A stretch of DNA of 64,000 nt, from positions 868,001-932,000 of the forward strand of contig NZ_QGDO01000002.1 of NCBI RefSeq assembly GCF_003149185.1, read 5' to 3'. Source of the stretch: Sediminitomix flava (GTDB lineage Bacteria > Bacteroidota > Bacteroidia > Cytophagales > Flammeovirgaceae). The stretch's first letter is position 1. Each line of letters starts with the position of its first letter. Under the pieces are notes generated by a model. The model did no database searches, had not been told where the DNA came from, and saw nothing but the letters and a program-made list of their open reading frames with translations. Shown in pieces: positions 1 through 64,000 of this stretch. A program made the position numbers and the translations under genes.

Positions 1-1423
1 ATTCTTCAAACATTTCACTTGCCGATTTGTCAATCATAGCCGTATAATCTACGAACTTAGTTTCAAGTTCTTTTTGCTTCTCACGGATGTCTTGAATCAT
101 ATCCGAATAACGTAGATAAGCAAAGTTTGAAACCGTATTAAAAATCCAGAATGCAGAAGTTTCCGAATAAGTAAGCATATCACCATTTCCTACCTCAAAA
201 GTTTCTGGCACTTCTGTCATACCACAGTACATTGGTGTATAAACAGTAGAATAAGTATCGTCTACTCCAAACCACAGTATTCCGCCAATAGGGTCTGGTA
301 AAGAAGCTCTTGATTGAGCAACCAAAGAAAAACCTGTCTGTTGTGTAGAAATTGCTCTTTCATTGAAATACTCTTTTCCTTCATATTCCCAAGTCAAACC
401 TCTCCAACGGTACGGCAAATCAAAGGCTCCTGCCCCTGCATCTTGTGTCATGTCCAATGGTGTTCCTTCGTAGTGATCACGCATTAGCTCCATTACATCT
501 TGAACCGATAGCTTTTTAGATGGCTTCACCCACAATGGTAGTTTATTTGTCGTAAAACCTGTTGCTTCGTCCTTCTCCAATTTCCCTTCTGCGTAAGCTG
601 TAAACTTATCCATTCCATCTGTCAGACGGTTATAAATTGACCATACACGAGCATCACAGAAACGAGCACCACCAAAGTCCACAGGGGCATACACCTCTGC
701 AAAATCAAAATCTTTATCTTTTCCTTTGTACCATCCTTTGTTTTTTGCAAACTCAATTACATCAGCTGAGTACAAACAATTCTCTTTATCATCTTGAGGA
801 AATTTACCAATTCTAGCTTGGTTGGCATGAGCTGCTACATATCCATTTGGTACTCTACGAGCTACCCAAACAGCACCTTTTTCTCCTTCACCTTTCCCAA
901 TCAATTCCATGTACCACACTTCATTTTTATCAGAAATTGAGAAAGACTCACCCGAACTGTAATAACCGTAGGTATTCACCAATTCACCCATAATCGTGAT
1001 TGCTTCACGAGCTGTTTTTGCACGTTGTAAAGTAATGTAGATCAAGCTACCATAGTCTATGATTCCATCATTTTGTCCTTGGCACTCCTTTCTTCCTCCA
1101 AAAGTAGATTCTGTAATTGCAAGCTGATGTTCGTTCATATTCCCTACCACAGAATAAGTCTGCGCTACTTGAGGAATTTGACCAAGGGGCTTTCCTGTAT
1201 CCCAATCAATCACGTCCAGCATTGTACCTTCAGGATAAGTCATTGCAGGATAGAAATACAATTCTCCAAACAATACATGTGAATCGGCGGCATAGGTAAT
1301 CATATTGGAACCATCTTTTGTAGCTCCTTTTGTTACCATGATACTCGTACAAGCCAATGCTGAAGGTTGCGCAAACAAGCCTAAAACAAATAAGCCCAAT
1401 AAAGACAATACATTCTTTTTCAT
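1..1423 (-). CDS. Peptidase family C69 dipeptidase, C-terminus cut by window edge
   Basis: Reading down from the ATG at 1423 gives about 474 codons open to the window edge. Residues 1-24 form a signal peptide ending in ALA. The next residue is Cys25 in ACTSIMV, the N-terminal nucleophile of C69 (NTN-hydrolase) dipeptidases, which is exposed when the leader is removed. Further family signatures are DGSNMITYAADSH just after it and the VGNMNEHQLAI and ESTFGG stretches. The expected role is hydrolysis of dipeptides in the periplasm or outside the cell. Bacteroidota members usually run to 500-600 residues, so the missing part lies beyond base 1. It follows PUL1 on the same strand but is separated from it by a terminator and 471 bases, so it is probably an independent unit. 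The family call is firm; the exact substrate is not known. Confidence 0.88.
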   Translation of the reverse strand, partial: MKKNVLSLLGLFVLGLFAQPSALACTSIMVTKGATKDGSNMITYAADSHVLFGELYFYPAMTYPEGTMLDVIDWDTGKPLGQIPQVAQTYSVVGNMNEHQLAITESTFGGRKECQGQNDGIIDYGSLIYITLQRAKTAREAITIMGELVNTYGYYSSGESFSISDKNEVWYMELIGKGEGEKGAVWVARRVPNGYVAAHANQARIGKFPQDDKENCLYSADVIEFAKNKGWYKGKDKDFDFAEVYAPVDFGGARFCDARVWSIYNRLTDGMDKFTAYAEGKLEKDEATGFTTNKLPLWVKPSKKLSVQDVMELMRDHYEGTPLDMTQDAGAGAFDLPYRWRGLTWEYEGKEYFNERAISTQQTGFSLVAQSRASLPDPIGGILWFGVDDTYSTVYTPMYCGMTEVPETFEVGNGDMLTYSETSAFWIFNTVSNFAYLRYSDMIQDIREKQKELETKFVDYTAMIDKSASEMFEE

Positions 1424-1894
1424 CTATGAATTGATTTTAATTCGAGATTCTACAAGCTAAAAAGGTAACACTTATGCCGTTTAAAGATTCCCAACAAGAC
1501 TGAATAGCTTCTAATAAGACCTAATACATGTTTAGATTAGGAACTATTTTGTTCAAAAAGAAAAGGCTAAAGTTTGATGATTTTCACTGAGAATTAAGAA
1601 CTAGTTTCTTAATTCCTTTCAAGGTTAATCTTGTGGTAATTTTGAAAGTCAGGTAATAACAATAAACACTGTTTGAAGAGTTAGCGAAGCAATCTTCAAA
1701 CTTAATAATGAAAGAAAGAGTCTGAAGACTCATTTAAAACTAGATTTATTTCGATACCGAAGAACTCGCCTTTAATATTCATTGATGAATTCGTAAATAA
1801 CTTTGCTTAACTCTACGAATAGTGAAAACTTTTAGGGCAAAAGAAAAGGCCAATTCAAAATTGAATCAGCCTTTCAGATCATTTATCTGACATT
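1424..1894. other. Intergenic region with hairpins, no gene seen
   Basis: This AT-rich spacer lies between the C69 gene start and the end of PUL1. It holds the PUL1 terminator (1845-1874) and a 9-bp inverted repeat, GTTTGAAGA at 1671-1679 with TCTTCAAAC at 1693-1701. No convincing coding frame is visible. The promoter of the C69 gene must lie in its left part, but no clear -33/-7 pair was recognised. Confidence 0.5.
1845..1874 (-). terminator. Rho-independent terminator of PUL1
   Basis: On the minus strand AAAGGC-TG-ATTCAA pairs with TTGAAT-TG-GCCTTT around a 2-nt loop, followed by TTCTTTT. It sits 20 bases past the stop of the last PUL1 reading frame and probably ends that operon. Confidence 0.7.
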
Positions 1895-3067
1895 TTAATT
1901 TTCAGCAGGGCAATCACATTTTTTGGTGTATGTAGTCGGTAATGGCTGATAGGCTACTCCGCTACTGTTTTCTAATAAAAGAGTGAATTCTAATATCATC
2001 CCATCGCAGGTCAAAGTGACTTCCAAGTCTTCTTTTGTTGCGTGATCTTGCCAGTCAGAAACCAATTGCCCCGCAGGGATTACGGCCATATCTCCATCAA
2101 AAATGATTTCAACAAGGTGTGCTCCATCCCAGATGTTATTCCACATATTCTCGATGAAGAACTGATTTCCTTCCTTCACTATTTTCACTTCATATTCAGA
2201 AGTTTCTCCTGTTTCTCCATTCACAACTTCTGATACAAAGTAAGTTCCCAACCAAGCTTCTGGGGCAAGACTATTGGCATCCATTGTAGCTACAGTTTCC
2301 AAATTGCCATAATCTTCATTGGAACTGTTTACTAAAAGTAGGTTAAATGCAATACTTTTATCATTTGCGTCTAGAGCCACAGGAATATTCTCTTTTGTTC
2401 TATGGTCTTGCCAATCAGAGACTAGCTGTCCGCCAGGGATATATACCGACGATCCTTCAAATACGATTTCTACAAGGTGAGCACCATCTTCAGCATTATT
2501 CCATAGGTTTTGAATAAAGTATTGCTCTCCTTCTTGGACTATAGACATGTCATACTCATTAGACTCATTCTCTACGGCTGTATAGTCTCCAAGCCATTCA
2601 CTTGGAATAAATACGACTCCTTCTCTTCTCACTTTTACTTCACAAACGCTGTTTGCTACGTTGTAACCAACACCCGTTGGGATATTCAGCATGACAGAAC
2701 CGACATCTCCTTTATTCAAATTTGAAGAAGAAACCGTAATCATTACTTCAACTTGTGGTTGTTCTTTAGACTATGACACTACGGTTGGACTCACGGTTAC
2801 ATCGGTATCTAACAAATTGCTAAGCTCTACATCCAAAGCAATATCACTGATTGTATTTTGCTGATTTTTGAGCGAAAGCAAGGTAGTTACTGTGATACTT
2901 TCTTCGGGGTTCTCTTCTGTAAAAAGAATATTTTCAGAAGTTGACTCAAAAACAAGTGTAGACGGTGCAATACCATAATCTGCACTTTTTTCCTCACAAG
3001 AACTCAGTAAACCAATTAGTAGGCTAAAAAGAAGTCCTAGAGGGATATATTGAAAGACTGATTTCAT
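1895..3067 (-). pseudogene. PUL1 surface lipoprotein interrupted by one in-frame TAG
   Basis: The chosen start at 3067 gives a lipoprotein leader with lipobox LLSSC (Cys24). The frame runs to a TAG at 2773-2771 (..SPTVVS stop SKEQPQVEV..) and continues in the same frame, without any shift, to 1895. The two halves (about 98 and 291 codons) are therefore one reading frame split by a single amber codon; CAG to TAG would be the simplest change. The C-terminal part holds two tandem copies of a module of roughly 110 residues, each with the blocks NNxxDGAHLVEI, IPxGQLVSDWQDH and TKE. Placed right after susD, it fits a SusE/SusF-like surface glycan-binding lipoprotein. It may be a real pseudogene, a read-through gene or a base-call error. 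The downstream half has its own ATG at 2743, but a product from there would lack a signal peptide. Confidence 0.75.
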
Positions 3068-3116
3068 AAAAAAGTATTTAGAAGTTATTTCAAAAAGCAC
3101 TTAAAGTAATTTGATA

Positions 3117-3141
3117 AATGAGGGCTAGTTCAGCCCTCATT
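3117..3141 (-). promoter_or_regulatory. Stem-loop between susD and the downstream lipoprotein gene
   Basis: AATGAGGGCT (3117-3126) pairs perfectly with AGCCCTCATT (3132-3141) around 5 nt. No strong U-run follows on the minus strand, so it looks like an intercistronic stem-loop (partial terminator or RNA end-protector) rather than a full stop. A similar element follows the other susD at 60226. Confidence 0.55.
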
Positions 3142-3154
3142 ATCCACTCAAACA

Positions 3155-4597
3155 TTAGAATCCTGGCGTTGGATCAACATATTTGTTTCTTTGCGCTTCC
3201 TCTAGTGGGATTGGGAAATAATTGTGTTTGTCCTCAAATTTTTCAGCATAAGGATTTCCCGATGCGACTAGCTGTTGCTTCGTGATTCCCCAACGAGCCA
3301 AGTCATAGAAACGCTGTCCTTCACTTACAAGCTCCAACATGCGTTGCTTGCGGATTTCAGTTCTCAACTCATCGCCAGTCAAACTCACAGATGACAAATT
3401 CGCTCGATTTCTCACTTGATTTAAGAAAGTCAACGCCTGTGTATCTTGCCCCATTTCATTCAATGCTTCAGCCTGCATAAGCAATACATCAGCATAACGC
3501 ATCAAGATTAAATCTACCACACTTCTGTTGGTTGAAATGGCGTTGATCGACTCAACATATTTCAGACTCATCTTAAAATCTGGATTTGGGAAGTCTACAA
3601 TTGTCCCATCAAACTCTTGCCCATGCTCCAAAATTGAAGCCGCTTTACGGATATCGCCATCCTCAAAAGTGCTCGCACAATAATCTGAAATGCTTGCCAT
3701 ATTCCAGCCACCATTATAACCTTGAGGAGCCATAGCTACGCCCAATTGATGGTAAATGTCCAAAGCATCAATTTGCTCTTCTGTATACCCTCTTGAGAAA
3801 ATAACTTCTTCATTTACCTCTGCTGTACCATCAAACATAGAACGGTAAGCAGTACCTCTAACCAATGCATGTCCTGAAATTTGCTCAAAAGCCTTATTTG
3901 CTTCACTCCAATCAGCTTGATATAAATGTGCTTTTCCTAAGAAAGCAAAGGCGGCATTTGCGGTTGCCCTGCCCCAATATTGAGAAGCCCAAGATTGGGG
4001 CAAATGCGCTGCGGCAAACGAAAAATCTTCTTCTATTTGAGTGTAAACTTCATCTTCTGTCGCTAAAGCTTGAGACAATTCTTCTGGGCTTTTAGGAACA
4101 CTCACTCTCAAAATGATATCATGGAAATTTCTCTTCAAATTGAAATGATAAAATGCTCTCAAGAACTTCGCTTCTGCTATAAGTTCATTTTGCTCATTTT
4201 CAGAAAGCATATCCATAGTTGGAACATTCTCAATGATATCATTTGCCATTTTGATACCCACATACCATCGGTTCCACATGTAGGCAGGAACGCCTTCACT
4301 GGCTGTATTTGAGAAATTCACTATTCGTTGCAGATAGCCCCAATCAGTTGTTCCGCTTTCTGGATGAATGTCATCTGATCGGAAATTTTCTGGCAAATAG
4401 AAATATTCATGGTATGTCCAGCCTGTCGTTGAGATGTATGAATAAGTAGTGGCTAGGTATTGTTCTACCGCTTCATAACTTACCCAAATCTGATCGGAAG
4501 TAGGTTGATCTGGGGATTCTTCAGTCAAGTAGTCTTCACAAGATGTAAAACCAATGACCAAAAGCATCGCGCTTATTATATGGATGAATCTTTTCAT
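3155..4597 (-). CDS. susD: SusD/RagB-family glycan-binding outer-membrane lipoprotein
   Basis: A protein of 480 residues with lipoprotein leader and lipobox GFTSC (Cys20), followed by the family opening EDYLTEESPDQPT. Helical TPR-like blocks typical of SusD are visible (LIAEAKFLRAFYHFNL near 140, and the C-terminal RKQRMLELVSEGQRFYDLAR). The C-terminus (YFPIPLEEAQRNKYVDPTPGF) is the usual SusD ending. The role is to cap the SusC porin at the cell surface and capture oligosaccharide. It lies 21 bases after susC in the same operon. The length is normal and no key block is missing. The ligand cannot be read from the sequence; neighbouring enzymes suggest galacto/gluco-configured sugars. Confidence 0.95.
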   Translation of the reverse strand: MKRFIHIISAMLLVIGFTSCEDYLTEESPDQPTSDQIWVSYEAVEQYLATTYSYISTTGWTYHEYFYLPENFRSDDIHPESGTTDWGYLQRIVNFSNTASEGVPAYMWNRWYVGIKMANDIIENVPTMDMLSENEQNELIAEAKFLRAFYHFNLKRNFHDIILRVSVPKSPEELSQALATEDEVYTQIEEDFSFAAAHLPQSWASQYWGRATANAAFAFLGKAHLYQADWSEANKAFEQISGHALVRGTAYRSMFDGTAEVNEEVIFSRGYTEEQIDALDIYHQLGVAMAPQGYNGGWNMASISDYCASTFEDGDIRKAASILEHGQEFDGTIVDFPNPDFKMSLKYVESINAISTNRSVVDLILMRYADVLLMQAEALNEMGQDTQALTFLNQVRNRANLSSVSLTGDELRTEIRKQRMLELVSEGQRFYDLARWGITKQQLVASGNPYAEKFEDKHNYFPIPLEEAQRNKYVDPTPGF

Positions 4598-4618
4598 AAC
4601 ATTAAATTTTGGATTGGA

Positions 4619-7600
4619 TTAGAAGGATACTTGAATACCTGCTGTGAAGGTGCGGAACATAGGGTACGAACCATAGTCAACACCTTGTGTAAGTGCACTA
4701 GAAGGAATTACTTCTGGGTCATAACCAGAATATCCTGTCAGTGTGAAGACATTGTCAGCATTGATATAAGCTCTCAATTTTTGAAGCTTCAAACGTTCAC
4801 ACATACTTTGTGGCAAAGTGTAACCAAATTGAAGGTTTTTCAGACGGAAATATGAACCATCTTCCAAGAATCGGTCAGACATCATATAGTTTCCGTTATT
4901 ATCTACAACTACATTTCGAGGAATGTCCGTATTGGTATTTTCTGGTGTCCAAGCATTCAAAAGGTCAGCACTCATATTGAAGTTTGTATTTGGCTGAGCA
5001 GTATTGAAAGCCGTTACGTTTAGAATTTCATTTCCTGTTACCCCTTGGAAGAATAAAGAAAGATCAAATTGCTTGTATGAAAGATTTAGGTTTAATCCAT
5101 ATTCTAAGGTTGGAAGTGGAGAACCTACAACCGTTCTATCATCAGAATCAATCTGTCCGTCACCGTTTACATCTACATAAATGACATCTCCAGGTTTTGC
5201 ATTTGGCTGAATCTTATTGCCTTCGCTATCCACATAGCGGTCAATCTGTTCTTGAGATTGAAAGATTCCGTTGGTTTTCATCATATAGAACTGACTCGCT
5301 GATTCTCCAACCATCGAAATGGTTTGTGCTGCTCCTGTTCCATAGATTTCATCTCCGTACAATGCTCCATCTCTATCCCCTAAAGAAACTACTTCGTTTT
5401 TCAAGGTTGTCATATTTGCACTTAAATCATACTTCAACTCTCCAATACTTCCTCTGTAACCTAGTTCCAATTCTAGACCTCTGTTAGACATCATTCCTAA
5501 GTTGACCATTGGTGCATCTACGCCAGATGATGGTGGTGTATTCGGATCTTCCAAAAGTAATGATTCCGAGTCATTTTGATAATAGTTGATTGTACCGTAA
5601 ACTCTGTCTGCAAAAAGACCAAAGTCAGCACCTATATTCAATGTTTTTGATTCTTCCCACTTCAGTTGTGAGTTTGCCATTCCTGGTGTTCCAATTCCTC
5701 CGACAGGCTTATTGCCCCATACATACCAATAACCACTCTCTACCAATGCTTGACGGTCATATGCACTCAAGGCTGTTTCTCTACCAAGAATACCATAAGA
5801 TGCTCTAAGTTTTAATTCTGAGAATACATCGCTCATTCCTGTGAAAAACTCTTCGTTATGTAATTTCCAAGCAGCTGATACAGACGGGAAGTTCCCCCAG
5901 CGGTTTTCGCTGCCAAACTTTGAAGAAGCATCTCTTCTAATTGTTGCTTGTACCAAATAACGATCATCATAGCTGTAGTTTACACGACTCATCAAACCAA
6001 AACGAGTTACTCTTTGGAAACCACCAGTACCAATGAAATCACCTGACTGTGCCGCTCCTAAAGATGGATCTAAACCTCCAAAATCTGGGAACATAAATCC
6101 GCCTGTCACATTCATATCTACATTTGCATAGTCGTACTCATAACCTACAATACCTCCCATTACAGAAAGGGAATGCTTGTCAGCAAAAGTATTTGAATAG
6201 GTTAATGTGAAATCGTAATTCAAATCACTCCACTCTGCTCTGTATTCTTGTAAATATGGATTTTGGCGTTGTGTATCTGTTGCCAATTTATACTCTGGGT
6301 AATAATAACGTTGTTGATAAAATGACTTGGTATATCCTACATTACCCGATGCAATCAGATTATCTAAAATTTGATATTGAAGACCGATATTGGCGATCAA
6401 TTGATCTTTTGCAGATTCGTTATTGATCAGTTCTGATTGCCCCACAGGATTGGCTCCACTACGAATGTCGTATTCATCAATATAGCCATAACCACTTTCC
6501 TTTGTTTCGTCATAAATTGGTACAAGTGCCAAAGAGCGTTGCATGTTAGACATGCTCATGGTATTTGTTTCCCAAGTCTGACGAGAATAAGCGACATTTG
6601 GTGTTACTTTCAAGTTTCCTTTCTCAAAAGTAGACTTATATCTGAAGTTGAATCTCTCCGTTCCAGAATTGTCTATCACACCATCTTGACTGAGGTAGTT
6701 CACAGACAGGTTATAGTTAGAAAACTTAGAACCTCCCGACAAGCCTACAGAATAATTTTGGATGGTGGCTGAACTCATAGTAGCATCTTGCCAATCTGTA
6801 TTTGCATAATTTTCTAGATTAAAACCAGAATTCGGCTGTAAGTATAAAGGCAATGAAGAAATTGTACCTTCTGCCATTGAGTTATTGTAAGTCTGTTCTT
6901 TGATCGAATACCATTGATTTGCATCTGCCATATTTAGACGATTCATATCTTCTTGGATACCGGCATACATGGTCACATCAATTTTCATCGGTTGATCTTT
7001 CTTACCCGATTTTGTAGTAACCAACACCACTCCGTTGGCTGCCAAAGAACCGTAAATTGCGGCTGCAGCACCATCTTTCAAGATTTCAAAAGACTCAATA
7101 TCATCTGGCGGAATCATACTGATATCTCCACCCGGAATACCATCGATCACAAAAAGTGGTTGCACATTACCAAAAGAACTCATCCCTCTGATTTTAATAT
7201 AAGGTGCACTTCCCGGAGAACCCGAATTGATAACTGAAACCCCAGAAGTACGCCCTTGAAGCATTTGAGCTGGAGATGTGGCTGCAATTTTATTGGCATC
7301 TGCTGCTTTTACAGTACTTACAGCACTCGAAAGATCACTCTTCTTCTGAATACCATAGCCCACAACTACAATCTCATCCAATTCTTCCGCATCCGGTCGC
7401 AGGTTCACATCCAAGACGGTTTGTTGGGCAGGAAGTATGATTTCCTGTGTCTCTAAACCTACATAAGAAAAGACAAGAACGACCTCTTCCGTGGGCAATT
7501 CCAACTTATACTTTCCATTGAAATCTGTAATCGTTCCTTTGCTTGTTCCTTTCACAGAAATATTTGCTCCAGGAACTCCTTCTCCGCTATCATCTATTAC

Positions 7601-7741
7601 ACTACCTGTAAGTGTCTTTACAGATTGTGCATATATATTTTGTAAGGAGAAAATGGATATCAATAGTATCATAAATACTGAGGACGAAAAAGCCTTACGA
7701 CTCATGTCCAAGCATGGAAAATTGTAATTCCTCATATCCAA
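4619..7741 (-). CDS. susC: SusC/RagA-family TonB-linked outer-membrane transporter
   Basis: A protein of 1040 residues. The signal peptide ends near IYAQS (about residue 40); the in-frame Met13 (7705) would give a more standard leader and may be the real start. Next come a carboxypeptidase-regulatory-like domain (about 44-115), the TonB-box region EELDEIVVVGYG, and a plug domain with IKIRGMSSFG and FVIDGIPGG and ending near ANGVVLVTTKSGKK. The beta-barrel follows, finishing with the terminal aromatic F (GIQVSF). It imports glycan oligomers together with SusD, encoded 21 bases downstream. A 171-base spacer separates it from the lysO-like genes upstream, so it may have its own promoter as well as operon read-through. 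Confidence 0.96.
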   Translation of the reverse strand: MDMRNYNFPCLDMSRKAFSSSVFMILLISIFSLQNIYAQSVKTLTGSVIDDSGEGVPGANISVKGTSKGTITDFNGKYKLELPTEEVVLVFSYVGLETQEIILPAQQTVLDVNLRPDAEELDEIVVVGYGIQKKSDLSSAVSTVKAADANKIAATSPAQMLQGRTSGVSVINSGSPGSAPYIKIRGMSSFGNVQPLFVIDGIPGGDISMIPPDDIESFEILKDGAAAAIYGSLAANGVVLVTTKSGKKDQPMKIDVTMYAGIQEDMNRLNMADANQWYSIKEQTYNNSMAEGTISSLPLYLQPNSGFNLENYANTDWQDATMSSATIQNYSVGLSGGSKFSNYNLSVNYLSQDGVIDNSGTERFNFRYKSTFEKGNLKVTPNVAYSRQTWETNTMSMSNMQRSLALVPIYDETKESGYGYIDEYDIRSGANPVGQSELINNESAKDQLIANIGLQYQILDNLIASGNVGYTKSFYQQRYYYPEYKLATDTQRQNPYLQEYRAEWSDLNYDFTLTYSNTFADKHSLSVMGGIVGYEYDYANVDMNVTGGFMFPDFGGLDPSLGAAQSGDFIGTGGFQRVTRFGLMSRVNYSYDDRYLVQATIRRDASSKFGSENRWGNFPSVSAAWKLHNEEFFTGMSDVFSELKLRASYGILGRETALSAYDRQALVESGYWYVWGNKPVGGIGTPGMANSQLKWEESKTLNIGADFGLFADRVYGTINYYQNDSESLLLEDPNTPPSSGVDAPMVNLGMMSNRGLELELGYRGSIGELKYDLSANMTTLKNEVVSLGDRDGALYGDEIYGTGAAQTISMVGESASQFYMMKTNGIFQSQEQIDRYVDSEGNKIQPNAKPGDVIYVDVNGDGQIDSDDRTVVGSPLPTLEYGLNLNLSYKQFDLSLFFQGVTGNEILNVTAFNTAQPNTNFNMSADLLNAWTPENTNTDIPRNVVVDNNGNYMMSDRFLEDGSYFRLKNLQFGYTLPQSMCERLKLQKLRAYINADNVFTLTGYSGYDPEVIPSSALTQGVDYGSYPMFRTFTAGIQVSF

Positions 7742-7789
7742 AAAATTTAAATAGTTACTTTAGAAAAGTGTATTTGTTTATTGATTGGT

Positions 7790-7804
7790 GGTGTTTAAAA
7801 CACC
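7790..7804. promoter_or_regulatory. Palindrome upstream of PUL1 susC
   Basis: GGTGTTT-A-AAACACC is a perfect 15-bp dyad centred about 55 bases upstream of the susC start. Its position suits an operator or an RNA hairpin in the 5' leader. No matching regulator is identified, so this is only a candidate. Confidence 0.3.
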
Positions 7805-7912
7805 TTGATTTAGTGTTTCTTTCTTCAAACAGAAAGTGTGTTTTCAGTCTTTAATTTTTCTCTCTTGTCTTGTGTTGATCATGTTTATTCTAAAAAAATA
7901 TTTGATGTGTTT

Positions 7913-8509
7913 TTAATTCAAAATAAAGGGGATCAGCAGTGGTACTGCTATGGTGAGCAATATCCCGTTGAACAAGGCAACAACTACATAATCTTTCCCC
8001 GAATACTGACTGATGACAGGTAAGGTCGTATCCATAGAAGTTGCTCCTGCCGATGCGATCGGTGATAGATTGCCTGTAAACTTTACTAGAAGTGGAGTGA
8101 TTAGTAATGTCAACAACTCTCTCATAATGTTAGAAAGCAAAGCAACTACCCCTAAAGCCTCTCCATGCAATTCTGTGATATAAATACTAGACAGGCTATA
8201 ATAACCAAAACCTGCACCTACGGCCATTCCTTCTTTAAAACCTTGCCCTATAGCTAAGTTGATTAGTGCCGCTCCGATTATACTTCCAATCCCGACTGAA
8301 AGAGGAACCAAAAACAAACCGAGGTTAGCCCCTTTCAACATCTTAATAGCTCTTTTATCTATGCCAATTCCAATGCCTACTAAAAACATTAGGATGTAAA
8401 GTGCATAGGTGCTAAAGTCATTTTCAACCAATACTGTAGGGATAAATCCGAAAACGGATAAAGTGCAACCTGCTACAAAAAAGAGGAGTATTAAAAGCGT
8501 CCCTTTCAT
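7913..8509 (-). CDS. LysO-like exporter, C-terminal half (DUF340-type)
   Basis: A membrane protein of 198 residues, nearly all hydrophobic helices, with the blocks LVGIGIGIDKRAIKMLK, GFGYYSLSSIYITEL and SPIASAGATSMDTTLP characteristic of the LysO (YbjE) lysine-exporter family. E. coli LysO is one protein of about 300 residues; here the N-terminal helices are encoded by the separate gene just upstream, with a 3-base gap. Split versions are, as I recall, usual in Bacteroidota, so this need not be a mutation. The two products presumably assemble in the inner membrane. Its place between a beta-galactosidase and susC is unexpected for an amino-acid exporter, and the true substrate may differ. Confidence 0.82.
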   Translation of the reverse strand: MKGTLLILLFFVAGCTLSVFGFIPTVLVENDFSTYALYILMFLVGIGIGIDKRAIKMLKGANLGLFLVPLSVGIGSIIGAALINLAIGQGFKEGMAVGAGFGYYSLSSIYITELHGEALGVVALLSNIMRELLTLLITPLLVKFTGNLSPIASAGATSMDTTLPVISQYSGKDYVVVALFNGILLTIAVPLLIPFILN

Positions 8510-8512
8510 CTT

Positions 8513-8782
8513 CTATTTCTTTAGATAAAACAGCTTATAGATAAAGTATGAGCAAAAAATACTTCCTCCAATTCCGCCCAAAGTCAGTAATAATGCTTGT
8601 CCTCCCAAATCGGTTAAGTTGTTTAAAACTTCTTCATTGGTTCCTACGGATACTCCCAAAAAAAACAAGAGTATCCAAATCATAACCGTAGTCGCTTTCT
8701 CTGTCAAATCAGCTAGTCTACCTTTATTTCTAAGTAAAACTCCGATGATGACTCCTAATCCTAATAATGCTAAGGTTTCCAT
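8513..8782 (-). CDS. LysO-like exporter, N-terminal half
   Basis: A protein of 89 residues with three predicted membrane helices (METLALLGLGVIIGVLLRNK, MIWILLFFLGVSVG, and a glycine-rich third helix). It matches the first third of single-chain LysO proteins; the blocks FFLGVSVGTNEEVL and LTLGGIGGS are recognisable. The start codon lies 3 bases after the stop of the GH2 gene, and its own stop lies 3 bases before the next gene, so translation is probably coupled along GH2, this gene and its partner. It must work with the 198-residue partner encoded next door. Confidence 0.78.
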   Translation of the reverse strand: METLALLGLGVIIGVLLRNKGRLADLTEKATTVMIWILLFFLGVSVGTNEEVLNNLTDLGGQALLLTLGGIGGSIFCSYFIYKLFYLKK

Positions 8783-8785
8783 TTT

Positions 8786-11980
<3,195 letters not shown>

Positions 11981-12009
11981 TTAGATCAATGAACAGTTTG
12001 ATTTCTTGA

Positions 12010-14058
<2,049 letters not shown>

Positions 14059-14181
14059 CTACATCTAATTAGTCAAACACTAAAACTCTACTCGGATATT
14101 TAGGTACCTTTCTGACTTCCGATGTTTCAAAGGTGGTAGATTACATTTTGAAAGAAAAATAACTCACCTATACACAAACTA

Positions 14182-14226
14182 TACAGCTTGTAATGTAAAT
14201 CAAACACTTATAATTAAACACACATT
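14182..14226 (-). promoter_or_regulatory. Upstream block of PUL1 operon, also found upstream of PUL2
   Basis: Read on the minus strand there is AATGTGTGTTTAAT (14226-14213), 6 bases, TGTTTGAT (14206-14199), 9 bases, then AAGCTGTA (14189-14182). The same three blocks in the same order occur at 55262-55210. After the last block comes TATAGTTTG, close to the Bacteroidota -7 element, about 19 bases after a TTTG that could serve as the -33 element. Probable promoter region of the GH63-GH2 operon. Confidence 0.45.
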
Positions 14227-14328
14227 TACAACACATTAAATAAGTCAATAGGTTGAAATATATTTTTCAGAAACTCAAAAAGGTATAAAGTGATGTAGGG
14301 GTGAAACTCTACAGGTTTTGAAGTTTTT

Positions 14329-15966
14329 TTAGATATTGAAGATAAAATCTTTTAAACTTTCCCCTTTTGCCAAGCCTAATTTCTTACGAAGACGGTAACG
14401 TCCCATTTCTACAGAGCGAACTTCTACATTATTCAATTCTGCAATTTCTTTGGAACTCAAGTGGCTTCTGATTTGGAGGATTAGTTGAATTTCTTTATCC
14501 GTCAAATCGGGAAATTGTTCATGGATTCGGTACAAGAAATCTTGGCTGACTTCGGCTGAAACTTTTGCTTGCGGAATTTTCTCAACTTGCTCAACCATTT
14601 GTGTGAGTGTAAACCACACCTTTCGCATTTCTTCCGATCTCGAATTTGAAATATTTTCTCGAAGAGTCTGCAAAATTTCATTACGCTGAGAAATGGTCAG
14701 TGCCAAATCTTCCAACAGTTTTGACTTGTGTACCAACTCATCAGACAGTTCCGTATTCTTGATATTTGCAGAGTTCAAACTTTCTTTCAAAAGCTGTTGC
14801 TCTAGGGCTTTTTGCTTCATTCTATGTCTTAGCCTTAGTGTGATGCTAGTGGCCAAAAGAATAATCGCACTCACAATAGCTATGCTAAAAAGGATATACA
14901 TCTGCTTGATTTCCTTTTCTTGCGTCAGCAGCTTTTCATCTTGTTCAATCTTATTTTGCTGAAATTTGAGCAGGTGATTAGTTACAGTATGAATATTTCC
15001 ATTCTTGATTTTCTGGTCAAGTGCAATAAACTCTTTCTGTGCGAGAAATGCTTCCTTGAAATTCTCTTGAATTTCTTCAAAGCTCATTTTTTCTTCATAA
15101 AACTCTCGGAGGGCAAAACTATAATTGGTTTGTTTTACATATTGCGCTGCCTTTTGCAAATACACTTTTGCCTGCTTGAAGTCTTTACGTCCTCTTTCTA
15201 CTTTAGCCAAATAAGTGTAGGTTTCCACTAAACTTGAAGCTCCTCCAGTATTTAGCTCTAGCGATTTTAAAAGATATATTTTTGCCTGTGTCCAATCTTC
15301 TAACGTAGAGTAAATAATGCCTTGATTATTATAAATAGCTGATAACAAATAGCTAAAAGATGTCGATTCGGAAGAGAGCTTCTTTTCTGCTTTTTGAAAA
15401 TAATTAAGAGCCATCATATAATCGGCCTCGTCCATTGCGTCCAAACCTAAGGCATTCAAATAGGTGATTTCCTCACGTAAATCTTGTTTCTTGACTGCCA
15501 AGTTTAACGCCTTTTCATGATACGGAATTGCTTGTGATGTATTTCCCATATCATAATACACCCAACCAAGTGTCCCTAACATATCCAAATGAAGCTTACT
15601 GGTATCTTCTTCATTTAATAAACCGATTCCTTTCTGCCCATAAATAAGAGCCGAATAATACTCATGCTTGTAAAGGTATGCTTGAGAAAGATTCCAAAAC
15701 GCAAAAGCTTTTGCTTGTTGCTTTTCATTAGAGTTCATTAAACTCAGTGCTTTTTGTGCCAAAAAAATGGTACTATCAGGCTTTGAAGCTTGGAGTCGTT
15801 CTGCTTCTGTATTTAAGTCATTTATATTTACTGGAGTCCAATCATTAAATGCTATAGCCTGAAAAGGCTGTAAAAAGATGAAAAACAGTAAAAAAATAAA
15901 AGTATTGTATTGTTTATCAGATGTTGGCTGTCGAAATAGAATCATAAGCTCAAGCTTTAATCGCAA
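14329..15966 (-). CDS. Membrane-anchored TPR regulator with C-terminal LuxR-type HTH
   Basis: A protein of 545 residues. It has an N-terminal hydrophobic leader (about 25-45), then tetratricopeptide repeats (about 50-330, e.g. DMLGTLGWVYYDMGNTSQAI and AIYNNQGIIYSTLEDW). One membrane helix (about 350-375, MYILFSIAIVSAIILLA) and a coiled coil follow. The C-terminal HTH contains LTDKEIQLILQIRSHLSSKE and VRSVEMGRYRLRKKLG. The layout implies a periplasmic sensor joined to a cytoplasmic DNA-binding domain, a common PUL regulator type in this phylum. It lies just upstream of and on the same strand as PUL1, so control of that locus is likely but inferred. No terminator of note separates it from the GH63 gene. 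Confidence 0.82.
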   Translation of the reverse strand: MRLKLELMILFRQPTSDKQYNTFIFLLFFIFLQPFQAIAFNDWTPVNINDLNTEAERLQASKPDSTIFLAQKALSLMNSNEKQQAKAFAFWNLSQAYLYKHEYYSALIYGQKGIGLLNEEDTSKLHLDMLGTLGWVYYDMGNTSQAIPYHEKALNLAVKKQDLREEITYLNALGLDAMDEADYMMALNYFQKAEKKLSSESTSFSYLLSAIYNNQGIIYSTLEDWTQAKIYLLKSLELNTGGASSLVETYTYLAKVERGRKDFKQAKVYLQKAAQYVKQTNYSFALREFYEEKMSFEEIQENFKEAFLAQKEFIALDQKIKNGNIHTVTNHLLKFQQNKIEQDEKLLTQEKEIKQMYILFSIAIVSAIILLATSITLRLRHRMKQKALEQQLLKESLNSANIKNTELSDELVHKSKLLEDLALTISQRNEILQTLRENISNSRSEEMRKVWFTLTQMVEQVEKIPQAKVSAEVSQDFLYRIHEQFPDLTDKEIQLILQIRSHLSSKEIAELNNVEVRSVEMGRYRLRKKLGLAKGESLKDFIFNI

Positions 15967-16134
15967 AAAATATGTTACAAAAAAAAGAGGTGATTGACGT
16001 ATTTCCTAACATCTCTGAGTTTTAGAACATTAATAAGCGTAAATATGTCATTTATAAAAAAGTAGTTATTAAAAAATGCTTGATTATTTTCTTCATTAAA
16101 TGCGTCTTTCCCCAACTTCTTCGTCTATTTATGT

Positions 16135-16644
16135 ATGAGCACGACTAGTATTTGGAATAACTTCAGAACAGAACTATTTGCCTTTATTATTACGAAGGTG
16201 AATGATAAAGAAATCGCTAATGATATTCTTCAGGATGTTTTTGTCAAAATTCACCTAAAAGCAGGAAGCCTAAAACAAGAAGAAAAACTCACTAGTTGGG
16301 TCTATCAGCTTACTCGAAATACCATTATTGATTACTACAGAAAGAAGAACATTCTGACATACACAGAAGAATTCCAAGATATTTGGGATGATGATTCTGA
16401 ATCTGAAGATGAAAATAAAATCTGTGTCAATTGCATTAATCCATTTATCCAACAACTTCCTCCTAACGATAGAGATGCTTTAGAACAGACCGTCTATGGC
16501 AACATATCTCAGAAAGATTATGCTGAAAAAACGGGACTTTCTTATACCGCTACTAAATCTCGAATACAAAGAGCTAGGGGAAAACTAAAGGATATGTTCT
16601 TGAATTGTTGTTTAGCCGAAGAAGGAAAAAAATGTAATTGTTAG
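16135..16644 (+). CDS. sigZ: RNA polymerase sigma factor, SigZ type
   Basis: A protein of 169 residues with the ECF-like sigma-70 layout. Region 2 (about 5-70) holds DILQDVFVKIHLK and SWVYQLTRNTIIDYYRKKN. A short acidic linker follows, then region 4 (about 105-155) with LSYTATKSRIQRARGKLKDMF. The C-terminal NCCLAEEGKKCNC adds four cysteines; a CC pair after region 4 is a feature I associate with SigZ proteins. No anti-sigma gene is adjacent. The next gene, 75 bases downstream on the same strand, encodes an extremely cysteine-rich peptide, suggesting that metal or thiol chemistry may be the signal. The sigma call is firm; the SigZ subgroup is likely. Confidence 0.85.
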   Translation: MSTTSIWNNFRTELFAFIITKVNDKEIANDILQDVFVKIHLKAGSLKQEEKLTSWVYQLTRNTIIDYYRKKNILTYTEEFQDIWDDDSESEDENKICVNCINPFIQQLPPNDRDALEQTVYGNISQKDYAEKTGLSYTATKSRIQRARGKLKDMFLNCCLAEEGKKCNC

Positions 16645-16719
16645 CATAATTCTGCGTCCTTTTCCAATTAGCTCGTCTCTATTAGTGAAAGAGATTAAAA
16701 ACACTAAATACTTCAAGAT

Positions 16720-16905
16720 ATGAACACACAATATAACTGCTGCGAACCTCAAACAAATTGCTGTACAGAACAAAACTCACAAGCTTGTAAATGTGATTGC
16801 AATTGCGATTGCGATTGTGAGTGCAAAGATGGAAAATGTGTTTGTAAAGACGATTGTGACTGCAATTGTGATTGTACAAATGAAAGTACGAAAAACTGTT
16901 GCTAA
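16720..16905 (+). CDS. Cysteine-rich metallothionein-like small protein
   Basis: A protein of 61 residues, 19 of them cysteine, arranged as NCC, NCC, a central run of alternating C-x-C motifs with Asp/Asn between (KCDCNCDCDCEC, then DCDCNCDC), and a final NCC. There is no signal peptide or membrane helix. The composition suits cytoplasmic binding of a thiophilic metal such as zinc, copper or cadmium, but no known metallothionein family was recognised. It is downstream of sigZ and is followed 25 bases later by a strong terminator, which supports it being a real gene. The antisense frame over the same DNA is explained by the repeated TGT/TGC codons. Function is inferred from composition only. 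Confidence 0.75.
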   Translation: MNTQYNCCEPQTNCCTEQNSQACKCDCNCDCDCECKDGKCVCKDDCDCNCDCTNESTKNCC

Positions 16906-16930
16906 TCAGTTTTGATTCTTTTCAATGAAA

Positions 16931-16980
16931 AACTAAAGTAATCTATTATAGTCATAGATTACTTTAGTTACTCCTTTTTT
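16931..16980. terminator. Strong bidirectional terminator between sigZ operon and PP2C gene
   Basis: AACTAAAGTAATCTAT (16931-16946) pairs perfectly over 16 bp with 16954-16969 around a 7-nt loop. CTCCTTTTTTT follows on the plus strand. It serves the convergent genes on both sides. Confidence 0.9.
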
Positions 16981-16987
16981 TATAGAC

Positions 16988-17725
16988 TTAAATCTTCATT
17001 ATTCTTATGATAGCAAGATCGTCTGTTGGTACGTGTTCGTACTCTTCGGCAAGCTGTCTCAATCTTTTCTCCAAGAAAGTCTTATTTTCACTTCCCTCCT
17101 TATTTATCAAAAGAAAGTTCAAGATTTCAGATTCAGACAATTGCTTCCCTTTGTTTTTGAGGTTCTGAAAAGTAAAAATACCATCCGTACAAATAGAAAG
17201 GTTCTCAAATGATTTGACAGACAATCTTTGTAATTGATTAGTATACCAAGTATCGAAATCTTCTGTTAAATGATAGCCTAGATAATCTGGTATATTATCC
17301 TGTTCATATTCAACAAACTTTCCATCAATACAAACAAGTCCATCGCCTACCGTCAAAAATTCTGCTTCAGCTTCTTCAGTATTTACAACACCTAGAATCA
17401 CAGTCGAAAGTAACTCATTTATTTCAAGTCCTAATTGATTTTTAATTAAGGCCGTTTCTTTAAAAAGTTCTCTAAAAACCGTTCTAAGTATTATTGCTAA
17501 CTCTTTAGTATCCTTAGACACAAATTCCTCATAAAAAATATTCTTAGCTACCTTTCTTAGAATCTTACCATAAAGCATGGATGCAAAAACCGATTCAGTA
17601 CCCATTGTACAACCATCTAAAACAGCTATTAACTTTTTATTACTAGCTATTTGCTCTACTACTAAAAAATCTTCACATTGATTTGTATGAAAGACGCCTA
17701 TACTTAATGATTCATATACCTTCAT
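16988..17725 (-). CDS. PP2C-like serine/threonine phosphatase
   Basis: A protein of about 245 residues from the Met at 17725; an upstream Met at 17755 would add ten hydrophobic residues and is less likely. PP2C landmarks appear in order: QCEDFL (metal-binding Asp), AVLDGCTMG in place of the usual DGxG, LLSTVILGVV, TVGDGLVCIDG, SICTDGIF and the C-terminal TDDLAIIRI. It should dephosphorylate Ser/Thr proteins in the cytoplasm using Mn/Mg ions. The Gly-to-Cys-Thr change in the second motif is unusual but keeps the acidic residue. It is transcribed toward the sigZ pair and follows uvrA on the same strand, with a terminator between. No partner kinase is visible. Confidence 0.75.
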   Translation of the reverse strand: MKVYESLSIGVFHTNQCEDFLVVEQIASNKKLIAVLDGCTMGTESVFASMLYGKILRKVAKNIFYEEFVSKDTKELAIILRTVFRELFKETALIKNQLGLEINELLSTVILGVVNTEEAEAEFLTVGDGLVCIDGKFVEYEQDNIPDYLGYHLTEDFDTWYTNQLQRLSVKSFENLSICTDGIFTFQNLKNKGKQLSESEILNFLLINKEGSENKTFLEKRLRQLAEEYEHVPTDDLAIIRIMKI

Positions 17726-17770
17726 TAGGTTTAATGATAAATCAAAAAAATACAAGAAGCAATTATTCTA

Positions 17771-17819
17771 AAAAAGAAAATCAACTTGTTTACAGCCCAA
17801 AGTTATAAACAAGTTGATT
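17771..17819 (-). terminator. Rho-independent terminator of uvrA
   Basis: Minus strand: AATCAACTTGTTTA (17819-17806) pairs perfectly over 14 bp with TAAACAAGTTGATT (17792-17779), followed by TTCTTTTTT. Confidence 0.88.
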
Positions 17820-17843
17820 CTATTATCAGCATAGATTGCTAAA

Positions 17844-20684
17844 TTACTCACTCAACTTCTCTTTCAAATAAGCAGCCGTATATCCTTTTCCACTTTCAGC
17901 TAATTCTTCTGGAGTGCCTTCGAATACAATATAACCGCCATTGTCTCCGCCTTCTGGACCTAGATCAATCACCCAATCAGCAGATTTGATCACTTCGGTA
18001 TTATGTTCAATGATAATTACAGAATGTCCATTTTCTACCAAAGCATTGATTGATTTCATTAGCTTATTGATATCATGGAAATGAAGTCCTGTTGTTGGTT
18101 CATCAAAAACGAAGAGAACTCGATCTGTCTTTTTCAGAGTCCCTTTTACAAGGTATGAAGCCAATTTAACACGTTGTGCTTCTCCACCACTTAATGTGTT
18201 TGATGATTGCCCTAATCTTACATAACCTAAACCTACTTCTTGCAATGCTCTGAGGCGATCCGTGATTTTCTTACGGTCGGCAAAGAAATCCATCGCTTCA
18301 TCAATACTCATCTCCAAGACTTCAGAAATATCTTTGTCTTTGTATTTAATGTCTAAGATTTCCTTTTTGAAACGTGTTCCTTCACAGCTTTCGCATGGCA
18401 AATAAATATCAGCCATAAACTGCATTTCAATTTTGGTTACGCCTTCTCCTTGACAAGCCTCGCAACGTCCACCATCTACATTGAATGAGAAAAACGCAGG
18501 TTTGTAACCACGTTGTTTTGCCAAAGGCTGTGAGCTGAAAAGTTCACGAATAGCATCGTAAGCCTTCACGTAGGTAACAGGATTGGAACGTGATGATTTA
18601 CCAATCGGGTTCTGATCAACAAACTGAATCTGAGTGATTGATTTCCATGCGCCTTCAATCCCTTCAAGTTTACCTACTTCATCATTGTAATCACCCAACT
18701 TACGTTGTAAAGCTGGTTGTAAACATTTTCTGATCAGCGTAGATTTACCCGAACCCGAAACTCCTGTTACACAAGTCACTGTATTCAACGGGAATTTCAC
18801 CTGTACATTTTTAAGGTTATTTTCTTTCGCCCCAATAATTTCAATATACTCAACCCACTTTCTTCGGAAAGTAGGTACATCTATCTTTTCAACTCCTGTG
18901 AGATACTTTGCGGTGTGAGATACTTCTGGATTACTTTTCAACTCATCCATATCTCCTTGGAAAATCAATGATCCGCCATGAACACCTGCATCTGGACCAA
19001 TATCAATGATCTGATCTGCTGCCTTCATCACATCTTCTTCATGTTCTACTACAATGACTGTATTTCCAAGATCACGAAGTTCTTTGAGTACTTTGATTAA
19101 GTTAGCTGTATCTCTTGGGTGAAGACCGATACTTGGTTCATCCAAAATATACATTGAACCTACCAAAGCACTACCCAATGAAGTAGCTAGTTTGATACGT
19201 TGATATTCTCCACCCGAAAGTGTAGAAGTTAAACGATTTAGCGTGAGATAGCCAAGTCCTACTTTATCCATATAGCCCAAACGATTCTGTACTTCAATCA
19301 GAATACGCTGTGCTACTTTTTGTTCATGTTTCGTTAGTTCAAGACCGTTGAAGAACGGAATCAAATCACTGATTGGCATCAAAACGATATCTTGCAGATT
19401 TTTTCCACCAATCTTTACATAGCCTGCATCTTTTCTCAAACGTGTTCCTCTACAGTCTGGACATTCGGTACGACCTCTGTATTTTGAAAGCAGAACTCTG
19501 AATTGAATTTTATGTGTTTTGCTCTCCAAATGATTGAAGAAAGCATTAATCCCTTTGAAATGCTCATTTCCTTCCCAAAGCAAAAGCTTTTCTTCATCTG
19601 TCAGTTCTTCGTAAGAACGGTGAACAGGGAAGTCAAATTTGTAAGCAGAACGTAAAAGTGGTGTCAACCAACGATTACGCATACTTTCGGTACTCCAAGG
19701 CGCAATTGCTCCCTCAAAAACAGAAAGCGTTTTGTTTGGAATGACCAAATCTTGATCGATTCCTAAAATTTTACCAAAACCTTCACAGCGTTTACAAGCA
19801 CCAAAAGGGTTATTGAAACTGAAGAAATTTACCGTTGGCTCCTCGAAAGTAATTCCATCTTTCTCGAACCTTTCGGTAAAGTCTTTTCTGATTTTATTTC
19901 TGTCTTTGTCAATAACCTCAATCACACAGTCTCCTTGCCCTTCAAACAAAGCGATTTGGATAGAATCTGCCATTCGGAACTGACGGTCTTCATCTCCTTT
20001 TTGTACAGAATCTCTATCAATAAGAATTTCCACTTTATTTTCTTCAAGCGAAAGATCAAGTTTATTGATTTCGTCTTTTCGCTCAATCAAGTCTTCAATG
20101 AAAGCTGTTTCCCCTTGGAAAACCACACGGCTAAAACCTTTCTGTAACAGAATCTGAAGCTCTGTTTCCAGTTTACGACCTTCTTGAACCAACAAAGGAC
20201 AAAGAATCATAAAGCGAGTTCCTTCCTCATAAGTGAAAAGGAAATCGACAACTTCTGTCACCGATGACTTTGTCACTACTTCTCCCGAAACAGGCGAATA
20301 GGTTTTTCCGACACGAGCAAATAATAACTTGAGATAATCATAAATCTCTGTAGTAGTACCAACGGTAGATCGAGGGTTTTTAGTTGTTACCTTTTGCTCT
20401 ACAGCAATAGCAGGGCAAACCCCTTTGATGTATTCCACCTCAGGTTTTTCCATTCGTCCTAAAAACTGACGTGCATATGAGCTCAAACTCTCGACATACA
20501 TACGTTGACCTTCTGCAAACAAAGTATCGAAGGCCAAAGAAGATTTTCCTGAACCCGACACCCCTGTAACCACAATCAGTTGGTTTCGTGGAATAGCCAC
20601 ATTCAGACTCTTAAGGTTGTTAACTTTTGCTCCTTTAACGATGATATAATCTTTAGGATCAAGTTTATCTATTGCTACCGTCAT
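17844..20684 (-). CDS. uvrA: Excinuclease ABC subunit A
   Basis: A protein of 946 residues, normal for UvrA. There are two ABC ATPase units: Walker [16 protein letters not shown] near residue 40 and [14 protein letters not shown] near 640. Each has its ABC signature ([12 protein letters not shown] and [12 protein letters not shown]) and Walker B ([13 protein letters not shown] and [13 protein letters not shown]). Zinc-binding cysteine sets are visible ([16 protein letters not shown] and [16 protein letters not shown]). It scans DNA for bulky lesions with UvrB in nucleotide excision repair. The gene stands alone, with its own terminator downstream and a 355-base spacer upstream. No SOS-type operator was recognised. 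Confidence 0.98.
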
Positions 20685-21039
20685 CTATCGCTTGTTTTCT
20701 GTGTAATTCAAAAGGAAATCCGCCTATTTTCCTAAAAAATGATAACTATACAAAGGTAGCCAATTCAAACTTTGTTTATAGTTTACACCTCAGAAATGTT
20801 TGGAATATACCTTTGGTTTCCATAACAAAATTTAGAGGCTTGAGTGTATATTAATTGGAGTAGATTGGAGTATTATCAAAAAAAATCATGAGAATATTCC
20901 ATAAAATTCCTTAGATTAGAATTTAGATTATTCTGAGATTGAATAAAATATACCAAAGTCGCCTAATTCAAATCTTTAAATAATCGAAGAATTACACGAT
21001 AAAATTTATACTACAAAGTCAGTTTACTACCACTAAATC
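20685..21039. other. Divergent promoter region uvrA / plsC, no gene seen
   Basis: A 355-base AT-rich spacer between divergently transcribed genes. A near-direct repeat of TTAGATTA occurs around 20911-20932, with no clear partner. No coding frame, RNA gene or clear -33/-7 pair could be recognised. Confidence 0.4.
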
Positions 21040-21816
21040 ATGATTGCAATACTCAAAAAGATCTACCTTTTTTGGGGCTTGTTCGGATTCCTAATTACCA
21101 TGTTAGTGCTATTTCCTATCTATGCACTACTCTTCCAATTTCCGAATTGGAAACACCACTATTCATGCATCCGATTCCTCAATAAATACTGGTCTTACAG
21201 TTTGTACTTTTTTACCTTCAATCTTCCGAAAATAGAATTTAGAGAAGGTTCAAGAGATCATAATACAAAAGTGTATGTGGCCAACCATACATCTTTTATG
21301 GACATTCCGCTGATGGGGGCAACCTCCGATCAGCTTCTAATTTTTATGGGAAAACACAGCCTAGCTAAAATTCCGTTGTTTGGCTGGATTTTCAGTAAAA
21401 CCCATATTGTATTAGACCGTAACTCAAGAGACAGTGCCAAACAGGCTTACGTTGCTTCAAAAGAAATGATTGACAAAGGCTTGAGTGTTGCGATTTATCC
21501 CGAAGGGACACAAAATCGTAAACCTCCGAAAGTAAGAAACTTTAAAGATGGAGCCTTTAAAATTGCTATCGAGAAACAAATACCTATTCAACCCGTTTCA
21601 ATTATCGATAATTGGGTAATTTGGCCTCGATTAGCTCCAGAATTGAATTGGTCACCGTGTAGAATAGTCTATCATGAGCCTATACCGACGAAAGGCTTGA
21701 GCAGTGATGATATCGAAAACTTGAAAGAACAGGTTATTCAGACAATCAATACTGAGTTAGAAAAATACTATCCACACTATTTCGAAACTAATAACGAACT
21801 GACACTTCCAGCCTAA
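21040..21816 (+). CDS. plsC: 1-acyl-sn-glycerol-3-phosphate acyltransferase
   Basis: A protein of 258 residues with one or two N-terminal membrane helices (about 8-35), then the PlsC acyltransferase fold. The catalytic HX4D motif is NHTSFMD (about residues 86-92). The substrate-binding block is YPEGTQNR (about 155), preceded by the conserved HIVLDRNSRDSAKQA stretch. It transfers an acyl chain to lysophosphatidic acid to give phosphatidic acid at the inner membrane. A GPP34-family gene follows 31 bases downstream and gatC after that, all on the plus strand. The family is certain; lysophosphatidic acid as acceptor is the standard assumption, and some homologues acylate other lipids. Confidence 0.9.
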   Translation: MIAILKKIYLFWGLFGFLITMLVLFPIYALLFQFPNWKHHYSCIRFLNKYWSYSLYFFTFNLPKIEFREGSRDHNTKVYVANHTSFMDIPLMGATSDQLLIFMGKHSLAKIPLFGWIFSKTHIVLDRNSRDSAKQAYVASKEMIDKGLSVAIYPEGTQNRKPPKVRNFKDGAFKIAIEKQIPIQPVSIIDNWVIWPRLAPELNWSPCRIVYHEPIPTKGLSSDDIENLKEQVIQTINTELEKYYPHYFETNNELTLPA

Positions 21817-21847
21817 TTTAAACTGAAGTGTTTCTAAATACTTTTTT

Positions 21848-22546
21848 ATGAATTTATCATTAGCAGAATCTTTACTTATTTCAGCTTTACACGATGAAGA
21901 AGGGATGGTAATGGAGCAAGCTGTTTCACATATTAAGAAAGGACTTATCGGTGCTTTATTAATTGACCTTAGAATGGGTGGCTTCATAGATGTAGAAAAT
22001 GATACTTTAATTGCACTAGAAAGTGCACCTCAAGAAAGTAAACCTTATACTCACTTTGTTTGGAATAATATCCGTGAACACAAAGGTGAAAAAAGCATAA
22101 CTGATTGGGTTGAGCACCTAAATACGATCTTAACAGACCATAAAAGTGATTTGTTGAATAGATTAGTTGATCGAAAATTATTAGAAAAGGAAACAAATAC
22201 TGTTCTATGGATTTTCACTCAACACTTTTATAATAAATTGGAAGATGATTTGGCTTTCAGACCAGAAAGACGAATTCAGCAAATGCTAGAAGGTATTGAG
22301 CCATCTAATTTATACGATTTGATATTGTATCAGTTGATGGAATGTAGTGGCGTGAATAAAGATTTGTTCTCTGAACCACAAGCTGCATTTATAGCCGATC
22401 AGCATTTTGAAGAGCTTATGACGACTTTCCTTCAAATCTGTGATTCTTCTGATCGAGAGATTTTGACTTTTGCAGAAATGATTTGTCAGAGCATCAGCTC
22501 TCCTGGTGAAGCTTATGTCAGCCAATGGGTAGCTGTTGAAGCTTAA
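21848..22546 (+). CDS. GPP34 (GOLPH3)-family phosphoprotein homologue
   Basis: A protein of 232 residues beginning LSLAESLLISALHDEEG, the typical start of the GOLPH3/Vps74 fold, followed by the helical blocks KKGLIGALLIDLRMGGFID and LVDRKLLEKE. Eukaryotic relatives bind phosphatidylinositol 4-phosphate at the Golgi. Bacterial versions are uncharacterised, though a membrane-lipid role is plausible. It sits directly downstream of plsC (31 bases), consistent with a role at the membrane. No signal peptide or membrane helix is seen, so the product should be cytoplasmic or peripheral. The family call is good; the function is open. Confidence 0.8.
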   Translation: MNLSLAESLLISALHDEEGMVMEQAVSHIKKGLIGALLIDLRMGGFIDVENDTLIALESAPQESKPYTHFVWNNIREHKGEKSITDWVEHLNTILTDHKSDLLNRLVDRKLLEKETNTVLWIFTQHFYNKLEDDLAFRPERRIQQMLEGIEPSNLYDLILYQLMECSGVNKDLFSEPQAAFIADQHFEELMTTFLQICDSSDREILTFAEMICQSISSPGEAYVSQWVAVEA

Positions 22547-22632
22547 TTCAATTTCAACAATAAAAGTATCTTTATTTTAATATTTTTACCTTACATTAGC
22601 TTTTAAGTTGAAAATATCGAATTAAAACTCGC

Positions 22633-22920
22633 ATGAAGATAGATAAAAGTACAATTCATAAGATTGCACACCTTTCTAGACTTAACTTTGATGGCAAAGA
22701 TGAAGATAAGATGGTGGATAGTCTGAATGAAATTATTGATTGGGTGACTAAGTTAGAAGAAGTCGATACTGAAGGTGTAAAACCTCTGACACATATGACT
22801 GAAGAGGTGAATGTACTTCGTGAAGATAAAGTGAGTAATACTTTGGCTCGTGAGCGAGGTCTAAAAAATGCACCTAAGAAGGATGAGGAATCATTTAGAG
22901 TTCCTAAAGTAATTGAATAG
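22633..22920 (+). CDS. gatC: Asp-tRNA(Asn)/Glu-tRNA(Gln) amidotransferase subunit C
   Basis: A protein of 95 residues, the standard GatC size, with the family opening DKSTIHKIAHLSRLNFD. The WVTKLEEVDTEGVKPLTHM region and the C-terminal DEESFRVPKVIE are typical. It stabilises the GatA/GatB complex that amidates mischarged Glu-tRNA(Gln) or Asp-tRNA(Asn). gatA and gatB are not adjacent, which is common in Bacteroidota. A strong terminator follows 24 bases after the stop. Confidence 0.95.
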   Translation: MKIDKSTIHKIAHLSRLNFDGKDEDKMVDSLNEIIDWVTKLEEVDTEGVKPLTHMTEEVNVLREDKVSNTLARERGLKNAPKKDEESFRVPKVIE

Positions 22921-22944
22921 ACATTTCATTAATCGAATAAAAAG

Positions 22945-22986
22945 AAAATGGCTTAAATGATTCAATCTCATTTAAGCCATTTTTTG
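22945..22986. terminator. Strong bidirectional terminator after gatC
   Basis: AAAATGGCTTAAATGA (22945-22960) pairs perfectly over 16 bp with 22968-22983 around a 7-nt loop, with T-runs on both strands. It lies between the convergent gatC and SGNH-hydrolase genes. Confidence 0.92.
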
Positions 22987-22989
22987 TAT

Positions 22990-24312
22990 CTATCTTGCTA
23001 CTGCTGCAATATCTTTTGACGGTTTTTCTCGCTCCTTGCGCTGCACAAATCCTTCATAAGCTTTATCAAATGCTTCATAGAATAGTTCTGCTTGATACAT
23101 ATAACCTTTTCTGTTTAGGTGGATTCGATCTTCAGAACTCAATCCTTCTTGATACCACTCATCAATCGCTTTCAAACCTCCCATGACAGTATACATATCC
23201 CAAACAGCTAACTCAAACTCTTCAGCCAATTCCATTATGACTTTTCGAGCTTTTACATTATTCATATTCACATACTTTCTTAAGCGATAATTATCGCCCG
23301 GAGTAGTTAATAGAATCGTTAGATTTGGCTGCTTCTTCAATATTTTAGCTAATAATTCTCTGTACTTTTCTTTAAAAGTATACTCTTTGAAAGCATCGTT
23401 ATAAGCATCATTTGTTCCTAGAGAAATCACTAACAAATCTGGATTTAGTTCCTGCAACTGCTCACTCAAACTTTCGCTTCTCAGGAAAGAATTGACCGTA
23501 GCACTATTTACCCCTGCCGCAGAATATGTCACTCCTGGTTTCTGATTATCCAAATACAATCCTTGGAGCATAAAATGACTCTGATGAGGACTTGTTTTCT
23601 GGAACTTAAGTCTGATTTCATCTAAAGGTTTTTCCGATTCGAATAATGTATAATTTTCAGCTTCTGTCCTTTTGATGTCTACACCAAGACCTTCGGTATT
23701 GTAATTAACATCGAAAGCTTTCAAGCCACCTTGATCAAATACTTTTATTTCATCCGTTTCAAAGACACAAACAGAATCTGCATTTGGTAAAATTCTTAAT
23801 CGAGCGCCATCGGTATAGGTATCTGCGGTATAGCCTGCTACACCCCAATCACTTTTATGCTTTCTGACTGCAATTCTCTTTCCTGTCCATTTCCCTGTGT
23901 AATTGACTTCAAAGTTTTTCGGATTATTACTTCTCGCCATTCGGTATGGAAAAACAAAACCTCTCGCTGACATCGGGAAACGCTCGTCCATATAGAACAT
24001 TTCTCGGATGTGCCCTGTAAGAAAATCTGCTTGAATGTGAGAATCTCCTATGTGCAAAATATTCACCTTCCCTTTTTTCTCTTTTTCCAAAGTGTATAAC
24101 TTATTGAAAAAAGAATTCAGTGATTTGTCTTGTCCAAAATCTTCCCACACATTTAAATCTTGGCGGACAAATGTAAAATTCGCGTCTAGGCGTTCAAATT
24201 TTGATGATTTTTTTTCCTCGGGTTTTTCTCCTTCATCAGAGCAAACATTTACTCCTGCTACAAGCATGGCAGGCAGTAAAAAAAGGCTCACAAAAGTTCC
24301 TTTTCTTAACAT
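22990..24312 (-). CDS. SGNH/GDSL-type hydrolase, exported
   Basis: A protein of 440 residues with an N-terminal hydrophobic leader. SGNH blocks: LHIGDSHIQADFLTG (Ser nucleophile, about residue 90), a glycine region, SLGTNDAYND (Asn, about 300), and the C-terminal EDRIHLNRKGY with the Asp-x-x-His pair (about 404-407). The GDSHIQAD form resembles exported envelope O-acyl esterase/acyltransferase partners rather than lipases. The second gene of the pair lies 41 bases upstream on the same strand and is clearly homologous, so they form one operon. Likely substrates are O-acyl groups on a cell-surface polymer; which one cannot be told. Confidence 0.8.
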   Translation of the reverse strand: MLRKGTFVSLFLLPAMLVAGVNVCSDEGEKPEEKKSSKFERLDANFTFVRQDLNVWEDFGQDKSLNSFFNKLYTLEKEKKGKVNILHIGDSHIQADFLTGHIREMFYMDERFPMSARGFVFPYRMARSNNPKNFEVNYTGKWTGKRIAVRKHKSDWGVAGYTADTYTDGARLRILPNADSVCVFETDEIKVFDQGGLKAFDVNYNTEGLGVDIKRTEAENYTLFESEKPLDEIRLKFQKTSPHQSHFMLQGLYLDNQKPGVTYSAAGVNSATVNSFLRSESLSEQLQELNPDLLVISLGTNDAYNDAFKEYTFKEKYRELLAKILKKQPNLTILLTTPGDNYRLRKYVNMNNVKARKVIMELAEEFELAVWDMYTVMGGLKAIDEWYQEGLSSEDRIHLNRKGYMYQAELFYEAFDKAYEGFVQRKEREKPSKDIAAVAR

Positions 24313-24353
24313 AAGAATTTTGTTAGTTGATTCACCAGCACACAGTGAAATGG

Positions 24354-25811
24354 TTATTTCTGTTCTTTGAATTTTTTGTATTCTCGCATCAGTTCGTCAA
24401 AAAGTAAGTCTCCCACTTTATTAGCTCCTGTACGAGTAAAATGTATAAAATCTTTGTTCGCCAAAGCTGGCTCCATTTCAGCCCAATCTCTGATTGAGTT
24501 TTCTCCACCCATTGCCAAATATAAATCCCAATACACACAACCAGCTCTTTTGGCTGCTTTTCGTTGTGCAGCTCTCACCAAATCGATACTTGGATAGGTT
24601 TGAATTTCTGTTCCAATCTTTTTCGCCATATCAGACACACCAACGACTACAATATCGCAGTCTGGAGCAATACTTTTCAAATATTGCAACTGATGCGTAA
24701 GCAGTCGCTCATAAAAAGCATAACTTTCTCTTTCTTGTGGAACCACATTTACCCCAAATTGAAAAATAATAAGCTTGGTGTCAAGCTCATCCATTTGCTC
24801 TTTAAAGAAGGCTTTATTCAATTTTGTAAACTCTACGCCCGAACTACCTCTGATCGCCATATTATCTACAGAAATCCCAGATGTTCCATCCATTGAAATT
24901 CCATAAAATTCAGGTTGTCCTTTACTCTCCAAGAAAAGATCTACACGATCAAAACCGCCATTTATCGGCAATGTTGTTGCTTGTAAATCTGTAGAAGGAG
25001 GAACTCTCAGAATGTTTTCCTCTCCTTCGTTTAGGGTATAATAAATATAAAGTGGTTCTTCAGGGTTTTTGTAAAATAAGCGGAATCTGTCAATCTGTTT
25101 TTCTCTTTTTGTGGTATAACCTGTACTCACAAAAGAGGCTGAAGCATTTTCATCTTTATCACTTTCATTGAAGTAATAATAAGCACCATTCATCCCATAG
25201 AAATTATGATCGGTTGAATCTTTCTTCAAGACTGACTTTCTCTTCCAGTTTCTACTGTATTCTTGTGCAACGGACGTTCTGATATTTCTTCTCTCGATCA
25301 TTGGAATATACCCGATTCCATGTCCTCCAAACTGATTTTGGAATCTTCGTCTCAAACGTTCTGTCATACGGTCACCTTCCAATTGAGAATCTCCAAAATG
25401 CATGACACGGATATGGCTGCCTTTTTCTTCTACCTTTTGTAAGGCGTTGAAAAAGTTTGCAAGAGCTTCTTTGTTATTGGCAGGATATTCTAAGGCTATT
25501 GAACCTGGTTTCCAAGATACTTTAAGCTTCTTTTTTACAGGCTTCTTAACTTCTGTAGTTTTAGCAGATGCTTCTGCCGCTACAGAGTCCACTTCTAAAT
25601 CTTCCTGACTTGCAAGTTGTGTTTCTTGTGCTTTTTGGAAGTTTTCTTCTTCAAGCCATTCTTTGGGTAACACATCTTTTGTAGTTGGGATACGAAGGCT
25701 TAACTCTCCTCCAAGTGGTATTTCTCCAGGAGAAACAATCAGTACTGCTCCTACCATTAGCCCGACATAGACCAGGAGAAGAAGGATTCGTAAAGGAGAA
25801 TTATTCAGCAT
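24354..25811 (-). CDS. SGNH/GDSL-type hydrolase with N-terminal membrane anchor
   Basis: A protein of 485 residues. A membrane anchor at residues 8-27 is followed by a Lys/Glu-rich linker (about 50-95). The hydrolase domain has MHFGDSQLEGDRMTERL (Ser near 140), a weaker block III IFQFGVNVVP where the usual GTND is changed, and KDFIHFTRTGANKVG with Asp and His near the C-terminus. It belongs to the same subfamily as its downstream neighbour. The loss of the GTND core may mean altered or no hydrolase activity. In related genomes such pairs commonly sit beside an MBOAT O-acyltransferase; none is present here. Confidence 0.78.
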   Translation of the reverse strand: MLNNSPLRILLLLVYVGLMVGAVLIVSPGEIPLGGELSLRIPTTKDVLPKEWLEEENFQKAQETQLASQEDLEVDSVAAEASAKTTEVKKPVKKKLKVSWKPGSIALEYPANNKEALANFFNALQKVEEKGSHIRVMHFGDSQLEGDRMTERLRRRFQNQFGGHGIGYIPMIERRNIRTSVAQEYSRNWKRKSVLKKDSTDHNFYGMNGAYYYFNESDKDENASASFVSTGYTTKREKQIDRFRLFYKNPEEPLYIYYTLNEGEENILRVPPSTDLQATTLPINGGFDRVDLFLESKGQPEFYGISMDGTSGISVDNMAIRGSSGVEFTKLNKAFFKEQMDELDTKLIIFQFGVNVVPQERESYAFYERLLTHQLQYLKSIAPDCDIVVVGVSDMAKKIGTEIQTYPSIDLVRAAQRKAAKRAGCVYWDLYLAMGGENSIRDWAEMEPALANKDFIHFTRTGANKVGDLLFDELMREYKKFKEQK

Positions 25812-26124
25812 AGGTAAATGTATCTTTTGTCCTTGTCAGTTTATTAAAAGTGTGTTTTTGTAAAGCCAATTGAAGTTATTTCTTGTTTGGCATACAGTTT
25901 AATCAAACGCTAATTCATTAGATATGATTTTTCTGTTTTACAAATTAATCTTAAAGGGACTAAGAATCATACCAAAACAGCTGTTTTTTCTCTTGAGGTA
26001 GCGTTTTTGTTCAAAAAAAATAGTTCTTGAAAGGAATATTCAAAAGGAGTCAGATTATCACTATCTAAAGCTGATAATTTCTACGACTTTTCTCATATAA
26101 TCATTTACACTTACTTGTAAATAA
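25812..26124. other. Intergenic region, no gene seen
   Basis: AT-rich spacer upstream of the SGNH pair, which presumably holds its promoter. A short inverted repeat (TTATCA with TGATAA near 26056-26080) is the only structure noticed besides the terminator that follows. Confidence 0.4.
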
Positions 26125-26152
26125 AAAAATTAGCTTCCTCAAAAGAGGAAGC
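26125..26152 (-). terminator. Rho-independent terminator of the 346-codon lipoprotein gene
   Basis: Minus strand: GCTTCCTC (26152-26145) and GAGGAAGC (26140-26133) form an 8-bp stem with a TTTT loop, followed by TAATTTTTTT. Confidence 0.88.
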
Positions 26153-26269
26153 CAATCTATATCTGTACTATGTACTATTTATTCTACAAATGGGGATTTT
26201 CGGGCTAACTTTTTAAGCTAATGGATTTTTAATTGATTTAAATTCAATGTGAGTCTATACCTCTCTTAA

Positions 26270-27271
26270 TTACAGTCTTGATAGAATGGCACTTCTATTA
26301 ATTTTACCTTCTCCAATCACCTCTTTCAAATCTACAACCTCAGTCACACCATCAATTGTAATTTCTGCTAGTGTATCACACTCGCCATCTCCGTAGTTGA
26401 TTGTTATTACTAGTCCATCTAAAGTAGTTACTTCTTCAACTCCACTTACAGGGAAAAATACTTTTGAATCACAGTTTTTTGTGAACACTCTTGCTGTAGT
26501 GATCACTGTAGTATAACCTTGACCTAATGAGTTGCTGTAAGTAATTGTTCCTATACGACTTTGCTCTCCTTCACTCGCTTCTACCGTCAAGTCTTTTTCA
26601 ATTGTTTCAGACCAACCTTCTGCATTTTCTTCGTCTGCTGGGTATGTAACTGTCAAATTTTTAGCAACTGTACCCGTAAATGTTCTACCGATTTTCATCC
26701 ATGCTTTCGGATCTATTAAATCTTCTGCCTCAAGAGGTTCCCAATTACGAACACGCTCTACTGTTCCTTCCATGACAACTTCGTCTCTTGAGAAAGCATC
26801 GAATGTTGTAGAGAAGCTATATGTATTTAGCGTTTCTGTAGTATCAAGGTCAATTACGTCTGTTACTAAACCACCCATAACTACTTCTCCACCTTCACAT
26901 CCGCCGTTGCTGAAATCATATACTTTAGTTAGTGTTAGTTCTTCCCAGTCCATTTCTCGGGTTACATCTGCACAGTGATAATGGGCAAATGGACGGTGCT
27001 TACCATTTTTACCTTTACCTCTCATTTTGTCAGCAGCTCCGGCTGTAGAACGGAAGTTACTTCCTCCATCTTCACCTTCTCTTTCCGAAGCTTCTTCTTC
27101 CAAACCTTCAAGGTCATTTTGAAGAATCAAATATTCTGAAACACTTTCATTTACCGTTTCATCATTTAGCAATACTGAATCTGATAAATCTGTAGCGATG
27201 TTATTATCATCCGATTCACATGAAGCAAAAGCAAATAGAGCAGCGAGTGTTACAATTGATCTTATTTTCAT
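26270..27271 (-). CDS. Uncharacterised lipoprotein
   Basis: About 333 residues from the Met at 27271, which directly precedes a lipoprotein leader with lipobox AFASC. Frames from 27310 add 13 charged residues in front and look wrong. The mature protein has an acidic, low-complexity start (about 45-80), then a mostly beta-strand region with cysteines in HYHCAD, NGGCEGG, KNCDSK and GECDT. The C-terminal INYGDGECDTLAEITIDG is a phrase I have seen in hypothetical lipoproteins of this phylum, but I cannot name the family. It is encoded downstream of the sigma/FecR/TonB-receptor operon but has a terminator before and after it, so it is probably a separate unit with a similar surface location. Confidence 0.7.
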   Translation of the reverse strand: MKIRSIVTLAALFAFASCESDDNNIATDLSDSVLLNDETVNESVSEYLILQNDLEGLEEEASEREGEDGGSNFRSTAGAADKMRGKGKNGKHRPFAHYHCADVTREMDWEELTLTKVYDFSNGGCEGGEVVMGGLVTDVIDLDTTETLNTYSFSTTFDAFSRDEVVMEGTVERVRNWEPLEAEDLIDPKAWMKIGRTFTGTVAKNLTVTYPADEENAEGWSETIEKDLTVEASEGEQSRIGTITYSNSLGQGYTTVITTARVFTKNCDSKVFFPVSGVEEVTTLDGLVITINYGDGECDTLAEITIDGVTEVVDLKEVIGEGKINRSAILSRL

Positions 27272-27461
27272 CTCTTTAATTGTTTTCTTTTTTGAATAAT
27301 TGGTTTCCAAATCGGTACCGTGCAGTGTTGTTCTGCGGTGAATTCATTACAGGAAAGGGACAAGATGAAAATGTGTACTTGTTTTATTTGAAAAAAAATA
27401 AATAAAATTATTAAAACACTGATTATCAGTGATAAAAATTAAAACAAAATCAATATCAAAT

Positions 27462-27498
27462 AAAAAAGCGCTGTCCCTTTGCGAAGAGACAGCGCTTT
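27462..27498 (-). terminator. Terminator of the TonB-receptor operon
   Basis: AAAGCGCTGTC and GACAGCGCTTT (27465-27475 and 27488-27498) form an 11-bp stem, followed on the minus strand by TTTTTT. It ends the operon just after the 106-codon lipoprotein gene. Confidence 0.88.
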
Positions 27499-27519
27499 AT
27501 CATAGATCAGATTTATATT

Positions 27520-27819
27520 TTAGAATAACCCATCTAATGTACATGTCACTGTTTTGTATCCATTAATAATAAATAAGGCATCCTCCACAGTTCCATAATC
27601 TTGTTGTTCAATTAAGAACTTCATTTCATCACAATCTTGATTTTCGTCTAACAGATTGTACGCTTCAGTTGCGTCATCGCAGTCCCACTCATCAATTGTC
27701 AAAAGCAAAGCAGACAATCTTGCTGTATTTGATGTACAATCTATTGTTTCTTCTAGATCATCACATGATGAAAAAGTGAATGCTATTAAAGCTACAATTG
27801 GTAGTAAAAACTTTCTCAT
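27520..27819 (-). CDS. Small cysteine-containing lipoprotein after TonB receptor
   Basis: About 99 residues from the Met at 27819, with a lipoprotein leader (lipobox TFSSC). The mature part of about 80 residues is acidic and helical, with four cysteines (DCTSN, EWDCDD, NQDCDE, TVTCTLDG) that could form two disulfides. No family was recognised. It lies 83 bases after the TonB receptor and before a strong terminator, so it is the last gene of that operon and probably an accessory of the receptor, for example in ligand capture at the surface. Confidence 0.72.
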   Translation of the reverse strand: MRKFLLPIVALIAFTFSSCDDLEETIDCTSNTARLSALLLTIDEWDCDDATEAYNLLDENQDCDEMKFLIEQQDYGTVEDALFIINGYKTVTCTLDGLF

Positions 27820-27902
27820 ATTCAATTGATTTATAATCAAAAAAAATCTTAGATAAATACTATCGCAAAGCTTAATCCAAAAAGTTATTAAGTAAGAATT
27901 AT

Positions 27903-30545
27903 TTAGAATTTCACCTTAAACGTCAGATTCGGTAAAAAGCCAGTTTGGTATAAATCAGTAAGTACATATTGTATTCTTCCATCGTATCTGAATCCTGTTA
28001 TTTGAGTTTCTTGAAGATTTTGTTTGTTATACAAATCATAAATAACAAGCCCCAATTCAGCATCAAATTTATCATTCAAACGAAAATCATATTGTGCTGA
28101 AAAGTCCAATCGATGATAGACAGGAATATTAAAAGGCTCTTGAACAATGCGGAGTAATGGATATTTATCCGTCTGTTTTTTTGAGAATCCTATGAACTCA
28201 TAATTGGTATTATTCCAAAGCCATGTGAGCCCAAACTTCACTTTTCTGAACTGATACATCCCTGCCAATTGGAGAATATGAGATGTTTTTTGTTCTTCTC
28301 GCTGATTTGAGAAAAAGCCTGTATACTTATTAAAAGCATAAGAAGCATATATTTTCCATGCTTGTTGGGTATACTCATAAAAAGTGTCGAGTCCTTGAGA
28401 AAGACCTTCTCCTTTCAAACCATCTCTGTACTGGGGGTTTCGGAGTGTGAGCTGAGATATATCCCCTTTTGATTTCTTCTGATAAACTTCTACGTCCCAA
28501 GTACTCCCACCTTTCTTAAAACTAAATCCTCCAATCAAATGATCTGATACTTGAACAGGAATCCCGATATCATCTACCAACAACCATTGATAATCTTTAC
28601 TTAGAGGATCTGATATTTGATGAATAAATTGGAAATACCTACCTCCTGCAAACTTTAATGCAAAAGCATCTGTGGGTTCAATTCTTAGAGATGCTCTCGG
28701 TGCAAAATACGTTTTTTGTGTAGGTTCATAATACCAAACTCTAGCCCCTAGCTTATAAGATAATTTTTTATGACTAGCCGAAAGTTGTGCATAAGTACCC
28801 AATGTATTGGAGGACATTAACAACGTATTGGACTGCTCCAAAGCCGAAATCCGATCAATTTGATTATATGTCCAATTTCCTCCCAACTCGAAGAGTCCTA
28901 AAGCTGTTTGCTGTTTATGATCAACATGAAAACCGAAATCAGTTATTTCCTCATGTGTATGAACAGCACTATCTCTTTCTATCCCAATGATATTGTTGAG
29001 TAGATTTACATTATAATTATAGAAATGATCTGTGCTCAATGCCGATGAGCCATAACTTAAATACGTTTTAGTCTCAGCATTTTCATGGTGTAACCTAGTC
29101 CACTCCAAACTTGCGCCTTGGTTGTTCCATGTTCTGTTATCTTTATTCTCTATGGTTATCGTACGAATTCTATTTGGATTTGACTGTCCAGGAATTCGCT
29201 GTGAAAATGATTGTCTCTGACTCATTTCATCCTCACTGAATAAAGAACTAAATACAAAGATGTTTTTAGTGTTATGCAGATACGCTAGTTTAAGGTTTGT
29301 ATCATAAAAACTAGTATTAGGAAAAACCGCTCGTCTGAATGCTTCCGAATTATCTTCCGAAGCATAGTTTTCATTATAGAGAATATTGGTTTCGGAAGTG
29401 GCGTATAAATCTTTGTAAAGTGTGTTTGGTAGTAGATTATGAGACTTTCGTCCTGCCCAAAGTAAGGACAGCTTTCCCTCAATAATCGGTACAGAAATCA
29501 TTCCCTCAAATGCCAAAGATTGCAAACCCAACTCTCCTTCTACTTCTGTAAGTGAAGGAACATCCAACCTGACATCTACAATACTTGACACTCTATTTCC
29601 ATAACGAGCATCGTAACCCCCTTTCAATATTTTGACAGAATCGCCCAATACTGGATTTACCAAATCAAACATATTATTGTAATGCCCAATTTGATAAAGC
29701 GGAAAACCATCAACCAATGTCAAATTCTGATCGCTACTTCCTCCTCGAACTTGCATGGCTGAAGACATCCCTCCTTGTGTACTCACTCCCGGAAGAAACT
29801 GAAGTGCATAAGATAGATTATTGGATTGGGAAGAATACAGCTCACTTGCAACGGTGTTGGTTACTAGCATTGCACTTTGTTCCTCAGACAACACTTCAGA
29901 TGTGAGTGATTTTTTACGTTTCACATCTAAGGTCTCCAATGTTTCCGTTTCTTTCTTTAGCCTAATATCTAGCACAGCTTCATTCTCATACATCTCACGT
30001 GTAATTACTTGAAGCCTGTAGCCCAAAAAAGAGATTTTCAAACTGTCAGCTTGTTCAGGAAGTGTCATTGAAAACAGCCCTTGCTCATTTGTTAGTCCTC
30101 CTTTGTAAGTAGATAAATCTGTGATGAGTGCATAAGGTAAAGTTTCTCCTGTTTCGGCATCAATTACTGACCCTTGTATTTGAAACTTTGATTCTGGGGT
30201 AGGAATTGAAAGAGCTTCTTTTACAATCACATACTTCTTATCCAAAATCTGATAAGTTAGTTTAAAGTCTTTCAGAATAACTGTAATTGCATTTTCAAAA
30301 CTCAATTCACTTAAGTCTGCATTTACTTGTAATTCTTTCAGCTTGTCTTCATCAAATGCGATGTAATACCCAAATTCTTCAGAGAGTTGTTTAAGAACTT
30401 CAGTGAGTGGCTCACTATCAAATTTTCTAGTAATCAACAAAAGTTCCTGTCCATACACTTTGGGCATATGAAAAGGAACTAATGTTGTAATAAAAAATAG
30501 TGTATATAAAAAAAGTAGTTTATTCAATCGTGATCTCTTGACCAT
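27903..30545 (-). CDS. TonB-dependent receptor with STN signalling domain
   Basis: A protein of 880 residues. Signal peptide (ends near VYGQE), then an STN secretin/TonB-like domain (about 35-110, with VLKQLSEEFGYYIAFDEDKL). A carboxypeptidase-regulatory-like domain follows (about 120-200), then the plug (about 215-330, MQVRGGSSDQNLTLVDGFP) and barrel to the terminal KVKF. The STN domain is used for cell-surface signalling: ligand binding is passed to FecR and on to an ECF sigma factor, both encoded directly upstream. The start overlaps the end of the FecR gene by 26 bases. This plug with FLPGVSTQGGM resembles receptors of the FecA/Fiu-like Bacteroidota class, not SusC. The ligand is unknown. 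Confidence 0.9.
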   Translation of the reverse strand: MVKRSRLNKLLFLYTLFFITTLVPFHMPKVYGQELLLITRKFDSEPLTEVLKQLSEEFGYYIAFDEDKLKELQVNADLSELSFENAITVILKDFKLTYQILDKKYVIVKEALSIPTPESKFQIQGSVIDAETGETLPYALITDLSTYKGGLTNEQGLFSMTLPEQADSLKISFLGYRLQVITREMYENEAVLDIRLKKETETLETLDVKRKKSLTSEVLSEEQSAMLVTNTVASELYSSQSNNLSYALQFLPGVSTQGGMSSAMQVRGGSSDQNLTLVDGFPLYQIGHYNNMFDLVNPVLGDSVKILKGGYDARYGNRVSSIVDVRLDVPSLTEVEGELGLQSLAFEGMISVPIIEGKLSLLWAGRKSHNLLPNTLYKDLYATSETNILYNENYASEDNSEAFRRAVFPNTSFYDTNLKLAYLHNTKNIFVFSSLFSEDEMSQRQSFSQRIPGQSNPNRIRTITIENKDNRTWNNQGASLEWTRLHHENAETKTYLSYGSSALSTDHFYNYNVNLLNNIIGIERDSAVHTHEEITDFGFHVDHKQQTALGLFELGGNWTYNQIDRISALEQSNTLLMSSNTLGTYAQLSASHKKLSYKLGARVWYYEPTQKTYFAPRASLRIEPTDAFALKFAGGRYFQFIHQISDPLSKDYQWLLVDDIGIPVQVSDHLIGGFSFKKGGSTWDVEVYQKKSKGDISQLTLRNPQYRDGLKGEGLSQGLDTFYEYTQQAWKIYASYAFNKYTGFFSNQREEQKTSHILQLAGMYQFRKVKFGLTWLWNNTNYEFIGFSKKQTDKYPLLRIVQEPFNIPVYHRLDFSAQYDFRLNDKFDAELGLVIYDLYNKQNLQETQITGFRYDGRIQYVLTDLYQTGFLPNLTFKVKF

Positions 30546-31467
30546 TCACCGTATATTTTAGTCCCATAGGTACACAGACAATCTCAAGACAGATTTCAAG
30601 ATTCTTATTGGAGAATGTACCTGTATATCTTCGATTTTGAATTGCTGTTTGATCTTTGAAATTGATGCTTACATCAAATTGTCTTTCGACCTCATCAAAG
30701 ACATCTGTAAGTAGCATATTGTCAAACTGGAAATGTCCTTCTTTCCAAAGCGGAATTCTTGAAGTAGTTGTCTCTTCCTTTTTGAGTAAAGTCTCAGCAA
30801 GTACAGCCTTATCACCTTGTTCCAAAATCACCTCTTTCTGATTCGGACTTTCAACCTTCACTTTACCACTGTAACATTCTACTCTAAAATCATCTGATCG
30901 GGCAAAGACATTGAAACGAGTGCCTAGTACAGACACATCTCCTTTAGGAGTCTGAACGGTAAACTTACTCCCTTTTTCTACCTCAAAATAAGCCTCTCCC
31001 TCTAACTGTAAGGTTCTAGTTTCAGCCCACTTTTCAGGATCATATTTAATCTTTGAACCGGCATTAATCCAAACTTCAGAGCCATCAGGTAAAACATGTG
31101 TTTTCTGCTCGGCATATTCAGCTTGTACCTGTACACCTTGGAAAAATTGGAAATAGACAACAGATACTGTGATTAGAAGTGCTATTGAAGCAGCCACAGC
31201 ATAAGACCATTGTGGGAATAGACTTCTCGATTTTGTTTGCTGAACAGTTTGTTGGGCTATCGAAGACCAGAGCTTCTGGACATGAGCATCTGTTATCGTC
31301 GGTTCATCTACCTTTACTTTCTGAACAATAGAGACCGCTTTTTCAATAATCTCTTTTTCTTCAGGATGATCCGAGATATACTTATTCCAAAAGACTGTTT
31401 CTTCGGCTTCGCCCAAAGCCCAAGAACAAAATTTTGGATCATTTAAATATTTATCGATTGATGACAT
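30520..31467 (-). CDS. FecR-family anti-sigma/signal-transfer protein
   Basis: A protein of 315 residues. A cytoplasmic N-terminus with a short helical region is followed by one membrane helix (about 88-108, YAVAASIALLITVSVVYF). The periplasmic FecR domain (HVLPDGSEVWINAGSKIKYD, VLGTRFNVFA) and a C-terminal STN-like DUF4974-type domain (LLTDVFDEVERQFDVSI) follow. It carries the signal from the receptor's STN domain to the ECF sigma factor encoded 101 bases upstream. The overlapping reading frames with the receptor gene suggest coupled translation. Confidence 0.93.
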   Translation of the reverse strand: MSSIDKYLNDPKFCSWALGEAEETVFWNKYISDHPEEKEIIEKAVSIVQKVKVDEPTITDAHVQKLWSSIAQQTVQQTKSRSLFPQWSYAVAASIALLITVSVVYFQFFQGVQVQAEYAEQKTHVLPDGSEVWINAGSKIKYDPEKWAETRTLQLEGEAYFEVEKGSKFTVQTPKGDVSVLGTRFNVFARSDDFRVECYSGKVKVESPNQKEVILEQGDKAVLAETLLKKEETTTSRIPLWKEGHFQFDNMLLTDVFDEVERQFDVSINFKDQTAIQNRRYTGTFSNKNLEICLEIVCVPMGLKYTVNGQEITIE

Positions 31468-31568
31468 AGTCGTTGATTACTTTAGTGAGGCTAAACAAGA
31501 CCTTTTTCTCTCTTTCAATTCAGTAAAGAACTCATCTTCTGTTCTGTACTGATTTACTTTTAAAAAAA

Positions 31569-32141
31569 TTAAACCATTAAGAACAATACCAGACAAGCCA
31601 TACCCATTTGTCCTTTCATGTTTTTAAGGGCTGTACTCTGTAGGTTACGCACCGACTGATAATTCAACTCCATCAGTTCAGCTGTTTCTTCATAAGACAA
31701 ACCCATATAAAAACGGAGATAGATGACTTCCTTTTGCCTTTTAGGTAAAGTATTCAATGTTTCCAACAAACGCTCTTTATTAAAAGCATCCGTTTCGTTT
31801 TTAATGATATCTTCTTCTATGGAAAAACTTAAAGAGAAATTTTCGTATTTCTCATCGCCATCTGTACTCGTCGGTAATTTTTTCTTCTGAAGAATCTTCT
31901 GATAAATTGCTCGCTTGAGCGTGACCATCAAATAAAATTTGATGTTATCAGTAGTTCCTAGCGTACTACGTTTTTCCCAAATACGCATAAAAATATCTTG
32001 AATACAGTCATCTACGAGATCTGGATCCTGACAAAATTTATAGCCGTATTTGTACAAGAGTTTAACGTGTGTATCAAAAATTTCCTTGAAGGCTTTTGCA
32101 TTTCCCTCCTTTAGTTCTTGCCAAAGTGTACTATCCTTCAT
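31569..32141 (-). CDS. ECF-type RNA polymerase sigma factor
   Basis: A protein of 190 residues typical of the large Bacteroidota ECF group paired with FecR. Region 2 holds LVDDCIQDIFMRIWEKR and FYLMVTLKRAIYQKIL; region 4 holds TLPKRQKEVIYLRFYMGLSY and YQSVRNLQSTALKNMK. A hydrophobic C-terminal tail (GMACLVLFLMV) is typical for this class. It should direct transcription of its own operon (FecR, receptor, lipoprotein) when the receptor binds its ligand. It is first in the operon, with 304 bases of spacer upstream. Confidence 0.92.
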   Translation of the reverse strand: MKDSTLWQELKEGNAKAFKEIFDTHVKLLYKYGYKFCQDPDLVDDCIQDIFMRIWEKRSTLGTTDNIKFYLMVTLKRAIYQKILQKKKLPTSTDGDEKYENFSLSFSIEEDIIKNETDAFNKERLLETLNTLPKRQKEVIYLRFYMGLSYEETAELMELNYQSVRNLQSTALKNMKGQMGMACLVLFLMV

Positions 32142-32445
32142 TGATCTAAAAATTCATTTGTGGCTTCTGAATCATCATCATCTTTGACCTCCAAAAACCG
32201 TTATGGTTTAATTTAGCATAAAGACCTTTATCCTAAATTGCTCTGACGAATATCTGAAAAATTTAATTGAAGCTCTAAAAAATGTAATTATTTACAAACT
32301 CCCTAGTTCACTATATTCATGCCTAACTACAAATAATACACTGCCCAAATCTCATCTACATTTTTGATTGCTAAAAAATGAATAACTAGATTGAACATAT
32401 ATAGCAGCATGTTTTTTAGATTATCTATCCAATTTTCAAGATCAA
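32142..32445. other. Divergent promoter region, no gene seen
   Basis: A 304-base AT-rich spacer between the ECF sigma gene and the lipoyl-domain gene. It contains no hairpin or coding frame that I could support. The promoters of both genes should lie here. Confidence 0.4.
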
Positions 32446-32844
32446 ATGCTTAAGAAATTAATACAGTTTTTCAGTTCTACATCAGAAGAATCTGGTAAGA
32501 TGAACGAGGCTAAAGTTTCCCGTCAAAAAGAGGATTATGAAACTAGAGATCAGATTATCAATCAGCTCGAAAAATTAGCTAATGAAAAAGAGCATATTTC
32601 ACTTTTTAGACTTCCTCAATCAATCGAAGATGCTAAAATAACTTCTTGGCTAGTGAATGAAGGCGAGTGGATAAGTGCTGGAAGTTTACTTTGTGAAATT
32701 GAGACTAAAAAAGCAACTTTTGAATTGGAGTCTGAAATTGATGGCTATATCTATTTTAGGCAAATTGAAAATACGTTTATAGATATTGATACCCCTTTGT
32801 GTGCATTCAGTTCTACTAAACTGACGATGGATCAAGAATCTTAA
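32446..32844 (+). CDS. Stand-alone biotin/lipoyl-attachment domain protein
   Basis: A protein of 132 residues. Residues 1-45 are charged and helical with no family match. Residues about 50-122 match a lipoyl/biotinyl domain: ITSWLVNEGEWISAGSLLCE, then IETKKATFELESEIDGYI. The lysine expected to carry the cofactor is Lys89 in TKKAT, in the usual hairpin position; the sequence around it is of lipoyl (E2-type) rather than biotin type (no EAMKM). No 2-oxo-acid dehydrogenase, glycine-cleavage or ligase gene is nearby, and the gene stands alone before a terminator. It could be a free carrier protein or an unmodified domain. Function unknown. Confidence 0.75.
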   Translation: MLKKLIQFFSSTSEESGKMNEAKVSRQKEDYETRDQIINQLEKLANEKEHISLFRLPQSIEDAKITSWLVNEGEWISAGSLLCEIETKKATFELESEIDGYIYFRQIENTFIDIDTPLCAFSSTKLTMDQES

Positions 32845-32858
32845 ATTCTTAGTCAAAA

Positions 32859-32906
32859 AAAGAGACACTAAATGTAATACCTAACATATTACTCTAGCGT
32901 CTCTTT
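32859..32906. terminator. Bidirectional terminator hairpin
   Basis: AAAGAGAC (32859-32866) pairs with GTCTCTTT (32899-32906), with further inner pairing CTA/TAG and GTAAT/ATTAC. It lies between two convergent genes. Confidence 0.75.
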
Positions 32907-32927
32907 ATTATTTTACTTTGTGAATAA

Positions 32928-33602
32928 TTACTGTACAGTAAGTGTCTTTTTCTTTCCTAAATACTCTACTATGTAAGTACCTGTAGATGGTACAACAATA
33001 AAATGTTGTTGTAAATCGCCTACAATTACGGTATTTGTCTCAGAAGCATTACCATACTTGTAGTAAGTAAATAATACAGGAGAACCTTCATTGTTTGAGA
33101 ATCTGAGTGTCGGGAATCCATCATCGATTAGCTCTCTGATTGGAGTTACTCCTGTGCTACTGTTTGCTTCAATAACAACGGATGTCATTCCATTACGGAT
33201 TGCGTGGTAAGGGTCAACTTCTACCTCAAACTCTGGTACCCCAATACCAGAATCTCCATCCTGTACAGGAATTACAGGAACCTCTACGACTGTGATTTCT
33301 CCACTTTTGATTTCAAAACCTACTTGACCTACTAGAAAATAAGATAAAGCTCCATTCTCATAGATTTCAAATTTTGTCATCTCATAGAATCCTGCTGACA
33401 AGAAAATATTTTCATTTTCCTCAATTACATAATCAGTCCCACCAATTGTCGTATGAATCTCATACGCATTTTCCAAAGACAGGGATTCTACATTTAGGGT
33501 TAATACTCCTTGAGTGTTTACCGCTTCATTGGAATCATCACATGAAACCAACGATAACATAGCCATGATAAGGCTAAGTGCGATTGATAATTGCTTGTTC
33601 AT
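32928..33602 (-). CDS. Uncharacterised lipoprotein
   Basis: About 224 residues from the Met at 33602, which directly starts a lipoprotein leader with lipobox LVSC; an upstream Met at 33629 would spoil it. The mature part is beta-rich and acidic with no cysteines, and reads as one or two immunoglobulin-like folds. No named family was recognised. It is a single gene between a terminator and a divergent promoter region with a palindrome at 33699. Likely attached to the outer membrane; function unknown. Confidence 0.7.
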   Translation of the reverse strand: MNKQLSIALSLIMAMLSLVSCDDSNEAVNTQGVLTLNVESLSLENAYEIHTTIGGTDYVIEENENIFLSAGFYEMTKFEIYENGALSYFLVGQVGFEIKSGEITVVEVPVIPVQDGDSGIGVPEFEVEVDPYHAIRNGMTSVVIEANSSTGVTPIRELIDDGFPTLRFSNNEGSPVLFTYYKYGNASETNTVIVGDLQQHFIVVPSTGTYIVEYLGKKKTLTVQ

Positions 33603-33698
33603 AATTGTTAGATAGTTTAAAACCGACACAATTAAATTGTGGGTTAATTTTGCATAGTTCCAATACTAAACCGCCATCTAAATTTCGGTGTGCAAATG

Positions 33699-33718
33699 TG
33701 TTTAAAAGTTTTTAAACA
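33699..33718. promoter_or_regulatory. 20-bp palindrome in divergent promoter region
   Basis: TGTTTAAAA (33699-33707), GT, TTTTAAACA (33710-33718) form a perfect 9-2-9 dyad between the lipoprotein start (33602) and the STAS-like gene (33921). The rest of the 318-base spacer shows no gene. Candidate operator; the AT-rich content makes chance occurrence possible. Confidence 0.3.
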
Positions 33719-33920
33719 TCATGTTAATGTTCACACTCATTATCATTTATTCTCTAAATACTTTAAATACTCATATTCAATATTTTATGATTTGAATTTT
33801 TACAATTTGAGAGACTTACTTGTTAACTATACCGATGTACTTTTTTCAAATAAATAATAAAAAGGACTCAGCCTGATCCTATTAAATTGGAGTAAACCTT
33901 AAACACACTATAAACACATT

Positions 33921-34322
33921 ATGGAAATCTTAAATAACCTCTACTGTAACATCTATACAGAGCCCGAAAAAGAGCTTCTTCATGTGGAATGGAAAGAGGA
34001 TTCTTACCTCATGAGTTTTGAAGAAGTGAAGGAAGTAGTAAACAACATGGTTGAAGTGTACGCCAATGATGAACAGATCAATCTGCTTTATTCAGACAAC
34101 AGAAAGTTAGGATTCACATTTGCTGACCAATTTCAAATGTGGTATGAAACTAACATTGCTCCTGTAGCTAGTAAACACCTTAAAAAAATGGCCATGATCG
34201 TTTCATCGGATATGTTTTCACAGCTTTCAATCGAACAAATTATCGAAGAAGAACAAGGTAGCTTATTAAACACACAACATTTCGACAACAAAGAAGATGC
34301 AATAAATTGGTTACTAAACTGA
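33921..34322 (+). CDS. STAS/SpoIIAA-like protein
   Basis: A protein of 133 residues without signal peptide. The pattern of an early strand with aromatic residues (LLHVEWKEDSYLMSFEEV), a helix (KEVVNNMVEVYA) and the block HLKKMAMIVSSDMFSQLSIE resembles the SpoIIAA-like/STAS proteins common in Cytophagales. The C-terminal TQHFDNKEDAINWLLN is a typical ending of the family. Such proteins are usually uncharacterised; a role in protein-protein switching is suggested by the fold. Single gene with its own terminator. Confidence 0.65.
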   Translation: MEILNNLYCNIYTEPEKELLHVEWKEDSYLMSFEEVKEVVNNMVEVYANDEQINLLYSDNRKLGFTFADQFQMWYETNIAPVASKHLKKMAMIVSSDMFSQLSIEQIIEEEQGSLLNTQHFDNKEDAINWLLN

Positions 34323-34346
34323 TATACTATTGTAAGTTTTCTAATT

Positions 34347-34382
34347 AAAAAGCACCAAAAGTAATTTTTTGGTGCTTTTTTT
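34347..34382 (+). terminator. Rho-independent terminator
   Basis: AAAAAGCACCAAAA (34347-34360) and TTTTGGTGCTTTTT (34367-34380) form a 14-bp stem with a 6-nt loop and run into further T residues. Confidence 0.9.
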
Positions 34383-34633
34383 GTATTTAAACTATTAGCA
34401 TTAATTCAACTCAAGTATTGATAAATATTAAACTCAAAAACAAATAATTACCTATTCACCTCAAAGTATTTATTTAAACTATAGTAGCTTAACACCACAC
34501 ATTAAAAAATTTATAATTGAAAAAGTTATATTAATTCGATGTTAAGTTATATTTTTAATGTAAATAAATCCTAATAAATGCTTTCTTTGTAAGTATTCAA
34601 ATACTTTGGGGTTACCAGAACTTAGCTATTACT

Positions 34634-35869
34634 ATGAATGAGCTTGATGTACTTTTAGACAATAAACGTTTAATCGCAGACCCTCTTGCAGATCAAACCG
34701 TTGAGAAACTGATAGAATCAAATGGGTTAGATTCTATTCGGTTAATTTTTGATATCGTTTCAAAAAACGAAGATCTACCAGAGGTTGAGATGCCCGAGGT
34801 CCTAAGATCATATTTTGAAGAAACTGCTCAGCTACCAGAATGGGTAGACTTTGAAAAAATACGTGAAGGTGAGCGATTCTTTGAAGAATACGGACTTCAG
34901 ATTTCAATGATGCTTTTATGTAAATCTTTACCAGCAACTTATGCTTGTGCAAAAGGTGCCGAAGTTTTACATATGACTGGACGTTTTCAAGCGGATGAAA
35001 ATGGAGATTTGAGTAAGTTTACCCGTAGACTTATGGAGACTGCTCAGTTTGTGATTGATGTAATGTCTGAGGGCGGTTTAGGTCCTAATGGTAGAGGAAT
35101 AAGAACAGCTCAAAAGGTTCGTCTTATCCATGCTGCAATTCGATACTATCTGCTAAACAAGCATAATTGGGATACGGAGTACTTCGGACTTCCAATCAAT
35201 CAGGAAGATATGGCAGGAACACTTCTAGCTTTTTCAGTTTTTCCTCTTGAAGGTTTATTACAAATAGGTGTAGACTTAACTGAGGAAGAAAAGGAAAGCT
35301 ATCTCTATGCATGGAGAGTTGTTGGGCATATTATGGGAGTTCTTCCTGAGCTAATTCCTCAAAACTATGATGAAGGAATAAAACTAGGATACCAAATTCT
35401 TGATGATCAAAAAGCGCCTTCTGAGGCTGGAAGAGAATTGACTGATGCTTGTGTTACTTTCATGCAAAATATAATCCCGGGTACAGTCCTTGACTTCTAC
35501 CCTAAATTACTCATGCGTCATCTTATTGGTGATGAGCTAGCTGATATTGTAGGCATAGAAGCAAAAGATTCTTTATTAGGTTCACTCATCGAAAAAGCAT
35601 CATTTATTATGATTGATGCTATTGATGATACGATGGATCATTCGGAAATAATCTCAAAACTCGCACAGCATTTCAATAAGTCGCTACTTCAAGGAATGCT
35701 ACTCTATTTCAACGATTATAAAAAAGTCCATTTCTACATTCCACCTTCATTAAAAGAAAACTGGGAGAAAACCACAGAGCTAGGACAACCTGAATGGCTT
35801 AGTGTCATCAGCACTCCTGCTATTGGGAAATGGAGATTAAGTATACAACACCACACTCAAAAAAGCTAA
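34634..35869 (+). CDS. Latex-clearing/MpaB-type haem oxygenase homologue (DUF2236 family)
   Basis: A protein of 411 residues without a signal peptide, so probably cytoplasmic or membrane-attached. The central helical region has GRGIRTAQKVRLIHAAIR (about 153-170) and PINQEDMAGTLLAFS (about 193-207), the core of the DUF2236 fold. Residues Arg132, Thr136, Arg163, His166 and Arg170 keep the spacing I recall for LcpK30 (R164, T168, R195, H198, R202), including the haem ligand His. The catalytic Glu148 of Lcp would align with Gly116 here, so chemistry may differ. Lcp cleaves polyisoprene double bonds with oxygen. It is first in an operon with the Pyr4-like membrane protein 4 bases downstream and a receptor phosphatase after it. 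Confidence 0.82.
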   Translation: MNELDVLLDNKRLIADPLADQTVEKLIESNGLDSIRLIFDIVSKNEDLPEVEMPEVLRSYFEETAQLPEWVDFEKIREGERFFEEYGLQISMMLLCKSLPATYACAKGAEVLHMTGRFQADENGDLSKFTRRLMETAQFVIDVMSEGGLGPNGRGIRTAQKVRLIHAAIRYYLLNKHNWDTEYFGLPINQEDMAGTLLAFSVFPLEGLLQIGVDLTEEEKESYLYAWRVVGHIMGVLPELIPQNYDEGIKLGYQILDDQKAPSEAGRELTDACVTFMQNIIPGTVLDFYPKLLMRHLIGDELADIVGIEAKDSLLGSLIEKASFIMIDAIDDTMDHSEIISKLAQHFNKSLLQGMLLYFNDYKKVHFYIPPSLKENWEKTTELGQPEWLSVISTPAIGKWRLSIQHHTQKS

Positions 35870-35873
35870 CTTC

Positions 35874-36569
35874 ATGGAAAAGTGGATTAACTTAACCGAC
35901 TACACTGTAAATCAGCAAATTCTATTTCTTGTTGATGCTATCTGTTGGATGGTAGCCTACGGTTTGGCCGCAAGAAATGTAATAAAATATAAGTTTTTGG
36001 AAATTCCTTTGGCTGCTTTGGTTGCCAATTTTGCATGGGAATTAGTTTATAGTTTCGCACTCGTCACAGAATTGGGGCTCTGGGCTGTTTGGGGAATTAG
36101 AGCGTGGTTCTTAATGGACGTATTTCTACTTTATGCTTTATTTAAATACGGACGTAAGCAAGTCAAAAATCCTTATGTGCTTCGCTACTTTAATGTGATT
36201 ATCATTGGGGGTATTATTGCTTGGTCCGGTATTATCTACCTTTTCCATGAGGAATTTGGTGATCCAATTGGAGGAATCACAGGGTATATTCTGAATATCA
36301 TGATGTCTTTCTTATACATCATGTTGTTCTTCAACCACCCTCAGCAAAAAGCGCTTTCATTGGGCGTTGCTGTATGGAAAATGATTGGTACAGCAGTTAT
36401 TGGTGTTGCTGTATGGATAGGAGATGTACCACAGCCATTTGTTATCTGGCTTGCTGTAATTACGTTTATTCTAGACCTAATTTATACATTCCTACTCATG
36501 AACAGAAAGAAATTCCAATTGCCTAACAGCAATACTGCATTAGAAAAGGAGGCATCACATGCGGTTTAA
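35874..36569 (+). CDS. 7-TM membrane protein resembling Pyr4-type terpene cyclases
   Basis: A protein of 231 residues with seven predicted membrane helices (about 17-35, 42-62, 68-91, 104-125, 134-153, 161-182, 188-209) and a charged cytoplasmic tail. Helix 2 contains NFAWELVYSF with Glu56, very like the NIAWEFVY block of fungal integral-membrane cyclases (Pyr4/PaxB). Helix 7 contains ILDLIY with Asp201; in Pyr4 the essential acids are, as I recall, Glu63 and Asp218. Length and topology also match that family. The gene starts 4 bases after the haem-protein gene and overlaps the receptor gene by 11 bases, so the three products are likely made together. A non-enzymatic transporter or sensor role cannot be excluded. 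Confidence 0.58.
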   Translation: MEKWINLTDYTVNQQILFLVDAICWMVAYGLAARNVIKYKFLEIPLAALVANFAWELVYSFALVTELGLWAVWGIRAWFLMDVFLLYALFKYGRKQVKNPYVLRYFNVIIIGGIIAWSGIIYLFHEEFGDPIGGITGYILNIMMSFLYIMLFFNHPQQKALSLGVAVWKMIGTAVIGVAVWIGDVPQPFVIWLAVITFILDLIYTFLLMNRKKFQLPNSNTALEKEASHAV

Positions 36570-37860
36570 AGTACTCTATTTACTGTTTGTTTCAATTTTA
36601 ATCTCAAGCAGTAGTTTTGGACAAAGCCCTTTTGTACTGAATTCAACACTCACTGAAGAAACTACATTAGTTCCTCACATAGAGATGAGCTTTGAAAAAG
36701 GAGCTTCAATTACTATCGAAGACATTGATAGTAATAGAGTTGCTTTTGAAAGCTACAACTTTGAAAAAGTTCCTGTTGGAAGTTCTACAATTTGGCTGCG
36801 TCTTCAAATTCAAAATAAAACAGCTGTACAGCAATCACTCACGATTCTTACGTCAAGATTCGACTTGCTAGAGTTTTATTTTAGTAATGGAAAAAAAGTG
36901 ATTGGTGGTAATCATTACCCAAACAAAGGAAAAGAGTTTATTTATAGAAATAACACTTATGCTCCTTTTGTAATAGAAGGTAATGAAACGATTGATTGCT
37001 ATATCAAAGCAGTTTTCCAAGACAAAGCAGATTTACATTTTGAAGCGATTCCTCAAGAATTTGCGATAGTAAATACTGCAGACCTCGTTAGTGAAAAGGA
37101 ATCTAGAGATCTGAGTCTTTGGATTCTTTGTGGTGCTGTAGCGGTAATGTTCTGCTACAACTTACTACTATTCGTACTAGCAAGAGATAAAGGCTATATG
37201 TATTATGCCTTTTTCACGGTAGTTATTTTCTTTTTCAATCTAGCTTTTTCAGGAAAGTTTATTGAAATGATGCCGTCTGCAGAATTGAATGAGCTGTTCC
37301 AAAATTATGCTGGTTTCTTGGCGCTTTCAGGGATGATTCTTTTCTACAGAAAGTTATTCAACCTTAGAGAACGTTTCCCTCTATATGATAAAATCACCAA
37401 AGGATTATTAGTCTACTATGCACTATGTTTCCCATTGGTTTATTTCGGTTTTAACTCATTTGTAGTAAGTACAGGACCTTTAGCTTGGCTTTCAGTTTAT
37501 GTCATCAGTTTTATCATTGCCATAAAACTAGGCAGACAAGGAAACCTTACAGCTAAATATTTTATGATCGGAAATGGCGTTTATTTCTTGTTTGCGGTAG
37601 TAGCAATGCTTCAAACTATTGGGCAACTGCCTCCTACTTTCTTAGGAATTAAACCCTATACCTTCACTATTTCAGGCTCAATCGTAGAATTGATTCTTTT
37701 CTCCCTAAGTTTGGGTGCTAAAATGAATGAGATGCAGAACAATCTTTTGAACAAAGAGATTGAATTGAGACATGAAGAAGAGAAAAGAAGAGAAAAGAAG
37801 AGAATTGGTGAGCAGACAAAATCAGCTTCTAGAAGAAAAGGTACAAGAACGTACGTTTGA
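36559..37860 (+). CDS. 7TM-DISM receptor, sensor half, frame ends at a 10-bp repeat
   Basis: A reading frame of 433 residues. Signal peptide (ends near SFGQS), extracytoplasmic 7TMR-DISMED2-like beta-sandwich (about 30-170), then seven membrane helices (about 190-395) of the 7TM-DISM type, and the start of a cytoplasmic coiled coil. After residue 404 the frame enters three copies of AAGAAGAGAA and continues into a basic tail (EQTKSASRRKGTRTYV) that looks like out-of-frame translation. The natural coiled-coil continuation EELNSTLE and the SpoIIE output domain are in the +1 frame (next entry). With one repeat unit fewer the two would fuse into a single protein of the usual family layout. It overlaps the upstream membrane gene by 11 bases. 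Confidence 0.82.
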   Translation: MRFKVLYLLFVSILISSSSFGQSPFVLNSTLTEETTLVPHIEMSFEKGASITIEDIDSNRVAFESYNFEKVPVGSSTIWLRLQIQNKTAVQQSLTILTSRFDLLEFYFSNGKKVIGGNHYPNKGKEFIYRNNTYAPFVIEGNETIDCYIKAVFQDKADLHFEAIPQEFAIVNTADLVSEKESRDLSLWILCGAVAVMFCYNLLLFVLARDKGYMYYAFFTVVIFFFNLAFSGKFIEMMPSAELNELFQNYAGFLALSGMILFYRKLFNLRERFPLYDKITKGLLVYYALCFPLVYFGFNSFVVSTGPLAWLSVYVISFIIAIKLGRQGNLTAKYFMIGNGVYFLFAVVAMLQTIGQLPPTFLGIKPYTFTISGSIVELILFSLSLGAKMNEMQNNLLNKEIELRHEEEKRREKKRIGEQTKSASRRKGTRTYV

Positions 37861-38722
37861 ATTGGCTGAAGCAAACCAAGAACTTACAGTAATCAATGAA
37901 GAGTTGAATTCTACTTTGGAAACTGTAAGTATACAAACTGAAACTATTCGAGATAAGAATAAAGATATTACAGCGAGTATTAACTATGCGAAGAGGATTC
38001 AGAAAGCAAGTATGCCATCTCCTACTAAAATGGCAGACTTATTCAATGAATTCTTCGTATTCCACAGACCTCGTGATATCGTATCTGGAGATTTCTTCTG
38101 GACCGTTACAGTTGGCAACAAAACGCTAGTAGCTGTAGTAGACTGTACAGGTCACGGTGTTCCTGGAGCATTTATGAGTATGATTGGTTCTCAAAATTTG
38201 AATGAGATTACTAAAACCAAAGGCATTACCGCTCCAGACGAAATTTTAGCAGAACTACAAAAAGCCATTGCTGTAAACCTTGATCAAAATAACAACCAAA
38301 ATCAAGATGGAATGGATATGGCTCTGTGTTGTATCGATATGGATACTAAAACACTAAGCTTTGCAGGTGCTAAAAATCCACTGACTTACATTGACGAAAA
38401 AGGAGAGTTACAAACCATTAAAGGTTCTAGAGCTTCTATTGGAGGACAAGTAGAAGATACCGATACAAACCCTTTTGAACGTCATGACATTCAGCTAAAA
38501 GAAGGAATGCAATTCTATCTTTACTCAGATGGTTACCAAGATCAATTTGGAGGACCTGATGGAAAGAAATTTATGTCGAGAAGACTACGTGAACACCTAT
38601 ATTCTCACCGTAAAAACAGCTTAGAAAAGCAAGGAGAATTACTCGAAGAAACTTTCGATAATTGGAGAGGACGAGAAAGGCAGATTGATGATGTAATGGT
38701 CATCGGGATTAAAGTCTTCTAA
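37772..38722 (+). CDS. SpoIIE/PP2C-type phosphatase domain, output half of receptor
   Basis: The frame of 316 codons starts at an ATG inside the repeat tract, 89 bases before the upstream frame stops. Residues about 10-70 are coiled coil (LLEEKVQERTFELAEANQEL). The SpoIIE phosphatase domain follows, with RPRDIVSGDFFW, VVDCTGHGVPGAFMS, YLYSDGYQDQFGG and the C-terminal IDDVMVIGIKVF, which supply the metal-binding aspartates. Such receptors dephosphorylate an anti-anti-sigma (STAS) partner in response to a signal. It may be made separately from its own ATG, as part of a fusion after frameshifting, or only in cells with a different repeat number. A strong terminator follows, so it ends the operon. 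Confidence 0.85.
   Translation: MKKRKEEKRRELVSRQNQLLEEKVQERTFELAEANQELTVINEELNSTLETVSIQTETIRDKNKDITASINYAKRIQKASMPSPTKMADLFNEFFVFHRPRDIVSGDFFWTVTVGNKTLVAVVDCTGHGVPGAFMSMIGSQNLNEITKTKGITAPDEILAELQKAIAVNLDQNNNQNQDGMDMALCCIDMDTKTLSFAGAKNPLTYIDEKGELQTIKGSRASIGGQVEDTDTNPFERHDIQLKEGMQFYLYSDGYQDQFGGPDGKKFMSRRLREHLYSHRKNSLEKQGELLEETFDNWRGRERQIDDVMVIGIKVF
37775..37804 (+). repeat. Perfect 3x10-bp tandem repeat in coding sequence
   Basis: Three exact copies of AAGAAGAGAA. The unit is not a multiple of three, so gain or loss of a copy shifts the frame. Loss of one unit (or gain of two) joins the 7TM-DISM frame to the SpoIIE frame without a stop; the fused text would read HEEEKRRELVSRQNQ, a normal coiled-coil sequence. 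Confidence 0.85.
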
Positions 38723-38749
38723 TCTTCAGGTAAATCTGTATCCACATCT

Positions 38750-38784
38750 AACGCACTGATAGCTAAACTATCAGTGCGTTTTTT
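38750..38784 (+). terminator. Rho-independent terminator of the 34634-38722 operon
   Basis: AACGCACTGATAG (38750-38762) and CTATCAGTGCGTT (38768-38780) form a perfect 13-bp stem with a 5-nt loop, followed by TTTT. Confidence 0.93.
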
Positions 38785-38915
38785 ATTTATACTACTCAAA
38801 ATTTCTTCACACCCTCCAATTCTTACACTCTTAAATACGACCTACTGACTTATTCCATACGCAGTTTTGTTATACATGAGATTTCACAAACTGAAGTAAA
38901 ACCCAAAAAAATATC

Positions 38916-39899
38916 ATGAGAGCAATGATCCTTAATGCATTTGGTGAAAATGCACAGTTTGAACTCACTGAATTAGAAAAACCTACGGCAAAAGCTGGAC
39001 AGGTTTTAGTAAAAATAGCCGCATCAAGTGTGAATACAGTAGACACTATGATCCGAAAAAGGGGAAAAGATTTACCTCTATCACCTCCTGTTCCTGCTCT
39101 TCTAGGAATGGACTTCGCTGGTACAATAGAAGCTGTTGGAGAAGGAGTAAGCAACTTTGCTGTAGGTGATGAAGTTTATGGCTGTGCTGGTGGCTTAGCA
39201 GATTTACCAGGTACTCTTGCAGATTATATAGCTGCTGATAGTAAGTTGGTTGCTCATAAAGCTAAAAATTTAAGCATGAAAGAAGCTGCCGCCCTTCCAT
39301 TAGTTGTGATTACTGCCTACGAAGGTCTGACAAGAGCGGGTATCAAAGAAGGACAAAAAGTTTTGGTTCATGGCGGAGCTGGAGGTGTTGGTCATTTGGC
39401 TGTTCAACTAGCTAAACACTTCGGAGCTGAAGTATTTGCCACTGGAGATGAAACCCAAGCAAGTATTATTGAAAGTTTGGGAGCTACTCCAATCAACTTC
39501 AAAACTGAAACAGTTGAGCAATATGTAAATAAATACACAAATGGAGCTGGTTTTGATTTGATTTACGATACCGTTGGCGCAGGAAATCTTCTCAAATCAT
39601 TCAATGCAGCAGCCCTCAATGCACAAATTGCCACTACCGTTACTTTGTGTGAATTAGACTTAACTACCGCACATTTTAAAGGACTTTCTTTACATGTTGT
39701 ATTTATGCTTATTCCGATGCTTCATAATTTCAAACGTGAAGAGCATGGTCACATATTGGAGGAAATCACTAAAATAGCTGAAGCAGGACATTTAAAACCA
39801 ATCCTTGACAAGGAACAGTTTTCATTGGAAGAAGTCAGTAAAGCTCATGCGAGGTTAGAGAGTGGGAAAGCAATTGGGAAAGTAGTCATCGAGAATTGA
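38916..39899 (+). CDS. MDR-family NAD(P)H-dependent oxidoreductase (quinone-reductase type)
   Basis: A protein of 327 residues. GroES-like N-terminal domain (about 1-130) with LLGMDFAGTIEAVGEG, then a Rossmann fold with VLVHGGAGGVGHLAVQLAK (about 149-167). The structural- and catalytic-zinc cysteines of alcohol dehydrogenases are missing, which places it among zinc-independent quinone/enone reductases. It would reduce quinones or activated alkenes with NADPH in the cytoplasm. The gene is isolated between two terminators and is convergent with the AraC gene. The substrate is not predictable. Confidence 0.88.
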   Translation: MRAMILNAFGENAQFELTELEKPTAKAGQVLVKIAASSVNTVDTMIRKRGKDLPLSPPVPALLGMDFAGTIEAVGEGVSNFAVGDEVYGCAGGLADLPGTLADYIAADSKLVAHKAKNLSMKEAAALPLVVITAYEGLTRAGIKEGQKVLVHGGAGGVGHLAVQLAKHFGAEVFATGDETQASIIESLGATPINFKTETVEQYVNKYTNGAGFDLIYDTVGAGNLLKSFNAAALNAQIATTVTLCELDLTTAHFKGLSLHVVFMLIPMLHNFKREEHGHILEEITKIAEAGHLKPILDKEQFSLEEVSKAHARLESGKAIGKVVIEN

Positions 39900-39925
39900 T
39901 ATCGAATTGGGATTACTTAAAAGTA

Positions 39926-39967
39926 AAAATCATCAAGCCTTCATTTCTCAAGACTTGATGATTTTTT
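39926..39967. terminator. Bidirectional terminator between MDR and AraC genes
   Basis: AAAATCATCAAG (39926-39937) pairs with CTTGATGATTTT (39954-39965), followed by TT on the plus strand and flanked by A-rich sequence on the left. Confidence 0.82.
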
Positions 39968-39975
39968 AATTGAAA

Positions 39976-40842
39976 TTAAATCGGTTCCTCTACACTATTC
40001 TGATATTCTTTTCTGTAAATAGAAGGCGTAATTCCTTTCTGTTTTTTAAACTGACGATTAAAATTAGATAAGTTATTGAAGCCACACTCGTAACAAATTT
40101 CAGCCACACTCTTACTTGAATTCACTAAGAAAAAAGTAGCTTTTCCAAGACGGACATCATTTACAAACTTCACAAAACTTTTATTTGTCCGCTTTCTGAA
40201 AAAATGACTAAAAGCTGAATTACTCATACTTACGAGCTGTGATACTTCTGATAGAGGAATATCTCTATGAAAATTTTTGAATATATGATCTATCACAATA
40301 TTTATTCTCCTACTCGTGTCTTCATAGTGAACATCCACAAAACCATCGGAAGCCAATTGCTTTTTATCAGAACTGACCGCCATCAGATAAAGCATTTCAA
40401 AGAAAAGTAGTACCCTTCTAAAATCGGTACTTTTAATCAGCTCATTGATCACCAACTTGATACGATGTTTGTCAATTCCATGAAATACAATACCTTTTCC
40501 CGACTCATGAATCAATTGCTTGATTTCTGTAAGTTCTCTTTTTCCTAAAAATGACTCAGAAAATATATCTTTTTTGAACTGAATAGTAGTTACTGCAGGC
40601 ATATCTTCCCCATCATCTTTCATCCATTTATGCTGAAGATTGGGGCCTATTAGTACTAGATCGTCATGTTCATAGTTTTCAATAGAATTTCCTACAGCTC
40701 TACTGCCATTACAGCCTTCTACCAAAGTGATTTCAAAATCTTCATGCAAATGAATGGGATAGTCAAAATCGGCTTTAGGATGATGTTGAAGAAAAAATAG
40801 ATCATTCTCTTGAACAGGTGTGATTTCTGGAAATACTTTCAT
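39976..40842 (-). CDS. AraC-family transcriptional regulator
   Basis: A protein of 288 residues. An N-terminal cupin-like sensing domain (about 10-100, with PIHLHEDFEITLVEG) is followed by the double HTH at the C-terminus (about 185-283). Recognition helices show PLSEVSQLVSMSNSAFSHFF and VAEICYECGFNNLSNFNRQF. It lies upstream of the SSS symporter and GH130 genes on the same strand, 83 bases away with a terminator in between, and is the only regulator near the left end of the mannan locus. Control of that locus is a reasonable inference. The inducer is likely a sugar. Confidence 0.92.
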   Translation of the reverse strand: MKVFPEITPVQENDLFFLQHHPKADFDYPIHLHEDFEITLVEGCNGSRAVGNSIENYEHDDLVLIGPNLQHKWMKDDGEDMPAVTTIQFKKDIFSESFLGKRELTEIKQLIHESGKGIVFHGIDKHRIKLVINELIKSTDFRRVLLFFEMLYLMAVSSDKKQLASDGFVDVHYEDTSRRINIVIDHIFKNFHRDIPLSEVSQLVSMSNSAFSHFFRKRTNKSFVKFVNDVRLGKATFFLVNSSKSVAEICYECGFNNLSNFNRQFKKQKGITPSIYRKEYQNSVEEPI

Positions 40843-40863
40843 AAGTCGAACTGTTTATCGGAG

Positions 40864-40906
40864 AAAAAAGTTGGTTATTCATTTTCTTAAGTAATCAATA
40901 ACCAAC
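40864..40906 (-). terminator. Rho-independent terminator of the symporter/GH130 operon
   Basis: Minus strand: GTTGGTTATT (40906-40897) and AATAACCAAC (40879-40870) form a 10-bp stem, followed by TTTTTT. Confidence 0.87.
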
Positions 40907-40925
40907 CGATAAAGTCTAAACTAGA

Positions 40926-42551
40926 TTAAATGTAGAAAAGGAATGACGCAATTGCAAAAACAGCTAATACGGCAGATTGTATTCTAAAGTTCTTATACCA
41001 AACGACACTTTTCAAAGCCTCTGTTTCTTCGTGCCACAAAGCGGTTGTCCATAGGTTTCCTTCTAGTTGCTTCCCTGTTGGTGGTTTTGTCATTATTGAA
41101 ATGATAATGGTTATCGCCATATTTGAAACCAACAAGAAAGGAACGAGCATTAAGAAATGCATATCGGCAAATGGTGTATATTTTTTAAAGAAGAAAAGTA
41201 CTATCGCAACTAGACCTCCGAAAACTAAACCACCAAAAGCACCTGCTGAATTTGTTCTTTTCCAGAATAGCCCCAAGAAGAAAATCCCTACAATTGGTGG
41301 AGCCAAATAAGATGCTATTTCCTGATAATAATCTACCAATGATCCAAACTTTCGGATATTGGGAGCCCAAAGAGCAGCCACAATCAGAATAATGGTTGAA
41401 ATAATCTGACCAACTTTTACCAACTTTTTGTTATCTGCCTTTTTATCTATTCGGGTATAAAAGTCCATTGTGATCAATGTAGAAGCCGAATTCAATGCTG
41501 CTGAAAGTGTAGACGTCAAGGCTGAAATCATAGCTGCCATAATCAATCCCATCAAACCGATAGGCATCAACTTCATGATCAGACGAGGGTAAATTTCGTT
41601 TACATCAACTAATTCAGTAGCTGCATTTCCAAAAATGCTAAGAGGCACTTCTACATCAAATAAGTCAATGAGTCTTCCGCAAAGACCTGGAATAATGAAA
41701 ATCAGAAGTGTGAAAACATAAAGGAAACCAACAAATAATACCCCTTTTCGCCCTTGATCAATTGATCTAGCTGAAAGTACACGCTGAACCATAACTTGGT
41801 TATTTCCCCAAAAATAGAAGCCGAGAACAGGTATACCGAGCAGCATTCCGAGCCAAGGCGTTGTAGCATCATCCATCGGACGAACAAGATGCAACCACAT
41901 TCCTTCACTGAAACGTTCGTGCAACACATCCCATCCGCCAACTTCTGTAATTGCTAAGTATGAAAGAATCACTGATCCAATAATCAGGATTACGGCTTGT
42001 ACTAATTCTGCATTGATGGCTGATGATAAACCACCTAAAATTGTATATGAACCAGCTACAATAGCGAGGATAAAGATAATGGTTTGTAGTTCTGCCTCAG
42101 GGTAAATCAGACGAATAATCAGAGCTCCAGAATAAAGCGCTGCTGCCGCATCAAGAAAGACATTTCCAATAATGGTGATCAATGAAAAGAATGTTCTCGA
42201 ACGTTTATCATATCTTCTTTCCAAAAACTCGGGCATGGTGTATACCCCAGATTTTATATAGAAAGGCAGGAAAAACATCGCAAAGAATATCATCACCAAA
42301 ATCGATAACCATTGGTAGTTATACACTGCCAACCCTGTTTTAAAACCTTCTGCAGATTGCCCGATCAGTGTTGTTGAAGAAACTGAGGCTGCAAAAAGTG
42401 ATAAACCAACGGCTTTCCAAGACATATTTCTACCTGCCAAGAAGTACGATTCTGAATCTTGGTTCTTTGAGTTCTTTAGTGCCCAAAAAATGACCCCGAT
42501 AACATAAACTGCAATTAATACAGTATCGAGTGTGCTTAATTGTATGTTCAT
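40926..42551 (-). CDS. SSS-family sodium:solute symporter
   Basis: About 541 residues from the Met at 42551; the reading frame extends nine residues further up but that extension spoils the N-terminus. It has 13-14 predicted membrane helices with SSS-family landmarks: SYFLAGRNMSWKAVGLSLFA near the start, MPEFLERRYDKRSRTF, and a long helix set containing GLIMAAMISALTSTLSAALN. It resembles the sugar-transporting SLC5-like branch. It should use the sodium gradient to bring a sugar across the inner membrane. With the GH130 gene 134 bases upstream on the same strand, the likely cargo is mannose or a manno-oligosaccharide, but substrate is an inference. Confidence 0.9.
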   Translation of the reverse strand: MNIQLSTLDTVLIAVYVIGVIFWALKNSKNQDSESYFLAGRNMSWKAVGLSLFAASVSSTTLIGQSAEGFKTGLAVYNYQWLSILVMIFFAMFFLPFYIKSGVYTMPEFLERRYDKRSRTFFSLITIIGNVFLDAAAALYSGALIIRLIYPEAELQTIIFILAIVAGSYTILGGLSSAINAELVQAVILIIGSVILSYLAITEVGGWDVLHERFSEGMWLHLVRPMDDATTPWLGMLLGIPVLGFYFWGNNQVMVQRVLSARSIDQGRKGVLFVGFLYVFTLLIFIIPGLCGRLIDLFDVEVPLSIFGNAATELVDVNEIYPRLIMKLMPIGLMGLIMAAMISALTSTLSAALNSASTLITMDFYTRIDKKADNKKLVKVGQIISTIILIVAALWAPNIRKFGSLVDYYQEIASYLAPPIVGIFFLGLFWKRTNSAGAFGGLVFGGLVAIVLFFFKKYTPFADMHFLMLVPFLLVSNMAITIIISIMTKPPTGKQLEGNLWTTALWHEETEALKSVVWYKNFRIQSAVLAVFAIASFLFYI

Positions 42552-42604
42552 TAGTGTTTTATTTATCAGTCCAAACAATAGCGATACAAGCCTTTTGTGC
42601 TAAC

Positions 42605-42676
42605 AAGAGCAGAACTTTTCGTGAATAAAAATTCTTTCTCAGAACTCAAAAAATAACATTCAAACGTTCTGCTCTT
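42605..42676 (-). promoter_or_regulatory. Long-range hairpin between GH130 and symporter genes
   Basis: AAGAGCAGAAC (42605-42615) pairs perfectly over 11 bp with GTTCTGCTCTT (42666-42676) across a 50-nt loop. No U-run follows, so it is not a standard terminator; it may affect processing or read-through from GH130 to the symporter. Confidence 0.4.
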
Positions 42677-42685
42677 CTAATTCCC

Positions 42686-43717
42686 TCAGTCTTGTAATGA
42701 TTCTTGTTTTGTATTTTCTTTCACAAATGCTACCAACTCATGAATGTTACAAGTAGCAACTCCACAGTATTGGTCAGAACCTCCGTAGTAAATGTATAAG
42801 GTATCATCTACGAGTACGTTCCCTGTCGGGAATACCACTCCCCATTTATAAAGACCTTCTTTTTCCCAAGCTTCTTCTGGCTCCATGATAAAGTCTTTGG
42901 TACGGTAAAGGATTTTTGAAGGGTCTTCTAAATCCAGAAGACAAGCACCTACTCGGTAACATTTATCTTCATCTACCCCATGATAGAGCATCAACCAACC
43001 TTCTTCTGTTCGAATTGGTGGTGTATTGCCGCCTACTTTTTGCTCCCACCATTCTTCACCTTTTAATAAAAGCTTTGAAGGCTCATTCCAAACCATCATG
43101 TCTTCAGAATAGCGAATCCACATAGATGCCGTTTCACAACCAAACTCATCTCCAATCCACTCTTTTGGACGATGCAACATGACATATTTTCCATTCACTT
43201 GTTCAGGGAACAAGATTACATCTCTATCATCAAGCTCTGGAGCCGTGATTCTTCCCACTCTTCTCCAATTCTTTAGGTCTTTAGATACTGCAAGTGCTGT
43301 GTTTGCTGTATTTTCTTTTAAAACTGAAGGGTGGAAATCATCCATTTCTGGAGCAACTACAGCATCATAACTGTATTTCCAATATTGCCCAGGAGCAAAA
43401 GCTCTGTATGCATAAGTCATGTAGTAAGCATCTCCAAATTTTACAACTCTAGGGTCTTCTACACAACCTGAGTCTGGTCCATCTACAGACGGCGAAAGTA
43501 CAGGTGTATCAAGAGGTCTTTCAAAATGGAAGCCATCAGTACTTTCAGCTAGACCAATATGTATTTTATGTTCTTCATCATCTCCTGCTGCTCTATATAA
43601 CATATAGAACTTACCATCTTCGTACCATGCACCAGGGTTACATACTACTAAGTTTTCCCATGCATTATTCGGGTTTGGAGACAAAATCGGGTTTCCTTCA
43701 AATTTCTTTAGCTTCAT
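42686..43717 (-). CDS. GH130 beta-mannoside phosphorylase
   Basis: About 343 residues from the Met at 43717; the 30 residues available upstream are unlike the family. It is a five-bladed beta-propeller with the GH130 landmarks EGNPILSPNPNNAWENLVV, NPGAWYEDGKFYMLYRA, and CVEDPRVVKFGDAYYMTY, the last holding the catalytic Asp. There is no signal peptide, so it is cytoplasmic. It should split beta-mannosides with phosphate to give mannose 1-phosphate. A mannobiose 2-epimerase, the partner in the mannobiose route, is not present in the window, so it may act directly on manno-oligosaccharides or on material made elsewhere. It sits upstream of the SSS symporter. Confidence 0.9.
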   Translation of the reverse strand: MKLKKFEGNPILSPNPNNAWENLVVCNPGAWYEDGKFYMLYRAAGDDEEHKIHIGLAESTDGFHFERPLDTPVLSPSVDGPDSGCVEDPRVVKFGDAYYMTYAYRAFAPGQYWKYSYDAVVAPEMDDFHPSVLKENTANTALAVSKDLKNWRRVGRITAPELDDRDVILFPEQVNGKYVMLHRPKEWIGDEFGCETASMWIRYSEDMMVWNEPSKLLLKGEEWWEQKVGGNTPPIRTEEGWLMLYHGVDEDKCYRVGACLLDLEDPSKILYRTKDFIMEPEEAWEKEGLYKWGVVFPTGNVLVDDTLYIYYGGSDQYCGVATCNIHELVAFVKENTKQESLQD

Positions 43718-44030
43718 ATTTTTTGATATTAATTGTTCGTCTGTTTTGTAAGCGTATAATCTACGAATACAAAAGTAGAGACTCGTGAAGCCAAAGCCTT
43801 GTACCATTACGCTAGAACATGATACATTTTTGAAAACATAAACTAATCATGAATTAAAGTTACTCAGAAAAGTATTTGTTGCTAATAAAACAATTGTTAA
43901 AGATTCAAGAAAGTACCATGTTTCAAGATGAATGAAGTAGTTTTTACACTTTTTATAGGCAATCTTTGATTAAACTAAAACTGATAAATTTTTAACACGA
44001 ATATTCTTTAAACAATAAAGACCTGTAGAG
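43718..44030. other. Divergent promoter region GH130 / GH-A, no gene seen
   Basis: A 313-base AT-rich spacer. A 10-bp palindrome AACAATTGTT is at 43889-43898. No coding frame other than a poor upstream extension of the GH130 gene and no clear -33/-7 pair was recognised. Confidence 0.4.
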
Positions 44031-46055
44031 ATGAGAAATTTCTTAGCTTTCTTAATGGCTAGTCTTTTTTGCATTCAATTCGCATGGGGACAAAGTAATA
44101 TCAGCACAGACCATATAATTTCTGATGATATATTGGAGGTTTTTACACCAACAACTAACCAAACTAATGTAGAACTTTTTGAAAAGTATGAAGCAGAAGT
44201 CAACTTGAAAGTAGGGTTTATCAATCCTCATGATCCTGCCCATATATCTGTTGATGCAGAAATCACTTTACCAGATGCGTCAACAATTTCCTATCCTATG
44301 TTCCATAAGGAAACCGATACAAGCAATGGACATTCTACATGGGGCTTTAGGTTTGCTCCGCGTACAGAAGGACAATATTCTTATGTTATAAAAGTGAATA
44401 AAGACGAGTTAAGTAAAAGCTCAGAAGCAATCACATTTGAAGCGACCTCAACGGAAGAAAAAGGATTCTTACACAGCACAGGAGAAAAAACGAATTTCAC
44501 ATTTGACAATGGCGATTCCTTTAGAGGTATCGGGATGAACATTGCATGGGAGGCTCGATTAAGTATTGGAGATAACCCTAAATACACTTATGATTTTTGG
44601 TTTGACCTCATGAATGAGCATAATATTAACTATGTACGTACTTGGGTAAACGCCCCTTGGAATTTACCATTAGAATGGAACGATCCAAACTTCGGCAGAT
44701 ATTCAAAACATGAAGACGTAGGTTACCATCCTGAGGGAATTGAGCGATTTGATTATATGATTGAAGAAGCTGAAAAGAATGGTATCTACTTGATGCTGGC
44801 AATGGATTATCATGGTGCACTTTGGGTAAACAACAATGATGGATGGGGAAATAACTTCTGGAATAAACATCCTTACAAAGAACTAGCAGGATGCGAAAAT
44901 CCGAATGATTTTTTCACTTTTGACGAAGCAAAGCGCCTTTACAAAAACCGTATGCGCTACATTATTTCGCGTTGGGGATACAGCACTTCGGTAGGTGCTA
45001 TTGAGTTCTTTAATGAAGTTGATAATACTATTTTTTATGCGGGGCAAAATGTCAACGAAGCTGATGTTGTAGCTTGGCATAAAGAAATGGCTGAATACCT
45101 TATTTCAATCGATTATCATGAGCATGTAATCACAACAAGTATTAGTCATAAAGAAATTAATAAGCTATTTGATATTGATGAACTAGACCTTATTCAGTCT
45201 CATATCTACGGAAACTCACAGTCAATTACCAACAATATTACTTATTACTCTGACAAATATGATAAACCTTATGCTGTTGGAGAAACAGGTGTGAGCTGGG
45301 ATGGCTCAAATAAGAATAAAGGACTATGGGAGAAAGATTTGAAATACTCAATTTGGACTTCACTTTTTGAACAAACGCCTGTATTACCCATGTCTTGGTG
45401 GTGGGAAGACTTCGAAGCTTGGGATAGTTACAATATGTTCTCTTTACTAAGAGAAGTAACCGATAATATGACTCCTAAAACAGCAAACGACTTCTTAAAA
45501 TTAAGTCTGACAAGCACCGTTTCAGGATATGAAGAAAAAGCAATTTTAGTAGATAAAAGGGATGCTCATATTTTCTTAAACAATACCTCAAACCAAAATT
45601 TCACGGACTTTGCTATTCAAGTAGCAGGTATTCCAAATGGACAATATACCGTAAAAGTATATGATGCTTACAGCTATGAATTGCTTAATGAAGAAGAAAA
45701 ATCGCCAAATTCTTCAGGAAGAATTACACTGGGTATTGACCGTTTACAAAATGGAAATGGAATATACATTGCCATTTTAAATAAGCATAGAGGTGATATC
45801 ACTGGGAATGATGATCCAAAAGAAGTCGGAATTAAATATTACCCAAACCCGACCAACAGGGTCTTAAATTTTGAGCTCGATCCTTCTATGACAGCTCCAA
45901 AAACAAAGATTCAAGTTTTTAATACCCTAGGTCATCTTGTTCTTCAATCTCCATTCAATAAGTCGATAGATATTAGCTTTTTGCCTTTAGGTTTTTACAT
46001 CTTAAGACTTTCTGATGGGGCTAAAGTAGCTTCAGGAAAATTCCTTAAAAACTAG
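44031..46055 (+). CDS. T9SS-secreted GH-A glycosidase with DUF5060-like domain
   Basis: A protein of 674 residues. Signal peptide (ends WGQS), then an N-terminal beta-sandwich of DUF5060 type (about 30-140). A TIM-barrel GH5-like catalytic domain (about 150-500) has acid/base Glu329 in EFFNEVDN and nucleophile Glu418 in AVGETGVSW. A linker is followed by a type IX secretion sorting domain (about 600-674) with YYPNPTNRVLNFEL and the final LPLGFYILRLSDG. It is therefore exported through the T9SS to the surface or medium. It is followed 37 bases later by an esterase gene in the same operon. Specificity within GH-A is uncertain; the locus suggests mannan. Confidence 0.85.
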   Translation: MRNFLAFLMASLFCIQFAWGQSNISTDHIISDDILEVFTPTTNQTNVELFEKYEAEVNLKVGFINPHDPAHISVDAEITLPDASTISYPMFHKETDTSNGHSTWGFRFAPRTEGQYSYVIKVNKDELSKSSEAITFEATSTEEKGFLHSTGEKTNFTFDNGDSFRGIGMNIAWEARLSIGDNPKYTYDFWFDLMNEHNINYVRTWVNAPWNLPLEWNDPNFGRYSKHEDVGYHPEGIERFDYMIEEAEKNGIYLMLAMDYHGALWVNNNDGWGNNFWNKHPYKELAGCENPNDFFTFDEAKRLYKNRMRYIISRWGYSTSVGAIEFFNEVDNTIFYAGQNVNEADVVAWHKEMAEYLISIDYHEHVITTSISHKEINKLFDIDELDLIQSHIYGNSQSITNNITYYSDKYDKPYAVGETGVSWDGSNKNKGLWEKDLKYSIWTSLFEQTPVLPMSWWWEDFEAWDSYNMFSLLREVTDNMTPKTANDFLKLSLTSTVSGYEEKAILVDKRDAHIFLNNTSNQNFTDFAIQVAGIPNGQYTVKVYDAYSYELLNEEEKSPNSSGRITLGIDRLQNGNGIYIAILNKHRGDITGNDDPKEVGIKYYPNPTNRVLNFELDPSMTAPKTKIQVFNTLGHLVLQSPFNKSIDISFLPLGFYILRLSDGAKVASGKFLKN

Positions 46056-46092
46056 TTTCAAGGTATCTAGACAACAATTTAAAGGTTAAAAT

Positions 46093-46992
46093 ATGAATAG
46101 ACATTTACTTCTCTTATTCCTAAGTTTTCTCTCTTTCTATTCGTTGGGATGTGACGATACATCAGAAGAAATTGACAAAACTCCAACAGATACCTTAAAT
46201 AGAAATCTTCATATTTATCTGTGTTTTGGACAGTCAAATATGGAAGGTTCAGCTCAGATTGAGCCTCAAGACCAAACCGAAGACGAACGCTTTCAAATGA
46301 TTCAGCCAATGGACTGTGACAATCTTGGAAGGTCAAAAGGAGAATGGTACACAGCTACTCCTCCTTTATCTCAATGTTATACAGGACTTTCACCTGCTGA
46401 TTATTTTGGGAAAACAATGGTCGCGAATTTACCCGATAGCATTTCAATCGTGATTATCAATGTTGCAGTTGGAGGTTGTGATATTCGTTTGTTTGACAAA
46501 GACAAATACCAAGATTATACAGAGATGTACACTGATCAAGGAACTTGGTTTAAAGATAAAGTGGATGCCTATGGCGGAGCACCTTATTATACACTGATGA
46601 GTCTAGCAAAAAATGCTCAGAAAAAAGGTGTGATAAAAGGTATTCTTTTACATCAAGGAGAAACAAATACTGGAAATCAACTTTGGCCTTCCTATGTCAA
46701 AAAAGTCTATAACGACATGCTTGAAGACCTTTCATTGGAGGCTAGTGAAGTACCTCTTCTAGCGGGAGAAGTAGTTCATGAAGATCAAGGTGGAATTTGT
46801 GCTACAATGAATGAAATCATCAATAAACTACCTGAGCAAGTTCCTACAGCTCACGTAATTCCATCAAGTGGATGTACAGTACAGGAAGATAATGTGCATT
46901 TTGACTCGGAAGGAGTCAGAGAATTAGATAAAAGATATGCGCGCAAGATGCTAAGTCTATTGGGCTACGAAATGAATACAACTAAGCTATAA
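46093..46992 (+). CDS. SASA-type carbohydrate acetyl-esterase
   Basis: A protein of 299 residues. The leader ends around LGCDD and has a possible lipobox SLGC. The SGNH-like SASA domain has Ser48 in CFGQSNMEG as nucleophile, GILLHQGETNTGN in the middle, and EDNVHFDSEGVREL at the end carrying the Asp and His of the triad. It should remove acetyl groups from polysaccharide such as acetylated mannan or xylan. It follows the T9SS glycosidase gene (37-base gap) and a strong terminator comes after. The family is clear; acetyl-mannan as substrate is inferred from the locus. Confidence 0.87.
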   Translation: MNRHLLLLFLSFLSFYSLGCDDTSEEIDKTPTDTLNRNLHIYLCFGQSNMEGSAQIEPQDQTEDERFQMIQPMDCDNLGRSKGEWYTATPPLSQCYTGLSPADYFGKTMVANLPDSISIVIINVAVGGCDIRLFDKDKYQDYTEMYTDQGTWFKDKVDAYGGAPYYTLMSLAKNAQKKGVIKGILLHQGETNTGNQLWPSYVKKVYNDMLEDLSLEASEVPLLAGEVVHEDQGGICATMNEIINKLPEQVPTAHVIPSSGCTVQEDNVHFDSEGVRELDKRYARKMLSLLGYEMNTTKL

Positions 46993-47014
46993 GTTAAATA
47001 AATAACTATATCTA

Positions 47015-47049
47015 AAAATCCATCCTTATCGTGCTTAAGGATGGATTTT
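47015..47049. terminator. Bidirectional terminator
   Basis: AAAATCCATCCTTA (47015-47028) pairs perfectly over 14 bp with TAAGGATGGATTTT (47036-47049), loop 7 nt, between convergent genes. Confidence 0.88.
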
Positions 47050-47054
47050 ATATT

Positions 47055-47852
47055 TTAATCTAAAACTTCTGAGGAATTCTCTTCTTTATATTTCCATAAG
47101 TGTATCACATTTTTCATTTTCTCTGAAAGCTCCTGTAACTCACTTTCTCGATTGGTGCTTGGCCACCACATATGAATTGTATCTAAAGCTTCTTGAAATT
47201 CACGTCTCAAAACATGAAACTCAATAATTAATGCATCAAGCAATGGATGTACAAAAGGAGGATAGCACGTTTTCGTGAACTCTAATAGATAGGCTAAGTT
47301 TTCAAAACTAGCTGCAAAGGTTGATAAAACATGGATACAATCAACTTTAGATTTATAAAAATAGATTGGATAATAATTTTCTAAATCTTCAATCAGTTCA
47401 TCCATATAATTCATCATGACATCATGGTCACATGTCATCAAACCTCTTCCATTCGTCATATTGACACTGCTGCCCTCATAAACCGAATCTCTAAAAGTTA
47501 TTTTATAATGCAGCCTATTTGTCATTTCATCATAATGAAATTCGTTATTGATCAGCTCTTGTTCATTACCAAAGTATACATTCGGACCATCAATACTTAC
47601 TTCACTTGCAAACTGTAATGGATTAGGAGCTGAAAACCCACTGATCTCTTGGCGTTCAATACCAGTAAATATTCCTTCAATAGTCCCTTCATTAATTCTA
47701 GATAATTCAACTGCTCCTACATAAGGGTTAAGCAAATAAAATCCTTGAAGAGGGTAAGTATAAACAACCTCTTCATTTTTATTTTTCGAACAGTTTGACA
47801 AAAAGACTAATGAAAGTAAGCCAAAGAGTACTTTGGAATAAATGTTCATCAT
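47055..47852 (-). CDS. Uncharacterised lipoprotein within the mannan locus
   Basis: A protein of 265 residues with a lipoprotein leader (lipobox FLSNC). The first half is beta-rich (about 30-135), the second helical and acidic with cysteines in TCDHD, VDCIHV and KTCYPPF. No family was recognised. It stands between a terminator and the CE2 esterase gene, with a 141-base gap to the latter, on the minus strand. Its location and lipid anchor hint at a surface accessory role in mannan use, but nothing in the sequence shows a binding or catalytic site. Confidence 0.65.
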   Translation of the reverse strand: MMNIYSKVLFGLLSLVFLSNCSKNKNEEVVYTYPLQGFYLLNPYVGAVELSRINEGTIEGIFTGIERQEISGFSAPNPLQFASEVSIDGPNVYFGNEQELINNEFHYDEMTNRLHYKITFRDSVYEGSSVNMTNGRGLMTCDHDVMMNYMDELIEDLENYYPIYFYKSKVDCIHVLSTFAASFENLAYLLEFTKTCYPPFVHPLLDALIIEFHVLRREFQEALDTIHMWWPSTNRESELQELSEKMKNVIHLWKYKEENSSEVLD

Positions 47853-47993
47853 GATAGTTTAGGTAAGGAATAATTTTGCTTGAAAATACGAAGTGAAATT
47901 ATTCCTTATAGTTAGTATCTTTTAATGTTAAGAACTGATATCTCAACATTCCTAAACATTAGGACTTCTATGCATTAGTCAACTTTCAAAGAC

Positions 47994-49127
47994 TTAACTA
48001 ACCTTCCAATTCATCAAATTCGCAAGATAGTTCGCTAGCTCTTTTCCATTTAAATCTTGTTGGGCTGCCGAAGGATGCCAACTTGCGCCGTAACCTAACT
48101 CACCACAAGGACTGAATTCGAAATAATGAACATGATTATCTCCTTCTTCCTTTTTAGTTTCCAGAATACCCTCTAAAGTACCTTCCAAAATACTTCTTCG
48201 GAAATCAACTAAAAGTGGGCTTAGTGTGCACACAATTGGTAGTTCATTTCCATACTTTGAGCGTAGAGTATCTATCAACTCAAGATATGCTTCCGAAAAT
48301 TCGACAGGATTAAAACCATTTCCATCCCAAAGATCATTTGTACCTAAAGCTATGACCAATACATCTGGTGTGAATTTCTTAAAATCCCATGCCGCAATAC
48401 TATCTGCATGAAAAGCTTTAGAACCATCATAGGGCATAGTGAATGGGTAAAGCTGTGGCATAGGAATCCCATTGTTACCGTAGTTTCTATACACGCCAAT
48501 CCCAGAAAAAGCATTGGTCTGAAAATCTGCGCCTAAACTTCGAGCAGCAATAGAAGCATAAGCCATATAACTATTTTCTGTTTCGGGCAAAAAAGGTGCA
48601 TCTGCATCCAAAGTTTCTACTCCATATCCACAAGTGATAGAGTTTCCGATAAATTCAATTTTGTGTGCCTTTGGACTAACTGATTGCAGTTTTTTTCCTT
48701 CATCAATTGTGAAACCTTTCAACACACAATATCCACAATTTGACTCTGTAATTTTGATGAGCTCCAATTCATGAAGTTTATCTTCAAGACTATCAGCTAA
48801 AACATATTCTTCCTGTTGTGGATAAACCGCAATTTTAAACGGTTCTTTATCGTCAATTCTGACTAAAAAGTGGTTATCTCCATCTAATCCCGTGAATTGC
48901 TGAAGGTGCATTTTGATAGAACTTCCTTCAAATGCGGTTCTGAAAGTGACATTTGGGTAGGAAAACATCAGTCCTTCGGAAGTTTCTTGCGTTCTTCCTA
49001 TTTCTGAAATATTAGGGTGTTTAGCTGAAAAATAAGGTCCTTCTTCTACAGTAGGCTTCATACACGAATTCATAGCGGTCATTCCTATTAGGGTGAAACT
49101 TGCTACAAAAGTAATGATTCTTTTCAT
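47994..49127 (-). CDS. CE2-type acetyl-esterase (SGNH fold)
   Basis: A protein of 377 residues. The leader has a Cys at NSC and a following Met-rich region, then an N-terminal jelly roll (about 30-150). The SGNH domain (about 155-377) shows EFIGNSITCGYGVE (Ser nucleophile), VLVIALGTNDLWDG (Asn) and SWHPSAAQQ (His). The order beta-sandwich then esterase is that of family CE2, which deacetylates xylan, mannan or cello-oligosaccharides. It lies downstream of the mannanase gene on the minus strand, with a hairpin between. Together with the SASA enzyme it suggests that the substrate is acetylated. Confidence 0.87.
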   Translation of the reverse strand: MKRIITFVASFTLIGMTAMNSCMKPTVEEGPYFSAKHPNISEIGRTQETSEGLMFSYPNVTFRTAFEGSSIKMHLQQFTGLDGDNHFLVRIDDKEPFKIAVYPQQEEYVLADSLEDKLHELELIKITESNCGYCVLKGFTIDEGKKLQSVSPKAHKIEFIGNSITCGYGVETLDADAPFLPETENSYMAYASIAARSLGADFQTNAFSGIGVYRNYGNNGIPMPQLYPFTMPYDGSKAFHADSIAAWDFKKFTPDVLVIALGTNDLWDGNGFNPVEFSEAYLELIDTLRSKYGNELPIVCTLSPLLVDFRRSILEGTLEGILETKKEEGDNHVHYFEFSPCGELGYGASWHPSAAQQDLNGKELANYLANLMNWKVS

Positions 49128-49152
49128 GGTATTAAGTTAAAGATTATAGCAC

Positions 49153-49204
49153 AAAACCTGTTTAGCTCAACGAATTTTATCTTGATGATCTAAACAGGTT
49201 TTTT
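49153..49204 (-). terminator. Hairpin between mannanase and CE2 genes
   Basis: AAAACCTGTTTAG (49153-49165) pairs over 13 bp with CTAAACAGGTTTT (49192-49204) around a 26-nt loop. On the minus strand only a short TTTT follows, so it may be a partial terminator. Confidence 0.55.
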
Positions 49205-49236
49205 CAGAAAAAATCAGTACGAAATGTCAAATGAAG

Positions 49237-50529
49237 TTAGAGCGTGACATTTAGGCTCTTCAACTTCTGAGCATATTTTTTAATGATTTTATGTGTAGAC
49301 TTATCTGTGTCATAAACAGAATACCAACCTTGATGCTCATGTGGCGGATCTCCGATCAGATCGTCTCCATGTTTCCAAATTGATTTTGGTGCAGAAGGAC
49401 GACCTTCTCCTCCCCAAGCCCAGAAATTACATCCCATCATTGGAGCGCCTTCTTCAGATGCACTTCTTGCCACTTCTTTGAAGATTGCAGCATAATACTT
49501 GTCGCGCATTTTTACTGAAGAAGCATCCGAATGATCATCTAGATCTCTAGAAATCCCAAACTCTTCTAAAACGACAGGTTTCCCCATTTTTTTTGCGATA
49601 GCATTGTGTTTTTGCATATATGCTAAAGCATTTTTGACTGCTTTTTTATAACTCTTTTTCTTAAAAGGATCATACCATCCCCAGTTCTGAACCCAAATGT
49701 GATAGGTCATATAGTCGATTGCATCACTTTCATGATCTTTTTCGAAATCTGTTCCAGCCCAAGAGCTAGGCGTATAACCTTCAGAACCTGTAGAAACAAG
49801 GTGATTTGCATCTAAGCTTTTAATGAATTTGGCCGTCGTGTTGATCCAAGAAGATAAAAGCTTGTCTGCTGTTTGATCTTCGGGTTCATTGGCCAATTGC
49901 CAAGACATAATTGTAGCATCTTCGGTATAAGCTTTTCCTGTAATGCTATTTGTACGCAAAACGACTTTTTTGATACTTTCTTGATAGAGCTTTTGTGCTT
50001 CTTCTAGTTCGTAAAATTGACTTGAATATTTGGCAAAAACACCCCAATCGCCACCTTCTGCCGGTGGTGGATAAGGAATGCTTTTATCTTTTTTTACCCA
50101 CTGTACATATTGCGCCATTCCTCCAGACCAAGGCCAAAAATTGTTTAATACTACAACTGCTTTCATCTCTCTTTTTGCCATTTCTACCAGAAGATAGTCT
50201 AGCCCTTCAAGAAGTTCTTCATTGAAAACACCCGGAGCGGTTTGTACCGTTGGAGTTACTCGCCAAGGAGCAGTGTCAGGGCCTTCACTTGTTCCAAGAA
50301 TTCGGAGGTTAGTAATGCCAAGTTCTTGAAGTCGATCAAGCTCTCTGATGAGCCTATCTTTTTTGTAAGCACCCAAATTCATTCCGTACCAAAAATTGGT
50401 GCCCATATAATGATAAGCTTGCTGATTGATAAAGAATTGCCCGTTTTTGACATGGACAAAATCGGTTTTCTGAGCAAAAGTCATTAGGCTCAGAAAGCAG
50501 GATATAAATAGAAGGATTAGTTTTTTCAT
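49237..50529 (-). CDS. GH5 endo-beta-mannanase (GH5_7-like)
   Basis: A protein of 430 residues with a signal peptide (ends TFAQK). The start VKNGQFFINQQAYHYMGTNF is typical of GH5 mannanases. The TIM barrel has acid/base Glu215 in SWQLANEPED and nucleophile Glu323 in VVLEEFGISRD. A Trp-rich end (NFWAWGGEGRP, HQGWYSVYD) also matches GH5_7. There is no carbohydrate-binding module or T9SS domain. It should cut the beta-1,4-mannan backbone internally in the periplasm or at the surface. It is the first gene of the minus-strand pair with CE2 and lies beyond a repeat-like spacer from the GH-A lipoprotein gene. Confidence 0.92.
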   Translation of the reverse strand: MKKLILLFISCFLSLMTFAQKTDFVHVKNGQFFINQQAYHYMGTNFWYGMNLGAYKKDRLIRELDRLQELGITNLRILGTSEGPDTAPWRVTPTVQTAPGVFNEELLEGLDYLLVEMAKREMKAVVVLNNFWPWSGGMAQYVQWVKKDKSIPYPPPAEGGDWGVFAKYSSQFYELEEAQKLYQESIKKVVLRTNSITGKAYTEDATIMSWQLANEPEDQTADKLLSSWINTTAKFIKSLDANHLVSTGSEGYTPSSWAGTDFEKDHESDAIDYMTYHIWVQNWGWYDPFKKKSYKKAVKNALAYMQKHNAIAKKMGKPVVLEEFGISRDLDDHSDASSVKMRDKYYAAIFKEVARSASEEGAPMMGCNFWAWGGEGRPSAPKSIWKHGDDLIGDPPHEHQGWYSVYDTDKSTHKIIKKYAQKLKSLNVTL

Positions 50530-50599
50530 CTTAAGTAGTCATCATGTAGAGACAAGGGGGATATTTGAACTTATCTCTACTATTTCATTTTGGTTAGTG

Positions 50600-50790
50600 T
50601 TATTCTTTTGGCTTGATCCAAAAGAATCAAAAGATCAAGGCTATAGATCTTCCGCCTAAATCCTTCTTCATTCTCGCTGAAAATTCTTAACTCGCTTCAC
50701 TCAAACAAGAGAATTTTCTTTACGCTTTCATTTCAAAGGATTTTAACGGCTTCACCTCTAATGCCACTTCGAATCATTTATTTAGTGGCA
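50600..50790. repeat. Palindromic intergenic element, probably dispersed repeat
   Basis: ATTCTTTTGG (50602-50611) and CCAAAAGAAT (50618-50627) form a 10-bp stem with loop CTTGAT. It is followed by ATCAAAAGATCAAGG and a block containing AACTCGCTTCACTCAAACA. This text resembles repeats I have met between genes in many Bacteroidota genomes. It fills most of the gap between the mannanase and GH-A genes and codes for nothing. Copy number in this genome cannot be seen from one window. Confidence 0.5.
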
Positions 50791-50821
50791 ATAAAGGTAA
50801 ATGGCTTACTATGAAAATCTA

Positions 50822-52393
50822 TTATTCCATTGTAGTTAGCACTACAACACTATAAGCTGGAAGTGTGACATTACTTCCTTTCTTCAGATTAAAACCAGCA
50901 GGTTTTGGTTGAGGCCTACCCATATCTGTGTTGAGTTGGTAAGACTCTTCTACGTAGGATAGTTGCTTCACTTCTTGCGTTGAAGCCCCCTCAATTGCGA
51001 CATGGATGGATTGCGTCTCAGCAGAATTGTTTACTAACATGACGGTATATTTCCCATCTAAAACACCTGCTGTCAAACGAACATTTTGAGGTAATTGTGT
51101 TTCTTGTTTTAAGATGTCAGTTCCTTCTGGGAAATATTTACAGATCCAAGACCAAGGGTAGAACCAAGGACGAATATTTTCATCTTCGGGTCTGTCAATG
51201 AGTTCTGTACCCAAGATATTCCAGAAACCCCAACGTTTTAATTTATTCTTTTCTCCTGTATCATTTTTGGTGTGCATGGCATCGTCCAAATCCCAAGCAA
51301 CCATACCTTGAGCTCCTGCATTCATAAGCTGAATGGTGGCATCTACCATATCTACTCCGTAGCGATAGGTGAATACGGCCATTTGAGAATCTTCATTGGA
51401 AGCATAACCATCTTCAGTTCCCATTCTCAAATTCTCTTTATGATGAGGTGAATCCCAAGCATCTTTTATACCAATTTCTCCTACGAAAAACTTCTTTCCT
51501 GTTTTTTGAACAGCAGGAATGTCTTGAGGCAAATACATGGATTCTGCTGCTTTTCCATTTCGAGCGTCTTCTGTCCCGATGTAGGTATGAATTTCATACG
51601 CCCCAATGTTTTCATCTAATTGATCAATACTCATTTTTACCCAGTCAGAACCTTTATAGTCTTTATTTGGGTAAGTGTATTGCGGTACAGAACCGGGGCC
51701 AGAAACTCGAACATATTTATCGAGCCCTCTTTCTTTAATTTCTTTATCTAAAGCGACAACACCTTTGCTCCACTCTTCAAAGTCGCCAAGGGTAGATGCC
51801 CAATCTCCGTTTGGCTCATTCACCAAGTTGTAATATCGAATACAGGTATAGCCTTTAGTGTTGATCATATGGTCTAAATAGGCCCCAATCATTTTGATCC
51901 AACGAGTATCATGCGCATTATCTAATCGGTCTTTTTTAGCATTGGCTTCTTCCAAATCATGGAAATGATAAGGCGTTCCCCATTCTCCAAAAATCACCTC
52001 AATCTCATTTTGCTGACAGTAATCCATGAGTTTGTAAAGCTGATTCATCTCAGGATTATCAAAATCGAGAACAGGCTGTCCTTTTTTATCTAGACCTTTG
52101 TAGTATCTCCAGTTTGCTTGATCTACAACGCGGATAAGTTGAGGTTGCATATAATCAACACGTTGGAATAAGGTATCCCATTTGGCATTGGTCATCAAAT
52201 CGCCCCATTCTGCTGTAGGGCCGTCGGCATGAGGATATGCAGACCATTGCACACCGTTTCCAACAAAGCCTTTACTGATAAATTCATTGGATTTGATATC
52301 TGCGAAAAATTCAGATTTCTGCTCTGTTTGGCAGCTAAACAGCATAGAAGCGCCTAATGCTGCTATACATATTGATTGTTTGATTGATTTCAT
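50822..52393 (-). CDS. GH-A clan glycoside hydrolase lipoprotein, family uncertain
   Basis: A protein of 523 residues with a lipoprotein leader (lipobox LFSC, Cys21). A TIM barrel (about 45-420) carries acid/base Glu193 in YNLVNEPNGDW and nucleophile Glu306 in FFVGEIGIKDAWD. A C-terminal beta-sandwich (about 430-523, ending LPAYSVVVLT) is of the kind found in GH30 and GH39-like enzymes. It does not match GH5, GH26 or GH113 mannanases closely as far as I can read. It is encoded 22 bases after the beta-mannosidase on the same strand, so the two are one operon and it probably acts on mannan fragments at the envelope. Confidence 0.8.
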   Translation of the reverse strand: MKSIKQSICIAALGASMLFSCQTEQKSEFFADIKSNEFISKGFVGNGVQWSAYPHADGPTAEWGDLMTNAKWDTLFQRVDYMQPQLIRVVDQANWRYYKGLDKKGQPVLDFDNPEMNQLYKLMDYCQQNEIEVIFGEWGTPYHFHDLEEANAKKDRLDNAHDTRWIKMIGAYLDHMINTKGYTCIRYYNLVNEPNGDWASTLGDFEEWSKGVVALDKEIKERGLDKYVRVSGPGSVPQYTYPNKDYKGSDWVKMSIDQLDENIGAYEIHTYIGTEDARNGKAAESMYLPQDIPAVQKTGKKFFVGEIGIKDAWDSPHHKENLRMGTEDGYASNEDSQMAVFTYRYGVDMVDATIQLMNAGAQGMVAWDLDDAMHTKNDTGEKNKLKRWGFWNILGTELIDRPEDENIRPWFYPWSWICKYFPEGTDILKQETQLPQNVRLTAGVLDGKYTVMLVNNSAETQSIHVAIEGASTQEVKQLSYVEESYQLNTDMGRPQPKPAGFNLKKGSNVTLPAYSVVVLTTME

Positions 52394-52415
52394 GTTCTAA
52401 AAAATTTGTTCGTGT

Positions 52416-55037
52416 TTAGAGTGCTTTGGTAAAACTGTCAACTAAAGACATCATTTGTATGTCTTCTTTTGTTAAGGTCTGATCGGTTGTGATTTTTATA
52501 GAATATGCTTTATGAGCTAAAAGGTCAAAGTAATTGTCTGAGAAGAATGCTTTCTCATCATTACAGCTTAACATCAGATTTTTGACTGTTGTATTGGCTT
52601 TAATACTTAATTCATATCCGTCTTTCGTTTTCGCTAAATTGAACTTGTAAGTAGGTTCTTTTAAATTTAAATCTTTAGGTGCATTAAAGAAGAAAGTATT
52701 TTCATAACAAAGCTTACCATCTTGTTTTACTTCCATGGCCAAGACTAAATCTCTTTTATTGTAGCTATCTAAAGTGCTTTCTAAGAATGCGTCAATATTT
52801 TGCTGTTCAGCAATTACTTCCGTTGAAGCCATTGCTTTTGCATTGATGTCATACTTTTTTGTTTTCAATACTTTCCCATCAAGGGTCTGATAGCTTAAAC
52901 TTACTTTTACTTTTTGTTCTTCGACTTTATCATTCAATACATAGACTCCAAATTTTCCATATTCATTATATGCAGAGGCTATAACAGGAGCAAAAGCTTT
53001 TTTCATGAAGTATTGAAGCGCTTTCCATTTTCCGTAATAATCAATAGAAGACCAAGACATCGTTGGCCAAGAATCATTGATTTGCCAGAAAATAGTCCCC
53101 ATTGTTTGAGGTCTTCTTCTGTGGTATTCTGCTGCAAGTTTGACTCCTTCGGCTTGTGTCAGTTGAGATTGGTAAACGAAGCTTTCAAAATCTTTTGGCT
53201 TTTGGTAATAATAATCTCCAATCAATTGCATACGCTGATTTCCTGGGAAAGAACGTTGTCTGAAATCCATCAGCGCAGAATTCATCCCGAAATCGCCTTC
53301 AGCTTGACTTGCAAACTGTTCGATAGATGACAACTCAGGGAATGATTGGAAGCCATATTCTGAAACAAATCGGCCTGCATTTCCATAAAATACAGCATGT
53401 GGAGAAGTACCAAACCAAACACCCCAGAAATGGTCATCTCCTTTATGATGATTTGCGGCTTGTCTTTCATATTTTTTACCCCAACCTGCTTGTGGAGAAG
53501 AAGCCCAATACTTTCTATCATGATCTAATTCGTCTACAACAGATGGCAATAACTCATAGAAAAGTTTTTCATATTCTCTTTCCATCGCTGTAGAATCTAC
53601 TTGTGAAAAACCATATTTTTCCATCCATTGCCAAGGCACCCAGCCTGTCTCAATTTCATTGTTTCCTACCCAAAGTGCAATTGAAGGGTGATTTCTAAGA
53701 CGTTTTACATTTTGTTCTGCTTCCACTTTTATATTGGCAAGGAATGCCGAGTCAGCAGGATATTGTGTACAAGCAAACATAAAGTCTTGCCAAACCAAAA
53801 ATCCATATTCATCACAAAGCTCATAGAAAAGGTCATCTTCATAAACACCTCCGCCCCAAACTCGCATGATATTCATATTTGACGTTTTGGCAGCTTCTAA
53901 AATATCTACATATTTTTGCTTGGTTACTCTAGGCAAGAAATGATCATTCGGAACCCAATTTGCACCTTTGGCAAAAATGTCTTTTCCATTTAATCGGAAT
54001 TTAAAACTCTCACCATGTTCATCTTCCTCTTGCACAAGTTCTAGGGTTCTTACACCAATTTTATGAGAGATAACATCTTGTACTCCTTCCGATTTTACAA
54101 TTCCAGTTATTTCATAAAGGTGCTGATTTCCTAGGCCATTTGTCCACCAAAGTTTAGGATTCTCGATCTCAAAATCTACAGTAGCTTTTTGCTGATTACC
54201 TTCTTTGATTTCTATGGTTTTGCTAGCTACAGTTCCAATTCCATTGATGTGAATCTGAAGTTCTGCTTTTAGCGTTTCTATGGTTTCAAGTTCGAATTCT
54301 GCTGTAAAAGTGGCTTTCTCTTTTGAGACCTGATGTTGAACAATATGGAAATCTTCAATTTTTGCTTTATTCCAAGCTTTCAGTTTTATAGGTCTCCAAA
54401 TTCCCATTGCTACAAGTCTCGGAGCCCAATCCCAACCGTATTGATATGCTGCTTTTCTAGTGACTGGAGCTGTTTGTTTTCCAATTTCAGCTTTTTCTGC
54501 TACGGTAGGATAAATGTGATCGTATTTAGCTAATCGTTCTTCTCCTACTTTTGAAATAGAATGAAATGTGATTTCTAGTGTATTTTCTCCTTCTCTAAAT
54601 AAAGACTTGTCTTTAATGAACCATGTACGGTGCATATTTTCGGCATAAAATACTTCTTGGGCATTCAGTTTTACAGTCGCGTAAGTATCCAAACCTTCAA
54701 ATACTAATTCAAGTCCATCTGACTCAAACATTTCTTTGCTGATTTTAAAAGTATTGGTGTAAGTCCAATCTTCTCTTTCAACCCAATAGGTAGAATCTTC
54801 ATTGAAACGGTAGAAAGGTTCTTCAATTTTATGATTGGATAATAAATCGGTTTGAACAGTTCCAGGAACTTGTGCAGGGAGTGGCTGTTGATAATCGGGA
54901 TGAGTAGTGCTACTAAAAAACCAATTTTCATTTAATTCCAATTGGAGTATATCTGATTGTTGTTCCCGACTTGAAGTTTGTTTGCAACCCGACCATAACA
55001 GTAGGGGCAGTAAGAGAAAAAGAGAGGCTGATTTCAT
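52416..55037 (-). CDS. GH2 beta-mannosidase, lipoprotein
   Basis: A protein of 873 residues with a lipoprotein leader (lipobox WSGC, Cys18). The GH2 mannosidase layout is seen: jelly roll (about 30-210) with QVPGTVQTDLL and YQYGWDWAPRL, Ig-like domain, TIM barrel and C-terminal beta-domains. The acid/base is Glu461 in WVGNNEIETG and the nucleophile Glu560 in FVSEYGFQSFP; the ANWVPNDHFLPR and MRVWGGGVYEDD blocks are diagnostic for beta-mannosidases. It removes terminal beta-mannose from oligosaccharides. It is first in the minus-strand operon divergent from susC. The specificity call is strong. Confidence 0.93.
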   Translation of the reverse strand: MKSASLFLLLPLLLWSGCKQTSSREQQSDILQLELNENWFFSSTTHPDYQQPLPAQVPGTVQTDLLSNHKIEEPFYRFNEDSTYWVEREDWTYTNTFKISKEMFESDGLELVFEGLDTYATVKLNAQEVFYAENMHRTWFIKDKSLFREGENTLEITFHSISKVGEERLAKYDHIYPTVAEKAEIGKQTAPVTRKAAYQYGWDWAPRLVAMGIWRPIKLKAWNKAKIEDFHIVQHQVSKEKATFTAEFELETIETLKAELQIHINGIGTVASKTIEIKEGNQQKATVDFEIENPKLWWTNGLGNQHLYEITGIVKSEGVQDVISHKIGVRTLELVQEEDEHGESFKFRLNGKDIFAKGANWVPNDHFLPRVTKQKYVDILEAAKTSNMNIMRVWGGGVYEDDLFYELCDEYGFLVWQDFMFACTQYPADSAFLANIKVEAEQNVKRLRNHPSIALWVGNNEIETGWVPWQWMEKYGFSQVDSTAMEREYEKLFYELLPSVVDELDHDRKYWASSPQAGWGKKYERQAANHHKGDDHFWGVWFGTSPHAVFYGNAGRFVSEYGFQSFPELSSIEQFASQAEGDFGMNSALMDFRQRSFPGNQRMQLIGDYYYQKPKDFESFVYQSQLTQAEGVKLAAEYHRRRPQTMGTIFWQINDSWPTMSWSSIDYYGKWKALQYFMKKAFAPVIASAYNEYGKFGVYVLNDKVEEQKVKVSLSYQTLDGKVLKTKKYDINAKAMASTEVIAEQQNIDAFLESTLDSYNKRDLVLAMEVKQDGKLCYENTFFFNAPKDLNLKEPTYKFNLAKTKDGYELSIKANTTVKNLMLSCNDEKAFFSDNYFDLLAHKAYSIKITTDQTLTKEDIQMMSLVDSFTKAL

Positions 55038-55647
55038 ATAAAAATGAATAAAAATCCTTGAATGTAGATACTATGTAGTAATAATAGTTATTCACACACT
55101 TTTAGGAATTAATTATTCAAAAATGTACTACAAATAAATTAAAAAGTATTGATTTGTATTAAACAACACTTCTCAAGACCAATGAATACAAATTACAGAC
55201 GATCTATTTTACAGCTTAAACAATACATCAAACAATTCAACAACAACCATTAAACACACATTATCAATTATTTAATAAAAAACCTATACTTTTTTGAATC
55301 AAAAAATAGTCAAATATGAAAATGAAATTAAAGCAATTATTAATAGATATAATTTTATATCATTTTAAACCACACTTCATATAATCGATCTATTTCAGGT
55401 CATTTTCAAGCTAAAAATTGGGTTTATAATACTAAAAACGATGATCATACACTTATCACAGATACTTTTCAACGTATTAGTGATACATTCTTGATTTTTC
55501 CATTTTTAAAAGTGTAAGCCCTACTATTATTGTATCTGTAAAGTGAAACGAAGGACAGTCTGCGCACTTCAATTGATACTGTTTTTCAATTCCTTTTAAC
55601 TATGAAACACTAAAAAAATATACGATAACTTTTTTACATGAACAGAT
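55038..55647. other. Divergent promoter region of the mannan locus, no gene seen
   Basis: A 610-base, very AT-rich spacer between the beta-mannosidase and susC genes. It contains the three-block element described at 55210-55262. The long leader in front of susC (about 380 bases from that element) shows no coding frame and no recognised riboswitch. Confidence 0.5.
55210..55262 (-). promoter_or_regulatory. Upstream block of beta-mannosidase operon shared with PUL1
   Basis: Minus strand: AATGTGTGTTTAAT (55262-55249), 14 bases, TGTTTGAT (55234-55227), 9 bases, AAGCTGTA (55217-55210). The last two blocks and their 9-base spacing equal those at 14206-14182, and the first is identical. It is 173 bases before the beta-mannosidase start. 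A TAATTTG near 55196-55190 could be a -7 element. Confidence 0.45.
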
Positions 55648-58600
55648 ATGAAGAGTTTATCACCATCAAGGACTAGTCTAAGAATACTAGTCACATTTTT
55701 ATCACTTTTCTTTGGAACATCTGTAGCTGCTTTAGCTCAAGAAACAATTATCACTGGTAAAGTTAGCGCTAGCGGTGAAGTGTTGGCAGGTGTGAATGTC
55801 GTGGTCAAAGGAACCACAAATGGTACTATTTCAGATTTTGACGGAAACTTTAAAATATCAGTTCCTCAAGACACTGAAACATTAGTTTTCTCATTTATAG
55901 GTTATAAAACAATTGAAGAGCCAATTGGGTCTCGTTCTTATATTGAAGTCACACTTGTTGAAGATGCTGAACAATTAGAAGAGATTGTAGTGGTTGGTTA
56001 TGGTACCATGAAAAAGAGTGACCTTACTGGTGCTGTAAACACGGTAACAATGGATGACCTACCTTCTAGACCAACTGCAAATGTGGAAGAGTTATTACAA
56101 GGTCAGGCAGCAGGTCTTCAGATCACAAACTCTTCTGGGCAACCAGGTAGCTCCGTAAATGTACAACTAAGAGGGGTTAGTTCACTTACAGGAGATAGCA
56201 GTCCTCTACTTGTTGTAGATGGATTCCCGATGGGTGGTGCAGGAAATTTGAAGCAAATCAATCCAAACGACATCCAATCTATTGAGATTTTGAAAGATGC
56301 ATCTGCATCTGCCATTTATGGTTCTAGAGGTGCCAATGGTGTAATCATGATCACCACGAAAAGAGGTAAGTCTGGTAAGATGAATGTAAACTTTAATTCT
56401 AGAGTTTCAGTACAGACTCCTCCTTCAAACTTTAATACCATAAATGACCCTGCCTCTTTTGCACTTATCTCTAACGAAGGGCGTACCAATGCAGGTATGA
56501 TTCCACTTTATAATGGAAGCAACTTTTTAGGAACTTACTATCCTTCTGTTAGCGAAATCCAAAGTGGCGAATGGGGACACAGAACCGATTGGGCTGATGT
56601 TGTCTACAGAAATGCTTTGGCTCAAGATTATAACTTCTCTGCTAACGGTGGTACAGAAACTTCTCAATATTACTTCTCTCTAGGTTATTTAGGGCAAGAA
56701 GGTATGAACATTGGGGATGAATACAAGCGTATAAATGCTCGCTTTAGTTTAGATCAAGAGATTTTTAGAAATGTAAAAGCGGGTTTTAATATTATATTCT
56801 CAAATACAGATCAAGATAATAGTGCTGGTGGTGGTATTGGTCGTTCACCTGTATTCCCTGTATATGATGAAAATGGTGATTATTTCAGAATTGGAAATCA
56901 AGATTTCTACCATCCAATTATCCTAGCAGACGAAGTTTTGAACAAAAATAGAGGTACTGACTTTATATCAAACTTGTATCTGGATTGGGGAATTACCGAC
57001 GACTTAAAACTGAGAACTCAACTTAACTACAAAAACGGTAACTCGGTATCTGACCTTTATGAGCCAATCGGAAAAACTTGGAACGGTAACGAATGGAATG
57101 GATACGGATCAATATCGAATTTCACAGACCATGATATCTTAAGTGAAACTTATTTGACTTATAACAAAACAGTTTCAGATAAACACAGAATCACTGCTAT
57201 GGCAGGTTGGAGTGCTCAAAGATATGAAATGAGAAATAGCCAACTAGTGGGTAAAGGCTTTGTGAATGACAATCTGCAAAACCAAAACTTGTATGCAGCT
57301 GACATTATGGAAACTACCAACAGCTACCAAGCAAGTACACTTCTTTCAGCGATCAGTAGATTAAACTATGTCTTTGATGACAGATACCTCATCACCGCTA
57401 CAATGAGAGCTGATGGTTCATCTAAATTTGGTCAAAATAACCGTTGGGGTTACTTCCCGTCAGTAGCATTGGGTTGGAATCTGCACAAAGAAAGCTTTAT
57501 GCAAGACATTGAAGCGATTAGCTCATTTAAAGTGAGAGCTTCATGGGGTCAAGCAGGTAATCAAGGATTAGATCCTTATCAAATTAATGAAAGATATGGA
57601 ACGGCTCGTTATCCGAATGCTGGCGGAGGATGGAGCACAGGATTTGGCCCTGGAACATGGTACACCCCAGATTTCATTTACAAATACTGGCAAGGAATGG
57701 CGAATGGTGAGCTGAAATGGGAAACGACAACAACTTCAAACTTAGGGGTGGACATTAGCTTGTTTAACTCTAGAGTTATGCTAACTGCTGAAGTTTATGA
57801 TAAATATACAACCGATCTTCTACGTAGTGAGCGTGTAGCTCCTAGTGCAGGTTATGATGAAGTATTGGTAAACGATGGAGCTGTAAGAAACAATGGTTAT
57901 GAAATCAGTTTAGATGTAGCCATTTTCACTGGTGATGCTTCAGACTTTGAATGGAGTGTGAAAGGTACATTCTCTCAAAACCGAAATGAAGTAGTTGAAA
58001 TTGGTAGTCAGAACCTAGTATGGTTTGGAGGTGATGTAGAACGATTTAGATCGCCAGTTAATGTCTTGATTCCTGGTCAACCAATCGGTGCTTTTTATGG
58101 CTATAAAACCAATGGAATCATTCAATCTGTAGAAGAAGGTTTAGAAGCTGGTTTGAGAGGAGATGAAGCTAGACCTGGTGAAATTAAATATGTAAACCTA
58201 CAAGGCGATGAAGTAGATGCTGATGATCGAACTGTGATTGGTAATCCTAATCCAGACTTTATCTACAGTATTTCGTCAAGTATGCGTTACAAAAACTTTG
58301 ATTTTAGTTTCTTACTTAACGGAGTTAATGGCAATGACGTTTACAACATGACTCGTTTTGAAGGAGCAGCTCAATTAAATCGATGGACTCCAGACAACCC
58401 TACCAATGCTTATCCTAGCTTAAATGACAATAGACTTTATAGAGCTTCAGATTGGTGGATTGAAGACGGATCGTTCTTACGTATTCAAAACATAACTCTT
58501 GGTTATACGATGCCTCAGAAAGTGAATTGGATTCAGAATTTGAGAGCATACGTCTCAATTGACAATCCTTACATCTTTTCAAAATTCCAATATGGTTTTG

Positions 58601-58689
58601 ACCCAGAAGTAGCAGCAAATGGTATCCACTGGGGAGGTTATCCGCAACCTACTACCTATTCTTTTGGTCTGAATGTAACCTTGAAATAA
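55648..58689 (+). CDS. susC: SusC/RagA-family TonB-linked transporter of the mannan locus
   Basis: A protein of 1013 residues. Signal peptide (ends ALAQE), carboxypeptidase-regulatory-like domain (about 35-105, ITGKVSASGEVLAGVNVVVK), TonB-box region EEIVVVGYGTMKKSDLTGAV, plug (about 125-240, VQLRGVSSL, LLVVDGFPMGG) and a beta-barrel. It moves oligosaccharide over the outer membrane with SusD, encoded 9 bases downstream. It is distinct from the PUL1 SusC except in the common family blocks. It is divergent from the beta-mannosidase, with the glycosidases and esterases of the locus to the left, so mannan-type oligosaccharides are the likely cargo. Confidence 0.96.
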   Translation: MKSLSPSRTSLRILVTFLSLFFGTSVAALAQETIITGKVSASGEVLAGVNVVVKGTTNGTISDFDGNFKISVPQDTETLVFSFIGYKTIEEPIGSRSYIEVTLVEDAEQLEEIVVVGYGTMKKSDLTGAVNTVTMDDLPSRPTANVEELLQGQAAGLQITNSSGQPGSSVNVQLRGVSSLTGDSSPLLVVDGFPMGGAGNLKQINPNDIQSIEILKDASASAIYGSRGANGVIMITTKRGKSGKMNVNFNSRVSVQTPPSNFNTINDPASFALISNEGRTNAGMIPLYNGSNFLGTYYPSVSEIQSGEWGHRTDWADVVYRNALAQDYNFSANGGTETSQYYFSLGYLGQEGMNIGDEYKRINARFSLDQEIFRNVKAGFNIIFSNTDQDNSAGGGIGRSPVFPVYDENGDYFRIGNQDFYHPIILADEVLNKNRGTDFISNLYLDWGITDDLKLRTQLNYKNGNSVSDLYEPIGKTWNGNEWNGYGSISNFTDHDILSETYLTYNKTVSDKHRITAMAGWSAQRYEMRNSQLVGKGFVNDNLQNQNLYAADIMETTNSYQASTLLSAISRLNYVFDDRYLITATMRADGSSKFGQNNRWGYFPSVALGWNLHKESFMQDIEAISSFKVRASWGQAGNQGLDPYQINERYGTARYPNAGGGWSTGFGPGTWYTPDFIYKYWQGMANGELKWETTTTSNLGVDISLFNSRVMLTAEVYDKYTTDLLRSERVAPSAGYDEVLVNDGAVRNNGYEISLDVAIFTGDASDFEWSVKGTFSQNRNEVVEIGSQNLVWFGGDVERFRSPVNVLIPGQPIGAFYGYKTNGIIQSVEEGLEAGLRGDEARPGEIKYVNLQGDEVDADDRTVIGNPNPDFIYSISSSMRYKNFDFSFLLNGVNGNDVYNMTRFEGAAQLNRWTPDNPTNAYPSLNDNRLYRASDWWIEDGSFLRIQNITLGYTMPQKVNWIQNLRAYVSIDNPYIFSKFQYGFDPEVAANGIHWGGYPQPTTYSFGLNVTLK

Positions 58690-58698
58690 TCTGAAATC

Positions 58699-60213
58699 AT
58701 GAAAAAAATCTTTAGAAATATATTCCTAGCCGCTGCTCTTTTAGGAGCTTCTTCTTCATGTAGTCTTGATGAAGATCCGTATGGATTCCTTTCAAAAGAG
58801 ACTTTTTATCAGACACCAGAAGATGCAGAGTCAGCATTGACATACTCTTACGCAATTATGTCTCAAATTGAATACTATTCGAGACACTACATTATTGCGA
58901 CAGAAGTTCCATCGGAAAGCTTAACCATCAAACCCGATGCAGGAGCAGATCAACATGCTTTAGATCGCTTAAACATTAACAATACCAATGGTATTGCTGA
59001 AGATATGTGGCGTTATCCATATATCGGGATTAATAGAGCCAATGCTGTTATTGAAAATGTAAAAGACATTAGCGGACTTAGTAAGACAAGAGAGGCTGAA
59101 ATAGTAGCTGAAGCTAAATTTCTCCGTGCTTTACATCATTTCAATTTAGTACGTTTCTTTGGTGATGTTGTCATCAGAGATGTGCAAGTAGACTCTAAAT
59201 CTGGCGTTCCAAAAGGTCTAAGTCCAATGTCTGATGTATATACTTTCATTGAAGAAGATTTGTTAGCTGCTGAAGAAGTGCTAAGTACAGATCGAAACTA
59301 TGGAAGAGGAAATAAAGTAGCAACTTGGGCTCTCTTGGCTAAAATGTACTTACATATTGCTTCTTCTGCTCATACGGGTGTTGAAGGCTACAATTGGGTT
59401 ACAAGTAGTCAAGAATACTACACAAAAGCAGCTACCTATGCAGGCAAAGTACTACATGAGCAATCAACTTATATGTTCGAAGATGATTTGTTGAATACAT
59501 GGAATGTTGATGCGAGATACGATGCTAAAGAACACATATTTGTTTCAGCAACTGATCGAAGCGGATTGGTAGAAGGAGAGTACTCCAAATTGCCAATCAT
59601 GTTTACACCAAATGCTGAAGGTGCTTCTCAAATAATCTTACCAAACGGAGTAACCATTAGAGGTGGTGGATTTGAGCACTTCTGGATTGAAGATAGCTTC
59701 CGTTCCACTTTTGAATCAGGAGATAAAAGAAATGAAGAAATGATCTTCTCATCTATTACTGTTCCAGCAAGCGGAGATGATGAAGAAGATAAAGAGCTGT
59801 ACTACCCTGGAGGTGGTCTAATGGCTGCATTCCCAATCAAATTTTTAGATCCAAATCAAGAAGGCGAACAAACCTCTTGTGACACACCAATTCTACGCTA
59901 TACAGATATCATGATGGTATATGCAGAAGCCGTAGGTGCTACAGGTGAAGCTTATGCAATCATGGATCAGATTAGAAGCAGAGCAGGTTTAGCTCCACTA
60001 CCAGCAGGCATGTCTGACGATGATTTTAGGACTGCTATTCTAAAAGAAAGATCATATGAACTTGCCTTTGAAGGTCAACGCCTATTTGATTTGAGAAGAA
60101 CCAATAGCATGGAATCAGTATTGGGCGGCGAACATGGTAAAACTCTTGAAAAAGGAGTTTACTACTTTGAAATTCCACAGACAGAGATTGATTCAAATCC
60201 AATGATTCCTTAA
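58699..60213 (+). CDS. susD: SusD/RagB-family lipoprotein of the mannan locus
   Basis: A protein of 504 residues with lipobox ASSSC (Cys21) and the family opening LDEDPYGFLSKETFY. Typical helices are AEAKFLRALHHFNLVRFFGD (about 135-155) and KERSYELAFEGQRLFDLRR near the C-terminus. It captures oligosaccharide at the surface for the SusC encoded just upstream. The C-terminus ends at DSNPMIP as usual for the family. A stem-loop without U-run follows before the next lipoprotein gene. Confidence 0.95.
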   Translation: MKKIFRNIFLAAALLGASSSCSLDEDPYGFLSKETFYQTPEDAESALTYSYAIMSQIEYYSRHYIIATEVPSESLTIKPDAGADQHALDRLNINNTNGIAEDMWRYPYIGINRANAVIENVKDISGLSKTREAEIVAEAKFLRALHHFNLVRFFGDVVIRDVQVDSKSGVPKGLSPMSDVYTFIEEDLLAAEEVLSTDRNYGRGNKVATWALLAKMYLHIASSAHTGVEGYNWVTSSQEYYTKAATYAGKVLHEQSTYMFEDDLLNTWNVDARYDAKEHIFVSATDRSGLVEGEYSKLPIMFTPNAEGASQIILPNGVTIRGGGFEHFWIEDSFRSTFESGDKRNEEMIFSSITVPASGDDEEDKELYYPGGGLMAAFPIKFLDPNQEGEQTSCDTPILRYTDIMMVYAEAVGATGEAYAIMDQIRSRAGLAPLPAGMSDDDFRTAILKERSYELAFEGQRLFDLRRTNSMESVLGGEHGKTLEKGVYYFEIPQTEIDSNPMIP

Positions 60214-60225
60214 TCATGGAATGAA

Positions 60226-60258
60226 AGCTTTGTCAGAAAAAATCCTTCTGACAAAGCT
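60226..60258 (+). promoter_or_regulatory. Stem-loop between susD and surface lipoprotein gene
   Basis: AGCTTTGTCAGAA (60226-60238) pairs perfectly over 13 bp with TTCTGACAAAGCT (60246-60258) around 7 nt. No T-run follows directly, so partial termination or transcript end protection is more likely than a full stop. Confidence 0.6.
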
Positions 60259-60302
60259 ACTCCTCTACATTTTTTAGATGACTTTATTAAAACATAGGAA
60301 AA

Positions 60303-62162
60303 ATGAGAACTAGAAATATATTTTTACTTTTTGCTTTATTCCTAGGTATAGGAGCTTGTCAACCTGAAGACCCAAATGAGTTGATGAGTCAAGAAAGAGC
60401 AATCATTTCATATTTTATTAATGGGGTACAAATAGGTCCAGCAGATATTACAAGAACGACTTCGAAAGCAGAAATGACTATTTATGTAATCGAAGGAATG
60501 GACCTTTCAAATGTGACTCCTGTTATCGAAGTCTCGCACGGAGCTTCGATTTCTCCAGCATCGGGCGAAGCCATCGACCTTTCTTCAGGCTCTTTCACTT
60601 ATAAAGTAACAGCACAAGGCGGTCTGACTCGCGACTGGACACTTACCGTACAACCATTTGAAAATCTAATACATGGTAAGTGGTATGTAGGAAAACCAAT
60701 GCAATTCTTTTACCACATCGGACCTGGAGAAGATTGGGGTTGGTCAGATACAAAAGCTTTGGAAAACAATATGCCTACAGTAGCTCCAGCTTCAGACAAC
60801 ACTTTGGAACTAACAACTACAGGTATTGATGGAAATGGTAATTTAGTAGGAACAGGTTCTTACGATGCAGGTGAAGATGGAATGTATGAATCATTCATTT
60901 ACTCAAGTGATTGTAATGGGCAGGTAGACTATACGCCTTTCTATGGAAGAATGCCTCAAGGTGCTTTTAACTGGGTGCTTGACCTTAATGAAGATAAGTT
61001 AATCTTAACGACAGATAACAATGAAGAATATTCATTGCCACTGGAGTGGGATGCCGATGAAAACAGCGAAAATCCATACACTGTTTTCCGCCTTCCATTT
61101 GCACCAGAGGCACACGTTCTAGGCTGGCAAGATTGTACATACAATGAGTTGGAGTTAAATTATGGTCAAAAGACTTGGTATACCTTTGTGAAAGAAGGCT
61201 ACACTCTTCCTGGTGATACAGGTGGACCAGGTAACGAACCTATCATTCCATCATATTCGCCAATTTCATTGAATGGTAGTTGGGGTATCACAGAAATAGG
61301 TTTCTGGCCTAGCGGAGATGCTGGTATTTGTGCAGACTTTGACAATATCATGACATTCTCTAATGAGTTCTATGATGAAACAAGTGGTATTTTATCAGGA
61401 GATTTCACATATACTGCAGGTGCTGATGGAGAACTTACAAACGTACAAGATGTAGATGGTGATTGGGTCGTATTCCCTACTGCGGGTAGTTTTGAGCTTA
61501 AAGTACTTCAAGACCCTCTAGATACAGAAAGCCGTCAGTACTGGACAATGAAATACATTGCTACAGACGGAACAGAAGTTGTTGTTGATAACCCTGTAGA
61601 AGGTTCGGGGAATGATCAGATTGTTTTAAAATTCAATGGCGGTCAATTGTCTGACGGGAATGCTACCGATGCACATTGGTATAAGTTTGGCAGAGGGCAT
61701 GTTGGTGAAAACCCTTGTTTAGCTCCTGCTCCAGATGAATTCCTTACAGGTAATTGGGGCGCACATTCAGCTACTTCAGCAATATATGAATACACTGACA
61801 ACCATTACCCTGTAGCGGGTACAGAAGCTACTTTAGATGATACGTATTCATTCTCAGATGTAACCGTATCAGATGATGGTAGAACTTGGACAGGAACAAT
61901 CACTGTAGATCATGGCGCAGATGGAGAAACCTTTGACGCTGGCGATTATACACTTAAAACAGGTACATTTACCTACGTTTACCAATCAACAGATGAATGG
62001 GGTGGAGTAATCGGTACATTCACTCTAAATGTTGATGGAAAAGAGATTTCTTACACTGAATCAAAACGATACGGTGATGAAAGCTATTACGACTTCCAAA
62101 TCAAGTTCCCTCATGAAGCTTCGCAATGGGGAGATATGTATTACCGTCTAACCAAAAAATAG
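60303..62162 (+). CDS. Surface glycan-binding lipoprotein, SusE/F position
   Basis: A protein of 619 residues with lipobox IGAC (Cys19). An N-terminal domain of about 90 residues (ISYFINGVQIGPADI.. to RDWTLTV) resembles DUF5018-like Ig folds in PUL lipoproteins. Three beta-rich modules follow, starting near LIHGKWYVGK (about 121), SLNGSWGITE (about 321) and FLTGNWGAHS (about 480). Each opens with G-x-W and contains acidic repeats such as DGMYESF, ADGELTN, ADGETFD. Tryptophans are frequent, as expected for sugar binding. Last gene of the susCD operon. It probably binds mannan at the surface; direct evidence is lacking. Confidence 0.8.
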   Translation: MRTRNIFLLFALFLGIGACQPEDPNELMSQERAIISYFINGVQIGPADITRTTSKAEMTIYVIEGMDLSNVTPVIEVSHGASISPASGEAIDLSSGSFTYKVTAQGGLTRDWTLTVQPFENLIHGKWYVGKPMQFFYHIGPGEDWGWSDTKALENNMPTVAPASDNTLELTTTGIDGNGNLVGTGSYDAGEDGMYESFIYSSDCNGQVDYTPFYGRMPQGAFNWVLDLNEDKLILTTDNNEEYSLPLEWDADENSENPYTVFRLPFAPEAHVLGWQDCTYNELELNYGQKTWYTFVKEGYTLPGDTGGPGNEPIIPSYSPISLNGSWGITEIGFWPSGDAGICADFDNIMTFSNEFYDETSGILSGDFTYTAGADGELTNVQDVDGDWVVFPTAGSFELKVLQDPLDTESRQYWTMKYIATDGTEVVVDNPVEGSGNDQIVLKFNGGQLSDGNATDAHWYKFGRGHVGENPCLAPAPDEFLTGNWGAHSATSAIYEYTDNHYPVAGTEATLDDTYSFSDVTVSDDGRTWTGTITVDHGADGETFDAGDYTLKTGTFTYVYQSTDEWGGVIGTFTLNVDGKEISYTESKRYGDESYYDFQIKFPHEASQWGDMYYRLTKK

Positions 62163-62221
62163 CATCAAAGCCTAAAATCCGATAAGACTCATTTCAATTG
62201 AGTTTTACATATAATATACTT

Positions 62222-62265
62222 AAGCCTTCACTATCCCAATCATTGTGGAAAGTGAAGGCTTTTTT
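62222..62265 (+). terminator. Rho-independent terminator of the susCD operon
   Basis: AAGCCTTCACT (62222-62232) pairs over 11 bp with AGTGAAGGCTT (62251-62261), then TTTT. Confidence 0.88.
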
Positions 62266-62425
62266 AAATAAAAGTAGTTTCTCCTCATTCTACTTATCCA
62301 AAAAAATCCCTAAATTATTAAACCTATTCCCTTATGATTTTTCTCTCTCTTAACTTTTGAAGCATAAGGAATAGTCACTTGAAATTTTTCAAGTTCTATT
62401 TTTTACCAAAAACTAATTATTAAAA

Positions 62426-62608
62426 ATGTATTATTATCCACACACACCCGCATTCAAAGGAATGTGGTTTCCTATCACCGTATTTGTCATATCATTTATG
62501 ATTACAGCTTTAGCTCTCACATTTGGAGTAAAACCAAAAGTTGATAAACCCAAGCGATTATTAGCAAATACGACGGTTACGCTTTCTTTAGAAAACACGA
62601 ATTCTTAA
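62426..62608 (+). CDS. Small single-span membrane protein
   Basis: A protein of 60 residues with one membrane helix (about 14-35, FPITVFVISFMITALALTFG) followed by a basic stretch (KPKVDKPKR), so the C-terminus is probably cytoplasmic. No family was recognised. A terminator lies upstream and a second starts 8 bases after the stop, which argues that this is an independently transcribed gene rather than a chance frame. Confidence 0.55.
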   Translation: MYYYPHTPAFKGMWFPITVFVISFMITALALTFGVKPKVDKPKRLLANTTVTLSLENTNS

Positions 62609-62615
62609 CTATAAT

Positions 62616-62648
62616 AAAACCCCATAGTAGCTAATACTGTGGGGTTTT
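62616..62648. terminator. Rho-independent terminator
   Basis: AAAACCCCATAGTA (62616-62629) pairs with TACTGTGGGGTTTT (62635-62648) with one G-T pair and a 5-nt loop, followed by T then C. It can serve both neighbouring genes. Confidence 0.88.
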
Positions 62649-62669
62649 TCATTTCTTATAAACTCACAA

Positions 62670-63576
62670 TTAATTTAGACTTCCTTCTAATTCATATTGA
62701 GATAAGTCATTTATGATCTGCACTTTAGCTCCCCAAGTCTTTCTAAGGTCATTGAAAAAAATATGATCACCACCTTCTTCAACGGTAACTGGAATACTAA
62801 TCGTTGAGTAATCTTCTAGAGATAGAATCACATAACTATCAACCCAATCAGATTCACTTTTTTGAAAATCTACTTCAACTATTTGTTCATAAGGAATTAT
62901 GATAACAGGCTCTTCTAATAGATTACTAAAAACTACTACTTTTTCATCTGTGAAAAAGTATACACCTTCTTCAATATCAAAAGCTGCATCTGAATACCAG
63001 TAATGAATATGGTCGGTCGGTTCAACAAGCTGATTTTCTTCTATAAAATCAATATAATTTTGACTCAACTCATTCCCTGAAAGTATAGTAGTTTCAGTAG
63101 TAAAGGAACCTATCACGATTAGAATAATTAATACAAAACTTAAAAAAACCTAAGACCCCATATCCTAAATAAGTCTTTAATCCTTTAGGTTGATCTGGAT
63201 CAATTTCGCCAATCTCTACTTGATGCTTATAATATTTAAAACAAGCTATCATCCCTTTAAAATATAGAATTCCGAAGATGATACGACCAATACCACCGGA
63301 AAGCTGTCCATCAACGATATTGATAAAAACACTAAGCAAGAAATAAACAAATAATGCAACTGATGCAAAACGTTTCTTTCGATATACCCCTAGTGCTAAA
63401 AAACCAAGTATAAAAGCATCAAAGAAATTATATGTACTCAAACCCAATTTCTGAGCTACATTTTCATTTAACATCGACATTACCGTCAATATTATTGTAA
63501 TCACCATTGAAAATAATGCAGCACCCCAAGCTGTCTTAATATTTTTTTCAACCTTCTTTAATTCTTCTTGCCTCAT
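62670..63576 (-). pseudogene. Multi-pass membrane protein broken by a homopolymer frameshift
   Basis: Two overlapping frames (63576-63094 and 63116-62670) look like one gene. The first has 3-4 membrane helices (about residues 15-140) and then enters a run of seven T on the minus strand (near 63149). Removing one T continues as GFLSFVLIILIVIGSFTTETT, a clean membrane helix leading directly into the second frame. Without that change the first frame ends in the polar tail NYSNRDRFLYY and the second has no membrane helix of its own. The C-terminal domain of about 140 residues is acidic and beta-rich (DEKVVVFSNLLEEPVIIIPY). No family was recognised. It may be a sequencing error, slippage-controlled expression or decay. 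Confidence 0.65.
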
Positions 63577-63702
63577 AAAAAATCTATTTCTCCAATTATT
63601 AAAAAATGTATTTTTTGAAGTTTCAAATTAAATAATAAATTGGATTTATACAGTCGAAAAATCGATTATTAAACGCCAATACCTCAAAGCCAAATAGATT
63701 CT

Positions 63703-64000
63703 TTGAAACACTTTAAAACCATATCAGCATATTGTAAAGCCATTGGTATTTCAGAGCCATTACATCCGCATTTTGACATTCGAAGTTTTGAAGAAAATAT
63801 GGGAAAGGTCATCTCGAATATGCCTCCTTTCCGACATGAGTTCTATTCGATAGCGATCAAAGCCAATGGTGAAGGAAAGGCTATTACAGGACACAATACT
63901 GATTTCCCCGAAGGTGTAACCGTATTTTTTAATTCTCCATTTCAGATTACCTCTTGGGATATTGTTCCCAATTGGACAGGCTTTTACATTATGATTTCTC
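63703..64000 (+). CDS. AraC-type regulator, N-terminal part, cut by window edge
   Basis: The frame is open from a stop near 63665 to the window end. The text from 63703 reads KHFKTISAYCKAIGI after a TTG codon, then HPHFDIRSFEENMGKVI and MPPFRHEFYSIAIKANGEGK, matching the start of a cupin-type N-terminal domain of AraC regulators common in Bacteroidota. No ATG precedes this block, so TTG at 63703 is the best start, though not certain. The HTH part would lie beyond the window. Confidence 0.65.
   Translation, partial: MKHFKTISAYCKAIGISEPLHPHFDIRSFEENMGKVISNMPPFRHEFYSIAIKANGEGKAITGHNTDFPEGVTVFFNSPFQITSWDIVPNWTGFYIMIS

Follow-up and report, generated by a model that had tools for sequence, protein, structure and literature searches.

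The window that we analysed, a 64,000-nucleotide stretch of the Sediminitomix flava genome, carries on its forward strand a gene for a 169-residue ECF sigma factor, sigZ (positions 16135..16644), and, as the next open reading frame on the same strand, a gene for a 61-residue, metallothionein-like mini-protein (16720..16905) in which 19 residues (31%) are Cys arranged in a CxC series. The sigma frame ends in ...FLNCCLAEEGKKCNC. Both frames were exactly as described in an earlier, sequence-only reading of this DNA, which had also stated that no anti-sigma gene is present; this was borne out by a profile search of the flanking genes (Pfam and NCBIfam), which recognized no anti-sigma gene near the pair. 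Both flanking genes lie on the minus strand. One encodes a TPR protein that also has a weak match to a LuxR-type HTH, the other a PP2C-type phosphatase, and neither product is an anti-sigma factor. The phosphatase gene (PP2C/SpoIIE-like, 16988-17755, minus strand) converges on the Cys-rich gene, and no such neighbor was recognized beside SigZ in the relatives inspected. A terminator-like hairpin followed by a T-run (16931..16969, plus strand, fold z-score -3.5) would close the unit against this convergent gene. No metal gene was found in the window's own flanks, and no known RNA family matched at the locus.

The sigma factor has the Pfam domains Sigma70_r2 and r4_2 (ECF regions 2 and 4). Against the SigZ model TIGR02959 it scored 171.3 bits, above the cut-off of 168.65, while its 180.8 bits against NF007215 (PRK09637) fell below the cut-off of 212; by these profile scores it is a divergent SigZ lying outside the narrower NF007215 equivalog. 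An AlphaFold model (pLDDT 79, pTM 0.44) showed an ordinary two-domain ECF fold in which the linker (pLDDT < 50 at residues 85-96) and the tail (mean of 51 for the last block) are uncertain. We collected SigZ relatives from GTDB contigs, 58 genome relatives, 395 phylum genomes and 291 order genomes, and an alignment of the 65 distinct proteins pointed to two groups of Cys in the window protein. The first is a C-terminal tail, CC(158,159)-x7-C167-x-C169 (16606..16641, plus strand), in which the CC pair is present in 62 of the 65 proteins and the C167 column is Cys in 55; with tail Cys near-universal in SigZ, the tail alone is no predictor of a peptide gene. The second is the motif C97-V-N-C100 (16423..16434, plus strand) in the linker between sigma2 and sigma4, where relatives of the window protein have either CxxC or a single Cys. 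The sequence-only reading had the sigma tail bind metal; we infer that it may do so, and that the likely site also takes in the linker Cys.

Defining a Cys-rich ORF as one of 18-140 residues with at least 20% Cys, on the same strand and at most 500 bp from sigZ, we found such a frame at 31 of the 65 distinct SigZ genes, 24 of them downstream and seven upstream, and the same size and Cys criteria returned a single case (antisense) in ~510 kb of other fetched sequence. A lack of co-occurrence in relatives had been named beforehand among the outcomes that would speak against the proposed unit, and the pairing passed this test strongly. The 24 loci with a downstream peptide span several Bacteroidota families, and their sigma factors form one supported clade of the tree, in which 24 of the 25 rows have a peptide. 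The sole peptide-less row of this clade, L122, has no detectable copy of the promoter described below either. Linker residue C100 was found in all 31 SigZ with a peptide versus 11 of the 34 without one; because the SigZ with a downstream peptide make up one clade, this association is lineage-bound and does not represent many independent events.

Several loci in this collection depart from the window's arrangement. At eight loci (L027, L055, L075, L083, L085, L086, L087 and L089) the architecture is reversed, in that a Cys-rich peptide of about 30-46 residues and CTCxxC type is encoded immediately 5' of sigZ, on its strand; L083 is the eighth such case, its Cys-rich ORF overlapping the trimmed sigma start. 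A SigZ-type promoter lies 5' of both genes in L027, L075, L083 and L089, which suggests a peptide-sigZ operon. L049 has a second Cys-rich gene (~107 residues) on the minus strand, about 330-700 bp past sigZ, and this gene has a third promoter copy of its own. Three loci of one family (L076, L078 and L084) share a conserved 26-27-residue peptide (MKNLTECTCTECDC...) 3' of sigZ, and also conserved flanks, with a 342-residue protein upstream and proteins of 170-178 and 122 residues downstream. L122 and L156, both from Hymenobacter, have a SigZ with no peptide and no detectable promoters. A search of plasmids returned only distant SigZ.

In composition the window peptide is what would be expected of a metallothionein: short, high in Cys, with CxC motifs and few aromatics (one Tyr, and no Phe, Trp or His). 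It matched no Pfam or NCBIfam model, metallothionein models included, at E ≤ 1. The short frame is a real gene under purifying selection. Among relatives, the pN/pS of the mini-genes was 0.08-0.43 in 10 informative pairs, and every Cys column was kept in all 11 pairs while other residues change. Across SigZ loci the peptides range from 19 residues (MNRKDECCGGGCCGGCCND) to 128 residues with 36 Cys, so the pairing has outlasted changes in both the length and the sequence of the peptide. Elsewhere in the genome, one CxCxCxCxC tract lies inside an ordinary 452-residue gene that is not Cys-rich, and on contig C11 these tracts turned out to be codon-type repeats. Very small Cys-rich proteins of this kind (19-128 residues) may be missed by annotation length cut-offs.

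When the upstream regions were compared side by side, we saw that sigZ and the Cys-rich gene of the window each have one copy of the same ECF-type promoter, TGCGTCYTTtt-N10-CGTCT. The copy before sigZ (TGCGTCTTTCCCCAACTTCTT-CGTCTA, 16101..16127, plus strand) has an equivalent in 24 of 24 peptide-linked relatives, and the second copy (TGCGTCCTTTTCCAATTAGCT-CGTCTC, 16653..16679, plus strand) stands before the Cys-rich gene; across relatives the motif reads TGCRTCYTTTT, 10-11 bases, CGTCT. A strict search of the 6.6-Mb genome returned exactly these two sites and no control matches. Allowing one mismatch added four matches, all of them intragenic and antisense, and for this reason we claim no further target in the window genome and reject a wider regulon there. 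This supports the earlier description of the pair as a self-contained unit. At the loci with a downstream peptide the promoter was present before both genes in 24 of 24 cases, with scores of 13-16 out of 16, as compared with shuffled regions in which a score of at least 13 was reached in 0.5% and of at least 14 in 0.03% of cases. Some genomes have off-consensus changes common to both promoters (TGAGTC in L046, TGTATC in L051 and L052), which is what reading of both by a single sigma factor would predict. Phylum-wide, strict matches concentrate around sigZ, a manual tally placing ~24 of roughly 87 within ~5 kb of a sigZ gene, and the motif also occurs beside sigZ in several further phyla, among them Calditrichota, KSB1, Chloroflexota, Acidobacteriota and, in one case, a gammaproteobacterium. 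The sequence-only reading mentioned neither the twin promoters nor the linker Cys; its observation is confirmed as real and conserved, and its interpretation, much strengthened, is supported in part. The view that an unrelated small ORF happens to lie beside a sigma gene draws on nothing beyond the single-genome view, and can be dismissed with near certainty since it is refuted by the co-occurrence, the shared promoters and the purifying selection.

The position of the first promoter leads us to predict that sigZ is autoregulated. CGTCTA lies seven bases 5' of the sigZ ATG (16122-16135), a distance from which we predict a sigZ transcript with little or no leader. Just downstream of the -10 element of the Cys-rich gene, at the predicted transcript start, is the sequence GTGAAA (16685..16690, plus strand), which recurs in about half of the relatives' Cys-rich gene promoters and is rare at sigZ promoters.

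The neighbors of other SigZ genes bear on what the signal might be. Genes of ArsM, ArsI/CadI-like, ACR3, MerTP or SaoE/SO_0444 type were beside 19 of the 34 peptide-less SigZ versus none of 46 control loci; four of these 19 loci had themselves supplied query proteins, and identity to ArsI is as low as 33-38% for seven of the 19 metal neighbors, which fall into one clade in six cases and could be VOC proteins of another kind. At several peptide-less loci (L021, L024, L063 and L074) a SigZ promoter stands in front of the metal gene. Among peptide-linked SigZ, a metal gene was nearby only at Hymenobacter loci, where the Cys-rich peptide occurs with MerTP and ACR3 in the vicinity. On the Hymenobacter plasmid carrying L156, an FRG-domain gene lies 3' of sigZ, with arsC, ACR3 and arsR a few kb away. 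The window genome itself has a divergent SigZ paralog at L136 (G000:C2:620000-630000, 4479-5072, minus strand), 3' of which are an ArsE-like thioredoxin (78 residues) and an efflux permease resembling SaoE/SO_0444; at this paralog's locus there is no strict match to the promoter motif. These gene neighborhoods are most economically read as a sign that a thiophilic metal(loid) is what SigZ responds to, and the Cys-rich peptide would be an alternative output for detoxification. The earlier suggestion of a metallothionein-like output likewise gains support from the peptide's dedicated SigZ-type promoter together with the metal-detoxification neighbors at other SigZ loci, which make it a plausible one.

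A different signal would be thiol or redox stress, in which disulfide stress, from oxidants or electrophiles, would act on SigZ by modifying its Cys and the peptide would serve as a thiol buffer, not a metal store. The vicinal CC and the CxC/CxxC motifs would suit disulfide switching, and at the sister loci L023 and L135, SigZ promoters precede genes for a GST-like protein and a PatB C-S lyase, respectively. It is nevertheless genes for As, Hg and Cu-Zn transport and for methylation that recur at sister SigZ loci, and a peptide with a CxC series and 31% Cys resembles the typical metal chelator more than a redox buffer; we consider this explanation unlikely.

We therefore favor, with a probability of roughly two in three, a two-gene metal(loid) stress circuit that would operate with no anti-sigma factor, SigZ sensing through its own Cys and the peptide sequestering the ion. 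In this circuit SigZ would be kept inactive by its own Cys ligands until a thiophilic ion (As(III), Hg(II), Cd(II), Cu or Zn) binds the linker C97/C100 and the tail CC-x7-CxC and turns it on. Active SigZ would then transcribe its own gene and, from the matching second promoter, that of the adjacent Cys-rich peptide. By chelating the ion the peptide would lower its free level and SigZ would go off again, a negative feedback. What we observed is the pair, its twin promoters with no further strict match in the genome, the conservation, the purifying selection that keeps the Cys, the linker Cys that goes with the peptide and the detoxification genes at sister SigZ loci; metal binding, the direction of the switch, the identity of the ion and the feedback are inferred.

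With autoactivation predicted and no anti-sigma gene in place, SigZ requires a brake, either intramolecular or peptide-based, and its Cys ligands are the best candidate for it. The peptide-based form of the brake would make the peptide a regulator of SigZ, a feedback anti-sigma acting through shared metal or mixed disulfides, with metal sequestration secondary. Such a role would account for the missing anti-sigma gene, for a pairing that is fixed in one clade and for a linker Cys that goes with the peptide, and it would provide the brake that positive autoregulation would need. However, peptides of 19-128 residues with little common sequence beyond their Cys are unlike a specific binding partner, and L049 has two peptides while many SigZ have none; we rate this role slightly below the redox explanation. 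Much less probable again are roles other than metal binding, with the peptide serving as a RiPP-like precursor, as a Cys-rich effector that is secreted or as a leader peptide that senses Cys. Its shortness, Cys content and fast-changing length would fit these possibilities, and the upstream architecture, which puts the peptide before sigZ, could allow it to act as a leader. In the window's architecture, though, nothing conserved lies downstream to attenuate, no conserved modification or export genes adjoin the pair, and the peptide has no hydrophobic signal-peptide stretch.

A broader statement, which we hold at about even odds, extends the metal(loid) circuit to the family: SigZ proteins would be phylum-spanning, anti-sigma-free direct sensors of metal(loid)s that recognize TGCRTCYTTTT-N10/11-CGTCT, and in Bacteroidota a minimal two-gene regulon would have evolved whose sole output is an ORFan metallothionein of as few as 19 residues, under the control of a sigma factor that does the sensing itself. 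With only two promoters involved, the window circuit is testable in one reporter strain, and it might find further use as a compact sensor of metals.

We found no SigZ paired with a Cys-rich peptide in the open-licence literature, and several known systems resemble the window locus in part. SmtA and MymT are, like the window peptide, very short and dominated by Cys with CxC motifs, and metal-type regulation is a likely further point in common. Their regulators are not ECF sigma factors, however, SmtA being under the repressor SmtB and MymT under RicR (PMC10141476), and the window peptide differs also in matching no family model. SigR-RsrA and RpoE-ChrR share with the window the Cys- or zinc-based control of an ECF sigma factor (PMC8999054); in those systems it is an anti-sigma factor, a separate protein with no counterpart encoded at the window locus, that has the sensing Cys. 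Bacillus subtilis SigZ, a positive control of our phylum search, belongs to the same family by profile score and is listed without a function (PMC10141391). The peptide-linked clade differs from it as a branch of Bacteroidota SigZ that has a linker Cys and a peptide gene, and the window locus supplies a promoter motif and a regulon for the SigZ family, together with a signal that can be tested. The circuit would be the first predicted role for this long-orphan family.

The closest likeness in mechanism is to CorE, an ECF sigma factor under metal control through C-terminal Cys and a linker CXC, for which no anti-sigma factor was found (PMC3107203, PMC8999054). CorE and CorE2 of Myxococcus xanthus (former ECF44, now near ECF238) have, like the window sigma, a C-terminal Cys cluster and a Cys pair in the linker, and no anti-sigma gene is linked to them, as is the case in the window flanks and in the relatives inspected. 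Three of the tail Cys are spaced identically (C184-x7-C192-x-C194 in CorE, C159-x7-C167-x-C169 in the window; PMC3107203, PMC8999054), a spacing that relatives of the window sigma do not conserve. The linker of the window sigma has CVNC (CxxC) in place of CXC. CorE also has a C-terminal domain of ~38 residues and six Cys, with four invariant Cys as C-x2-C-x7-C-x-C (PMC3107203), whereas the window tail has four Cys, as C-C-x7-C-x-C, in about 12 residues. The targets studied for CorE are cuoB and copB, and the window's target would be the Cys-rich peptide gene beside the sigma gene itself. The function of CorE and CorE2 is in metal stress, and we propose the same for the window sigma, which, judged by this analogy, probably works like CorE while belonging to a different sigma family, SigZ.
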